Positions 1 through 51,453 of a stretch of DNA of 51,453 nucleotides are shown piece after piece. Position numbers and translations under genes: made by a program. This DNA is from Acidimicrobiales bacterium. Its GTDB lineage: Bacteria; Actinomycetota; Acidimicrobiia; Acidimicrobiales; MedAcidi-G1. How positions within the stretch are numbered: position 1 is the first letter of the stretch; each line of letters starts with the position of its first letter. The notes below the pieces were generated by a model that was given only the letters and a program-made list of their open reading frames with translations, had not been told where the DNA came from and did not search any database. Where the stretch lies: NCBI GenBank assembly GCA_030747595.1, contig JASLKK010000011.1, positions 49,157-100,609 on the forward strand, read 5' to 3'.

Positions 1-378
1 GAACACGAAGGCCAGGCCCATCACCCATGTGGTCTGGGGAAGACGCTCCGCAATGGTCTCGACCACCGGACCTCGTGACTGCCAGGAGATGACCCGGGTC
101 CGCTCGCCGCTGCCGATCTGGACGTTGAACAGCTGTTCGATCAGGCTGATTGGCTCGTGGATCATGACCTGCTTGACCCACAGGAGCCACTTGACCAGGA
201 ACGGGTCGTTGACCCCCATGGACTCGCGGATCTGTTCCCGAACCTCTCGGGGGATGGTTAGCGGCAGGTGGGAAGTTGGATCGCCGGGCGCCAGATCAAG
301 GATGGCGAAAATGATGAAGCTGATGGCAACCAGCGTCGGCACGGCAATCGCCGCTCGGCGACCGATAAACCAGAGCAT
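1..378 (-). CDS. ABC transporter permease, DppB/OppB-type (N-terminal part, cut by window edge)
   Basis: The first 126 codons of a membrane permease are visible; the rest lies beyond base 1. The frame opens with ATG at 378 after a purine-rich GGGGGAGGGAG ribosome site. The start reads MLWFIGRRAAIAVPTLVAIS, a positively charged N-terminus followed by one hydrophobic helix (about residues 8-28) and then APGDP. This layout is typical of DppB/OppB inner-membrane permeases of peptide-type ABC importers, where the first helix precedes a large external segment. It lies downstream of the substrate-binding protein on the same strand, separated by a strong hairpin, and downstream of two peptide-type ATPases, so it should form the channel of that importer. 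The partner permease (DppC type) would be expected outside the window. Family assignment is good; the transported substrate is unknown. Confidence 0.85.
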   Translation of the reverse strand, partial: MLWFIGRRAAIAVPTLVAISFIIFAILDLAPGDPTSHLPLTIPREVREQIRESMGVNDPFLVKWLLWVKQVMIHEPISLIEQLFNVQIGSGERTRVISWQSRGPVVETIAERLPQTTWVMGLAFVF

Positions 379-443
379 CTCCCTCCCCCTCTCTCGCCTA
401 GCGGGCCGAAATCATGAGGCGGGATCCCGCCGAAAACGAACCC

Positions 444-488
444 GACCGGAGGGGCCCGCGGCACAGTATGCCGCGGGCCCCTCCGGTC
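444..488 (-). terminator. Perfect 20-bp hairpin between binding-protein gene and permease gene
   Basis: Bases 444-463 and 469-488 are exact reverse complements with a 5-base loop. On the minus strand it follows the stop codon of the binding-protein gene (517) and precedes the permease start (378). A short TTCG-TTTT stretch and a second 14-nt palindrome (418-431, GGCGGGATCCCGCC) follow. In ABC importer operons such intercistronic hairpins usually cause partial termination or protect the upstream mRNA, giving excess binding protein over permease. Partial terminator/stabiliser is the inferred role. Confidence 0.75.
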
Positions 489-516
489 TGACGGTTCTCA
501 GATCAGGTCAGGACGA

Positions 517-3267
517 TTAGTCCCGAGCCCACTCCTCCAAGTTCCACAACTCTGCATCCCATGGGTTGAGCTTGTACCCGGTCAGCGAGTTGGACGCTGC
601 CGAGACGCTGCCCCGGTGGATCAACGGAATGATCGAGTAGTTGCCAACCACCAAGTCGTTCAGGGCAATGGTGATCTCGTTACGGCGATCGATATCCGCG
701 GTCTGGGTCAGCTCGGCGTACAGAGCGTCATACTCGTCGCTCTGGAAGCGCTGAACATTGCTGCCCTGCCAATTGGTGCTCTCGCCGCTGATGTTCGACG
801 AGGTCCAACTGCCCATGTAGGCCTGCGAATCCACACCAGCTGCACCGTTGGTGTACATCTCGATGTCGGCGTAGAACTTGCCGTAGGTATCCGGGCTACC
901 CGGATCGCCACCGAAGAACACCGAAGCATCAATGTTTCGAAGTTCGGTATCCACACCGATCTTGGCCCAGTCCTGCTTGACGAGCTCCTGGGTGGCCTGA
1001 CGCACCGTGTTGGTGGACGTCTGGTACAGGATCTTCATCGGCATGCCGTCGGGCGTCTCGCGCACCCCATCACCATCGGTGTCGAGGTAGCCAGCATCGT
1101 CCAACAACTGGTTGGCCAGATCGATGTCCTGGGTCAGACACTCGTCGTTAGACGTCGACGTCTGGGCAGGCGGCGCAGGCCACACGTTGCAAGTCGGACG
1201 ACCGGCCTCGCCGTAACCGACGTCGACCATGGTCTGACGGTCCAGGGAAATGGAGAGGGCACGGCCGACCACCGGATCGGTAAGGAACGGGTGGGGGTTG
1301 GTGCCGTCGAGCCACTCGGAACGGTCGTCGCCGAGACCCGGGTCCGGGTTGGTCTGGTTGACCATCATGCGCTCGACCATGGTCGAGAAGGCCGAGATGA
1401 CCCTGCCCTTTCCGCCGGCCAACATGCTGGCCAGGATCTCCGGCTCAACCTGCAGGTTCCATGCATAGTCGGCTTCACCGAGCTCCAGAACGGAGCGGGC
1501 CGTCGAGGGAGCATCGCCGCCGCCCTTGATCACGACACGCCCGAAGTAGGGCTTACCGTCGGGCACGCCGCGGTAGTTCTCGTTCATGACGTAGACCGCG
1601 GTGTCATTCGTGGTGAACGACTCGATCTTGAACGGACCAGTACCGATCGGACCAAAGTTCTCATCCGTGCACTCGGCCGAGGCCGCGCCCACGCAGTCGC
1701 CGAACTGGGCCCGAGAAATAACCGGGAAACTGTTCGAAACGAACGGCACGTAGGGGAACGGAGTCGCCTCAGCAAAGTTGATCGTGATCGTGAGATCGTC
1801 GTCAGCAACCACAGAGGTCACACCGTCGAAGCCCGACGCACCGGTACAACCGGTATCGGGATTCGAGCAGTACTCCCAACTGAAGACCACATCGTCGGAG
1901 GTCAACGGGGTGCCATCAGAGAACACCACACCCTCGTGCAACTTCCATGTGATGCTGGTCAAGTCCTCGGAAACGCCACCATTGGCAACCGTCGGGATCA
2001 CGGTGGCCAGCGCGGGAACGAGCACGCCCTGGTCATCGAACTCGGCCAACGGCTCAAGGATCACAGAAGAAGCATCACGGTCCTTCCAACCACCCGACAG
2101 GTACGCGTTCAGCGTGGATGCGGCCTGCCAGTAAAGGATGGTCACGGTGCCGCCTTCGCCGGCGCCGCTGGACGTCATCACGACTTCGACGTCGCTGATG
2201 TTGCTCAGGAACGACGTGTTCACGAACGCGTCATAGGAGTCCAACGCCTCAGGGATCTCACCCTGCTCGACGAAGAAGTCCATCTGCTGCTTCATCACGT
2301 CCTGGACGGTCCCGCCCAACCACGCGTCGGACAACTGGGTCGCCCGATCCGGGAACGAGAACATGTCCAGTAGGGCATTGGAGCCCTCCACCGTCATGCC
2401 CGCCGCTTCGGCAATCGTGGCCTCCAGGGCACGGCGGCCACCGGCGTAGGCCGCGTTGGCCTCCTCGGTCACCTGCAGGAACGTCTCGACGACGTCCGGA
2501 TGATCGATGCCGAACTGGGTCGGGATCGAGATGATGTCGAAGACGCGGATGCCGATGGCCTCCTGCTCCGAACCGGTCATCACCAAGTTGCCGCCGGCGT
2601 CAAGCATCGACAGCACACCGCCGCCGAAGGCACACGCCATGGCCACGTCGCCGCTCTCGAAGGCTGCAACCGCTGCCGCACCACCGTCGGAGGGAACGTG
2701 CTCGAAGCTGTCCAGCGGCACCCCGAGGTGCCCCAGCATCTTCAGCAACTTGTAGTGGGTGACGTTGCCGACCGGGGCGTAGATCTTCTGTCCGGCCAGT
2801 GTCTCGGCCGCGTTGGCCGCCGTCACGCCGTAGTCCGGATGCGCTACGCAGTTGTCGGCGTCCGCATAGCTCACGGCCACACCGACGATCTCCAGTTCGG
2901 ACCCTGAGGTCACGAAGTTGGCGAACGGGGTCAAGCCCTGGCTGTAGGCAATGTCGATGTCGCCGGACTCCATGGCCAACGCCATGTCGCCGCCGGAACC
3001 GAACGGCAGCCAGTTCACGGTCATGCCGAGACGCTCGTCGTAGGTCTCTTCAACCTGGGCGACCTGGTTGGCCGTCGGCCACTCCAGGAAGTACGCCACG
3101 TTCAACTCGGACAGCGACTCGGCCGGAGCCTCGGTCGCTGCCGGAGCCTCGGTCGCTGCCGGAGCCTCGGCCGCTGCCGGAGCAGCTGCGTCATCGTCGC
3201 TGCCGCATGCCCCCGCAACCAAAGTAAGGGCCGCTAGTACGGCGACCAGACGAATAATTTTCTTCAA
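517..3267 (-). CDS. Fused two-domain ABC substrate-binding lipoprotein (taurine/NMT1-like + oligopeptide-type SBP_bac_5)
   Basis: This 916-residue exported protein carries two different binding-protein domains. Residues 1-21 form a lipoprotein signal ending in LVAGAC (lipid-carrying Cys21), followed by an acidic and Ala/Thr/Pro/Glu linker to about residue 50. Residues about 52-362 resemble TauA/NMT1-type binding proteins (LNVAYFLEWPTANQVA, then GDIDIAYSQGLTPF and a C-terminal FVEQGEIPEAL helix). Residues about 373-916 resemble DppA/OppA-type SBP_bac_5 proteins (WKLHEGVVFSDGTPLTSDDV, GTGPFKI). Normal family sizes are about 330 and 520-560 residues, so both domains look complete. The second half has no signal peptide of its own; a short Ser/Gly linker joins them. 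Start is TTG at 3267 behind GAGGGG. The surrounding ATPases and permease are peptide type, so the C-terminal domain fits the transporter and the N-terminal domain is the addition. Ligands are unknown. Confidence 0.88.
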   Translation of the reverse strand: MKKIIRLVAVLAALTLVAGACGSDDDAAAPAAAEAPAATEAPAATEAPAESLSELNVAYFLEWPTANQVAQVEETYDERLGMTVNWLPFGSGGDMALAMESGDIDIAYSQGLTPFANFVTSGSELEIVGVAVSYADADNCVAHPDYGVTAANAAETLAGQKIYAPVGNVTHYKLLKMLGHLGVPLDSFEHVPSDGGAAAVAAFESGDVAMACAFGGGVLSMLDAGGNLVMTGSEQEAIGIRVFDIISIPTQFGIDHPDVVETFLQVTEEANAAYAGGRRALEATIAEAAGMTVEGSNALLDMFSFPDRATQLSDAWLGGTVQDVMKQQMDFFVEQGEIPEALDSYDAFVNTSFLSNISDVEVVMTSSGAGEGGTVTILYWQAASTLNAYLSGGWKDRDASSVILEPLAEFDDQGVLVPALATVIPTVANGGVSEDLTSITWKLHEGVVFSDGTPLTSDDVVFSWEYCSNPDTGCTGASGFDGVTSVVADDDLTITINFAEATPFPYVPFVSNSFPVISRAQFGDCVGAASAECTDENFGPIGTGPFKIESFTTNDTAVYVMNENYRGVPDGKPYFGRVVIKGGGDAPSTARSVLELGEADYAWNLQVEPEILASMLAGGKGRVISAFSTMVERMMVNQTNPDPGLGDDRSEWLDGTNPHPFLTDPVVGRALSISLDRQTMVDVGYGEAGRPTCNVWPAPPAQTSTSNDECLTQDIDLANQLLDDAGYLDTDGDGVRETPDGMPMKILYQTSTNTVRQATQELVKQDWAKIGVDTELRNIDASVFFGGDPGSPDTYGKFYADIEMYTNGAAGVDSQAYMGSWTSSNISGESTNWQGSNVQRFQSDEYDALYAELTQTADIDRRNEITIALNDLVVGNYSIIPLIHRGSVSAASNSLTGYKLNPWDAELWNLEEWARD
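3122..3184 (-). repeat. 18-bp tandem repeat encoding an Ala/Thr/Glu/Pro linker
   Basis: About three and a half copies of an 18-bp unit (GCCGGAGCCTCGGTCGCT on the plus strand, third copy with one change) lie inside the binding-protein gene. They encode repeated ATEAPA units just after the lipid-modified Cys, forming a flexible spacer from the membrane. The copies are almost identical, so length variation between strains is likely. Confidence 0.8.
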
Positions 3268-3322
3268 GGTGATTCCCCTCGTTTCGAAGCACGGCCATTC
3301 AGCCGAGCTTCCCCTCCAATGA

Positions 3323-3359
3323 CTAGGTGACTTTAATCACCTAGAAACCGAACGCTCAA
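3323..3359 (-). promoter_or_regulatory. Candidate promoter overlapped by an 8-bp inverted repeat, upstream of the binding-protein gene
   Basis: Within the 196-bp gap between dppF and the binding-protein gene, CTAGGTGA (3323-3330) and TCACCTAG (3337-3344) form a perfect inverted repeat around six bases, ending 56 bp before the start codon. On the minus strand a TTGAGC (3354-3359) lies 17 bp upstream of a poor -10-like TTAAAG (3331-3336), which is the centre of the repeat. This geometry would suit a repressor operator over a gene-specific promoter. An RNA hairpin in the leader is the alternative. Confidence 0.4.
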
Positions 3360-3463
3360 CTTGTCGCCCATGACGATTAGACGACGATCCCCGCTAGTCA
3401 GCACCCCAAAGGCGCGGCGGGGCCCAATACCAAGCCCCAGAAGCCTCGGCCATGAGGGCAGAA

Positions 3464-4495
3464 CTAGATGGCCGGCACCAGGTGACAGGCCACCCCGTGG
3501 CCGGGAGACACTTCGCGCCAGACAGGCACCTCACTCCGGCACCGGTCGACGGCTTCGGGACACCGGGTGGAGAACACGCAACCTGGTGGGGGTGACGAGG
3601 GGCTGGGGATATCGCCTTCGAGCACAATCTTCTCCCGGGTGGCCTCGGCCGCTGGGTCGGGAACGGGCGCCGAGGACTGCAACGCCCGGGTGTAGGGATG
3701 CAACGGGTTGTCGTAGAGGCCGTCGACGTCGGCCAACTCCATGATCCGGCCGAGGTACATCACCGCCACCCGGTCAGCGATGTGGCGGATCATGCCAAGG
3801 TCGTGCGAGATGAACAGGTAGGTCAGGCCCAGCAGGTCCTGGAGTTCCTCCATCAGGTTGACCACCTGAGCCTGGATGGAGACATCGAGGGCGGCAATCG
3901 GCTCGTCGCACACGATGAGATCGGGGTTCAGGGAAATGGCCCGGGCGAGGCCGATTCGCTGACGCTGCCCACCCGAGAACTCGTGGGGGTAGCGGTTTGC
4001 GTGCTCAGGGTTCAGCCCTACCAGTCCGAGTAACTCCTCGACACGTTCGTTGCGTTCACGCGACGTCATCGAGAGGTGCTCGACTAGGGGCTCACCGATG
4101 ATCGAACTGACGGTCATCCGTGGATTGAGGCAGGCATGCGGATCTTGGAAGACCATCTGCATCCGCGGCCGGACCTTCCGGAGCTCCCTGGCCGACAGGT
4201 CGGCCATGTCGCCGCCATCGAAGACCACCGTGCCCTCCGTCGGCTCCTCGAGGCGCAGGAGTGTGCGACCAATGGTCGACTTGCCTGACCCTGACTCGCC
4301 GACCAGACCGAGGGTCTGACCACGCATGATTTCGAACGACACGCCGTCGACGGCCCGCACGGCGCCGACCTTGCGGCGGAGTGCTCCCTTGGTCACAGGA
4401 AAGTGCTTCTTCAGATCACGGACCGAGACCAGTACCTCAGGCACTTCGGGTGCCTCAGGTGCCTGTTCCTGCACGACTGTCAGCTCAGCGTCCAT
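3464..4495 (-). CDS. Oligopeptide/dipeptide ABC transporter ATP-binding protein, DppF/OppF type
   Basis: This 343-residue cytoplasmic ATPase energises the peptide-type importer. It shows Walker A ([12 protein letters not shown]), the ABC signature ([14 protein letters not shown]) and Walker B ([14 protein letters not shown]), then the oligopeptide-transporter C-terminal region with the Cys pair in [15 protein letters not shown] typical of DppD/DppF. Its ATG (4495) overlaps the end of dppD by 11 bp, so the two are probably translationally coupled and act as a heterodimer. About 200 bp separate it from the downstream binding-protein gene. Assignment to the F partner rests on order and on the [17 protein letters not shown] region typical of that side. 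Confidence 0.93.
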
Positions 4496-5525
4496 GGCCG
4501 ACCTGCCCTTTGGCTGTCTCGTCGCTCTGGGCGCCGACCAGTACTGGCACCTCGTTCAGCCAGCAGGCGACCTTTCGAGTCGCCGAAACGGCTACCAGGA
4601 CCGGGTTCTCCCGGTCGCATCGGTCGAAGGCGTGCGGGCATCGGGGAGCGAATGAACAACTGGCGGGCGCCGACCGGAGATCCGGAGGCTGCCCCTGGAT
4701 ATTGACCAGCTTGTCCCCACGGGAGGTGGCCGACGGTAGCGAAGCCAATAGGCCCTGTGAGTACGGATGGCGGGGCTGGGCATAGAACTCGTCGACCGGA
4801 GCATCCTCCACGATCTGGCCGCCGTACATGACCAGCACCCGGTCGACCAGGCCGGCCACCACGCCGAGGTCATGGGTGATCCAGATCACCGCCATGCCGA
4901 GTTCCTGCCGGAGGCCCTTCACCAACTCCAGGATCTGGGCCTGAATGGTCACGTCTAGGGCTGTCGTGGGCTCGTCGGCCACCAAGATTTTCGGGTTGCA
5001 GGCCAGGGCGATGGCGATCATCACCCGTTGGCGCATCCCACCGGACAGCTCGTAGGGGTAGCACCGGAGGCGCTCCTCCGGAGACGGGATGCCAACCAGT
5101 TCCAACAGTTCAAGCGCCCGTAACCGCATCGCCTTCCGGCGACCCGGTTGATGGACGGTGAGGGACTCCACGATCTGGTCGCCCACGGTGACCACCGGGT
5201 TCAGCGATGTCATCGGATCCTGGAAGATGAAGCCAACCTTGCCGCCCCGGACCTCCCGCAGATCCCCGAAGTCCATCGAAAGGAGGTCGTCGCCCTCGAA
5301 GATCGCCTGGCCGGCCGAGATCTCGCCGGGTGGCGAGGGGATGAGCCGCAGCAGCGACATCATCGTGACGCTCTTGCCTGAGCCGCTCTCGCCGACCACG
5401 CCGACCACCTCGCCGTCGGCCAGGTCGAACGACACCCCGTTGACGGCGTGCACTGTCCCGTCCTGAGTGTTGAACCGCGTCGTCAGATCAGTGACCCGCA
5501 GGACCGGCGTGGTGTCCACCGTCAT
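4485..5525 (-). CDS. Oligopeptide/dipeptide ABC transporter ATP-binding protein, DppD/OppD type
   Basis: A 346-residue ABC ATPase with Walker A ([12 protein letters not shown]), signature LSGGMRQRV, Walker B ([13 protein letters not shown]) and the C-terminal oligopeptide-transporter region ([15 protein letters not shown]). The open frame extends upstream to 5768, but that part overlaps the M20 gene and has no family similarity. ATG at 5525 is chosen because it starts [14 protein letters not shown], the normal N-terminus, and lies 4 bp after the M20 stop. Pairs with the overlapping dppF gene. The tight spacing to the amidohydrolase suggests hydrolase and importer are made from one transcript. 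Confidence 0.93.
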
Positions 5526-5529
5526 CGAT

Positions 5530-6699
5530 TCAAGCCCCGAGTCTGTCCCAGACGTCCTGTTCGGCCATGTCGATAACGGTGTACGCCATGCCGAGCGCCC
5601 CGTCACGCAGAGCCAACTCGCCGCCGGGCTCCACGGTCCGGTCGGCGAACTCGGGCTGATGGTTGACCGCGTCGCCGCAGTCCATGCCAAGCATCGGATG
5701 GATTGACGGGACGATCTGGCTGACGTTGCCCATGTCCGACGAACCCGAGCCCCCACCCTGTTCGGCATGGGTGGGCATAGGGCGACCGATGGCCTCCGAG
5801 TTGACGGCGTACAGCTCGGTCATGACGTCGTTGTTTCGCATGCTCTCGTACGGATGGGCCGTCTCGTGCCACTCGAACCGACAGCCGGTGGCAATGGCCG
5901 CCCCCTCGAAGCACGCCTTCACCTTGGGAATCAACTCAGCGAGACGCTCCACGCTGCCCGAGCGGATCAGCCACTCAGACTTCGTATGCGACGGCACGAC
6001 ATTAACGGCGTCGCCACCGTGGGTCACCTTGCAGTGGATCCGATCGTCGTCGACCATGGCCTGGCGCAGGGTGGAGATGTTCACGTAAGCCTGCACGAAA
6101 GCGTCCAGGGCATTGATCCCTTCCTCCGGGGCAAAGGCCGCATGGGAGTCCTTACCGAAGAACTCGACGTCGTAGTGCTGACACGCCTGGAACCACGGAT
6201 CTAGCTCGTCGTAGGGGCCGGGGTGGACCATCATCGATGCCGCGGCGTCCTCGAAAGCACCGGCCTCTATCAGCTCGACCTTGCCGCCACCACCCTCCTC
6301 GGCTGGGGTGCCCAGCACGGTAACCCTGATGCCCAGCTCCTCGGCCAGCGGCGCGAGGGCTGCGCCGGCACCAACGGCCGAGGTGGCGATGATGTTATGG
6401 CCGCAGGCGTGCCCCACTTCGGGCAGGGCGTCGTACTCGCAGCAGATGACGACCCGTGGTCCGCTGGTTCCAGCGGTCGCCTCAAAGGCCGTGTCCAGTC
6501 CGTGACTGGGATAGGTCACGTCGAAGCCGTTGCGCCCCAGGAACGAACTCAGGCGTTCCGACGCCTCGAACTCCTCGTATCCCAGTTCGGGGTTCTCGTA
6601 CATCCACCGAGAGAGGTCCCGGAGTTCGGTTTCGACCTTGCCAAAGGCTTTTCGTGCCGCGACCTTGCTTGGACCCTCGGTGATCGTCGTGTCCGTCAT
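5530..6699 (-). CDS. M20 family metal-dependent amidohydrolase/peptidase (M20D, ACY1L2/AbgB-like)
   Basis: A 389-residue cytoplasmic metallohydrolase expected to cleave an amide bond in a small conjugate such as an N-acyl amino acid, dipeptide or p-aminobenzoyl-glutamate-like compound. Visible family marks are the MYENPELGYEE N-terminus, the metal motif GHACGHNIIATSAVG (about residue 110), the catalytic glutamates in TPAEEGGGGK, and the dimerisation-domain SHAAFAPEEGINALDA segment. Length is normal. It lies 4 bp before dppD, so its substrate is probably what the importer brings in. No signal peptide is seen. Which amide is cut cannot be read from sequence; AbgB-like and ACY1L2-like members differ in substrate. 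Confidence 0.88.
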   Translation of the reverse strand: MTDTTITEGPSKVAARKAFGKVETELRDLSRWMYENPELGYEEFEASERLSSFLGRNGFDVTYPSHGLDTAFEATAGTSGPRVVICCEYDALPEVGHACGHNIIATSAVGAGAALAPLAEELGIRVTVLGTPAEEGGGGKVELIEAGAFEDAAASMMVHPGPYDELDPWFQACQHYDVEFFGKDSHAAFAPEEGINALDAFVQAYVNISTLRQAMVDDDRIHCKVTHGGDAVNVVPSHTKSEWLIRSGSVERLAELIPKVKACFEGAAIATGCRFEWHETAHPYESMRNNDVMTELYAVNSEAIGRPMPTHAEQGGGSGSSDMGNVSQIVPSIHPMLGMDCGDAVNHQPEFADRTVEPGGELALRDGALGMAYTVIDMAEQDVWDRLGA

Positions 6700-6720
6700 C
6701 CGACGGAAGGTATCAGCCGG

Positions 6721-7221
6721 TCAGAGATCCAGACGATAGACGTTAGTTAATCGTTCCTCGAAGCCAAGCCGACGATAGAGCCGGTTGGCGGCCTCCCGGG
6801 AGGGGCGCGACGTCAGGTCCACGGTGGTGGCGCCCTCACGGCGGGCCCGTTCGATAGCTGCCCGGTTCAGCGCTTCGCCGACACCGCGGCGGCGAGCCCC
6901 TTCGTCGACGACCACGTCCTCGATCCAGGCCCGCAGGCCCGTCGGAACATGGAACAGGGCCAGCGTCAGGCTCCCCAGGATCGCCGCCTCACCGGTGGTC
7001 GCCGGGTCGACGGCCAGCAGCAAGATCGACGCGTCGGACGACACGATGACCTCCAGCGCCATGGCATCCGGCGGCGGATTGGAGCTCGACAGTTGTGGAA
7101 TGAGCCGGGCCATGGCACCCAGCAGGGCCCCATCCACCTCTGTGACTTCACGAACCTCGACCGGGGTCGCCTCTCCCTTCGAAGATTCCTCGTCCGGTGA
7201 TCCAGCATCCTGCGTTCCCAT
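6721..7221 (-). CDS. GNAT family N-acetyltransferase
   Basis: A 166-residue acetyltransferase. The acetyl-CoA binding motif is clear: the WIEDVVVDEGARRRGVGEAL segment contains RRRGVG, and it is followed by the late GNAT helix and the closing RLYRRLGFEERLTNVYRLDL. The first 20 residues are acidic and poorly conserved, so translation might start slightly later. It ends 21 bp before the M20 gene on the same strand and could head that operon, in which case it might acetylate an amino product; this is only suggested by position. Substrate unknown. Confidence 0.85.
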   Translation of the reverse strand: MGTQDAGSPDEESSKGEATPVEVREVTEVDGALLGAMARLIPQLSSSNPPPDAMALEVIVSSDASILLLAVDPATTGEAAILGSLTLALFHVPTGLRAWIEDVVVDEGARRRGVGEALNRAAIERARREGATTVDLTSRPSREAANRLYRRLGFEERLTNVYRLDL

Positions 7222-7319
7222 GGGCGGCGAGCCTAGAACCCGGTCCCGGCCCGCCAGAGGCGGACGGAGCGTGACGGCACCGGCGCGCCTTGGAGCGCGT
7301 CTGGTTAGCCTCCGGCTGG

Positions 7320-8201
7320 ATGCCCATCGACTCCGCTCCGCACCTCGCTCCGCACCTCTCGTGGCACGTCGAAAAACTGCCCATCAAGTTGCGGTCGCCG
7401 GTCCTACTGGCCGCCTTCGAGGGCTGGAATGACGCTGGCGAAGCCAGCTCTACGGCCGCCCGCTACATCCGGGACCACTACGAAGCGGTCCACGTAGCCA
7501 CCATCGACGCCGAGGACTTCTTCGACTTCACGGTGGCCCGCCCCAGCGTCTGCCTCGACGAGGACGACGTTCGCCAGATCGTGTGGCCGTCGACCTCGAT
7601 CTACGTGGCCCGGGTACCCGACGCCGACCACGACCTGGTGTGCGCCATCGGACACGAACCCCAGTTGCGTTGGCGGACCTTCGTGGACCACATCGCCCAT
7701 ACCGCCGAGGTGTTCGATGCGGCAATGGTCTGCACGCTCGGCGCTCTACTCACCGACGTTCCCCACACCCGTCCCACGCAGGTGTACGGCGGGACTGAGG
7801 ATGCCCGCCTAGCCGAGCGTCTTGACCTGTCGCCATCGACCTACGAGGGCCCGACGGGCATCGTGGGCGTGCTGGCCGCCGGTCTGCGGGACCGAGGCGT
7901 CGTAACGGCGTCGTTCTGGGCCAGCGTCCCCTCGTACGTATCCAACGCCCCGTCTCCCAAGGCGGCCCTCGCTCTGGTGGAGCGCCTCTGCCGGGTGTTC
8001 GAAATCGATGTGGCCCGTACCGATTTGGAAATCCTGGCCGCCGACTACGAACGCCAGGTCACCGAACTGGTCTCCGAGGACGACGGGACCGTCGAGTACG
8101 TGGAGCAGTTGGAGGCCGACTTCGACGAAGAGACGGCTGATGCTCCGGACCGCCTGGTGGCCGAGGTCGAAGACTTCCTCCGGAACCAGCCCGGCACCTG
8201 A
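7320..8201 (+). CDS. PAC2 family protein (proteasome assembly chaperone-like)
   Basis: A 293-residue soluble protein of the PAC2 family, widespread in actinobacteria and related to eukaryotic proteasome-assembly chaperones; its bacterial role is not settled. Visible family segments are LRSPVLLAAFEGWNDAGEA near the N-terminus, the central SPSTYEGPTGIVGVL and FWASVPSYVSNAPSPKAALA. The C-terminal 60 residues are rich in Asp and Glu and probably helical. ATG at 7320 is preferred to a TTG at 7290. It is divergent from the GNAT gene and convergent with the NUDIX gene. No proteasome genes are in the window. Confidence 0.85.
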   Translation: MPIDSAPHLAPHLSWHVEKLPIKLRSPVLLAAFEGWNDAGEASSTAARYIRDHYEAVHVATIDAEDFFDFTVARPSVCLDEDDVRQIVWPSTSIYVARVPDADHDLVCAIGHEPQLRWRTFVDHIAHTAEVFDAAMVCTLGALLTDVPHTRPTQVYGGTEDARLAERLDLSPSTYEGPTGIVGVLAAGLRDRGVVTASFWASVPSYVSNAPSPKAALALVERLCRVFEIDVARTDLEILAADYERQVTELVSEDDGTVEYVEQLEADFDEETADAPDRLVAEVEDFLRNQPGT

Positions 8202-8241
8202 GTCGTCTCCGACCGAGATCCCGACCGACCCGTGCGGTAGG

Positions 8242-9036
8242 TCAGCCGATACCCAGATCAGCTTCGAGGGTTACGTCTTTCTCAGAAGCGGCCTCTCCCT
8301 CTGAAGCCGCATCGCCCTCCCACATGGGCTCTCGGGGATGGTCGTAGCGGACCTCCATCGGTTCGCCCCGGATGGCAGCGAAGGCCTCGTCCACCCACTC
8401 GGCTGGAAGGGCGTGCCCCTCGGGCATGGAGTCAGCCGCGAAGAAGCCCACGTCGAGGCACTCGAGCGGGTGGGCCGCTAGTTCGCCGCCCGTCATCCGA
8501 CAGTGAAAGACCAGTGAATAAAGCGGGATGCCGGTGATTCCCAGGCGAAGCCCGTCGAGGATGGCGATGGGGCGAACCACCTCGCACTCGATGCCCGTCT
8601 CCTCGAGGACTTCCTTGACCACCACCTCGGCAGGTGAGTAGCCGACGTCGGCCCACCCGGTGGGGTACAGCCACACGCCCGACCCGGACCGCTGGACCAG
8701 CAACATCTCGCCGGCATCGTTACCGACCACCGCACCGACGGTGGTCTTGGGGGTGACGTATCCCCTGACGCCAGAACCCACGGTGTCGTACCACTCGGCC
8801 ACAAGGTTGTCGGGATCCACGGTGCGTCCCGACAGGGCGTCGGACCGGGACCGGATCTCGGCGGCTACGTGGAGGACCTCCTCGTAGCGCTCCTTCTCGT
8901 AAAGCGACTCGGTGAAGCCCATACCGGTGCGGGCCGACGCCGAGAGCGCCTCGGCCCATCGCAGCAGGTCGGCCTGACCGGGGGGCGGAGGTACACCGGG
9001 ATCAGAGTTCATGGATGCACCGTAGGCGGACGACAT
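8242..9036 (-). CDS. NUDIX hydrolase with N-terminal NUDIX_N domain
   Basis: A 264-residue hydrolase of nucleoside-diphosphate-linked compounds (often ADP-ribose or related). Residues about 25-70 (RWAEALSASARTG, then YEKERYEEVLHVAAEIRS) match the helical NUDIX_N domain. The NUDIX box spans about residues 132-154: GWADVGYSPAEVVVKEVLEE then TG. The early box Glu is Tyr and REXXEE is KEVLEE; similar changes occur in this subgroup, so activity is still likely. A Glu/Ala-rich tail of about 35 residues follows. An in-frame ATG eight codons later is an alternative start. Ends 40 bp from the convergent PAC2 gene. Confidence 0.86.
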   Translation of the reverse strand: MSSAYGASMNSDPGVPPPPGQADLLRWAEALSASARTGMGFTESLYEKERYEEVLHVAAEIRSRSDALSGRTVDPDNLVAEWYDTVGSGVRGYVTPKTTVGAVVGNDAGEMLLVQRSGSGVWLYPTGWADVGYSPAEVVVKEVLEETGIECEVVRPIAILDGLRLGITGIPLYSLVFHCRMTGGELAAHPLECLDVGFFAADSMPEGHALPAEWVDEAFAAIRGEPMEVRYDHPREPMWEGDAASEGEAASEKDVTLEADLGIG

Positions 9037-9066
9037 GACGTGGTTAACGACGGGGACCCGGCGGGA

Positions 9067-11379
9067 TCAGAAATCGACGGCCACCCATCGCAGCACCGAC
9101 AGTTCCACCTCTGCGAGGTGCTCGGGGTCGGTGATCTTGGCGCCGAACTGATCCCGCACGTAGAAGGCGTCGATCACGTCCGATCCGAGGGTCTGGACGT
9201 GGGCCCGGACGATGTCAAGGTCCAGTTCAGCGAAAGCCCGGGTGATCCGATACAGCACGCCGACACCGTCGGGGCACGTCACCTCCAGCACGGTGGCGGT
9301 GGCCGACGAGACGTTGTCGACGGTCATAGTTGGGCGGGCTGGGCGAGCGGTTAGGTGGATGGGTCGGTAGGTGCGCGACCGGTCACCGAGGCGGGCCGCC
9401 ACGGCCAGGCGGCCGGCCAGGGCCCGGTTGACCTGTTCGTCGATCCGCGCCCAGTCGGGTTCGCCGCCCAGCACCGATCCAACACGGAACACCGAGAGTG
9501 CCCGCCCATGCTCGGAATGAGCCGACGCACCAAGGACATCAGCCCCGTTGAGGGCTAGCACGCCGGCCACTTTGGCAAACGTGCCCGGGCGGTCTGCGGC
9601 CACCACGGTCAGTTCCAGCCCCTCTCCACGCACCACGAACGTCCCGTCGTCGAGCAGGGCCTGCTGGGCAGCATCCGGAAAGGAACCCCCGACCACATCA
9701 CCGACGTCGCCCCCACCCAATACGTGGGAGGTTCGTTCCACCAACTCACGGACTAGGCCGGCCTTCCAGTTGCTCCATGCCGACGGGCCGGTAGCGATCG
9801 AATCGGCTTCGGTGAGGGCCCCGAGGAGGCCCAGCAACACGGTTCCGCCAACTGCATCAGCCACCTGGCGGATAGTGCCGTTGTCGTCGAGGTCGCGCCG
9901 GGTGGCCACGTCGGGCAGCAGCAGGTGGTGTTCGACCATGGCGACCAGCAAGTCGACGTCGTCGCCCTCATAGCCCATTCGGGCGGCAATGGTCGTCAGG
10001 AGGTCGACGCCGACCACCGTGTGGTCACCGGGATAACCCTTACCGATGTCGTGGAACAGGGCACCGACCAGCAACAGGTCGGGCCGCTCCACCTGGCCGA
10101 CCAGCCGGGACGCCTCAGCCGCCGCCTCCATCAGGTGACGGTCCACTGTGAACCGGTGGTAGGCGTTGCGCTGGGGCCGTGAACGGCAGGGTTCCCATTC
10201 GGGCACCAGTAGTACGAAGAGGCCCACCTGGTCGAGGTCCTCGATAACCGGAATGGCCGCCGGTCCGGCCGCCAACAGGTCGACAAACAAGCCCCGTGCC
10301 TCGGCGGGCCACGGCGCGGGCAGCGGCTCGGCGTGATCGGCAAGGCGTTCCAGAGATCCACGCTGCAGGTAGGCGTCGTGGCGGGCTGCACTGGCTGCGT
10401 ACCGCAGAACGAGCAGTGGGTCGCCCAGATCAGCATCATCGGTCAACTCGAGGCGGCCGTCATCGAGCACCAGGCCGGGGGCCACCTCCCGGCGTCGGAT
10501 TCCGGAAAGTGCCTTCATCGGTCCGCGTCGACGCGAGGCCCGCAACGTACGACGGGCAGCACCCTCCCCCGTCCAGGCAATGGTCCGGCCCGCTGCCGAG
10601 ACCTCCGCCATCAGGACGTCGGCATCAGCTAAGCCCAGCGCAGCAGCTACGTCATCTTGGAGTTCCAACAGGAGCTTGTCGGCTCGCTGACCGGTCAGCC
10701 GGTGGAGTTCAACACGGACTTCCAACAGCGTCTCAAAGGCTGCGGCCAGGCCGGCCGACTCAGCCTCACGCAAGATGGGCACCGTGGCCTGCTCCACCCA
10801 GAACAAGCTGTGCACGTCTCGCAGACCGCCGCGGGCCTCCTTGATATCCGGCTCCAGAAGGAACGCCACCTCACCGAACCGGGCGTGACGCTCCGCGACC
10901 GCCCCCTGGAGTTGGTCAAGATTCTGGCGCGACCGTCCCTTCCACTGGGCCAGCGCCCGCTCAGCCAAGTCGTCGACCAGAGCCTCTCCGTCGGCCGAGC
11001 TAGCAGCCACCACTCGGGCAGCCAGCAGGCTGGTGGCCGTCTCCAGATTCTCGGCGCCCACATCAAGCAACTGGGCCACCGTGCCTACCTGGTGGCCGAG
11101 CTTCAGGCCGGCATCCCACAGCGGATACCAGACTCGTTCGGCGATGTCGCCCATATCCATGCCGGGGATGTGCACCAACGCCACGTCCAGGTCGCTGCCC
11201 GGGCACTGCTCGCCCCGGCCGTAGCCACCGACGGCCACCAGCGCCACCCCAGGAGGCACATCGGCCGCCGCGAACACTGCAGCCAGATAGTCGTCAAAGC
11301 GGCCAGTCAACGCGGCACAGAACGCCGGACCCTGGAGGGATCGATCGTCCAGTAGGTCGGATATGTCGAACACGGTCAC
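9067..11379 (-). CDS. glnD: [Protein-PII] nucleotidyltransferase/hydrolase GlnD
   Basis: A 770-residue bifunctional sensor enzyme that modifies PII signalling protein according to glutamine level and removes the group again. Domains in order: nucleotidyltransferase with GGYGRGEQCPGSDLDVALVH (residues 51-70), the GlnD linker region (FLLEPDIKEARGGLRDVHSL), an HD phosphohydrolase domain with LFHDIGKG (about 441-448), and two C-terminal ACT domains (LTVVAADRPGTFAKVAGVL; LEVTCPDGVGVLYRITRAFA) for glutamine sensing. Start is GTG at 11379, 26 bp after amt, so both are probably co-transcribed. In several actinobacteria GlnD adenylylates GlnK; whether that holds here is unknown. The usual glnK/glnB gene between amt and glnD is missing. 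Confidence 0.95.
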   Translation of the reverse strand: MTVFDISDLLDDRSLQGPAFCAALTGRFDDYLAAVFAAADVPPGVALVAVGGYGRGEQCPGSDLDVALVHIPGMDMGDIAERVWYPLWDAGLKLGHQVGTVAQLLDVGAENLETATSLLAARVVAASSADGEALVDDLAERALAQWKGRSRQNLDQLQGAVAERHARFGEVAFLLEPDIKEARGGLRDVHSLFWVEQATVPILREAESAGLAAAFETLLEVRVELHRLTGQRADKLLLELQDDVAAALGLADADVLMAEVSAAGRTIAWTGEGAARRTLRASRRRGPMKALSGIRRREVAPGLVLDDGRLELTDDADLGDPLLVLRYAASAARHDAYLQRGSLERLADHAEPLPAPWPAEARGLFVDLLAAGPAAIPVIEDLDQVGLFVLLVPEWEPCRSRPQRNAYHRFTVDRHLMEAAAEASRLVGQVERPDLLLVGALFHDIGKGYPGDHTVVGVDLLTTIAARMGYEGDDVDLLVAMVEHHLLLPDVATRRDLDDNGTIRQVADAVGGTVLLGLLGALTEADSIATGPSAWSNWKAGLVRELVERTSHVLGGGDVGDVVGGSFPDAAQQALLDDGTFVVRGEGLELTVVAADRPGTFAKVAGVLALNGADVLGASAHSEHGRALSVFRVGSVLGGEPDWARIDEQVNRALAGRLAVAARLGDRSRTYRPIHLTARPARPTMTVDNVSSATATVLEVTCPDGVGVLYRITRAFAELDLDIVRAHVQTLGSDVIDAFYVRDQFGAKITDPEHLAEVELSVLRWVAVDF

Positions 11380-11405
11380 GTTCCTGACCGTGGGCCCGAG
11401 GTCGA

Positions 11406-12644
11406 TCAGGCCACCACCGAACCCTTGGGGCCTTCGTTGTAGGCCGACTCGGCGTGGATCCGCTGGTCGAGTCCGACCACCTCGGTCTCTTCGTCGACCC
11501 GGAGGCCGACCACCGCGTCGATTGCCTTGACGATCACCCAGGTCATGGCAAACGAGAAGACCACGACCGAACCGATGGCCACCGCCTGGTCCAAGAAGAG
11601 CTCGATACCGCCACCGAAGAACAAGCCATCGTCGAAGCCGCCGCCCGGTATGGCGCTGGAGTCAGCGAATAGGCCCAGCAGCAGACCACCGAGGATGCCG
11701 CCCACGCCGTGGATGCCCACCACGTCAAGGCTGTCGTCGAAGCCGAACCGGGTCTTGAGGGTCAGGGCTAGATAGCAGACGCTGCCGGCCAGGAGGCCGA
11801 ACACGATGCCGGCCAGCCCACCCACGTAGCCTGCGGCCGGGGTGATGGCCACCAACGCGGCGACCACGCCGGAGGCGGCACCCAACGAGGTGGCCTGACC
11901 ATCACGTAGCTTTTCGGTGGCTAGCCAGCCGACCATGCCGGCCGCCGCGGCGAGAAACGTATTCAACAGGGCCTGCACGGCCTGGCCATTGGCCGCACCG
12001 GCCGATCCGGCGTTGAACCCGAACCAGCCGAACCACAGGATGCCGGTACCGATCATCACCAGCGGCATGTCGTGCGGGGGCATGGCCTCCGTCGGCCAGC
12101 CCTTCCGCTTTCCCAGGACCAGAACGAAGGCCAGGGCGGCAGCCGCCGCGTTGACGTGGATCGCCGTGCCGCCGGCGAAGTCCAACGCTCCATTGCCGTG
12201 CTGCCAGCCGCTGTACACCCAGTAGGTGACCGGGCTGTAGACCAGCACCAGCCAGACGGGCACGAACAGCACCCACGCCGAGAACTTGAGTCGGTCGGCC
12301 ACCGCTCCCGAGATGAGCGCCGGGGTGATGGAGGCGAAGGTCATTAGGAAGGCCACGAACACCAGGCCCTCGGTGTCGCCGGCCATGCCCTTGAGGCCGA
12401 TGAAGTCGAAGTTGCCGATCCAGTCGCCACCGAAGAAGCCGTCCCCGTCGGGCGAGTTGCCAATCGAGTACGAGACCAGCACCCACACGATGGGCACGAT
12501 TCCGATGCAGTACATGTTCATCATCAACATGTTCAGCACGTTCTTAGAGCGGACCATGCCGCCGTAGAACAGGGCCAGTCCCGGCACCATGAAGACGACG
12601 AGGGCCGTGCTGGTCAACATCCAGGCAATGTCACCAGAATCCAT
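11406..12644 (-). CDS. amt: Ammonium transporter Amt
   Basis: A 412-residue integral membrane channel of the Amt/Mep/Rh family, normally a trimer with 11 helices per subunit, that brings ammonium into the cell. Visible marks: the N-terminal helix ending FYGGMVRSKNVLNMLMMN, the pore-region HVNAAAAALAF with its His, GTGILWFGWFGFNAGS, and the second pore His in DVVGIHGVGGILGG. No extra N-terminal signal is seen; the protein starts MDSGDIAWMLTSTALVVFM. ATG at 12644 follows AAAGGA at good spacing. glnD follows by 26 bp. A GlnR-like operator lies upstream, consistent with induction under nitrogen limitation. Confidence 0.96.
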   Translation of the reverse strand: MDSGDIAWMLTSTALVVFMVPGLALFYGGMVRSKNVLNMLMMNMYCIGIVPIVWVLVSYSIGNSPDGDGFFGGDWIGNFDFIGLKGMAGDTEGLVFVAFLMTFASITPALISGAVADRLKFSAWVLFVPVWLVLVYSPVTYWVYSGWQHGNGALDFAGGTAIHVNAAAAALAFVLVLGKRKGWPTEAMPPHDMPLVMIGTGILWFGWFGFNAGSAGAANGQAVQALLNTFLAAAAGMVGWLATEKLRDGQATSLGAASGVVAALVAITPAAGYVGGLAGIVFGLLAGSVCYLALTLKTRFGFDDSLDVVGIHGVGGILGGLLLGLFADSSAIPGGGFDDGLFFGGGIELFLDQAVAIGSVVVFSFAMTWVIVKAIDAVVGLRVDEETEVVGLDQRIHAESAYNEGPKGSVVA

Positions 12645-12714
12645 TGGGGGGTCCTTTCAGGTTTCGCGACGGGCGCGAGATGTGGGTGGTCGGTCGACAG
12701 GTTGACCGCTGTGC

Positions 12715-12752
12715 ATCACGGCATGGTCACGCCAGTGTTTCAGGACGGTGAA
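12715..12752 (-). promoter_or_regulatory. GlnR-like nitrogen-control operator upstream of amt
   Basis: On the minus strand four 5-mers occur in order with exactly 6 bases between each: TTCAC, GAAAC, GTGAC, GTGAT. This matches the spacing of the actinobacterial GlnR box pair (gTnAC-n6-GaAAC twice); the middle two are perfect, the first is good, the last is weak. The site ends 71 bp before the amt start, the usual position for GlnR control of amt-glnD operons. GlnR itself is not in the window. Confidence 0.55.
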
Positions 12753-12777
12753 CTGTTCCGGTCAGACGACCCGTCGC

Positions 12778-13287
12778 TCAGGAAGATCCATCTCCCTCGA
12801 GGTGACGTCGACGGTGAACGAAGGCCTTGGCTGCGCCCCACGCCAGGCCGGGGCCCTGCAGATCAGGATGAACGTCGGCAAACGAGGAGGGCGTCAGGTC
12901 GTAGAGATCGTCGGGGAACATCCGGACGGCATCGCCGTCGCGGTCCACCGGCGGAACACCGGCAGTCCGCAGCAGCTCGGTCGGGAATCGAACGGCGTCG
13001 CGCAGTACGGCCAGCGGTCCGGTCCACTGCTCGTCGACGTCGGCATCCAGCAGGGCCCGCAAACGCTCCCCCACCTCGTCGGCAGCCCTACGGCCTGCAT
13101 CGGCTAGCCGCTCGGCCGGCACCTCGACCGTGCCACCCGCCGGATCCTCGCTCCAGGCCTCCGCGACCCGGGACACGCACTGCTCCACCCAGCCGGGAAG
13201 GGCCGCCACCAGTCCGTCGACCAGCACGTCAGCCAGCTCGGCAAGGCGAGCCTCAGGTTCCCGTGGTGGTCCAGAATCAGGCTCCAT
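12778..13287 (-). CDS. Conserved hypothetical protein, 169 aa
   Basis: No named domain is recognised. The protein is acidic and helical-looking in its first 110 residues and ends with FPDDLYDLTPSSFADVHPDL, then GLAWGAAKAFVHRRR. A similar closing segment occurs, from memory, in small actinobacterial proteins of unknown function. No membrane segment, signal peptide or Cys cluster beyond one Cys is seen. Its start overlaps the end of larE by 11 bp, so it is translated with larE and likely shares its transcript. A function cannot be given. Confidence 0.8.
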   Translation of the reverse strand: MEPDSGPPREPEARLAELADVLVDGLVAALPGWVEQCVSRVAEAWSEDPAGGTVEVPAERLADAGRRAADEVGERLRALLDADVDEQWTGPLAVLRDAVRFPTELLRTAGVPPVDRDGDAVRMFPDDLYDLTPSSFADVHPDLQGPGLAWGAAKAFVHRRRHLEGDGSS

Positions 13288-14143
13288 CGGACCCCAGGGC
13301 GGCGTTGAGGTTGCCGGACCGCAGGCCCTCGAGGTCCAGGGTGACGTAGCGATACCCCGAACTGGTCACCGCGGCCACCACGGCATCACGGCGCTCAACC
13401 ACGTCGGCCAGGCGATCCGTCGGTACCTCGATGCGGGCCGTGTCGTCGTAGTGACGGACCCGGAGGCCGTCAAAACCAAGGCGCCGCAACGCGGCCTCGG
13501 CCCGCTCGACGCCGGACAACACGCCAACGGTGACCTCGGTCCCGTAGGGCACCCGCGAGGCGAGACAGGCGGTGGCCGGCTTGTCGGCGGTCCGCAAGCC
13601 CAAGGCCCGAGACCGTGCCCGGACGTCGTCCTTGGTCAGGCCGGCTTCCACCAGGGGAAAGCGTGCTCCCCGGTCGGCCGCAGCCTTCTGGCCGGGCCGG
13701 TGATCGCCCAGATCATCGACGTTGACACCGAGCACCACGGTGGCCGACTCGGCGACTGCGATGGGGGCCAGCACGTCCATGAGGGCGTCTTTGCAGTGGG
13801 CACAGCGATCGGCGTCGTTGGCCCGGTAGGCAGCGTGGGTCATCTCGTCGGTCTCAACGGCCGACCAACGCAGGCCCCACTCGTCGGCCAACGACGCAGC
13901 GTCGGCCCGTTCGTCGCTGGCCAACGACGGCGACACGGCGGTGACCACGTGGACCCGGTCGGGGCCCAACAATGTGTGGGCGGCGTGGGCCAGCAGCGCC
14001 GAGTCGGCACCGCCGGAAAAGGCCACCACCACCCGGTCCAGATCGCGCAGGACCCGATGCAGCGCCTCCGACTTCAGGGCACTCGGCTCCGACACGTCCA
14101 GACGGCGCATGTCGGGTTCCGAAAAGGCGGGGACCGATCCCAT
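13277..14143 (-). CDS. larE: ATP-dependent sulfur transferase LarE-like (PP-loop)
   Basis: A 288-residue PP-loop enzyme. LarE adenylates a carboxylated pyridine precursor and inserts sulfur during synthesis of the nickel-pincer cofactor of lactate racemase-type enzymes. The PP-loop is VVAFSGGADSALLAHAA (about residue 38). The loop CLASRVPYGTEV contains one Cys in the position of the sacrificial Cys described in Lactobacillus LarE; a second pair occurs in RCAHCKDALMDVL. Length is close to family norm. It starts 3 bp after hemQ stops and overlaps the following hypothetical gene. LarB and LarC are not in the window, so the cofactor pathway cannot be confirmed; other LarE-like enzymes thiolate different substrates. 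Confidence 0.85.
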   Translation of the reverse strand: MGSVPAFSEPDMRRLDVSEPSALKSEALHRVLRDLDRVVVAFSGGADSALLAHAAHTLLGPDRVHVVTAVSPSLASDERADAASLADEWGLRWSAVETDEMTHAAYRANDADRCAHCKDALMDVLAPIAVAESATVVLGVNVDDLGDHRPGQKAAADRGARFPLVEAGLTKDDVRARSRALGLRTADKPATACLASRVPYGTEVTVGVLSGVERAEAALRRLGFDGLRVRHYDDTARIEVPTDRLADVVERRDAVVAAVTSSGYRYVTLDLEGLRSGNLNAALGSDGA

Positions 14144-14145
14144 GG

Positions 14146-14829
14146 TCAGGTGCAGCCAACCCGCTTCAGCACGACGTCCAGCTCGTCGACCATGCCGGCG
14201 TAGAAGGCTCCGAACTGACCGAAGCGGGCCGAAGCCCGGTCGTAGCGCATCGTGTAGACGACGTCCTTGAGGTCATCGGGGTGCTGTCCGAACAGGGTCA
14301 CGCCCCACTCGAAATCGTCGATACCCGTCGAGCCGGTGACCACCTGGAGGATCCGTCCGGCAAAGGTCCGGCCCGACGTGCCGTGCTCCATCATCAGTTC
14401 GTGTCGGTCGTCGTAGGGCAGCTCAAACCAGTTGGCGCCCACGTCACGACTCTTGGACATCGGGTAGAAGCACCATGCCGGCATGCCCTCGGGCGGCAGA
14501 ACCGGGTAGAGGCGGGCCCGCTTCATCTCGTCGGGAACACCCTGGGCGTATTCCGACACCTCGGTGAGGCTGAGGTAGCTATCGACCAACTCGAGGCCGG
14601 CGGCCACCAGGGCGGTCTGTAGGGCCCTGAGCCGCCACAGGTCGGTCCCGAGCGTCATGACGGCCACATCGGCCTTGTGGCCGAGAATGGCCACGGGGAC
14701 GACCTGGTCGCCAGCCTCGGTGGCCGCGTCGACGGCGACACGAACGGCGGCAGCGTCGCTTTGGCCGCACACCTTGAGGAACAGGTGGAGAACGGCCAGG
14801 CCGTCGGAGGGGGAAACGGGTTCGCTCAT
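14146..14829 (-). CDS. hemQ: Coproheme decarboxylase HemQ/ChdC (chlorite dismutase family)
   Basis: A 227-residue enzyme that oxidatively decarboxylates coproheme III to heme b, the last step of the coproporphyrin-dependent heme route used by actinobacteria. Tyr122 and Lys126 in FYPMSK align with the catalytic Tyr and Lys, and His149 in MMEHGTSGR with the heme-iron ligand, at the spacing seen in characterised HemQ. The closing TGSTGIDDFEWGVTLF and SARFGQFGAFYAG segments are typical. The open frame extends to 15042 but upstream residues are low-complexity and overlap fdhD, so ATG 14829 is chosen. Lies 35 bp after fdhD and 2 bp before larE. Confidence 0.93.
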   Translation of the reverse strand: MSEPVSPSDGLAVLHLFLKVCGQSDAAAVRVAVDAATEAGDQVVPVAILGHKADVAVMTLGTDLWRLRALQTALVAAGLELVDSYLSLTEVSEYAQGVPDEMKRARLYPVLPPEGMPAWCFYPMSKSRDVGANWFELPYDDRHELMMEHGTSGRTFAGRILQVVTGSTGIDDFEWGVTLFGQHPDDLKDVVYTMRYDRASARFGQFGAFYAGMVDELDVVLKRVGCT

Positions 14830-14864
14830 CGCGGCGAGTCTAGGGAGCGGCCCTGCCGGCCCTC

Positions 14865-15650
14865 TCAGTCGCCGGTGTAGAGGTTGAGCCGGTCGCCGCG
14901 GGCGAAGCCGGCCAGTTGAAGGTTGGCGGTCCGGGCCGTCTCGACGGCGAGTGCCGATGGTCCGCTGACCGCCACCAGGCTGGCGAACCCGGCGGCCCAC
15001 GCCTTCTGGGCCATCTCGAACGAGGCCCGGCCACTGACCCACAGGCCTAGATCGCCGGCCGGCAGGAGACCGTCCATGTGAAGCCGACCCACCACCTTGT
15101 CGACCGCGTTGTGGCGACCGATGTCCTCACGTAGCAGTAACGGCTGACCCGTGCGGTCGAAGGCCACGGCGGCGTGCACGGCCCCGGTGGTCGAGAAGAG
15201 AGCCTGACCGTCGATGTGGTCGGTCATGGCGGCAAGCACCTCGACGTCGAAGGGTTCGACGTCGAGTGGGCGAAGGCGTTCACGCAGTTCGTCGATGGCC
15301 ACCGTTCCGCAAATACCGCAGGACGACGAGGCGGGGCCGAGCCGAGGCGTGGGGACGGGCGCCCGACCACCGGTGTCCACGGTGACGTCGTTGTACTCGG
15401 CCTCCGACGCCAACCCCTGTCCGCAGTAGCGGACCGAGCGGACCGGAGTGTCAGCCAGAACACCCTCGGTGATGCAGAACCCGACGGCCAGCTCAAAGTC
15501 ATCACCCGGGGTTCGCATGGTGGTGGCCACCAGCTCACCGTCGAGGCGGATCGACATGGGTTCCTCGACGATCAGCTCGTCGGGGACGCGACGGTTGCCA
15601 TCAGCGTCGACACGGCGGGTCAGCACCCGAGCGGTCCGGCCCCGGCTCAT
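14865..15650 (-). CDS. fdhD: Formate dehydrogenase accessory sulfurtransferase FdhD
   Basis: A 261-residue sulfur carrier that passes sulfur from a cysteine desulfurase to the molybdenum cofactor of formate dehydrogenases. Visible marks: PMSIRLDGELVATTMRTPGD, FELAVGFCITEGVL, and the conserved Cys pair Cys111/Cys114 in SSSCGICGT. The frame continues upstream to 15839 through terminator-like sequence; ATG at 15650 starting MSRGRTARVLTRRVDADG matches the family N-terminus. It is the first gene of fdhD-hemQ-larE-hypothetical, after a strong terminator region behind groEL. No formate dehydrogenase gene is in the window. Confidence 0.93.
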   Translation of the reverse strand: MSRGRTARVLTRRVDADGNRRVPDELIVEEPMSIRLDGELVATTMRTPGDDFELAVGFCITEGVLADTPVRSVRYCGQGLASEAEYNDVTVDTGGRAPVPTPRLGPASSSCGICGTVAIDELRERLRPLDVEPFDVEVLAAMTDHIDGQALFSTTGAVHAAVAFDRTGQPLLLREDIGRHNAVDKVVGRLHMDGLLPAGDLGLWVSGRASFEMAQKAWAAGFASLVAVSGPSALAVETARTANLQLAGFARGDRLNLYTGD

Positions 15651-15722
15651 GTCCGGGCCCAGACGAATGTGTTCACCAGCCTCATGCCCACCAGTGAACA
15701 GGCTCGGCTCCCAAAACGCGGA

Positions 15723-15778
15723 ACGGGCGCCCCGCAAGGCGCCCGTCTCACGTATTCGGAACGGGAAGTACCGTTCCG
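15723..15778 (-). terminator. Tandem terminator hairpins after groEL
   Basis: Two hairpins follow the groEL stop codon (15790) on the minus strand. The first pairs CGGAACGG (15757-15764) with CCGTTCCG (15771-15778) around six bases. The second pairs ACGGGCGCC (15723-15731) with GGCGCCCGT (15738-15746) around six bases and is followed by GCGTTTT. They separate groEL from the fdhD operon. Confidence 0.7.
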
Positions 15779-15789
15779 GAAATCCCGTT

Positions 15790-17418
<1,629 letters not shown>

Positions 17419-17503
17419 TCAGTCAGGTTTTCGGTACGTACTCAAGTGATGACCGGTCGGTCGGCAACCGGTCGACATGGCCGGCAGCTCACGGGCGCGG
17501 CTG

Positions 17504-17530
17504 CTGGCACTCTCTTGCTACGAGTGCTAA
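17504..17530 (-). promoter_or_regulatory. CIRCE element (HrcA operator) upstream of groEL
   Basis: GAGTGCTAA (17522-17530) and CTGGCACTC (17504-17512) lie 9 bases apart. The consensus is TTAGCACTC-N9-GAGTGCTAA: one arm is perfect and the other differs at two outer bases. It sits 98 bp before the groEL start on the groEL side, so HrcA-mediated heat-shock repression is expected. hrcA is not in the window. Confidence 0.88.
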
Positions 17531-17618
17531 TCCAACCAGCGGATCGGCGGTTTTCCAACGTCGGAAGGTTGTCCGACAGGCCACCGTCGACCGCTGAAGC
17601 GGCCGACCAAAAGCTGGC

Positions 17619-17894
17619 TCAGCCTCCGGCAACAGCCGGGACGATGGCCAGCGCAGCGCCGTCGGGCACCTCGGTGTCAAGCCCATTCAGGAAACGGACG
17701 TCCTCGTCGCTCACGAACACGTTCACAAAGCGACGCAGGGTGCCGGACTCGTCGGTGATTCGCTCGGTAAACCCTGGGTGGGTGGCATCAAGAGCTGCCA
17801 GGGCCTCGCCCACGGTGCCGGCCTCGACGTTGACCTCGGGCTGACCGGAGGTCAGCGGACGGAGGGTGGTGGGGATGCGGATGGTGACGGCCAT
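17619..17894 (-). CDS. cysO: MoaD/ThiS-family sulfur carrier, CysO-like
   Basis: A 91-residue ubiquitin-fold sulfur carrier with a C-terminal Gly-Gly (ending LAIVPAVAGG), which is activated as a thiocarboxylate. The segments VTIRIPTTLRP, LRRFVNVFVSDEDVRFLNGL and the tail closely resemble mycobacterial CysO, which feeds sulfur to O-phosphoserine-dependent cysteine synthase CysM. The longer frame to 18137 runs into glycerate kinase and is not needed; ATG 17894 starts MAVTIRIPTT. It lies 10 bp after glycerate kinase, so the two are co-transcribed. The usual partners (CysM, the Mec peptidase, a MoeZ-type activator) are not in the window; a MoaD role is the alternative. Confidence 0.85.
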   Translation of the reverse strand: MAVTIRIPTTLRPLTSGQPEVNVEAGTVGEALAALDATHPGFTERITDESGTLRRFVNVFVSDEDVRFLNGLDTEVPDGAALAIVPAVAGG

Positions 17895-17904
17895 GGCCGG
17901 CACG

Positions 17905-18891
17905 TTATCCACGGGCCAGCGCCTCACCGATGACGATCTCCAGGAGGGCGGTGGGCTCAGCCATGGCCCGAGCCATGCCGAAGCGTTCCGACAGCGAGAC
18001 GACCCCATCGCGGTCCGCCACCTCCGGTTCGGCACCTCCCACCACCACCAGGAGGGGCACCCCGGCCGCAGCGGCGTAGACGCCCACGCCGCCGACCACT
18101 TTCCCCTCATACGAGGTCGCATCGAGCCAGCCCTCACCAGTGACCACCAGGTCGGCGTCGGCTACGTGTTCGTCCAGGCGGAGCTCCTCGGCCACCAGGT
18201 CGATCCCGTCGACTAGTTCAGCGCCCATGGCGGCCAGGCCTCCGGCTAGCCCACCGGCCGCCCCGGCCCGATCGAGGGTCGACACGTCTACGTCGAAGCG
18301 TTCGCCGTAGACCTGCACGAGACGTTCGAGTCGACCAGTCAACATCCGGACGTGAGCATCGGTGGCGCCCTTCTGAGGGCCGAACACCTCGGCCGCGTCA
18401 GCAAACCGGGTCCGCACGTCACAGGCCACCAACAACTCCACGCCCCGGTACCGGGCAGGTGAGCCCATGGCGTCGAGCGCACCCAACCCACCGTCGGTGG
18501 TGGCCGACCCGCCCATGCCGATGACGACCCGTCGAGCCCCGGACTCCACGGCGCTCAAGATGAGCTCCCCGACACCAGCCGTCGTGGCGTCCAGCGGATG
18601 GTTTCCATCGGCGCCTCCGGCCAGTTCCAGGCCCGCTACCCGGGCCATCTCGATGACCGCCGTGCCCCTGTCCAGTCGCCAGCCGGCCTCTACCGGAGCG
18701 CCCAGCGGTCCGGTGACCACCGTGGTCCGGTCCGGTCCACCCAGGACGTCGAGCAGGCCTTCGCCGCCGTCGGCCATGGGGATCTCGACGCAGTCGGCCC
18801 CGGCGGTGGCGGCGGCCCGCCCAATGGCCGCGGCGACCTCACGGGCCGTGCCGGTGCCCCGGAACTTGTCGGGGGCGGCGACCACCTTCAT
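17905..18891 (-). CDS. glxK: Glycerate kinase (GlxK/GarK family)
   Basis: A 328-residue cytoplasmic kinase phosphorylating D-glycerate, linking glyoxylate or serine-derived carbon to lower glycolysis. Family marks: MKVVAAPDKFRGTGTAREVA with the start of the fold, IPMADGGEGLLDVLGG, IGMGGSATTDGGLGALDAMG, ACDVRTRF and FGPQKGAT, then TGEGWLDATSYEGKV. Length is slightly below the common 370-380 residues but all motifs are present. It precedes the CysO-like gene by 10 bp. Glycerate phosphorylation and serine or cysteine synthesis could be connected, but that is inference. Confidence 0.92.
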   Translation of the reverse strand: MKVVAAPDKFRGTGTAREVAAAIGRAAATAGADCVEIPMADGGEGLLDVLGGPDRTTVVTGPLGAPVEAGWRLDRGTAVIEMARVAGLELAGGADGNHPLDATTAGVGELILSAVESGARRVVIGMGGSATTDGGLGALDAMGSPARYRGVELLVACDVRTRFADAAEVFGPQKGATDAHVRMLTGRLERLVQVYGERFDVDVSTLDRAGAAGGLAGGLAAMGAELVDGIDLVAEELRLDEHVADADLVVTGEGWLDATSYEGKVVGGVGVYAAAAGVPLLVVVGGAEPEVADRDGVVSLSERFGMARAMAEPTALLEIVIGEALARG

Positions 18892-18947
18892 CGAAGCGAC
18901 CAGTTTCCGTTCCGGATCGCCCTATCCGATAAACAGGTCGACCGGGG

Positions 18948-19607
18948 TCAGCCGCCCTGGATGGCCAGGTCGGATCCAAGGATGACCACGATGTCGGCGT
19001 TGTCAATCCGGTCCAGTGTGCCGTCAGGGACCGAGAGGCCGCCCGCCGGGAACTGCGAGAGGATGCTCGGGGCCTCACCGAAGTGTTCCTGGATTACCTG
19101 AGCGTCGCTGGCGTAGCCCGTCTTGTAGTAGATCCCGGTGACCGAGGTCTTGTTGGCGTTGGCCGGAGACTCCATGGCCCAGCCCAGTGGGCTGAGCATG
19201 TCCGTGACCTTGCCGGCTGCGCCGGATACGCCCGAGCCGTTGGCCACCAGAACATTCACCTCGTTGGGGGCGTGCGTGGGCTTCGGAAAGAGATCCTGGG
19301 TAGTGGTCGGGGCCGGGGCTTCCGTGGTGGCTGGCGCATCGCTTCCGGAATCGGCCGATGCGTCCGTATCGGCGTCGGCCGGTATCTCGTCAGCAGAGGC
19401 ATCGCCAGCCTCGGCGGGCGTCTCGCCGGTCAACGAATCGGCAGTGGCGGCCTGGTCGGCAGCCGGCGTCATGGTTCCCGGAGTCGAGTCGACGGCCTTC
19501 CAGAGCAGAACCAGTCCAAGGAGGACGGCAATGGTGATCAACAGGAAGGCCCGGGGGGCCGCGGCGGCGTTGCTCGGACCGAACCCACCGCGTGAGCGGG
19601 TATTCAT
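18948..19607 (-). CDS. LytR C-terminal domain (LytR_C) membrane-anchored protein
   Basis: A 219-residue single-pass protein: a short basic cytoplasmic start, one membrane helix at about 19-36 (AFLLITIAVLLGLVLLWK), a long Ala/Asp/Glu/Thr-rich external linker to about residue 105, then a LytR_C domain of about 100 residues (VNVLVANGSGVSGAAGKVTD through the closing ADIVVILGSD). LytR_C occurs on actinobacterial cell-wall LCP proteins and alone in proteins of unclear role near the envelope. Its ATG overlaps the stop of the DUF3263 gene by 4 bp, a pairing also known in other actinobacteria. Confidence 0.88.
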   Translation of the reverse strand: MNTRSRGGFGPSNAAAAPRAFLLITIAVLLGLVLLWKAVDSTPGTMTPAADQAATADSLTGETPAEAGDASADEIPADADTDASADSGSDAPATTEAPAPTTTQDLFPKPTHAPNEVNVLVANGSGVSGAAGKVTDMLSPLGWAMESPANANKTSVTGIYYKTGYASDAQVIQEHFGEAPSILSQFPAGGLSVPDGTLDRIDNADIVVILGSDLAIQGG

Positions 19608-19882
19608 CGGGTGCCGTCTTCCTCGATCATCCGGGGCTCGAGGCGGGCCCGACGACGACGGTCACGCTGGCGCTGGAGGCGACGTACGACCAGCGGGTCG
19701 TAGGCCATGGCGTCGTCGGTATCGAGCATCTCGCCGAGCAGCTGGTAGTAGCGGGTAGCCGAGAGTTCGAACCGCTCACGGATCTGAACGTCCTTAGGCG
19801 CGGTGGCCGACCACCACGATCGTTCGAAGTCGAGAATGTCCCGGTCTCGCTGCGTCAGTGCCACACCCTGATGATTGTTCAC
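19604..19882 (-). CDS. DUF3263 domain protein
   Basis: A 92-residue basic protein matching DUF3263: LTQRDRDILDFERSWW, IRERFELSATRYYQLLGEML, then DPLVVRRLQRQRDRRRRAR. The helical layout resembles a helix-turn-helix and a DNA-binding role has been suggested for the family, but it is not established. It is found almost only in actinobacteria and typically sits before a LytR_C gene, as here (4-bp overlap). ATG 19882 is used; a GTG seven codons later is possible. Confidence 0.9.
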   Translation of the reverse strand: MNNHQGVALTQRDRDILDFERSWWSATAPKDVQIRERFELSATRYYQLLGEMLDTDDAMAYDPLVVRRLQRQRDRRRRARLEPRMIEEDGTR

Positions 19883-19936
19883 CCGGGGTGGCCATTCAAG
19901 TACCCCCGGCGATGGGAATCCCCACGCAGTGGGCAG

Positions 19937-20140
19937 GTACTGATTCTGGTCAGTGTGGGCGCCAACGCGAAGCAGACCGGCCGTATCTCATCGTCGCTGG
20001 CCCAAGCCGGGTACGACTCCGATTTCGGGGCCCTGGTCAACCACGAAGTGGCCTTCGCCGGCATCAGGCTGGCCATGGTCTGGACACTGATTGTCACCAC
20101 CATCATGTTCCGGGGTGCCAGTAGGTCGGCCTCGGCCTAA
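19937..20140 (+). pseudogene. Decayed C-terminal copy of the downstream membrane protein
   Basis: This frame reads VLILVSVGANAKQTGRISSS and later IRLAMVWTLIVTTIMFR, ending at TAA 20138-20140. It aligns along 60 residues with the C-terminus of the intact protein at 20431-21048 (VLITVGVSASAKQTGLIPSW and FAIWLLLSSIIMFR). The first two thirds, and any start codon in context, are missing; no similarity is seen before 19937 in any plus frame. It therefore looks like the remnant of a tandem duplicate on the other side of tRNA-Thr. The rest of the 19883-20271 gap holds the DUF3263 upstream region and one hairpin. Confidence 0.6.
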
Positions 20141-20176
20141 GGCCGGAGGCGTCAAGACGGGGAACAGCCGGCGGAA

Positions 20177-20201
20177 TGGGTCGGACGAAACGTCCGGCCC
20201 A
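20177..20201 (+). terminator. Hairpin after the decayed copy
   Basis: TGGGTCGGACG (20177-20187) pairs with CGTCCGGCCCA (20191-20201), one G-T pair, loop AAA. It follows the decayed gene stop at 20140 and precedes tRNA-Thr. No T-run follows, so termination is plausible but not certain. Confidence 0.45.
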
Positions 20202-20271
20202 TCTCAGTAGCCTCGTCAGGGAGGGAGGCCCGGCCACGTCGATTAACTGGTCGGAAGACCCGCACCATCCC

Positions 20272-20345
20272 GCCCGGGTAGCTCAGTTGGTCAGAGCAGG
20301 CGCCTTGTAAGCGTCAGGTCGTCGGTTCGAATCCGACCTCGGGCT
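20272..20345 (+). tRNA. tRNA-Thr(TGT)
   Basis: A complete cloverleaf is visible: acceptor GCCCGGG/CTCGGGC, D arm GCTC/GAGC, anticodon loop CTTGTAA with anticodon TGT, T arm GTCGG-TTCGAAT-CCGAC. CCA is not encoded. It reads ACA codons (and by wobble others of the box). Confidence 0.95.
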
Positions 20346-20430
20346 CAAGGTCCCGCAATCCAGCTGGATCCGTGCGATGCTCGCGATCCCGGCGGGGAAC
20401 GGACCCTGCCACTGGCGGGAGGAGTCCCCC

Positions 20431-21048
20431 TTGCAACGCTTCATCGAACGCTTCGGCGCCCTGTTCGGGGCCGTTTCGATCATCGGCATGATCGTCATGA
20501 TGGCCATCGAGGGCGATCCGCCGGATGTATCCGAGAAGACCACCGAGCAGATCGTCGCCCACTGGGTGGACATGGGCGACGGGGCCTGGTTTGCCCTGTG
20601 GGTGGGGGTCCTCGTGGGGATTCTCATGTTGCTCTGGGGGCTCTGGACCAGCAACGCCCTCCGGGAACGAGGGGTGACCCTCCTGGCCCCCACTGCAGCC
20701 GTGGGCACCGTCTGCATGGCCGCCGGCATGGCCATGGACTCCGCTTCCCGGCTCGCCCTCCTCGACGCCGCCGAGCACATGCCCACCGCTGCAGTGGTGG
20801 CGGTCAGCGCCATGCTCCAGTACCTGTGGGTGCCCTTCCTTTTCGGCATGGTCCTCATCACGGTCGGTGTGAGCGCCTCAGCAAAACAGACGGGCCTCAT
20901 TCCCTCGTGGTTGGCCTGGATCGGCTATGCGACAGCTCTCATCCTCGTGATCCCCCACCCGATCTCCTTCATCGGCTTCCTGGTGTTCGCCATCTGGCTG
21001 CTGCTCTCCAGCATCATCATGTTCCGCAAGACGGGCGCGACAGCCTGA
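20431..21048 (+). CDS. Integral membrane protein of unknown function
   Basis: A 205-residue protein with about six hydrophobic helices (for example FGALFGAVSIIGMIVMMAI, WFALWVGVLVGILMLLWGLW, and the last FLVFAIWLLLSSIIMF). Overall topology resembles DUF4386-like membrane proteins, but I do not recognise a specific family. A TTG start at 20431 behind GGGAGGAG is chosen over an ATG at 20377, which is too close to the tRNA and lies in unstructured sequence. It is downstream of tRNA-Thr and ends at a strong bidirectional terminator. A decayed copy of its C-terminus lies on the other side of the tRNA. Confidence 0.75.
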   Translation: MQRFIERFGALFGAVSIIGMIVMMAIEGDPPDVSEKTTEQIVAHWVDMGDGAWFALWVGVLVGILMLLWGLWTSNALRERGVTLLAPTAAVGTVCMAAGMAMDSASRLALLDAAEHMPTAAVVAVSAMLQYLWVPFLFGMVLITVGVSASAKQTGLIPSWLAWIGYATALILVIPHPISFIGFLVFAIWLLLSSIIMFRKTGATA

Positions 21049-21058
21049 CCACGGTCAC

Positions 21059-21103
21059 AGGTCGCGGGCCCGGGGCGTGCACGCCCCGGGCCCGCTGCGA
21101 CCT
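21059..21103. terminator. Bidirectional terminator, 32-nt perfect palindrome plus outer stem
   Basis: Bases 21064-21095 read the same on both strands. Outside, AGGTCGC (21059-21065) can pair with GCGACCT (21097-21103), skipping a short bulge. It lies between the convergent membrane-protein gene (ends 21048) and rlmB (ends 21128) and can serve both. Confidence 0.8.
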
Positions 21104-21127
21104 AGGCCGTCCCGCCGTACGCCGGGC

Positions 21128-22147
21128 TCAGGTCCGACAGCGGGCCACCTCAAAGAGGGCAACGGCGGCAGCCGCCGAGACGTTCAGCGAGCCGAGTACC
21201 CCAGCCAGCGGGATGTGGGCAATGGTGTCGCACCGCTCCCGCACCAGGCGGGACAGGCCAGTCCCCTCGGCGCCCATGACGAGGGCCACCGGCTGGTCGG
21301 CCACCGCGAGTTGGTGGATGGCCCCATCTCCACCAGCGTCGAGGCCCACGGACCACACGCCAGCATTCGACATCTGTGACAACGCCTTGGGCAGGCCTCC
21401 AACCCTGGTCATCCGAAGGTGCTCGATAGCCCCAGCTGCCGACTTGGCCACCGTGGCCGTCACCCCAGCCGCCCGGTGACGGGGCAGAACCACACCGGTC
21501 ACCCCGGCACACTCCGCTGAGCGCAGGATCGCCCCGAGGTTGCCGGGATCGGTCACACCGTCGAGTAGCAACAGGAACGGGTCTCGACCGGCAGCGTCGG
21601 GCACGAGGAGGTCGTCGAGCTCGTACTCCTGCAGCGGCTGGGCGAGGGCCAGAACCCCTTGGGCAGCCTCGGTGCGGGTCATGGACTCGAACTTGTTACG
21701 TGACACCTCGCGAATGGTGACCTTGGCCTCGTCGGCCAAATCGATGATGTCGTCGAGGATGGGGGCTGAGTCGAGATCGCCGGCCAGAACTACCTCACGG
21801 GTCCGGCGGGTGCCGGCCAGCAGGAGCTCTCGAACGGCCTGACGGCCCTCCACCTGGTCGCCACCCAGACCTTTGGGCCCGTCGCCACCGTCACGATTAC
21901 CCAACGGCGAGGTGCCCCGCTGGCCCGAGCCACGGACCCGGCCGGAACCGCCCCCGGGCTTGTTGGGTCGACCGGTTGACGACCGGCGGGGCGGCGGTTC
22001 AGGGCGAGCCGCACCACGGTTGCCCTTGCCGACGTTCTGAGGACCGCCGCGACGGGGGCCACCCCTACTCGAACCAGCCTTACTCGGACCGCCTTTGCGG
22101 GCGCCACCGCCCGAACCCCTTCCACTTCCACCTCGGGAACCACTCAC
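21128..22147 (-). CDS. rlmB: 23S rRNA 2'-O-methyltransferase RlmB/TrmH family (SPOUT)
   Basis: A 339-residue rRNA ribose methyltransferase. The first ~95 residues are rich in Gly, Arg and Ser with RGG-like repeats, a probable disordered RNA-contacting tail seen in many actinobacterial homologues. A SpoU substrate-binding domain follows (VEGRQAVRELLLAG), then the SPOUT knot domain with LLLDGVTDPGNLGAILRSAE, LVMGAEGTGLSRLVRERCD and IPLAGVLGSLNVSAAAAVAL, the SAM-binding motifs. Start is GTG 22147, overlapping the ispF stop by 4 bp. ispD-ispF-rlmB is a common actinobacterial order. The exact target nucleotide is inferred from the family. Confidence 0.92.
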   Translation of the reverse strand: MSGSRGGSGRGSGGGARKGGPSKAGSSRGGPRRGGPQNVGKGNRGAARPEPPPRRSSTGRPNKPGGGSGRVRGSGQRGTSPLGNRDGGDGPKGLGGDQVEGRQAVRELLLAGTRRTREVVLAGDLDSAPILDDIIDLADEAKVTIREVSRNKFESMTRTEAAQGVLALAQPLQEYELDDLLVPDAAGRDPFLLLLDGVTDPGNLGAILRSAECAGVTGVVLPRHRAAGVTATVAKSAAGAIEHLRMTRVGGLPKALSQMSNAGVWSVGLDAGGDGAIHQLAVADQPVALVMGAEGTGLSRLVRERCDTIAHIPLAGVLGSLNVSAAAAVALFEVARCRT

Positions 22148-22686
22148 GAGGTGCCTCCATCTTCTCGCCCCGACGGGGCAACGGATCGAACCAACAGGAC
22201 GACGGCGAAACAGGCCACACCCTCACGACGGCCCAGGGCACCGAGACCCTCGGCCCGCTTGCCCTTGATGGTGACCGGGCCACCGACTACTCGAGTCAAG
22301 CCGACCTCCATCTCATCACGACGGGGTGCCAACTTCGGGGTCTCGAGGACCACTGTGCAGTCCACGTTGGCCACCGTCCAACCCTCAGCAGCCACCGCGG
22401 CAGCCGCATTGGCCAACAGAGCCATGCTGTCGGCACCGGCGAAGGCAGCGTCGGTGTCTGGGTAGCGCTGCCCTATGTCACCTAGACCAGCGGCCCCAAG
22501 TAGGGCGTCGGTAACGGCGTGGGCCACCGCATCGGCGTCGCTGTGACCTGCCAGACCAGGGCCGTCGAACGTCACGCCGCCCAGGACCATGGGCCGGCCG
22601 GAATCCTCGCTAAACGGGTGGACGTCAAAGCCCTGCCCGATACGCAGTTCGGGGATCGTCGGTCGATCAGACCCGGAGTCAGCCAT
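22144..22686 (-). CDS. ispF: 2-C-methyl-D-erythritol 2,4-cyclodiphosphate synthase IspF
   Basis: A 180-residue enzyme of the MEP isoprenoid pathway that makes the cyclic diphosphate, usually as a trimer with zinc. Metal ligands are visible in GQGFDVHPF (Asp, His) and GHSDADAVAHAVTDALLGAA (His), followed by GDIGQRYPDTD. The C-terminal half has the expected VVLETPKLAP and KGKRAEGLGALGRREGVACF. The frame opens further upstream, but ATG 22686 overlaps ispD by 8 bp and gives the normal N-terminus. Works directly after IspD and IspE. Confidence 0.96.
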   Translation of the reverse strand: MADSGSDRPTIPELRIGQGFDVHPFSEDSGRPMVLGGVTFDGPGLAGHSDADAVAHAVTDALLGAAGLGDIGQRYPDTDAAFAGADSMALLANAAAAVAAEGWTVANVDCTVVLETPKLAPRRDEMEVGLTRVVGGPVTIKGKRAEGLGALGRREGVACFAVVLLVRSVAPSGREDGGTS

Positions 22687-23353
22687 CGAAACCGCTCCCA
22701 TCATCAGCCGACCCGAGGGACTCGGTGGCCAGCACAAGGTCCACCGGTCGGGTGATCTTGAGGTTCGCCGGCTCGCCATCCACGACCACCACTGTGCCAC
22801 CGACGGCCTCCACGAGGGTGGCGTCGTCGCTAGCGTCGGTCCCAGCGGCATGGGCGGCCCGGAGTCGATCGGCTGGAAAGCCCTGGGGCGTCTGCACCGC
22901 CAGCACTCCGTCACGATCCACTACACCACCGTCGACCGCCCGGAGCGAGTCAGAGACCGGCACACCGGGCACCACAGCATCGGCGCCAGCCCGAACAGCA
23001 GCCACCACTCGGGCAAACAGCGCCGCGGTGGCCAAGGGGCGGGCACCATCGTGTACCAGCACCACCTCAGCGTCATCGGGGACGGCAGCCAGCCCGGCCC
23101 GCACAGACGCGGATCGGGTCGCGCCGCCTGCCACCAGGGTCACCACCGTCGCCTCGCCGCCGAGGCCGGCCAATAGCGCCTCAGCGGCCACAAGTCGTTC
23201 GGAAGCCACCACCACGACCACACCATCGGACGCTTCCATCGAGGTGGCCACGCTCCGGGACACCACCGGGCGACCACCGAGGTCGGCGGCCTGTTTGTCG
23301 CTACCGAACCGCTCGCCACGACCGGCAGCCACCACGATCGTCCAGACACTCAT
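22679..23353 (-). CDS. ispD: 2-C-methyl-D-erythritol 4-phosphate cytidylyltransferase IspD
   Basis: A 224-residue cytidylyltransferase that couples CTP to methylerythritol phosphate. The N-terminal nucleotide motif is TIVVAAGRGERFGSDKQAAD; the central VLVHDGARPLATAALFARVV and the closing KITRPVDLVLATESL are typical. ATG 23353 (MSVWTIVVAAG) is chosen over 23395 since the extra residues have no similarity and AGGGGG precedes it. It is divergent from the Crp-like gene (108-bp gap) and heads ispD-ispF-rlmB. Confidence 0.95.
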   Translation of the reverse strand: MSVWTIVVAAGRGERFGSDKQAADLGGRPVVSRSVATSMEASDGVVVVVASERLVAAEALLAGLGGEATVVTLVAGGATRSASVRAGLAAVPDDAEVVLVHDGARPLATAALFARVVAAVRAGADAVVPGVPVSDSLRAVDGGVVDRDGVLAVQTPQGFPADRLRAAHAAGTDASDDATLVEAVGGTVVVVDGEPANLKITRPVDLVLATESLGSADDGSGFDG

Positions 23354-23461
23354 CGGGACCCCCTGCGGCATCTTTCCCAGTTCGGCACGCAACATCCCAA
23401 GGTCGGAGCAGATGCTGGTGTCGGCCGGGCGCTTTGCATCTCACTAGCATGGCCAATCGAC

Positions 23462-24121
23462 ATGCCGGACACCACGCTCTTTCGCGAAACCACCCTGTTC
23501 GCCGGGTTAGACGATGACGTCCTCGGGGAGATCGTCGCCGCCAGCCAGGACCTCGAGTTGCGGCGCGGGGACGTGCTGTTTCGTGAGGACGAACCGCCCG
23601 ACGAGTTGTACGTCGTGGTGTCGGGCCGGATCGCCATCGCCAACAAGTCCATCGACGGCCGGGAATCAATGGTGGCCCTCATGGAGGAGGGCGACCTGTT
23701 CGGCGAGATGGGCCTGTTCGACGGGCGGGGCCGCTCGGCCGGAGCCCGGGCGCTGGAAACCTCGGTGGTCACCACCGTGCCGTACGGACCGGTACGCGAC
23801 ATCTACGAAGCCGACCCGACCCTGCTGTGGCGGGTGGTCGACATGCTGACCGGGCGACTGCGGACCATGGACGCCGCTCTGGCCGACTCGGTGTTCCTGG
23901 ACGTGACCGGACGCACCGCCAAGCGACTACTGGAACTGGCTGGCGAGGATGACGAGTTCTCGCTGCCCATCACCCAAGAAGAGCTAGCCGGAATGGTCGG
24001 CGCATCACGGGAGCGGGTCAACAAGGCCATCGCATCGTTCATCCGACTGGGGTGGATCGAACAAATTGACCGCACCTACCGGATCACTAACCGCGAACAG
24101 TTGACGATCCGCTCCAGGTAG
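23462..24121 (+). CDS. Crp/Fnr family transcriptional regulator
   Basis: A 219-residue regulator. Residues about 10-120 form the cyclic-nucleotide-binding beta-barrel with the phosphate-binding segment LFGEMGLFDGRGRSAGARAL (Gly-Glu and Arg-Ser as in cAMP-binding Crp), a dimerisation helix follows, and the C-terminal winged helix holds ITQEELAGMVGASRERVNKA. It resembles actinobacterial GlxR/Crp-type proteins. No Fnr-type N-terminal Cys cluster is present, so it is not an oxygen-sensing FeS regulator. It is divergent from ispD; targets unknown. Confidence 0.92.
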   Translation: MPDTTLFRETTLFAGLDDDVLGEIVAASQDLELRRGDVLFREDEPPDELYVVVSGRIAIANKSIDGRESMVALMEEGDLFGEMGLFDGRGRSAGARALETSVVTTVPYGPVRDIYEADPTLLWRVVDMLTGRLRTMDAALADSVFLDVTGRTAKRLLELAGEDDEFSLPITQEELAGMVGASRERVNKAIASFIRLGWIEQIDRTYRITNREQLTIRSR

Positions 24122-24146
24122 CTCGCTCCAGTTGGCCAGGTCCGGC

Positions 24147-24818
24147 TCAGCCGGCCAGCCAGTCGAGAACCTTCGCCCACGCATCCGCCGCGTCGTCGGC
24201 CCGGTGGGCCGGTCGCGATGCGTCGTGCACGAAACCGTGGTCGGCGCCCTCGTAGCGAAGAACCGTCGCGCCGGCGGCCTCGAGTTCGTCAACGTGGCCT
24301 GGTGGCGTCCATGCGTCGGCCGTGCCGATCACCGCCAGCACCGACGACGGATCGCCAGCAGCCATCGCATCCAACGGCTCCCGTTGGCCCGGGCCCTGCC
24401 AGGCCTCGGGCACGTGAATCATTCCGTAGAACGGGCACGACCGCTCGAAACGCCCGGTTCCCACCGCCTTGAGGGCGTACATCCCGCCCATGCAGAAGCC
24501 CAGAATCGACACCGTGCCAGCCCCAGTGGCCTCCGCGGCAGCCATGGCATCGCCCAGTACCCGGTCGTCGTGCAGCGTCGAAGCGGCGACCAGACGGTCA
24601 CCCACGTCGAGTTGCTCGCGACCCGGATAGAGCTCGAAGGCAGCCACCGTCCAACCGGTCTCGGCGGCCAGACGCGCCACAAGGTCGTCGAACAGGGGTC
24701 GCATCCCCATGACGTCCGGGATCACCACCAGACCTCTTTCTGAAGGGGCTTGATCCACAGGACCCGACGGCGATTGAACCAGTTCGGCGGCGGTGCCCGA
24801 GGGCAGTTCGATTCGCAC
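24147..24818 (-). CDS. Dienelactone hydrolase family protein
   Basis: A 223-residue alpha/beta hydrolase. The nucleophile motif is GFCMGG (Cys in place of Ser, as in carboxymethylenebutenolidase), with Asp in IGTADAWTP and His in GADHGFVHD completing the triad. The WTVAAFELYPGREQ region matches the family's early strand. Length is normal. No aromatic-degradation genes are beside it, so the substrate may be unrelated to chlorocatechol metabolism. It lies 17 bp upstream of nothing related: radA is before it on the same strand and the Crp-like gene is convergent. Confidence 0.88.
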   Translation of the reverse strand: MRIELPSGTAAELVQSPSGPVDQAPSERGLVVIPDVMGMRPLFDDLVARLAAETGWTVAAFELYPGREQLDVGDRLVAASTLHDDRVLGDAMAAAEATGAGTVSILGFCMGGMYALKAVGTGRFERSCPFYGMIHVPEAWQGPGQREPLDAMAAGDPSSVLAVIGTADAWTPPGHVDELEAAGATVLRYEGADHGFVHDASRPAHRADDAADAWAKVLDWLAG

Positions 24819-24835
24819 GGGGACGTTCCTAGCAG

Positions 24836-26242
24836 TCAGCGATCCCGGCTGGCACCCCCTGCGGGGAGCAGGCCGACGGCGGCGACGGCCTCGGCGAGGG
24901 TGGCAACGCGGACCAGTTCGATGCCGTCGGGCAGACCAGGTGTGGACGCCGGAACGACAGCACGCCGAAAACCCAGGCGGGCGGCCTCCATAAGGCGCCG
25001 ACCGGTGCCAGTCACCTGACGCAGCTCCCCACCGAGGCCCACCTCGCCGAGGGCCACAGTGTCCGACCCCAGTGGACGACCCACCACGGCGGACACAATG
25101 GCGAGGGCGAGGGGAAGGTCAGCGGCCGGTTCGGTGGCCTGAGCGCCACCCACCACGGTGGCGTACACGTCAAGTGCTCCGGGATCGATGCCGACGCGAC
25201 GTTCCAGAACCGCCAGTAACAGCGCCAGCCGGCGCCCGTCGAGACCCTGGGGTGAACGCCGAGGGTGATGTGTGGACGAACGGACCACTAGGGCCTGAAC
25301 CTCCAATAGGAGCGGCCGATGCCCCTCCAGCGCGGGCAGGACCACTGAACCAGCAACGTCGGGGGCCCGGTCGGCCAGAAAAAGTCGACTGGGGTCGTCG
25401 ACGGACTGCAGCCCGTCGGCGTCCATCGCGAACAGGCCGATCTCGTCGGTTGGACCGAAACGGTGCTTGACGACCCGCAGCATCCGCAGGGCGTGATGGC
25501 GATCACCGGTCAGCTCTGCCACCGTGTCGACCACGTGTTCCAGTGTCTTGGGTCCGGCCAGCGAACCATCCTTGGTGACATGACCGACCAGCACGGTGGC
25601 CAACGCACGGGCCTTGGCCTCGACTACCAGGCGTTGCGCCGACGCCCGGACTTGGCCGGCCGAACCGGGCGCACCGCCCTCGACGGCTAGGTGGACGGTC
25701 TGCACCGAATCCACGATGAGTAAGTCGGGTTCGAGTTGATCGAGATGGGCCAGGATCGCCTCGACAGAGGTATCGCTGGCCAACCAGAGGTCGTCGTGCA
25801 CAGCGCCCAACCGCTCGGCCCGCAACCGAACCTGACCCGCAGACTCCTCGGCGCTGACCAGCAGGACCCGGCCGCCAGCACCGACCCGTGCGGCGGCGAG
25901 TTGCAGGGTGAGGGTCGACTTCCCGATGCCCGGCTCGCCGCCCAGCAGGGTGACCGAGCCGGGCACCAGGCCCCCTCCGAACGCCCGATCGGCTTCAGCC
26001 ATACCGGTAGGCACCGCGGCCGACTCGTCGGGGGCCAACGTCGACATGGGCCGAACCTCGCCGATCCCGAGGTTCGCCGCGGCGAGCACGCTCGAGCCAC
26101 CGGACCGGACTACCGGAACCTCCATCAGGGCGTTCCAGTCGCCGCAACTACCGCACCTGCCAACCCAACTGGGGTGTGGGGTGCCACACGAGGTGCACTC
26201 GAACGTGGTGCGGGTACGGGATCCGGTGGTGAGGCTCGCCAT
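24836..26242 (-). CDS. radA: DNA repair protein RadA
   Basis: A 468-residue RecA-like ATPase that supports branch migration during recombination. Zinc finger Cys16, Cys19, Cys30, Cys33 (CTSCGTPHPSWVGRCGSC), Walker A GGEPGIGKST (101-110), Walker B LLIVDSV, and a C-terminal Lon-protease-like domain (GIDPGALDVYATVVGGAQAT). The RadA-specific motif normally written KNRFG reads KHRFG here (259-263): Lys and Arg are kept and Asn is His. It is followed by the LppM-like/HAD-like gene after 33 bp on the same strand. Confidence 0.95.
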   Translation of the reverse strand: MASLTTGSRTRTTFECTSCGTPHPSWVGRCGSCGDWNALMEVPVVRSGGSSVLAAANLGIGEVRPMSTLAPDESAAVPTGMAEADRAFGGGLVPGSVTLLGGEPGIGKSTLTLQLAAARVGAGGRVLLVSAEESAGQVRLRAERLGAVHDDLWLASDTSVEAILAHLDQLEPDLLIVDSVQTVHLAVEGGAPGSAGQVRASAQRLVVEAKARALATVLVGHVTKDGSLAGPKTLEHVVDTVAELTGDRHHALRMLRVVKHRFGPTDEIGLFAMDADGLQSVDDPSRLFLADRAPDVAGSVVLPALEGHRPLLLEVQALVVRSSTHHPRRSPQGLDGRRLALLLAVLERRVGIDPGALDVYATVVGGAQATEPAADLPLALAIVSAVVGRPLGSDTVALGEVGLGGELRQVTGTGRRLMEAARLGFRRAVVPASTPGLPDGIELVRVATLAEAVAAVGLLPAGGASRDR

Positions 26243-26275
26243 AGGACCGAACCTACGAACCGCCTGTGACAGGGG

Positions 26276-27814
26276 TCAGGTGGGGCGGGCCCGGAAGAGG
26301 CCAGCGAACCCGTCGATGACCGGGTGGGAGAACCCCTCGGGCACAAGTGCCGAGCCACGCAGCAACACCGTGGAAATGCCCAAGCTTCGTGCCGCGTCCA
26401 GGGTGACCGGTTCCGAATCGATGAGCAACATGTCGGCGTACTCCACGCTGGACATCCGCCGCAGAGCTTCGAACATGGCCGGACTGGGCTTACGGGCCCC
26501 GATCTCCCCGGAGGCCACCCACGGATCGACCCGCTGGTCCAGCCCGAAGCGACGCCGCAACTGCATCGACCACGGCAGCACCGCATTGGTCAGACACGCC
26601 ACGGGCAGGCCCCGCTGCTCCATCCGATCTAGAAACGGCTGGACGTCGGCCCGCATCCGCACCCGCGACAGGTAGGTCGAATCGAGCGTGTCGGCCTCGC
26701 CCGGCACGCCGACGGCGGCCCAGAACTCGCCGCTGGAGAGATGTCCAAGGCTGGCCGCCCGGTACCGGTCGGCAACCTCACCGGGATCCACCACACCGCC
26801 GTTATCGCGCACGAACGGCACGAGGAGTCCCTCGGGATCGCTGCCCGGATCCCACACCACACCGATGCCGCCCAGAACCACCAGGCGCAACGTCCGGCCC
26901 TCCGATGACGTGGCCGGCCGAACCATCTCGATGACCGGCTTGGGCGCCGTTACCGAGGCCTGTCCCGATCGGTCGGAACCCGGCCCCTCGACCGCGGCCT
27001 TCCGTCGACGACGGGCCATCACCAGACGGAGGATCTGGAAGACCGACACCAGAAGGAACAGGCCGCCCGAGATGATCGACACCGTGCGCCACGTCCGTGG
27101 GGTGGAGTCGGTAAGCACCCCGGTGGCGTGAAAGAGGGTGGGCGCCGGGTCTCCGAGCACCACCGTCCACGATCCGCTAGACATCCCCTCCTCGACACCA
27201 AGCCCGGTGACTTGCTCGGGGACCTGCTCCGGATTGGTGGGCATCTCGGCCAGCAGGGTGAGAGAAAACGATGCCGTCGGGTCACAGGATCCGTCGGGGC
27301 ATCCAGCCAGGTCCGCTAACTCACCGTCGGAGCGGGCGAACGGCAACCCGTCGAGGACCTCGGCGAGGTCGGCGTCAGCCAGCAAGTCCAAGCCCGGCGA
27401 GAGGTCAATCCGACCATCGAGGCGCCACGTGGTCTCGGCAAAGGCCCGCTCACGCACCAGCCGAACCTGGGAAATAGCGGTTGGCCCGACCACCTCGGCC
27501 AGCACGGCAGCCAGCCGATCCGGATGATCGAAGGCCTTGCGGGCGCTGATCCGGGCCGACCCTCCAATGGTCTCGGGCCCGCTGATCACCCAGCCAGCCT
27601 CAACGAGGTCACCCACCCGGACCCGCTCATCGAGTCCGCCGAGGGCCTTGACTGCCGACGAGTCCAGTTCGACGAGGAGGTCGACGTGTCCCGTGCCGTT
27701 TTCGGCGACGTCCACGGTGACCGTGGCATCGACCCGGCAGGCGGCGCTGGTCAGGACCACCAACAACAGGCCGAGGATGGCCGACGCGCGTCCTAACCGA
27801 ATAGGGGTGTTCAT
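26276..27814 (-). CDS. LppM-like lipoprotein domain, membrane helix and HAD-like domain in one protein
   Basis: A 512-residue protein of unusual architecture. Residues 1-26 look like a lipoprotein signal (LLVVLTSAAC, Cys26). Residues about 27-240 resemble LppM/DUF3153-type actinobacterial proteins (CRVDATVTVDVAENGTGHVD, and the closing Asp/Gly-rich segment). A helix at 245-266 (SIISGGLFLLVSVFQILRLV) with RRRRK on its far side implies the rest is cytoplasmic. Residues about 309-505 resemble HAD hydrolases (LTNA, GARKPSPAMFEALRR, LLIDSEPVTLDAARSLG), but the first motif reads LGGIGVV, with Gly315 where the nucleophilic Asp belongs. It is therefore probably catalytically dead. ATG 27814 is chosen since further residues overlap clpC. 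It lies 37 bp after clpC. Confidence 0.8.
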   Translation of the reverse strand: MNTPIRLGRASAILGLLLVVLTSAACRVDATVTVDVAENGTGHVDLLVELDSSAVKALGGLDERVRVGDLVEAGWVISGPETIGGSARISARKAFDHPDRLAAVLAEVVGPTAISQVRLVRERAFAETTWRLDGRIDLSPGLDLLADADLAEVLDGLPFARSDGELADLAGCPDGSCDPTASFSLTLLAEMPTNPEQVPEQVTGLGVEEGMSSGSWTVVLGDPAPTLFHATGVLTDSTPRTWRTVSIISGGLFLLVSVFQILRLVMARRRRKAAVEGPGSDRSGQASVTAPKPVIEMVRPATSSEGRTLRLVVLGGIGVVWDPGSDPEGLLVPFVRDNGGVVDPGEVADRYRAASLGHLSSGEFWAAVGVPGEADTLDSTYLSRVRMRADVQPFLDRMEQRGLPVACLTNAVLPWSMQLRRRFGLDQRVDPWVASGEIGARKPSPAMFEALRRMSSVEYADMLLIDSEPVTLDAARSLGISTVLLRGSALVPEGFSHPVIDGFAGLFRARPT

Positions 27815-27851
27815 CGGACCGGGAGACAGACCGAGCGAAAGGGAGGTGCGG

Positions 27852-30389
27852 CTACTCCGCGCCCTCGACCGCCATCTCGACGGTCGGTGGCTCGAATCCG
27901 GCGCCGGCCCGGAAGACCACCTGCCTGGTGCCTTTGGCGTCGCCGTCATCGGGCGCGTCCTCAACGTCGACCACGACAATGTCGCCAGCAGCGAACTCCT
28001 TGTGAAGCAGGCGCTCGGACAACGGATCCTCGACAAGACGCTGGAGGGCCCGACGCAACGGACGGGCACCCATCGACGGGTCGTAGCCTTGCTCGGCCAG
28101 GTGGTGCTTGACCGCCTCGGTGAGCTCCAGGCCCATGCCCTGGCCCGACAACTGGGTGGACAACCGCACGACCATCAGGTCGACGATGCGGGTCACCTCG
28201 GCCAGCGAGAGCTCATGGAAGACAATCGTGTCGTCGATGCGGTTTAGGAACTCCGGCCGGAAGTGCGCCTTGAGGGCATCGTTGACCTTGGCCTTCATCC
28301 GCTCGTAGCTGACCGCCTCGTCGGCCTTGGCGAAGCCAAGGTTGGCCTTTCGCAAGTCGGCCGTACCGAGATTGGACGTCATGATCAGCACGGTGTTGCG
28401 GAAGTCGACGCTGCGACCCTGCGAATCGGTCAGGCGACCCTCCTCGAGAATCTGGAGCAGCGTGTTGAAGACGTCCGGGTGGGCCTTTTCAACCTCGTCG
28501 AACAGCACCACGGAGAACGGGCGGCGACGCACCGCCTCGGTGAGCTGGCCGCCCTCTTCGTAGCCCACGTAGCCGGGGGGCGAACCGACGAGACGGCTCA
28601 CCGTGTGCTTCTCCATGTACTCCGACATGTCAAGTGAGATGAGGGCCTGCTCGTCACCGAACAGGAACTCGGCCAACGTCTTGGCCAGCTCGGTCTTACC
28701 CACGCCCGACGGGCCCAGGAAGATGAACGACCCCGACGGGCGCTTTGGATCCTTGAGGCCGGCCCGGGTGCGCCGAATGGCCTGGCTGACCGCTTTGATG
28801 GCGTCCTCCTGGCCGATGACCCGCTTGTGGAGTTCGTCCTCCATCTTTAGGAGCTTCTGGGTCTCCTCCTCGGTCAGCTTGTAGACGGGGATGCCGGTCC
28901 ACACCGAGAGGACCTCGGCTATGGCCTCCTCGTCAACCTCGTCGAACAGGTCCTGACCGGACGACTTGAGTTCGGCCTCCTTTGCCTCCTTGCGGGTCAG
29001 AAGTTCCTTTTCGGTGTCGCGCAGGCGACCAGCCTCTTCGAAGTCCTGAGACTCGACGGCCGCCTTCTTACGCTGCACCACCTCGGCCAGATCAGTTTCG
29101 ATCTCACGCATGTCGTCGGGCGTGTCCATGCGCTTGATCCGCATGCGGGAACCGGCCTCATCGATGAGGTCGATGGCCTTGTCGGGGAGGTGCCGGTCCG
29201 AGATGTACCGGTCGGCCAGGTTCGCCGCTGCGACCAGGGCCTGGTCGGTGATGGTGACCCGGTGGTGGCTCTCGTAGCGCTCCCGAAGACCCTTGAGGAT
29301 CTCGATGGTGTGGGGCACTGTGGGCTCGTCGACCTTCACGGGCTGGAAGCGGCGCTCCAGGGCGGCGTCCTTCTCGAGGTGCTTGCGGTACTCGTCGAGC
29401 GTGGTGGCACCGATGGTCTGGAGCTCACCACGGGCCAGCATGGGCTTCAGGATGGATGCCGCATCGATGGCGCCCTCGGCGGCACCGGCGCCGACAAGCG
29501 TATGAATCTCGTCGATGAACAGGATGATGTCACCCCGGGTCTTGATCTCCTTGAGGACCTTCTTGAGGCGCTCCTCGAAGTCGCCGCGGTAGCGGCTGCC
29601 CGCCACCAGGGCGCCCAGGTCGAGGGTGTAGAGCTGCTTGTCGCGGATGGTCTCCGGGACGGCGTCGTCGGCGATCATCTGGGCCAGACCCTCGACGATC
29701 GCCGTCTTGCCCACGCCAGGCTCGCCGATAAGGACCGGGTTGTTCTTGGTGCGACGCGACAGCACCTGCATGACCCGCTCGGTCTCGCGGTGGCGGCCGA
29801 TGACCGGGTCGAGCTTGCTGTCTCGGGCGGCCTGGGTGAGGTTGCGGCCGAACTGGTCGAGGACGAGCGAGCCGGACGCCGAATCGCCGCCGCCGCCGCC
29901 GCTGGTGGCACCCGCCTTGTCCGAGGATTCGGACGGGCCCTGGCCGGAACCGGCATAGCCCGACAAGAGCTGGATGACCTGCTGGCGGACCCGTGAAAGG
30001 TCGGCGCCCAGCTTCACGAGGACCTGGGCGGCCACGCCCTCACCCTCGCGGATCAGACCCAACAGGATGTGCTCGGTGCCGATGTAGTTGTGCCCCAGTT
30101 GCAGCGCCTCGCGCAGCGAGAGTTCCAGGACCTTCTTGGCCCGGGGAGTGAACGGGATGTGGCCGCTGGGCGAACTGGCACCGTGACCAATGAGCTCCTC
30201 AACCTGGCTGCGGACGGCCTCCAACGAGATGCCGAGCGATTCGAGGCCCTTGGCAGCCACGCCCTCACCCTCGTGGATTAGCCCAAGCAGGATGTGCTCG
30301 GTGCCGATGTAGTTGTGGTTGAGCAGCCGCGCCTCTTCCTGGGCGAGTACCACGACCCTGCGGGCCCTATCGGTGAAACGCTCGAACAA
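27852..30389 (-). CDS. clpC: ATP-dependent Clp protease ATP-binding subunit ClpC
   Basis: An 845-residue AAA+ unfoldase that feeds proteins to ClpP. Two N-terminal Clp repeats ([36 protein letters not shown]), first AAA domain with Walker [10 protein letters not shown], a middle region with the UVR-type segment ([18 protein letters not shown]), second AAA domain with GPSGVGKTE and [14 protein letters not shown], and a ClpP-docking region. Start is TTG 30389 behind AGGAGG at 8 bases. It has an N-terminal region typical of ClpC rather than ClpA or ClpB. The LppM-like/HAD-like gene follows on the same strand. Confidence 0.97.
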
Positions 30390-30564
30390 CGCCGATGCCT
30401 CCTGCGCTCAGTGAACTGGCTCTGCCAGCTCTGGTGACGTCTCCCCCGTCATTTCAAAGTGTACCGGTGGCCCGTGACGCCCCATTGGCGCGTTTCCCAC
30501 CCCGGGATTCCCCTCCGGGGCGGGTCCGTTTCGCCCGGAACGGGCGGCGCCGTATCCTCACCGG

Positions 30565-31581
30565 GTGGCTTCCGTCTCCCCAGCGATCACCGGCGTGTCG
30601 GTGAACCGACTTCTAGACCTTCCCGGGATGGCCGACGCGTTGGCCCGCACCGAAGCTGAACTCCGAACCGTCGTGGAATCTGGCGACCCCTTCCTAACCG
30701 AGGTGGCCCGCCATCTCATTGACGCCGGCGGCAAACGAGTCCGTCCCGCACTGACCGTCACTGCCGCCCAGGTACTGGATGCCGATCCTGGCGTGGCCTC
30801 CCACGACGTCATCCGGGGCGGAGTGGCCGTCGAGCTGGTGCACCAGGGATCGCTGTACCACGACGACGTGATGGACGGCGCCGAGACCCGACGCACCGTC
30901 CAGAGCGTGAACGCCCGCTGGGGCAACCCCGAGGCCATCCTGGCCGGCGACTACCTGCTGGCCCGCGCCTCGGAGATCGCCGCGGACCTAGGTACCGAGG
31001 TGGCCGGACTGCTGGCCTCGACCATCGCCTCACTCTGCGAGGGTCAGGTTCGCGAGCTTCGCCATGCCTTTGACGTGGACCGAACCGAAGAGGCCTACCT
31101 GGCTTCGATCACCGGCAAGACCGCCTCATTGCTGTCCACCGCGGCCCGGGTCGGAGCCATCGTGGCCGGCCATCACCGTGAGGTGATCGAGGCGCTGACC
31201 GACTTCGGCCACCACTACGGCATGGCCTTTCAGGTGGTTGACGACCTCCTCGACGTGGTTGCCACCGACGATCAGCTGGGCAAGCCAGCCGGCAACGACC
31301 TAGTGGAGGGCACCTACACGCTGCCCGTGATCCGGGCTCTGGCTGGACCATCGGGTAGCGAGCTACGGGACCTGCTGGGCGGACCGATCGACGCCGCCAC
31401 CCGGGACCGGGTGCGTGACGTGATCCGGACCGATGAGGCCATCGGGGCCACCCGCGACACCGCTATCGAATTTCTGGGCTCGGCCCGAGGGGCGCTCGAC
31501 GGGCTGCCGGCCAACCCGTCGGTCGGCACCATGCAGGCCACCTGCGACCTGCTGTTGGACCGCCTCGACGGGTCGTTCTAA
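30565..31581 (+). CDS. Polyprenyl diphosphate synthase (trans-isoprenyl synthase)
   Basis: A 338-residue prenyl chain elongation enzyme. The two Asp-rich motifs are LYHDDVMD (first; DDXXD) and VDDLLDVV (second), with the GGKRVRPALTVTAAQVL substrate-binding stretch before them and the KTASLLSTAAR helix between. Product chain length cannot be read safely; in this context a menaquinone side-chain synthase (heptaprenyl- or octaprenyl-type, hepT/ispB-like) is likely. GTG start at 30565; TATCCT lies only 6 bp upstream, so a leaderless transcript is possible. Divergent from clpC (175-bp gap with two small hairpins, 30500-30520 and 30532-30546) and convergent with lysS. Confidence 0.9.
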   Translation: MASVSPAITGVSVNRLLDLPGMADALARTEAELRTVVESGDPFLTEVARHLIDAGGKRVRPALTVTAAQVLDADPGVASHDVIRGGVAVELVHQGSLYHDDVMDGAETRRTVQSVNARWGNPEAILAGDYLLARASEIAADLGTEVAGLLASTIASLCEGQVRELRHAFDVDRTEEAYLASITGKTASLLSTAARVGAIVAGHHREVIEALTDFGHHYGMAFQVVDDLLDVVATDDQLGKPAGNDLVEGTYTLPVIRALAGPSGSELRDLLGGPIDAATRDRVRDVIRTDEAIGATRDTAIEFLGSARGALDGLPANPSVGTMQATCDLLLDRLDGSF

Positions 31582-31584
31582 CTC

Positions 31585-31605
31585 AGGACCTGTTACTCAG
31601 GTCCT
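31585..31605. terminator. Hairpin between convergent genes (polyprenyl synthase / lysS)
   Basis: AGGACCT (31585-31591) pairs with AGGTCCT (31599-31605) around seven bases. It overlaps the end of the lysS stop codon (31604-31606) and lies 4 bp after the polyprenyl synthase stop. Bidirectional termination is inferred. Confidence 0.55.
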
Positions 31606-33043
31606 ATTGCTCCGGTCTGAGTGTCGGGAAGAGGATCACGTCGCGGACTGTGGTCGTGCCAGTCAAGAACATGACCAGACGATCCATACCGATCCCCAAC
31701 CCACCGGTGGGTGGCAGCCCATACTCCAGTGCCCGCAGATAGTCCTCGTCGACGGCCATGGCCTCGGCATCACCCGCGGCCTTCTCGGCCTCCTGGGCCA
31801 CGAAGCGAGCCCGCTGCTCGTCGGGGTCCACCAGTTCACTGAAGGCGTTGCAGAGCTCACGACCAGCGACGATCCCCTCGAAGCGTTCTACCCAGCCCGG
31901 CTGCTCCCGGTGGTCACGCGACAGCGGCGAAACCTCCTTGGGGTAGTCGGTCACAAAGATCGGGCCCCACAGCTCGGCCTCGGTCGTCTTCTCGTACAAC
32001 TCCAATATGAGCTTGCCGGGCCCGTAGTGGTCCTTGACCGGGATGTCGCGCTCCTCGCACAACCGGATTAGCTCGTCACGTGGGGTGTCGAGATCAACGG
32101 TCAGGCCGCCGTATTCGGTCAGCAGCTCGAGCATGGTGGCCCGACGCCACGGCACCGACAGATCCAGATCGCGACCGTCGTAGGTCAGCGAGGTCGTGCC
32201 GCACACCTCCATGGCTAGATGGGCCACCAACTCCTCGACGAGGGACATGATGTCGGTGTAATCGGCATACGCCTGATACAACTCGAGCATCGTGAACTCA
32301 GGGTTATGACGAGGTGACAGACCCTCGTTTCGAAACACCCGTGCGATCTCGAACACCCGCTCGAAGCCGCCCACGGTGAGGCGCTTGAGGTACAGCTCAG
32401 GAGCGATGCGTAGGTAGAGCTCCATGTCCAACGCGTTGTGGTGTGTGGTGAACGGGCGGGCCAGGGCCCCACCGGGAATCGGATGGAAGGTCGGCGTCTC
32501 GACCTCGAGAAAGTCCCGCTCCTCGAGCCAACGGCGAGTGGCCGACAGGATCCGGCTGCGAGCCACAAAGGCGGCCCGAGACTCGTCGGTCACCCACAGA
32601 TCGACGTAGCGCTGACGGAAGCGGGTGTCGACGTCGGTGATGCCGTGCCACTTGTCGGGGAACGCCCGACGGGCCTCGGCCAAACGGATCCACGAATCGA
32701 CCCTGATACTCAGCTCGCCGCGCCGGGTCTTGAGTACCTCGCCGGTCACTCCGATCCAGTCACCCAGATGAAGGCCGGTGAAGCCCGCGAAGTTGGGGGT
32801 GGACCGCTGTAGGGCGAACAGTTGCACCCGGCCGGTGGAGTCCTGGAGGTCGCCGAAGGCCAACTTGCCCTGGTCGCGGCGAAGCATGAGGCGTCCGGCC
32901 ACGGTGACCACCACGCCGGTCTCCTCGCCGTCGGCCAGATCCGCGTAGTCGGCCACCACAGCGCCCGCGGTGGTCGTCGGATCGAACCGGTACGGCACCT
33001 GCTCCTCAAGGCCAGGCTCCTCGGATACCTGCTCGTCGGTCAT
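31604..33043 (-). CDS. lysS: Lysyl-tRNA synthetase, class II
   Basis: A 479-residue synthetase charging tRNA-Lys. An N-terminal OB-fold anticodon-binding domain (VVVTVAGRLMLRRDQGKLAF) is followed by the class II catalytic core: motif 2 FRNEGLSPRHNPEFTMLE and motif 3 GLGIGMDRLVMFLTG, with the LysRS-specific YLRIAPELYLKRL. Length matches family. Its ATG overlaps the coaX stop by 4 bp, continuing the folate/nadC/coaX run, the same coaX-lysS neighbourhood as in mycobacteria. Confidence 0.98.
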   Translation of the reverse strand: MTDEQVSEEPGLEEQVPYRFDPTTTAGAVVADYADLADGEETGVVVTVAGRLMLRRDQGKLAFGDLQDSTGRVQLFALQRSTPNFAGFTGLHLGDWIGVTGEVLKTRRGELSIRVDSWIRLAEARRAFPDKWHGITDVDTRFRQRYVDLWVTDESRAAFVARSRILSATRRWLEERDFLEVETPTFHPIPGGALARPFTTHHNALDMELYLRIAPELYLKRLTVGGFERVFEIARVFRNEGLSPRHNPEFTMLELYQAYADYTDIMSLVEELVAHLAMEVCGTTSLTYDGRDLDLSVPWRRATMLELLTEYGGLTVDLDTPRDELIRLCEERDIPVKDHYGPGKLILELYEKTTEAELWGPIFVTDYPKEVSPLSRDHREQPGWVERFEGIVAGRELCNAFSELVDPDEQRARFVAQEAEKAAGDAEAMAVDEDYLRALEYGLPPTGGLGIGMDRLVMFLTGTTTVRDVILFPTLRPEQ

Positions 33044-33828
33044 AGGTTTCGCTCGTGGACGAGACGGAGACCGTGCAGGGTCAGGAACGGTTCGACGTGC
33101 TCAATGGTCGCCGTCGACGGGGCGATCAGGTGGGCTAGACCACCGGTGGCTACCACCGTGCAGCCACCCAACTCCTCGCGGAACCGCTCGACCATGCCGT
33201 CGATCTGAGCGGCGAAGCCGTAGACAGCGCCCGACTGCAGCGACTCGACGGTGCTCTTGCCGATCACGTTGCGGGGTTCGGCCAACTCCACGGCCCGCAG
33301 TGCTGACGCTCGGCCGAACAGGGCGTCGAGGCTCACTTCCACACCGGGGGCGATGGCCCCGCCCAGGAACTCGCCGTCGGCGGAGATCACGTCGAAGTTA
33401 TTACCGGTACCGAAGTCGACGACCACCGTCGGGCCACCATAGAGATCGTAGGCCCCCACCGCGTTTGCGATCCGATCGGCGCCGACCTCCCTGGGGTTGT
33501 CGTAGAGGATCGGCATGCCAGTTTTCACACCTGGTCCGATGACCACCGGTTCGAAGTCCACGTAGCGGTCGATCATGGTTCGAAGGCTGGCCAGCACCCG
33601 GGGCACACCGGCACATATGGCCACGCCGGTGACCTGCCCCTCGAGGTCGTGGCCGCCCTGACGTAGCAGGTTGCGGATGAGCACCGCGTGCTCGTCCGCC
33701 GTCCGGTCATGGTCGGTACGGATCCGCCAGTGGTCGACCAGCCCGGAATCGGCCGCGGCGACCGGGGAGCCAACCTCGTAGAGGCCGAGCACCGTCTGGG
33801 TGTTGCCCACGTCAACGGTCAGCAGCAT
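33040..33828 (-). CDS. coaX: Type III pantothenate kinase CoaX
   Basis: A 262-residue kinase catalysing the first step of CoA synthesis from pantothenate, of the ASKHA fold. Phosphate-binding motif MLLTVDVGNTQTVLGLYE at the start, later VVDFGTGNNFDVISADGEFL, GGAIAPGVEVSLDALFGR and the closing VATGGLAHLIA. Start ATG overlaps the nadC stop by 1 bp and its stop overlaps lysS by 4 bp. It is a single-gene CoA entry here; panC remains only as a fragment upstream and panD is not seen. Confidence 0.96.
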   Translation of the reverse strand: MLLTVDVGNTQTVLGLYEVGSPVAAADSGLVDHWRIRTDHDRTADEHAVLIRNLLRQGGHDLEGQVTGVAICAGVPRVLASLRTMIDRYVDFEPVVIGPGVKTGMPILYDNPREVGADRIANAVGAYDLYGGPTVVVDFGTGNNFDVISADGEFLGGAIAPGVEVSLDALFGRASALRAVELAEPRNVIGKSTVESLQSGAVYGFAAQIDGMVERFREELGGCTVVATGGLAHLIAPSTATIEHVEPFLTLHGLRLVHERNL

Positions 33829-34820
33829 CAGGCTGGCGCCCCTCTCTGAAGATCCGGGTCGAGGTCCAGACCAAGGTCCAGAGACGGCGCCCCGTTGGTC
33901 AGGGCGCTGGTCGAGATGCAGTCCACTCCTGTCGCCGCATAGTCGGCTACCCGGTCCAGGGTGATCCCACCGGATGCCTCGACGAGCGGTCGCGTGCCGT
34001 GGCGTTCGCCATGGGCATGCACCTCGGCGATGCAGCTGATTATCGATGTGGGGGTCATGTTGTCGAGCAGCAGCGCATCAGCGCCGGCCTCCAGCGATTC
34101 GCGGACCTGGTTGAGAGTCTCGCATTCGACATGCACGGTACGCGCCGGCCAGAGCGAACGCGATGACGCCACGGCAGACGCTATGTCGGTGCCGGTGAGG
34201 TGGTTGTCCTTCAACATGACCCAGTGGCTGAGGTTGGTCCGGTGGTTCCATCCCCCGCCGGCCCGCACGGCGGCCCGCTCTAGTGCTCGGAGGCCCGGCG
34301 TGGTCTTACGGGTGTCCCAGATCCGAGTGGCACCAGCCCCCTCGACCCAGAGGGCGGTGGTGGTGGCCACCCCGGAGAGATGACAGAGAAAGTTCAACGC
34401 CGTGCGCTCGGCGGTCAGGATCGGGGCCAGCGGACCCCGCACGGTGGCCACCACGTCGCCGGGAGCGATCCGGTCACCGTCAGCACGCAGCCAGAGAACC
34501 TCGATGGCGTCCGACACCTGTGCAAAGGCCTCCGTGGCGCACGCTGAGCCGGCCAGTACCCCGTCGTCCCGGCTAGCTAGCACTCCGTCGGCCATCGCGT
34601 CGGCCGGTACGAGCGACGCGCTGAGGTCACCGTCGGGCGTGAGATCCTCATGGAGGGCCAGCACCACCGCGTCGGCTACCTCGTCGGCCTGCGGCTCGAG
34701 GGAACCCGCCTGATCGGCCAGGTGGGCTATCAGCGAGGAAGGCAGTCGTCCAGCCGAGCTCTGGGGGTTGGGATCATGCACGGGCCAAGCCTGCCCGGGG
34801 TCGGTGCCGGATCGGCTCAT
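33828..34820 (-). CDS. nadC: Nicotinate-nucleotide diphosphorylase (carboxylating) NadC
   Basis: A 330-residue enzyme joining quinolinate to PRPP in de novo NAD synthesis. Clear marks: LHEDLTPDGDLSASLV, LTAERTALNFLCHLSGVAT, IWDTRKTTPGLRALERAAVRAGGGWNHR (shown here only in parts), MLKDNHL and VEASGGITLDRV. The N-terminal 35 residues are less conserved, so an internal start cannot be excluded. Its ATG overlaps the stop of the panC remnant by 4 bp. nadA and nadB are not in the window. Confidence 0.95.
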   Translation of the reverse strand: MSRSGTDPGQAWPVHDPNPQSSAGRLPSSLIAHLADQAGSLEPQADEVADAVVLALHEDLTPDGDLSASLVPADAMADGVLASRDDGVLAGSACATEAFAQVSDAIEVLWLRADGDRIAPGDVVATVRGPLAPILTAERTALNFLCHLSGVATTTALWVEGAGATRIWDTRKTTPGLRALERAAVRAGGGWNHRTNLSHWVMLKDNHLTGTDIASAVASSRSLWPARTVHVECETLNQVRESLEAGADALLLDNMTPTSIISCIAEVHAHGERHGTRPLVEASGGITLDRVADYAATGVDCISTSALTNGAPSLDLGLDLDPDLQRGAPA

Positions 34821-34936
34821 CCGGCTGGCGCTCCGACGTTGTAGATGAGGCGAGCCTTCCCGAACCGGCAGGCCACCAGTGCCCCATGGATCGAATCACC
34901 GGCCCAATCGCCACCGATGATCCGGACCGACGGCAC
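34817..34936 (-). pseudogene. panC C-terminal remnant (pantothenate synthetase fragment)
   Basis: The 118-bp gap between folK and nadC holds a short frame (GTG 34936 to TGA 34817-34819) of 39 residues ending HGALVACRFGKARLIYNVG. It matches the end of PanC proteins, where mycobacterial PanC has GRLLVAARLGTTRLLDN (from memory). Only the last ~25-40 residues remain; a TAG lies just upstream in the frame and folK occupies the rest. In mycobacteria panC-panD lie between folK and coaX. The 4-bp overlap with nadC is a normal coupling left from an intact gene. A translated small peptide cannot be excluded. Confidence 0.5.
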
Positions 34937-34938
34937 GG

Positions 34939-35436
34939 TCAGCTCGCACTACTGAAGCCCACGGTGAGCAGCGCGCCGAGCGACGTGATCTCATCGCATC
35001 CGTCCGACCCCTCCGTCAGCAAGTCGAGCAACGGATCGGCCACTAGGTCGGCGGCCACGTCGCGCAACGGCACCAGGACAAACATCCGCTCAAACATCCG
35101 GGGATGGGGCACCACCAGGTCGGGCTGGTCGACCTCCTCGCCGTCGACCCACAACAGGTCCACGTCCAACGTGCGCGGACCCCAACGTTCGAGTCGCACC
35201 CGCTTGGCGGCCGCCTCACAACGCTGAGCCACCTCCAACAAGGCGCGGGCCCCCAGGTCGGTCTCGAGGCGCACCACAGCGTTGAAGTACGAACCCTGAT
35301 CGGGTCCACCCACCGGCGAGGTCTCGTAGACGTCAGAGACTGCGACCACGTCGGGCAGGCCGTCGACGGCGCCCTGCAGCAGGGCCCGACGGTCACCCAG
35401 ATTGGAACCCAAGGCCAGCAGGGCCCGGTGGGTCAT
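34939..35436 (-). CDS. folK: 2-amino-4-hydroxy-6-hydroxymethyldihydropteridine pyrophosphokinase FolK
   Basis: A 165-residue pyrophosphokinase activating the pterin for joining to p-aminobenzoate. Marks: ALLALGSNLGDRRALLQ, SPVGGPDQGSYFNAVVRLET, and RWGPRTLDVDLL with the metal-binding DVD. Its ATG overlaps the folB stop by 4 bp. The C-terminal ~25 residues are unlike typical FolK ends and may result from the rearrangement that removed most of panC. Confidence 0.96.
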   Translation of the reverse strand: MTHRALLALGSNLGDRRALLQGAVDGLPDVVAVSDVYETSPVGGPDQGSYFNAVVRLETDLGARALLEVAQRCEAAAKRVRLERWGPRTLDVDLLWVDGEEVDQPDLVVPHPRMFERMFVLVPLRDVAADLVADPLLDLLTEGSDGCDEITSLGALLTVGFSSAS

Positions 35437-35792
35437 GAGGTGCGGTGGATCCGCACCCCGCTGGTGGCGAGATCCACCGGGACCGGCGGGCGAAGCTTGC
35501 GAACCACCACGGTAACGGCGTCCACCCCGCCGATGCCCAGGACGGCATCGGCGATCCGACCGGCGAACCGCTCCAGCAGATCGAACGACTCGCCGTCGGC
35601 GATGCCGGCCACTAGACCGGTCAGGCCCCCGTAGTCGACGGTGTCAGCCAGGTCGTCGCTGACCGAGGCTGTCGACAAGTCGGCGTGCACGTCAAGGTCT
35701 ACCTCAAAGGGCTGGCGACGGGTCTTCTCCTCAGGGAGCACCCCACAGATGGCCACCACCCGAAGGCCCCGTAGCTCGATCCGGTCACTCAC
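35433..35792 (-). CDS. folB: Dihydroneopterin aldolase FolB
   Basis: A 119-residue aldolase/epimerase releasing glycolaldehyde from dihydroneopterin. Typical: IELRGLRVVAICGVLPEEKT (Glu near 22), VDYGGLTGLVAG, SFDLLERFAGRIAD and VVRKLRPPVPV with the conserved Lys. Start overlaps the phosphatase-like gene's stop by 4 bp and its end overlaps folK by 4 bp. Confidence 0.96.
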   Translation of the reverse strand: MSDRIELRGLRVVAICGVLPEEKTRRQPFEVDLDVHADLSTASVSDDLADTVDYGGLTGLVAGIADGESFDLLERFAGRIADAVLGIGGVDAVTVVVRKLRPPVPVDLATSGVRIHRTS

Positions 35793-36322
35793 CCGGCATC
35801 CCCATCTTCACTCGCGGGCGGATCGGCCGGGGCGACGAGGCCCACGATCTCGCGACCAACGGTGCCCAGCGGGCGCTCGGTCAGACGCTCGGCGAACGAG
35901 ATGGCCTGCGGGCCGGCCGCCACGAGGCCCGACCACAGGAGCCACGCCCCCATCACGCCGCACACCACGTCATTGAGTTCCTCGCGGTGCACCAATACGC
36001 AACGGCCCTCAGCACTGTGCTCGTCGATGGCCCGGCAAACCTCCTCGAGACGCGCCACACCGTCAGTGGCGCCGCTGAACGGCAGGTGCACCCATGACTG
36101 GTCGAAGTCGTCGTAGTTGTGGAGGTTGTGGTCGCTGGCCAGCAGGGACAACACGGTCTGGAAGCCATTCTCACGGATCCAGATGATTTCCTCCTGACGT
36201 CGGACCCGGCGGTGGCCCTCCCCGACACCTCCCGGTCGTTCGCTGACCGCTATCCGGTCCTTGACAATCCATGTGAACCCGCGGGGAACGATCCCCTCAG
36301 CCCACTTCCCGCGCATCACCAT
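35789..36322 (-). CDS. Dual-specificity-phosphatase-like protein lacking the catalytic Cys and Arg
   Basis: A ~177-residue protein between folP and folB. The segment GFQTVLSLLA, an Asp/His-rich acidic loop and WVHLPFSG match the layout of small dual-specificity phosphatases. The P-loop position reads VLVHREELNDVVCGVMGAW, which aligns without gaps to VLVHC-x5-R-type loops: His is kept, but catalytic Cys is Arg, the Gly is Leu and the terminal Arg is Val. It is therefore probably a pseudophosphatase, perhaps a binding protein. The open frame to 36412 overlaps folP; ATG 36322 is taken (GTG 36319 and ATG 36316 are alternatives). 25 bp after folP, overlapping folB by 4 bp. Confidence 0.72.
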   Translation of the reverse strand: MVMRGKWAEGIVPRGFTWIVKDRIAVSERPGGVGEGHRRVRRQEEIIWIRENGFQTVLSLLASDHNLHNYDDFDQSWVHLPFSGATDGVARLEEVCRAIDEHSAEGRCVLVHREELNDVVCGVMGAWLLWSGLVAAGPQAISFAERLTERPLGTVGREIVGLVAPADPPASEDGDAG

Positions 36323-36347
36323 GAGGACACTGTGCCGCAGATCGTGG

Positions 36348-37157
36348 TCATCCGACCACCCTTGCTGCTCCGACCGTGGCTCGCACGTCGTGGGCACGCA
36401 CAATCTGCACACCGCGGGCGAACGACCAGGTAGCCATGGCCACCCCCGCCTCAGCCCGATCCTCCGGCGGAGTTACCCGATGATCGCCATCGCTGGCGGC
36501 CGTCAACTCGCCGAGGAACCGCTTGCGGCTCACCCCAAGGACCACTGGCCATCCCGACGCCACTAGTACGTCGATGTGTCGGACCAAGGCCATGTTGTGA
36601 GCCGTCGTCTTGCCGAACCCGATGCCCGGATCGATCCACACCTCGGGTACGCCGGCTGTCCGAGCCACCGCTGCCCGGTCCAACAGGAAGGTCTGGACCT
36701 CGGCCACCACGTTGTCGTACACGGGTTCCTGCTGCATGGTCCGCGGGTCGCCCTGCATGTGCATGGCCACCCATCCCACCCCGAGGTCGGCTGCCACCTC
36801 GTGCAGCCCAGCACTCACGTCGTTGATGATGGACGCGCCGACCGCCACGGCGGCAACCGCAACGGCGGCGTGGCGGGTGTCGATCGAGAGACGGACCAGC
36901 CCGGCGGTGACTACTGGGTCGGCAGCCAACGCCTCGATGACGGGCACCACCCGGGCCAACTCCTCTTCCTCGCCGACCGGATCCGCACCGGGTCGGGTCG
37001 ACTCGCCCCCGACGTCGACAATGCACGCCCCCTCGTCGACCATGGCCCGTCCATGGGCGACGGCCGCTGCGAGGTCGAGATAGCGCCCACCGTCGGAGAA
37101 TGAGTCGGGTGTGACGTTGAGGACGCCCATGACGCCGCCAGTAGGGCCGAGGGCCAT
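36348..37157 (-). CDS. folP: Dihydropteroate synthase FolP
   Basis: A 269-residue TIM-barrel enzyme joining p-aminobenzoate to the pterin diphosphate; sulfonamide target. Signature segments GVLNVTPDSFSDGGRY, CIVDVGGESTRPGADPV, INDVSAGLHEV and the closing RAHDVRATVGAARV. It starts 2 bp after folE and is followed by the phosphatase-like gene. Length and motifs are complete, so it should be active. Confidence 0.97.
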   Translation of the reverse strand: MALGPTGGVMGVLNVTPDSFSDGGRYLDLAAAVAHGRAMVDEGACIVDVGGESTRPGADPVGEEEELARVVPVIEALAADPVVTAGLVRLSIDTRHAAVAVAAVAVGASIINDVSAGLHEVAADLGVGWVAMHMQGDPRTMQQEPVYDNVVAEVQTFLLDRAAVARTAGVPEVWIDPGIGFGKTTAHNMALVRHIDVLVASGWPVVLGVSRKRFLGELTAASDGDHRVTPPEDRAEAGVAMATWSFARGVQIVRAHDVRATVGAARVVG

Positions 37158-37159
37158 CG

Positions 37160-37744
37160 TCAGCGGCGGCGGTTGCTCTCGATGAACCGCATGGCCTCGA
37201 GGCGGGTGGAGACCTCGTCGCGGAACACCCCGTGGACGGCCGACGTCACGGTCTCCGCACCGGGCTTCTGTACTCCACGCATCGACATGCAGAGGTGCTC
37301 GGCCTCGATCACCACGAGCGTGCCCTGGGGGTCGAGCGTGCGCTGGATGGCGTCGGCCACCTGGGAGGTAAGCCGTTCTTGAATCTGCGGGCGACGGGCA
37401 TAGCCCTCGACCAGGCGAGCCAGCTTGGACAGGCCGGTGATCATCCCGCCCCGACGGGGGATGTAGGCCACGTGGGCCACCCCGAAGAACGGCACAAGGT
37501 GGTGCTCACACAGCGAGTACAGCGGGATGTCACGGACCATGACCATCTCGTCGTGGTCGACGTCGAACGTCTTGATGAGGTGGTCGGCGGGTTCCTCGTG
37601 CATGCCGCTGCACACCTCGGCGTACATGCGAGCCACCCGGGCCGGCGTCTCGCGGATCCCGTCACGGGTAACGTCCTCGCCGATCGCCTCGAGGATCTCG
37701 GCCACCGCTGCCTCGATACGGGGAAGATCCACCTCGAATCTCAC
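37160..37744 (-). CDS. folE: GTP cyclohydrolase I FolE
   Basis: A 194-residue enzyme opening GTP to dihydroneopterin triphosphate, first step of folate synthesis. Zinc ligands Cys and His appear in [20 protein letters not shown] (Cys, His) and [17 protein letters not shown] (Cys). Start overlaps the hpt stop by 4 bp. In many actinobacteria ftsH lies between hpt and folE; it is absent here. Confidence 0.97.
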
Positions 37745-38355
37745 GCGGGGGACCTCGCCACCGTCGGGTCGGCGGCGGACTCCTCGGGAGCCACGTCCAC
37801 GATGCGGATGTCAGGCAGGTTGCGGAATTTCTCGTCCACGTCGAGGCCGTAGCCGACCAGGAAGTCTGACGGGACCCGGTAGCCCTCGTAACGCAGGATC
37901 GACTCGTCCACCTTGTGGTTCTCGCGCACCAGCAGGGCGCACACCTCGAGGCTGGCCGGGTTGCGGGCCAGCAAGTTGCGACGCAGGTAGTTCAGCGTCA
38001 GGCCGCTGTCGATGATGTCTTCCACGAGGATCACGTCACGACCAGCCAGGTCCAGGTCGAGGTCCTTGACGATGCGAACCACGCCCGACGAACGGGTGGA
38101 GTGGCCATAGGACGAGACGGCCATGAAGTCGAACTCGACCGGTAGGTCAATTGAGCGGGCCAGGTCGCTCATAAACATGAAGGCGCCCTTAAGGACGCCA
38201 ACCAGAAGGGGTTCGCGGCCGGCGTAGTCAGCGGTGATTTCCTCGCCGAGAGCCTGCACCCGTGCCTTTAGGTCGGCGGCCGAGACCATCACCGAGGACG
38301 CGGTATAGCGGCCCACGGTCAGCGGATCCGGCACGGCGGAAGAGTCGCTGGCCAT
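37741..38355 (-). CDS. hpt: Hypoxanthine phosphoribosyltransferase
   Basis: A 204-residue purine-salvage enzyme joining hypoxanthine or guanine to PRPP. The PRPP-binding motif is [19 protein letters not shown], preceded by [18 protein letters not shown] and followed by [23 protein letters not shown] 38355 is chosen as it follows tilS by 10 bp; the frame continues to 38418 inside tilS without family similarity. tilS-hpt-folE order is conserved in actinobacteria. Confidence 0.95.
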
Positions 38356-38365
38356 GGCGGCGACC

Positions 38366-39331
38366 CTAGCGGGGCTCAAAGACCAAGAACCCCGCCGAAC
38401 GACGGACCCGGTGTCCACCGGCCACCTCGGTGGCTACCACACGACCTCGTACCACGTCGAGCACCCGGTCGACCGATGCCTGATCAGGTGGCGGACCCGT
38501 GGGGTGACCGGCAATCGGGCCGGTGAGCTGGACAGTGAGCCAGCGACGCACGGCCAGGCGGACCAGGTCGTCAGGCAGGTCGGCCACGGACCGCACGTCG
38601 GCCGGGTCCACGTCGACCACCAGCCCAGCGAGCAAACCAGTGGCCTCGCCGGCCAGCGTGGCGTGACGAGCCAACAAGGGCACGGGATCTCGCCCGGCCA
38701 CATCGGCCAGCAGGGGGAGCACCTCGTGGCGGACCCGGTTACGGGTGAAGCGGGGGTCGTCGTTACTCGGATCGTCGACCACCTTCAGGCCGAGCGCCGT
38801 ACACAGTCCTCGGGTCTCAGTCCGACGCAGGGCCAGCAACGGGCGGCGATCCGGCTCACCAATACCCGCCGTTCCGGGCACGCCGGCACCCCGGAAAAGG
38901 TTCAGTAGCACGGTCTCGGCCTGGTCGTCCGCGGTGTGGCCGGTCAGCACCCCGACAGGCAGGGCGGCCCGCCGGATGTCACGGGCCCGCTGTTCGAGGT
39001 CGGGGCCATCGACCACCAGCCCGTCAACCGTGATGGTCGAAACCCCGAGGCTCAGAGCGTTGTGGGCCACCAGACGAACCTCGTCCGCCGAGGTAGAACG
39101 CAGCCCGTGGTCCACGGTCCAGCAGGTGACCTCCAGGCCGGCGGCGACGGCCAGCACCAGTAGCGCCGTCGAGTCCGGCCCACCGGATACCGCACAATCC
39201 ACGGCGGTTCCAGCGGGCGGGAAGGCACACCGATCCAGCAACGGCGCCGTCGGATCGGCACCGTTGGCCACCGGTTCCCCGGGCGGGTCAACCGACTGGG
39301 GCCCGGTCAGGCCTTCAGTCGCTCGATCCAC
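38366..39331 (-). CDS. tilS: tRNA(Ile)-lysidine synthase TilS
   Basis: A 321-residue PP-loop enzyme converting the wobble C of the CAT tRNA-Ile to lysidine, essential for reading AUA. Marks: DCAVSGGPDSTALLVLA (PP-loop), CWTVDHGLR, LTGHTADDQAETVLLNLFRG and FTRNRVRHEVLPLL. Start overlaps the end of the DUF2342 gene by 25 bp; an internal start slightly later cannot be excluded, but no other good ATG precedes the PP-loop. It is slightly shorter than E. coli TilS, as usual in actinobacteria. Confidence 0.94.
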   Translation of the reverse strand: MDRATEGLTGPQSVDPPGEPVANGADPTAPLLDRCAFPPAGTAVDCAVSGGPDSTALLVLAVAAGLEVTCWTVDHGLRSTSADEVRLVAHNALSLGVSTITVDGLVVDGPDLEQRARDIRRAALPVGVLTGHTADDQAETVLLNLFRGAGVPGTAGIGEPDRRPLLALRRTETRGLCTALGLKVVDDPSNDDPRFTRNRVRHEVLPLLADVAGRDPVPLLARHATLAGEATGLLAGLVVDVDPADVRSVADLPDDLVRLAVRRWLTVQLTGPIAGHPTGPPPDQASVDRVLDVVRGRVVATEVAGGHRVRRSAGFLVFEPR

Positions 39332-40428
39332 CGGTCCGGCTCACGGATCTCTCCCAGATCGGGCAGGTGGGACGGGTCCTCCCAGACCCGGTCCAGTAGC
39401 GCCGTACCCCCGTGGGCCTCCACTGCTCCGATGAACGCCTCACCCTGCGCGTACTGCGCCAACTTGGCCTCAAGGCCCACAAGCTTCTGGAACAGCCGGG
39501 TCACCCCCGAAGCGTTGCGGCGGCGATCAGCCATGACGCCGGCCATGCGGTCGGCGCCGTGCACGATGCCCTCACCGGCCCGGCCCATGGTCACGTCGCC
39601 ATGTCCCTCCAGGAGGCTCATGAGTCCGGCGATACGGTCCAGTGCCACCTGCTGTTCGGGCGATGAGATGGCACCCAGCACCCCCGAACCAGCTGCACCG
39701 GACTCCCCGCCGCCCCCGGCCGACCGCTTCGCTGCCCGGTTGTCAACCAGACCCTTCAGCGAGGCCACCAGGTCGAACGACTCGGGTTGGGCGCCGTCCA
39801 ACAGGGACTGCACGAGTCCCAGGTAGTGCGACCGCATCCACGGCACGCCGGTGAACTGTGCCCGGTGGGTGACCTCGTGGAGGGCCAGCCAGAGCCGGAA
39901 GTCGTGGCGGGGGAAGGCGTAGCGCCGCTCGAGGGCCACCAGATTGGGACCCACGTAGTACACGATGTCCTGGTCCTCGGCCGCCTCGTCCTCCACCACC
40001 AGCAGGTCGTACTGACCGAGCACCCGGGTAGACATCCAGCCCAGGACCACCCCCAGTTCCATGCCGCCCATCCGGACGGTCAACGCCGAGGGGGCATCCG
40101 ACTCGTCGCTATCGGTCCCGCCTTCAGCAGCGTCGCCGAGGCGCTCGAAGAGGGGTCGTAGCAGGCGCTGCATGGAGGCCACGTTGGCCCGGATCCAGTC
40201 GTCCCGACCGACCACCCGGGCCCGGGCGCTGCCCGACAGCGAGCGTAGGCCGGTGGTAGCCGCCACAAGGTCTTCGGCACGCGAGGTGTGGACGTGGAAC
40301 TCTTCGGTCAACCCGTCGAGGTGGTGGGCGCCGCCGAACGGCGCCCGATCAGCAATGCGGATCGCCACCCGCTCGGCCAGGTCCCAGTCCACGAACGACG
40401 ATGCGCCCGAGGACGGGTCATCAGACAT
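39307..40428 (-). CDS. Zinc-dependent metalloprotease-like protein (DUF2342)
   Basis: A 373-residue protein of the DUF2342 family, sometimes annotated as coenzyme-F420-biosynthesis-associated because of co-occurrence. The metal motif is LHEVTHRAQF (HEXXH) with a MGGMELGVVLGWMSTRVLGQ stretch before it that is typical. A Gly/Ser-rich segment near residue 240 (SAGGGGESGAAGSGVLG) is probably a loop. It lies before tilS-hpt, as in other actinobacteria. The name suggests peptidase activity, but no substrate is known. An F420-type oxidoreductase gene occurs 3 kb away. Confidence 0.9.
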   Translation of the reverse strand: MSDDPSSGASSFVDWDLAERVAIRIADRAPFGGAHHLDGLTEEFHVHTSRAEDLVAATTGLRSLSGSARARVVGRDDWIRANVASMQRLLRPLFERLGDAAEGGTDSDESDAPSALTVRMGGMELGVVLGWMSTRVLGQYDLLVVEDEAAEDQDIVYYVGPNLVALERRYAFPRHDFRLWLALHEVTHRAQFTGVPWMRSHYLGLVQSLLDGAQPESFDLVASLKGLVDNRAAKRSAGGGGESGAAGSGVLGAISSPEQQVALDRIAGLMSLLEGHGDVTMGRAGEGIVHGADRMAGVMADRRRNASGVTRLFQKLVGLEAKLAQYAQGEAFIGAVEAHGGTALLDRVWEDPSHLPDLGEIREPDRWIERLKA

Positions 40429-40469
40429 CGAACGGACCGTCGCCGGAACCGCCTGGGCGGACGACGTGC

Positions 40470-40604
40470 TCAGCGCTTCGGGAAGCGGGTCGAGGAGACC
40501 TTCTGGAAGTAGCCGACCAGGGTGGCCACGGTCAGAGCCAACCCGCCGATAGCCAGCGGCACGGCCAACCAGTAGTGCCAGATCACGCCTGCGAACAAGT
40601 TCAT
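40470..40604 (-). CDS. Small single-pass membrane protein, 44 aa
   Basis: A short frame with good start context: ATG 40604 preceded by AGGA at 8 bases (TAGGATCTAACCC). It begins MNLFAGVIWHYWLAVPLAIG, continues in a helix (about residues 13-34) and ends with a basic tail STRFPKR. Composition is clearly that of a membrane microprotein. It lies 41 bp before the DUF2342 gene on the same strand and 70 bp after tRNA-Thr(CGT). Function unknown. Confidence 0.7.
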   Translation of the reverse strand: MNLFAGVIWHYWLAVPLAIGGLALTVATLVGYFQKVSSTRFPKR

Positions 40605-40674
40605 GGGTTAGATCCTAGGGGTTTGGCCCCCGCCGGCATGAAGCCGATCGGCGGGAGGCGGTGGATGCTCGGCG

Positions 40675-40747
40675 AGCCCGCGCGGGGAATCGAACCCCGG
40701 ACCTATTCATTACGAGTGAATCGCTCTTCCGACTGAGCTACACGGGC
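40675..40747 (-). tRNA. tRNA-Thr(CGT)
   Basis: On the minus strand: acceptor GCCCGTG with CGCGGGC (one G-U pair), D arm GCTC/GAGC, anticodon loop CTCGTAA with anticodon CGT between ATTCA/TGAAT, T arm CGGGG-TTCGATT-CCCCG. CCA is not encoded. It reads ACG. It is unrelated in position to the TGT gene 20 kb away. Confidence 0.95.
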
Positions 40748-40832
40748 CTGTACCGGCCCCAAGGGGTCGGCTACCCGGGCAGCGTAACGGCCTGCCTACT
40801 CCTCGGGTCGCCCCTCGAACGTCTCCCCGGAG

Positions 40833-43223
<2,391 letters not shown>

Positions 43224-43338
43224 CGGCCGCACCCTACCGGTGCCCGGTGACGGCCTTCCGGGCCGATCCGGGTTCGGAGGGAACCGCCACCGAGCCTCCC
43301 TTCGGACCGGGCCACCGGCCTGTTCTATTGTGCGGGCC

Positions 43339-44271
43339 ATGACTCGTTCCTTCCGTTTTAGCGTCCAGGCCTCGGCACCCCGCCCCGCAGCTGAATGGCG
43401 TGAACTCGGCCGCCGGGCCGAGGACCTCGGCTACTCAGCACTCTCGGTCTCGGACCACCTCGACGCCGAGATGGCCCCGCTGATCGCCTTGGCTGTGACT
43501 GCCGAAGCCACACGAGATCTGCGACTGACCACCCTCGTGCTGGGCAATGACTTCCGGCACCCGTTGTTCCTGGCCAAGCAGGCCGCCACGCTGGACCTTC
43601 TCTCGGACGGCCGCCTGGAGCTGGGGCTGGGAGCCGGATGGAAGACCAGTGACTACGACCAGTCAGGGATTTCGCTGGATTCACCGGGTGTGCGAATCGC
43701 CCGCCTCGCCGAGTCCGTCGAGATCCTGAAGCGCTCCTTCGCCGAGGGGTCGTTTGACTTCGACGGCGAGCACTACACGGTGCGCGAACACGACGGGCAA
43801 CCCACCTGTATCCAGTCGCCCCATCCGCCGTTCCTGCTGGCCGGGGGTGGAAAGAAGATGCTCTCGCTGGCTGCCCGGGAAGCTGACATCGTGGGCGTCA
43901 ACGCCAACATGGCCGCCGGGGTCATCGACCAGCGGGCCGGCGCGTCGGCAACCGTGGAGGCAACCGACGAAAAGTTGGGCTGGATCCGCGAGGCGGCCGG
44001 CGACCGGTTCGAGGACATCGAACTCCAGACCCGAGTCCACATGTCCCAGATCACGGACGACCCGATCGGCCTGGCTGAGTTGATGGCCCCGGCTCTCGGA
44101 CTGGACGCCGAGGCGGCGCTGTCGTCACCTCACGTGCTGATCGGTTCCACCGGCCAGTGCGTCGAAACGCTGCTGGCCTGGCGCGAGCGGTGGGGCCTGA
44201 CCTACATCGGCCTCAACGAAGATTCGATGGTCGAGTTCGGACCCGTGGTCGAGGCCCTGGCCGGCGTCTGA
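43339..44271 (+). CDS. LLM-class F420-dependent oxidoreductase (TIGR03621-like)
   Basis: A 310-residue TIM-barrel flavin/F420-type oxidoreductase. Typical: RFSVQASAPRPAAEWRELGR, GYSALSVSDHLDAEMAPLIA, LVLGNDFRHPLFLAKQAATL, DLLSDGRLELGLGAGWK and a C-terminal GLTYIGLNEDSM. Layout matches TIGR03621 F420-dependent members; use of F420 rather than FMN is inferred. The frame opens to 42856 but that part is antisense to pcrA; ATG 43339 lies 7 bp after a -10-like TATTGT (43326-43331), so the transcript may be leaderless. Substrate unknown. Confidence 0.88.
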   Translation: MTRSFRFSVQASAPRPAAEWRELGRRAEDLGYSALSVSDHLDAEMAPLIALAVTAEATRDLRLTTLVLGNDFRHPLFLAKQAATLDLLSDGRLELGLGAGWKTSDYDQSGISLDSPGVRIARLAESVEILKRSFAEGSFDFDGEHYTVREHDGQPTCIQSPHPPFLLAGGGKKMLSLAAREADIVGVNANMAAGVIDQRAGASATVEATDEKLGWIREAAGDRFEDIELQTRVHMSQITDDPIGLAELMAPALGLDAEAALSSPHVLIGSTGQCVETLLAWRERWGLTYIGLNEDSMVEFGPVVEALAGV

Positions 44272-44274
44272 TCT

Positions 44275-44296
44275 TGGTGGTCGGGCCCGCCCACCA
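44275..44296. terminator. Hairpin between convergent genes
   Basis: TGGTGG (44275-44280) pairs with CCACCA (44291-44296), with a short CG-rich inner stem. It lies 4 bp after the oxidoreductase stop and 23 bp before the end of the convergent 280-aa gene. Moderate support: no T-run. Confidence 0.45.
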
Positions 44297-44318
44297 GAAA
44301 CCGCCCATCTGAGCCCGA

Positions 44319-45161
44319 CTACCAGAGTTGATCTGTGTAGCGGTCGGTACCGACCACGGTGCGCAGAAACGGTGATGCCGACGTGACCCTGCCCAGTCCA
44401 GAGGCCTCGAGGCGAGCCGCGTAATCCACGAAACGGTCCCAGCAGTCCCGCGGGTCGGTCTCCACGAAGAACAACTGCATCGTGGCCTCCGGCCCGATGG
44501 GTGGCGAGCCCAGATCCATGGGTGCGTTGTCGGTCATCTCGTCGCGGGGCACGGCCGCCCACTGGGCGCACGACGCCACAGGCCCGTCGGCCATGAGGCC
44601 GGGCAGGCCCTCGCCGTCTAGCCAGGCGGACAGGTCGTCGCCGGCGGTTCCATCGGGGGGCTCGACCACCGGTTCCACAACCACGGAGACCAGTGCGGCG
44701 TAGTGGTGGTCGAGGGCCACGTCGACGGGGACCGGATCGGCGTCGCGGTATCGGTTAGAGCGGTGCTTGTAAAGGACAGTGTGGGCGTGGCGCCGCTCCT
44801 GGAAGCCTCGGCCAGCCATGTAGAGCTTCACCACTTGGTCGGCACCCCAGGCGAAGTGGTCGTCGTGGTGGCCGTTCTCCACCCAGTAGACAGCCAGGTA
44901 CGAGCCTCGGTCCACCGGTTTGTTGACCGAGTTGTCCTCAACGGGGAACCGCAGGTCCTTCATGGCCCGGGTGGCCACCCAGCGGCTTCCGGCAAAGCAC
45001 CACGGCCCGGTCATACAACCGCCGTAGAAGTGGTCGCGCTCGTACCACCGGTTGTAGGCCACCTCGTAGCCCTTCTCGGGGTCTACCAGCGTGTAGAGCA
45101 TGCTGCCCGCCGTCACGAGGTGCATGGGACCCATCTCGGGATCGTGGTTGTCGTCGGTCAT
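44319..45161 (-). CDS. Protein of unknown function, 280 aa, likely dimeric alpha/beta-barrel (Dabb/EthD-like) fold
   Basis: I do not recognise a named family. Near the N-terminus YEVAYNRWYERDHFYGGCMT followed by GPWCFAGSRWVAT resembles the FNxWYxxxH segment of ferredoxin-like dimeric-barrel proteins (EthD, ABM-like). A second half (residues about 150-250, ALDHHYAALVSVVVEPV) could repeat the fold. No signal or membrane segment. It is rich in Trp, Tyr and His, suggesting a binding or catalytic pocket. Followed after 20 bp upstream on the same strand by the thioesterase gene, so the three genes to 46613 form one run. Function unknown. Confidence 0.7.
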   Translation of the reverse strand: MTDDNHDPEMGPMHLVTAGSMLYTLVDPEKGYEVAYNRWYERDHFYGGCMTGPWCFAGSRWVATRAMKDLRFPVEDNSVNKPVDRGSYLAVYWVENGHHDDHFAWGADQVVKLYMAGRGFQERRHAHTVLYKHRSNRYRDADPVPVDVALDHHYAALVSVVVEPVVEPPDGTAGDDLSAWLDGEGLPGLMADGPVASCAQWAAVPRDEMTDNAPMDLGSPPIGPEATMQLFFVETDPRDCWDRFVDYAARLEASGLGRVTSASPFLRTVVGTDRYTDQLW

Positions 45162-45181
45162 GGATTGGTCTCCGGATCAGT

Positions 45182-46009
45182 TCAGCGGGGTTCGATGAGG
45201 ATGGACGCGGTGGCCCGGCCGACCCGACCGTCCAGGTCGTAGAGCACGGCCTCGGACAGGCCGATGCCGTCACCGTCGTTCTTGTGGAGTCCCCGGATGC
45301 CGACCCAGTCTCCTACCGGGTCACGGAACGCGGTGACCGCGAGGTCGGCGTTGATGGTGGTCCATTCTTCGGGCGAGAGGTACTGGGCCGCCATGGAAGC
45401 CATGTCGGCCACCGTGGCCAGACGCACGAAGGCACTCGTTGGGCGCCCCTCGACCATCGTGTTGTGCATGCGTAGCCAGACCAGACCCGGTGCACCATCG
45501 CGGTACTCCCCGGTCCGACGGAACTCCACGGCCTGCAGGAAGGCCGGCACACCGATGCCGAACATGGTCAACAGAACCGGCTCGTCGGGCACCGGATGGG
45601 GCTCGTCGTCGGAATGTGCCGTCTTGTTCGGGTCAACGGGATTGGGCGTGTCCGAGACCCGCATCCTGAGTGAGGTGGCTCGGGCCACCTCCCGATCCTC
45701 GCCATCGAACAACGAGGCCCGCACGACCTGGATGCGACGGCCCGACCGAAGCACCTCGACCTCGGGGCGTAGCGGCGTCATGGGCGCGCCACGCATCATG
45801 TCCACGGTGTGGCGGGCCGTGCGCATGGGCGACGGGGCGGGCACCGCCTCGACCAGGTGGGCCAGGACCCCCGAGATCGGTCCGCCATGTTGGATCGTCG
45901 GATCCCACGGGCCGCCGGTCAGCCGACCGGGAATGAGCAGGCCGTCCTGTTCGGCGTAGAACGGCTCGTCGGAGTACGCGTGGTCCGTCTGGGCTGGTTT
46001 CCCGGTCAC
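45182..46009 (-). CDS. Acyl-CoA thioesterase-like protein (4HBT/TesB-type hotdog)
   Basis: A ~275-residue protein with two hotdog halves. GGPWDPTIQHGGPISGVLAH and later FVRLATVADMASMAAQYL match double-hotdog thioesterase-family proteins common in actinobacteria. Proposed role is hydrolysis of an acyl-CoA; substrate unknown. The frame opens to 46066, overlapping the upstream gene; GTG 46009 (MTGKPAQTDHAYSDEPFYAE) is the first start after that gene's stop and gives a plausible N-terminus, but an exact start is uncertain. 7 bp after the TIGR03086 gene. Confidence 0.8.
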   Translation of the reverse strand: MTGKPAQTDHAYSDEPFYAEQDGLLIPGRLTGGPWDPTIQHGGPISGVLAHLVEAVPAPSPMRTARHTVDMMRGAPMTPLRPEVEVLRSGRRIQVVRASLFDGEDREVARATSLRMRVSDTPNPVDPNKTAHSDDEPHPVPDEPVLLTMFGIGVPAFLQAVEFRRTGEYRDGAPGLVWLRMHNTMVEGRPTSAFVRLATVADMASMAAQYLSPEEWTTINADLAVTAFRDPVGDWVGIRGLHKNDGDGIGLSEAVLYDLDGRVGRATASILIEPR

Positions 46010-46016
46010 CGTCAGA

Positions 46017-46613
46017 TCATGCCGTCCGGCCGAGCAGCGACAGGAGTCGGACACCCGCCGGTGCACCGTCGGGCGGCATGACCGTCGGACCGAAGTGGCC
46101 CGAGAGCGCGTCTGAACCAGCCAACGGCATCCAGAAGTCGAGGCACCGTTCGGCCAGGGCCTCGGGCAGCGCGATATCGGTTCCGCACGCCCGGGCTAGG
46201 TCCCAACCGTGGACGAGGTTCTCGGTCACCCGGAAGCCGATGATCACCGCGCCGGGCAGCTCGCCCACCGCGTAGGGGTGCATGGCGTCGAGCACACCGT
46301 CGACCGAAGCCGACTCGATGGCTGCCAGCACCGTGCCCCTCCAGGCGGCCATGGGGTTGAGTCCCAGGATCGACGGGTCGGCTTGGGACTCCCATGCCCC
46401 ACCGTCGCGGAGCACCCGTGTGACCAGCGCCTCGCCGGTGACCACGTGGGCGACCAGCATGCGGACGTCCCAGTCAGGGCACCCAGTCTCGGCCATCCAG
46501 TCCAGTTCGGTTACCTCGGCGAGGCGTTCTCCGAAGAAGGCGCACGCCGAGGTGTAGGCGGCGAGGGTGTCAGTTCGTTCGCCGTCGGTCAACGGGCCCG
46601 GGCTCACTCCCAC
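46017..46613 (-). CDS. TIGR03086 family metal-binding protein (maleylpyruvate isomerase-N/DinB-like)
   Basis: A 198-residue DinB-like four-helix protein. Metal-ligand-type histidines are seen in [17 protein letters not shown] and [12 protein letters not shown]. The family includes mycothiol-dependent isomerases, so a thiol-linked reaction is possible but not shown. Its ATG overlaps the guaA stop by 10 bp, placing it in the guaB3-guaA run, probably by read-through only. An alternative start two codons later is possible. Confidence 0.85.
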
Positions 46614-48166
46614 TCGATGGTGCCGGGCGGTTTGGACGTGATGTCGTAGGCCACCCGATTGACGCCGTCGACCTCGTTGATGATGCGGTTGGACATCTTC
46701 TCGAGCAGGTCATAGGGCAGTCGGGCCCAGTCGGCCGTCATGGCGTCCTCGCTGGTGACCGCTCGGATGATGATCGGTTTGGCGTAGGTGCGCTCGTCGC
46801 CCAAGAAGCCCACAGACCCGATGTCGGGGAGCACGGCGAAGGCCTGCCAGACCTCGCGCTCCAAGCCGGCGCTACGAACCTCCTCGCGGACGATCAGGTC
46901 AGCGGCCTGAAGGATGGCCGTGGCCTCCGGGGTGACCTCGCCGATGATGCGTACACCGAGGCCGGGACCGGGGAACGGTTGGCGCCAAACGATCTCGTCG
47001 GGCAGCCCCAACTCGGAGCCCACGGCCCGCACCTCGTCCTTGAACAGGTTGCGAAGCGGCTCAACGAGGGCGAAGTTCATGTCGTCGGGCAAACCACCTA
47101 CGTTGTGGTGGCTCTTGATCTTGGCCGCATCCTTGGTGCCCGACTCGATGACGTCGGGGTACAGCGTCCCCTGGACGAGGAAGCGGGCGTCGGTGATCCC
47201 GCCCGAGGCATCCTCGAAGATCCGGATGAAGAGTTCGCCTATGGCCTTGCGCTTGCCCTCCGGATCGGTGACCCCGGCCAGCTTTTCGAAAAAGCGGTCG
47301 GCGGCCCGCACGTGGATGAGTTCGATGCCCTGAGTCTTCTGGAAGGTCTCGACGACCTGCTCGCCCTCGCCGGCTCGCATGAGGCCGGTGTCAACGAACA
47401 CGCAGGTCAGTTGATCCCCGATGGCATTGTGCACCAGCGCGGCGGCGACCGCTGAGTCGACGCCACCGGACAGCCCGCAGATGGCCTGTCCGGTGCCCAC
47501 CTGTTCGCGGATGGCATCCACCGACGAGTCGATGACCGAGGCCATCGTCCAATCCCCGGCACAGCCGCACACGTCGCGGACGAAGCGGCTGAGCAGATCC
47601 TGGCCGCATGGCGTGTGATGGACCTCGGGGTGGAACTGGACGGCGTACAAGCCGGCGTCGGGCGCCTCAAAGGCGGCCACCGGGGCGTCGGGCGACGAGG
47701 CGGTCACCGCGGCGCCGGCCGGCGGCTCGGTGATGGCGTCGAAGTGGCTCATCCAGACTGGATGGGTGCCGGTTCCAGCGTCAACCAGCAGGGCGCCTGG
47801 TTCGGCAACGGTCAGGTCGGTGCGGCCGTACTCTCCCCGCTCGTTGCGACCCACCGTGCCGCCACGCTGGTGCGCAACGAGTTGGGCTCCGTAGCAGATG
47901 CCCAGGATGGGCACGCCGAGGTCGTAGACGCCGGGGTCGATGCGCGGGGCGCCGGCCACGTGGACCGAAGCCGGCCCGCCACTGAAGATGATCCCGGACG
48001 GTGCCCGGGCGGCGAACTCCTCGGCCGTCAGGTCGTGGGGGACGATCTCGCTATAGACGTCGGCTTCGCGTACCCGTCGGGCGATGAGTTGCGCGTACTG
48101 AGCCCCGAAGTCGACGACCAGGATGCGGTCGTTGGCGTGGGCCCTCCCACCAGGGATCTTGGTCAC
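46604..48166 (-). CDS. guaA: GMP synthase (glutamine-hydrolysing)
   Basis: A 520-residue enzyme converting XMP to GMP with glutamine nitrogen. N-terminal class I amidotransferase with nucleophile Cys in [11 protein letters not shown] and His/Glu in [10 protein letters not shown], then the ATP-pyrophosphatase with PP-loop [14 protein letters not shown] and the C-terminal dimerisation domain ([17 protein letters not shown]; ending KPPGTIEWE). Preceded by guaB3 with an 18-bp gap. Length is normal. Confidence 0.98.
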
Positions 48167-48184
48167 TGGGTCGGAGCGGTAGGC

Positions 48185-49348
48185 CTAGTGGCCCATCCCG
48201 ACGCCCTGGGACTTCTGCAACGCCTTGCCCTCGGTCTGGAGCGCCGGGGCCACCATGACCTCGGCCTTCTGAAACTCCTTCACGTCGACGTAGCCGCAGG
48301 TCGCCATCGAGGTACGCAGTCCTCCGAACAGGTTCAGTTTGCCGTCGTTCTCGTTGGCCGGGCCGAGGAGGATCTCCTCCAGCGTGCCCCGGGTAGTGGT
48401 CTGGACTCGGGCGCCGCGCGGCAGCGTCGGATGGAAGGTGGCCATCCCCCAGTGGTAGCCGTGGCCGGGCGCCTCGCTGGCGGCGGCCAACGGCGAGCCG
48501 ATCATCACAGCGTCGGCGCCACACACGATGGCCTTGGAGATGTCGCCCCCGGTAGCCATGCCGCCATCAGCGATGACTTGGCAGTAGACGCCGGTCTCGT
48601 CGAGGTGGCGCATACGGGCCGCCCGAACGTCGGCGATGGCTGTGGCCTGCGGAACGCCGAGGCCGAGCACCCCGCGGGTGGTACAGGCGTGGCCGGGTCC
48701 GACGCCGACCAGCACACCGGCCGCCCCGGTACGCATCAGATGGAGGGCCGCCTTATTGGTGGCACAGCCGCCCACGATTACTGGGATATCTAGTTGACGG
48801 ATGAACGTCTTGAGGTTCAGCGGTTCAACGGTGGACGACACGTGCTCGGCCGACACGACAGTGCCCTGGATGACCAGCATGTCGGGCTCGCCGGCCAAGA
48901 TCTCGTCCAGCAGGGCATTGGTGCGCTGTGGTGTGACCGACACGCACGACACGACCCCGGCGGCGTTGATCTCGCGGATCCGCTCGGTGACCAGGCCGGG
49001 GATGAGGGGCTGCTGGTTAAGCTCTTGCATCCGCTTGGTGGCCTTTTCGGTCGGCAGTTCAGCGATCTCGGCAAGGACGGAATCGGCGTCCTCGTAGCGG
49101 GTCCACAGGCCCTCAAGGTTGAGCACGCCCACGCCGCCCAGGCGGCCAATCTCGATAGCGGTGGCTGGGCTGACCACGCCATCCATGGCTGACGCCATGA
49201 GAGGTAGCTCGAACCGGTAGGCATCGATCTGCCAGGAGATGTCGACGTCCTCGGGGTCGCGTGTGCGGCGGCTGGGGACGATGGCGATGTCGTCGAACCC
49301 GTAGGCCCGTCGTCCGCTCTTGCCCATCCCGATCTCAATCTCGGCCAT
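48185..49348 (-). CDS. guaB3: GuaB3 family IMP dehydrogenase-related protein
   Basis: A 387-residue TIM-barrel protein of the GuaB3 branch found in actinobacteria and cyanobacteria; it lacks the CBS domains of the main GuaB and is often annotated IMP dehydrogenase/GMP reductase-like. Visible: MGKSGRRAYGFDDIAIVPSR, LPLMASAMDGVVSPATA, GGVGVLNLEGLWTRYED, and the GVGPGHACTTRGVLGLG loop with the active-site-position Cys. ATG 49348 behind GGGAG is preferred to GTG 49354. Precedes guaA. Whether it makes XMP is not certain for the subfamily. Confidence 0.93.
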   Translation of the reverse strand: MAEIEIGMGKSGRRAYGFDDIAIVPSRRTRDPEDVDISWQIDAYRFELPLMASAMDGVVSPATAIEIGRLGGVGVLNLEGLWTRYEDADSVLAEIAELPTEKATKRMQELNQQPLIPGLVTERIREINAAGVVSCVSVTPQRTNALLDEILAGEPDMLVIQGTVVSAEHVSSTVEPLNLKTFIRQLDIPVIVGGCATNKAALHLMRTGAAGVLVGVGPGHACTTRGVLGLGVPQATAIADVRAARMRHLDETGVYCQVIADGGMATGGDISKAIVCGADAVMIGSPLAAASEAPGHGYHWGMATFHPTLPRGARVQTTTRGTLEEILLGPANENDGKLNLFGGLRTSMATCGYVDVKEFQKAEVMVAPALQTEGKALQKSQGVGMGH

Positions 49349-49368
49349 GGTCACTCCCTGCCGAAGGT

Positions 49369-49423
49369 AATCGACTCCGCCCGGACGAGCCTCGGCGCTA
49401 GCCCCCGGAAAGAGTCGATTCTA
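49369..49423 (-). promoter_or_regulatory. Candidate guaB3 promoter with flanking 9-bp inverted repeat
   Basis: AATCGACTC (49369-49377) and GAGTCGATT (49412-49420) are exact inverted arms 34 bp apart in the guaB3 upstream region. On the minus strand the far arm overlaps a -10-like TAGAAT (49418-49423). The bases between can pair further (CCGG with CCGG), so the region could be either an operator pair or a leader stem. Evidence is sequence symmetry only. Confidence 0.4.
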
Positions 49424-49432
49424 GTCACGTGT

Positions 49433-49452
49433 GTCCCCGTCCGAAGGGGGAC
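49433..49452 (-). terminator. Weak hairpin after the decarboxylase gene
   Basis: GTCCCC (49433-49438) pairs with GGGGAC (49447-49452) around eight bases, 38 bp after the decarboxylase stop (49490) on the minus strand. Low support, as the stem is short and no T-run follows. Confidence 0.35.
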
Positions 49453-49489
49453 GCCAACCGTCATTTCGGGGCCCGCCAACGGGTACCGG

Positions 49490-50905
49490 TCAGGCCAGTT
49501 CGTCGAGTAGGTCGGCCAGTTCGGTGACGTGTTCAGCGGTGGTCCAGGTTCCGCCCACGGCCACCCGCAGCACGTACCGGTCGTCCAGGCGGGTGTGGGT
49601 CAGGAAGGCCCGACCGGAACCGTTGACGGCAGCCAGGAGGCGTTCGGAGGCCTCGTCGCCGTCGACGTGACGGAGGCACACCAGACCGAGGGACAGGGGT
49701 GCCACCAACTCGAGAGCCGGGTTGGCAGCCATCCGGTCGGCCAGGTCAGCCGCTGCCGCCACGTGGGCCCTGATGTGGGCTCGGAGGCCCTCTATCCCAT
49801 AGGAGCGCAGCACGAACCACAGTTTGAGGGCCCGGAAACGGCGGCCCAGGGGCACCTGCCAGTCGCGGTAGTCGACCACCTCGCCGGCGTCGCTGGCCGC
49901 GTTGCGGAGGTAGTCCGGGACGATGGACAGCGAGCCGACTAGTGGCGCAGAGTCAGCCACGTAGAACGCCGAGCAGTCGAAGTTGGTGAGAAGCCACTTG
50001 TGGGGATTGAAGCAGTAGCTGTCGACCCGATCCAGGCCATCCAGCAGGTGCCGGTGCTCGGGGCACACGGTGGCCGACCCAGCCCACGCTGCATCCACGT
50101 GCACCCACGCCCCCAACGGTTCGGTGATGTCGCAGACCCGGGCCACCGGGTCGATGGCTCCTGACGACGTGGTGCCCACCGTGGCGACGACCAGGCACGG
50201 CAGGAGGCCCTCGGCCACGTCGGCGGCCACCATGTCGGCCAGAGCATCGGCATCCATGGCGAAGTCAGCGTCGGTGGGCACGGCCCGCAGTTGCTCGCGG
50301 GCGAACCCCGCCACCAGGACGTCCTTTTCGATCGACGAGTGGGCCTGGGCCGACGTGTAGATCCGCATTCTTGGCAGTTCGGCGGCACCCCCCGACCGGT
50401 CGCGGGCGGCAAGCACGGCACATAGCGACGCCGACGAGGCCGAATCCTGGATCACGCCACCACCGGGACCGGAGGAATGGAACCGGTCGGGAAGTCCGCA
50501 GGCCTCGATCAGCCAATCCAGGACCAAGGTCTCCAGCTCGGTGCAGGCCGGACTAGTCGACCACATCATCCCCTGTACGCCGAGGCCAGCCGAGAGCAGT
50601 TCGCCGAGGATGGCCGGTGGGGAGGAATTGGCCGAGAAGAACCCGTAGAAGCCGGGATGCTGCCATTGGGTAGTGGCCGGAGCGATGAGACGATGGACGT
50701 CGCCCAATAGATCAGCGAACGGCTCTCCGGTCATGGGTGGTGAACCCGGCAGCGATCGGTAGACCTCGCCGGGAGCCACATCGGACACGATCGGTCGGGC
50801 GTGCCCCCCATCGCGGTGATCGTCCAGGAAGTCCGCAATCCAGTCCACGGCGGCTCGTCCGGCGGCCCGGAACTCCTCGGACGTCATGTGTTTGGGGCCA
50901 GCCAC
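49490..50905 (-). CDS. PLP-dependent decarboxylase (aromatic-L-amino-acid decarboxylase-like, group II)
   Basis: A ~471-residue pyridoxal-phosphate enzyme removing the carboxyl group of an amino acid. Family marks: WQHPGFYGFFSANSSPPAIL, SSASLCAVLAARDR, HSSIEKDVLVAGF, VATVGTTSSGAIDP, WVHVDAAWAGSA (Asp binding the PLP ring) and the Schiff-base Lys in YCFNPHKWLLTNFDC. Start GTG 50905 is preferred because AAGGAGG precedes it; ATG 50932 would add nine residues. Substrate (aromatic amino acid, or another) is not determined. Lies 10-37 bp after the NUDIX gene on the same strand. Confidence 0.92.
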   Translation of the reverse strand: MAGPKHMTSEEFRAAGRAAVDWIADFLDDHRDGGHARPIVSDVAPGEVYRSLPGSPPMTGEPFADLLGDVHRLIAPATTQWQHPGFYGFFSANSSPPAILGELLSAGLGVQGMMWSTSPACTELETLVLDWLIEACGLPDRFHSSGPGGGVIQDSASSASLCAVLAARDRSGGAAELPRMRIYTSAQAHSSIEKDVLVAGFAREQLRAVPTDADFAMDADALADMVAADVAEGLLPCLVVATVGTTSSGAIDPVARVCDITEPLGAWVHVDAAWAGSATVCPEHRHLLDGLDRVDSYCFNPHKWLLTNFDCSAFYVADSAPLVGSLSIVPDYLRNAASDAGEVVDYRDWQVPLGRRFRALKLWFVLRSYGIEGLRAHIRAHVAAAADLADRMAANPALELVAPLSLGLVCLRHVDGDEASERLLAAVNGSGRAFLTHTRLDDRYVLRVAVGGTWTTAEHVTELADLLDELA

Positions 50906-50942
50906 GGATCCTCCTTCAATCGCATCGGTCATCGAGCCATCC

Positions 50943-51453
50943 TCATGAATCGGCCCGGTAGTTCCGGTGGTCGTCCACCCCGAGAGCAACGGCCAACAAC
51001 TGGCGAAGCATGGCTGCCGTGGCGCCCCAAACAGTATCGCCGACCAGTTCAAAGAAGGTAATGATCCAAGGCTCTCCGTAGCGTGACCACTCCTCTTCCC
51101 GGTACACCTCATCGAGCAGTAGTTCGGACAATGGAACGTGGAGAACAGCCTCCACCTCGTCGGGATTGGGCACGAGGTTTGGTGGCCCGTCAAGAACGGC
51201 CACGTAAGGATGAATCAGGCTTCGACTACCCACTGTTACCAGGGGGTCCAGACGACCCAGCAGCCGGACGTCGGCCGGGTCCAGAGCAACCTCCTCGGTG
51301 GCTTCACGAAGGGCAGTGGCCCAGAGGTCGGGGTCTGTCGGATCATGGCGTCCACCGGGAAACGAGACCTCATGAGTGTGACTATCCAAATGCGGTGACC
51401 GGCGCGTCAGAACCACATGCGGTCCACCTCTGATTGGGTCGTCGTAGAGGGCG
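50943..51453 (-). CDS. NUDIX CoA pyrophosphatase-like (N-terminus cut by window edge)
   Basis: At least 170 residues; the frame continues past the window end, so the true start is outside. Visible: RGGPHVVLTRRSPHLDSHTH, EVSFPGGRHDPTDPDLWATA and LREATEEVALDPADV, the NUDIX box with the extended form typical of CoA-diphosphatases (NudL-type), then LDPLVTVGSRSLIHPYVAVL. Expected to clip CoA or derivatives to phosphopantetheine. Upstream genes are unknown. Confidence 0.9.
   Translation of the reverse strand, partial: ALYDDPIRGGPHVVLTRRSPHLDSHTHEVSFPGGRHDPTDPDLWATALREATEEVALDPADVRLLGRLDPLVTVGSRSLIHPYVAVLDGPPNLVPNPDEVEAVLHVPLSELLLDEVYREEEWSRYGEPWIITFFELVGDTVWGATAAMLRQLLAVALGVDDHRNYRADS

Follow-up and report, generated by a model that had tools for sequence, protein, structure and literature searches.

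A lipoprotein joining a TauA-type and an oligopeptide-type binding domain in an Acidimicrobiales genome

The gene at positions 517–3267 (minus strand) of the window, by which we mean the whole 51,453-nucleotide stretch of DNA analysed here, encodes a lipoprotein in which a TauA-type substrate-binding domain (TAU) precedes an SBP_bac_5 domain of the oligopeptide/dipeptide type (SBP5). We think it probable that this protein is a two-headed receptor, with SBP5 feeding the adjoining OppBCDF importer and TAU feeding a tauBC system coded on another contig. Judging from relatives, the front receptor appears to have moved from one transporter gene to another and to have left behind a pump with no receptor gene next to it. 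Genomes, contigs and loci are designated below by G, C and L numbers; G000 is the genome of the window, an incomplete MAG (95.87%).

Results

Architecture of the fused gene

The open reading frame list gives a single frame of 916 codons plus a stop, with TTG, the first start codon in frame, as its listed start; Pfam and NCBIfam matches are found along the same frame. Residues 1–21 (3205–3267) form a signal peptide ending in the lipid Cys21, with the lipobox-like motif LVAGA-C21 recognized by eye. A Pro/Ala/Thr/Glu-rich N-terminal linker (residues 22–54; 3106–3204), delimited from the sequence, leads to TAU (residues 55–355; 2203–3105), which is followed by an inter-domain linker defined by sequence comparison (residues 356–372; 2152–2202) and by SBP5 (residues 373–916; 520–2151), all on the minus strand. 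The sequence-only reading had proposed two full binding domains of different families in one frame, behind one signal peptide and one lipid Cys, and both points are borne out by the motif and by the domain and structure matches given below for each half. It had also spoken of a short Ser/Gly linker. At ~17 residues (NISDVEVVMTSSGAGEGG) the linker is indeed short, but the Ser/Gly richness is confined to its second half.

For SBP5 the assignment is straightforward: Pfam SBP_bac_5 (PF00496) matches residues 423–826 with an E-value of 3.3e-65, well above the gathering cutoff (221 versus 32.4 bits), and NCBIfam Opp4A covers residues 367–903 (E 4.7e-38), below its curated cutoff (131 versus 650 bits). 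In the N-terminal half Pfam gave sub-cutoff matches alone (OpuAC, NMT1_2, Phosphonate-bd). NCBIfam taurine_ABC_bnd (TIGR01729) matched residues 67–353 of this half (E 9.3e-34) with 117.2 bits, short of its curated equivalog cutoff of 304.25 bits, and the closest solved structure by sequence was E. coli TauA (E 7.4e-20). The TAU half was poor in the AlphaFold2 model of the whole protein, probably because few TAU rows had been supplied, and it was therefore folded alone, which gave a pLDDT of 92.7; the top Foldseek match of this model was TauA (6ssy, TMq 0.82). In the whole-protein model the SBP5 half had ten-residue pLDDT means of 68–98 from residue 371 on, and it matched AppA (1xoc, E 9.6e-35) and YliB (1uqw, TMt 0.87). 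Structure prediction, suggested as a check by the earlier reading, thus places each half in its expected fold, TAU from the stand-alone model and SBP5 from the whole-protein model. No ZinT-like domain was found among the Pfam or NCBIfam matches of the fused protein. The frame terminates after SBP5, and OppB is a separate gene, with no covalent join to a transmembrane subunit.

The surrounding operon

The peptide-type importer genes previously proposed around the fusion could all be assigned. On the minus strand the order is M20 amidohydrolase, OppD, OppF, fusion, OppB and OppC. NCBIfam identifies the M20-type amidohydrolase (TIGR01891; 5530–6699), the OppD-type ATPase (4485–5525) and the OppF-type ATPase (3464–4495), all on the minus strand. 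The 427-aa OppD frame of the open reading frame list begins too early; its likely start is at 5525, judging from the family match, which opens near residue 86. The 5′ part of the OppB-type permease (BPD_transp_1, from the frame list and Pfam) occupies 1–378 on the same strand and continues outside the window, where it is followed by OppC (OppC_N, confirmed by Pfam) and, further on, by genes for a class II aldolase, a SnoaL-like protein and a Rieske protein. The M20 gene had been described as adjacent to the fusion. It does belong to the operon, but it lies three genes upstream rather than directly alongside.

Occurrence and divergence of the fusion

When the same architecture was sought in related genomes, the TAU–SBP5 junction was found in 5 of the 17 genomes of the genus (G000, G002, G014, G015 and G071). 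The fusions of G002 and G014 are 98% and 92% identical to that of G000; the one in G015 is cut by a contig gap well past the junction, and that of G071, from the same species, has its first ~52 residues beyond the contig start. The junction is intact in the sequence of G000, G002, G014 and G015, and a single open frame is present in UBA12569/L039 and G071. The arrangement named earlier as refuting the fusion, two separate genes, does exist in the sister species G001 and G012, where SBP5 is a gene of its own with its own signal; within the fused lineage, the junction is intact.

Between G000 and G014, dS is similar in the two halves (0.505 for TAU, 0.535 for SBP5), and the halves were therefore probably joined already in the ancestor of these two genomes. 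The corresponding omega values are 0.044 and 0.110, with 0.04–0.06 for fused TAU; both halves are under purifying selection.

We also surveyed SBP5 loci in the best 80 of 178 relatives, 78 of which carried SBP5 on the plus strand. In-frame upstream extensions of at least 150 aa were seen at 8 of the 78 loci, and four of these eight (L038–L041) are TAU fusions, the only loci of the 78 with TAU. L117, L098, L073 and L067 were considered as fusions and rejected: an ordinary signal peptide starts the protein, and the upstream frame is spurious. At the loci read among these best 80 of 178 relatives, no TAU was found on SBP5 outside the genus.

The TAU head in other proteins

In related genomes the same head is found on quite different partners. 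It stands in front of LivK in a liv-type operon in G001, G013 and G012, where the gene is complete, and in G007, where it is cut by the contig end. In G068 it is carried by an SBP_bac_8 protein, and in G019 it is combined with a receptor domain (Pfam ANF_receptor) and Bmp, the receptor domain being akin, by a custom profile, to the Peripla_BP_6 tandem of G020. TAU is a gene of its own adjoining tauB in G018, G020 and G024 (the G024 sequence begins inside TAU).

Over its first 66 bases the G014 fusion is 86% identical to the stand-alone SBP5 gene of G012 and 62% identical to the TAU–LivK gene of that genome, while the signal region of the G012 TAU–LivK gene is 92% identical to that of the free LivK of G014. 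In these pairs, therefore, the head sits behind the signal of the host protein. The stand-alone SBP5 of G001 has another signal type (58% identity to the G014 fusion), namely that of LivK (82–85%), which indicates that signals were exchanged too and that the host-signal pattern is no fixed rule. The residues SLSEL before the head and DVEVV after it are common to SBP5 and LivK fusions and absent from the free TauA of G018 and G020; the DVEVV residues of the linker are shared by three TAU–LivK fusions, and its SSGAGEGG part matches the stand-alone SBP5 of G001. From these comparisons of signals and linkers, the added TAU looks like a cassette between the host signal peptide and mature SBP5, in agreement with the original impression that the N-terminal domain is an addition.

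In a maximum-likelihood tree of 11 TAU domains the SBP5 fusions form one clade (ultrafast bootstrap 99), with the TAU–LivK of G012 as its sister (90) and the LivK fusions of G001 and G013 outside. The tree supports a single origin of the SBP5 fusions from a LivK-fused head, and the simplest reading would be an order from tauABC through TAU–LivK to TAU–SBP5. LivK itself comes in two types, one in G000, G001, G007 and G013 (92–98% identical) and another in G002, G012 and G014 (85–91%), with 68–71% identity between types. TAU is found on both, and the types cut across the TAU tree, even the close relatives G000 and G002 carrying different ones, so that LivK parts must have been exchanged as well. 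Together with the placement of G012 in the tauBC tree, which has a support of 50 and leaves this genome unplaced, the existence of two LivK types blurs the order of the head moves. The LivK frame of G000 hits a contig end, where the last 102 bases are the same as the OpuAC end and linker of the OpuAC–OpuAC gene on C12; that of G002 opens with a scored OpuAC end, and LivK of G014 is free.

A tau locus without receptor gene

The tau locus was read in 15 genomes. In 11 of them a class III aminotransferase gene is followed by tauB at a distance of ~50–90 bp, with no TAU gene, and all 11 carry TAU fused elsewhere: on SBP5 (G000, G002, G014, G015, G071), on LivK (G001, G007, G012, G013), on SBP_bac_8 (G068) or on receptor-Bmp (G019). 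TAU adjoins tauB at three loci, and in G069 TAU survives as a relic of 63 codons and tauB is broken; no fused TAU was found in that genome. tauC is present in all 15 genomes without inner stops. In G000 the aminotransferase–tauB–tauC set, with a tauBC pump belonging to the lineage of TAU itself, lies on contig C14, with no tauA between or beside these genes; the pump genes score best with the TauB and TauC models, in both cases under the cutoff. The single TAU match of G000 at an E-value of 1e-10 is the fusion; in G002 a second match lies on the small contig C30. As the G000 MAG is incomplete, a separate tauA might have been missed, although the same gap would then be needed in all five fused genomes.

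At an E-value of 1e-25, TAU was found in 27 of 395 genomes of the class, 21 of them outside the family. In these 21, judged by frame length, TAU is single or, in 6 genomes, a TAU–TAU tandem. The fetched flank of TAU contains tauB in 17 of the 21; among the other four, a second TAU copy fills most of the flank in three, and in G113 no tauB was seen.

The TAU pocket

A study of E. coli TauA lists Q30, E106, T132 and D205 as taurine contacts (PMC6906117). Across the 13 fused and free TAU copies these positions are invariably F, D, V and D, and G61 and G79 are kept; N55, D84 and S109 were left out, the paper's letter being absent at those positions in the numbering used. As judged from these aligned residues, the pocket is the same in fused and free heads. 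Three of the four side-chain contacts are changed relative to TauA, and the replacement of Q30 by Phe, T132 by Val and E106 by Asp makes taurine itself doubtful; a small taurine-related amino compound is the probable ligand.

Other binding-domain fusions in the family

A Pfam survey of fetched open frames revealed that mixed-family fusions of binding domains recur in this Acidimicrobiales family. G000 has Bmp–SBP_bac_3–OpuAC and Peripla_BP_6–NMT1 fusions; the former recurs in G011, where another SBP_bac_3 stretch is added, and in G001, where a further OpuAC begins. OpuAC–SBP_bac_5 occurs in G010, Peripla_BP_6–SBP_bac_5 in G015, G024 and G069, and a candidate TAU–Peripla_BP_6–OpuAC on contig G002:C30; family f1 has tandem OpuAC–OpuAC and Peripla_BP_6 repeats. 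SBP_bac_5 genes number four in G000, one being the present fusion. The other three, on C17, C22 and C24, each reach a contig end and have extra in-frame sequence N-terminal to SBP_bac_5. The extensions on C17 and C22 align with the C12 gene at 87–91% DNA identity, over 145 and 86 bases, where its Peripla_BP_6 match ends and just beyond, and that of C24 is 99% identical to C22 over 89 bases. Since Pfam sees SBP_bac_5 alone in these three genes, their upstream heads are presumed from the DNA matches.

In 18 hand-chosen genomes of the family, frames of at least 750 aa (not all of them fusions) hold 7 of 28 OpuAC and 22 of 52 Peripla_BP_6 matches, against 2 of 147 and 4 of 148 among the best matches listed elsewhere in the order, with completeness filters applied, matches that are non-independent and some frames counted twice. 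Eight OpuAC matches that were TAU itself, Peripla_BP_6 matches below the curated cutoff and family matches inside the order samples (3 and 2) had been dropped from this comparison. When the family matches are cut at the weakest E-value listed outside, long frames hold 4 of 12 OpuAC and 5 of 12 Peripla_BP_6 matches, three of these five being TAU–LivK. A double-OpuAC frame also exists outside the family, in G211, so the fusion habit is enriched in the family, not exclusive to it.

Where a permease adjoins, it is the last head that fits it. SBP5 is found with BPD_transp_1 (C11, C17, C22, C24 and G010:C41). OpuAC–OpuAC is accompanied by an ATPase plus one BPD_transp_1 permease, and NMT1 by an ATPase plus two such permeases. 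LivK has LivF/LivG-type ATPases (C14) and, at the C8 contig end, BPD_transp_2 genes that we infer to belong to the LivK operon of C14. There was no permease in the fetched flank of the Bmp–SBP_bac_3–OpuAC gene of G000, and none was recognized by eye in the flank of TAU–SBP_bac_8 in G068.

Discussion

In the reading that we favour, each head would dock on its own permease, SBP5 on the OppBCDF importer next to it and TAU, by way of its linkers, on TauBC in trans. By placing at least two heads on each lipid anchor, such a protein may increase the number of receptors or bring uptake systems together. GlnPQ has tandem substrate-binding domains that bind their ligands independently across a 14-residue linker (PMC8025302), which makes tethering of this kind workable. 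Another NMT1-type protein, such as the Peripla_BP_6–NMT1 of C12 in G000, could be considered as an alternative receptor for TauBC; its own permease and ATPase genes lie alongside it, however.

Both heads could instead feed the single adjoining OppBCDF, just as the two linked GlnPQ domains share one translocator (PMC8025302). TAU and SBP5 are on the same chain and in the same operon as OppBCDF, and one permease taking two ligands had been among the initial proposals. We nevertheless regard this as unlikely, since elsewhere TAU adjoins tauB genes, a receptor-less tauBC persists in the fused genomes, and the occurrence of the same TAU on LivK, SBP_bac_8 and receptor-Bmp means that the head follows no single permease class. 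It is less likely still that TAU is kept for crowding or co-localization only, capturing ligand without a permease of its own or acting as a spacer that lifts SBP5. The TAU–TAU tandems of other families and the OpuAC–OpuAC and Peripla_BP_6 repeats of f1 suggest that the number of heads matters, but invariant pocket positions and the low omega of fused TAU are stricter than a spacer needs. The sequence-only reading had further raised the possibility that each domain binds a different part of the same conjugate, to be split by the M20 enzyme of the operon; this is very improbable and we reject it, as an M20 gene is likewise found with an unfused SBP5 that has a signal of its own (L051), TAU has identical residues at the compared pocket positions on unrelated partners and alone beside tauB, and SBP5 mostly occurs without TAU, including at all loci read outside the genus. 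Several contig ends of G000 fall inside binding-protein genes and the N-terminal linkers are repetitive, but an assembly artefact at repeated binding-protein sequences is scarcely credible for the 517–3267 gene, given the same junction in G014 with a TAU part 89.6% identical in DNA and in public records of three accession groups (JAAZZG/JAAZXY, JASLKB and DPMC), by their names apparently separate projects. This rejection does not extend to the relatives G006 and G002:C30, and repeated modules do seem to break assemblies of these genomes.

Beyond the two-headed receptor itself, we put forward more tentatively, and with rather less confidence, a modular receptor layer. Mobile binding-domain cassettes would be inserted between signal peptide and mature binding protein, and the resulting lipoproteins would bear two to four heads of mixed families. 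The last head would usually match the adjoining permease, and guest heads would serve permeases coded elsewhere. Receptor and permease genes might then be uncoupled genome-wide, with heads swapped between operons by recombination in shared module or linker sequence.

The usual reading of an ABC importer pairs one receptor with its own permease in a single operon, and substrate prediction follows from that pairing. With receptors of mixed families on one chain and at least one permease without an adjoining receptor gene, operon-based substrate prediction would fail. The fused and unfused sister species offer a natural experiment on whether a permease is served by a head tethered to the receptor of another importer.

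Multi-domain binding proteins as such are already known, the nearest cases being GlnPQ, OpuA and AdcA. OpuA has same-type domains on the transporter itself, and AdcA consists of one binding-protein domain and a ZinT-like domain for the same metal. Within the open-access PMC literature as represented by titles and the start of abstracts, with subscription papers and preprints outside this scope, we found no report of mixed-family binding-protein fusions, and neither a free lipoprotein with heads from different importer families nor an exchange of heads between operons was described there. As in OpuA with its OpuAC domain, binding domains are held near a permease (PMC2861598, PMC11065425). Like the zinc lipoprotein AdcA (PMC7858048), the present protein is a two-domain lipoprotein of Gram-positive type for uptake; unlike AdcA, it has two complete receptors, which would serve different importers. 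TAU shares the fold of E. coli TauA, its closest solved relative (6ssy; PMC6906117), and TAU relatives adjoin tauB, but the present head has left the tau operon and three of its four side-chain ligand contacts are changed. With GlnPQ it has in common two binding domains on one chain with a short linker, and the different ligands and independent binding seen there would be expected here. In contrast to GlnPQ, in which the domains are part of the transmembrane subunit and work for that transporter alone, the protein described here is a free lipoprotein with domains of different families, and a second permease is encoded elsewhere.

Binding-protein modules and genome assembly

G000, the genome that contains the window, has 168 contig ends. 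At least 7 of them fall within binding-protein genes, namely on contigs C8, C12, C14, C17 and C22 and at the ends of C19 and C24, and a further five, on C1, C2 and C6 and at the starts of C19 and C24, lie within genes that open with a lipoprotein start of the same kind. Some of these contig ends have 76–102 identical bases in common. Identical stretches of this kind, together with the location of the contig ends in such genes, therefore indicate that binding-protein modules behave as assembly repeats.

The TauA-type substrate-binding domain (TAU) was found with differing partners. Two loci, L142 (contig C30 of genome G002) and L173 (contig C37 of G068), are 97.7% identical across 1745 bp, TAU included, and beyond this shared segment the partners diverge, with Peripla_BP_6-OpuAC in the former and SBP_bac_8 in the latter. 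The G002 contig has a length of 3978 bp and may be a foreign contig within the G002 bin.

The opp region of G006 is divided between two contigs. On C2 (L263), M20, OppD and OppF genes are continued by an OpuAC-OpuAC gene, after which come genes for an ABC ATPase and a BPD_transp_1 permease. The end of C26 (L337) holds OppB and just the final 25 codons of SBP5; a search of the genome found no SBP_bac_5 gene. This arrangement represents either a rearrangement or a misjoin.

Multi-domain frames

Frames with two TAU domains, as judged by frame length, occur in other families of the class (G211, G081, G233, G401, G525 and G538). Equal-scoring Peripla_BP_6 copies stand in tandem within single frames of G020 (L269, L270 and L271; contigs C13 and C36), and are perhaps recent duplications. 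Peripla_BP_6 also shares a frame with a beta-lactamase-family domain (PF00144) in L275 (G002:C3) and L277 (G012:C41).

LivK and the tau loci

The LivK proteins of seven loci (L167, L168, L169, L135, L136, L137 and L143) form two types that are 68–71% identical to each other. This split runs across both the TAU and the tauBC trees, and G000 and G002 do not have the same type.

The tau locus of G069 (L175, contig C26) is decaying, with TAU reduced to 63 codons and tauB broken in a region free of N runs; no fused TAU was found in a search of this genome. Molybdopterin oxidoreductase and iron-sulphur subunits adjoin the tauBC pump genes on G000:C14 (L167, positions 884–5314), and a Pta-like gene lies 3′ of tauC in G015 (L170). 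The tauBC neighbourhood in L167 and L170 may be a sulfonate degradation locus.
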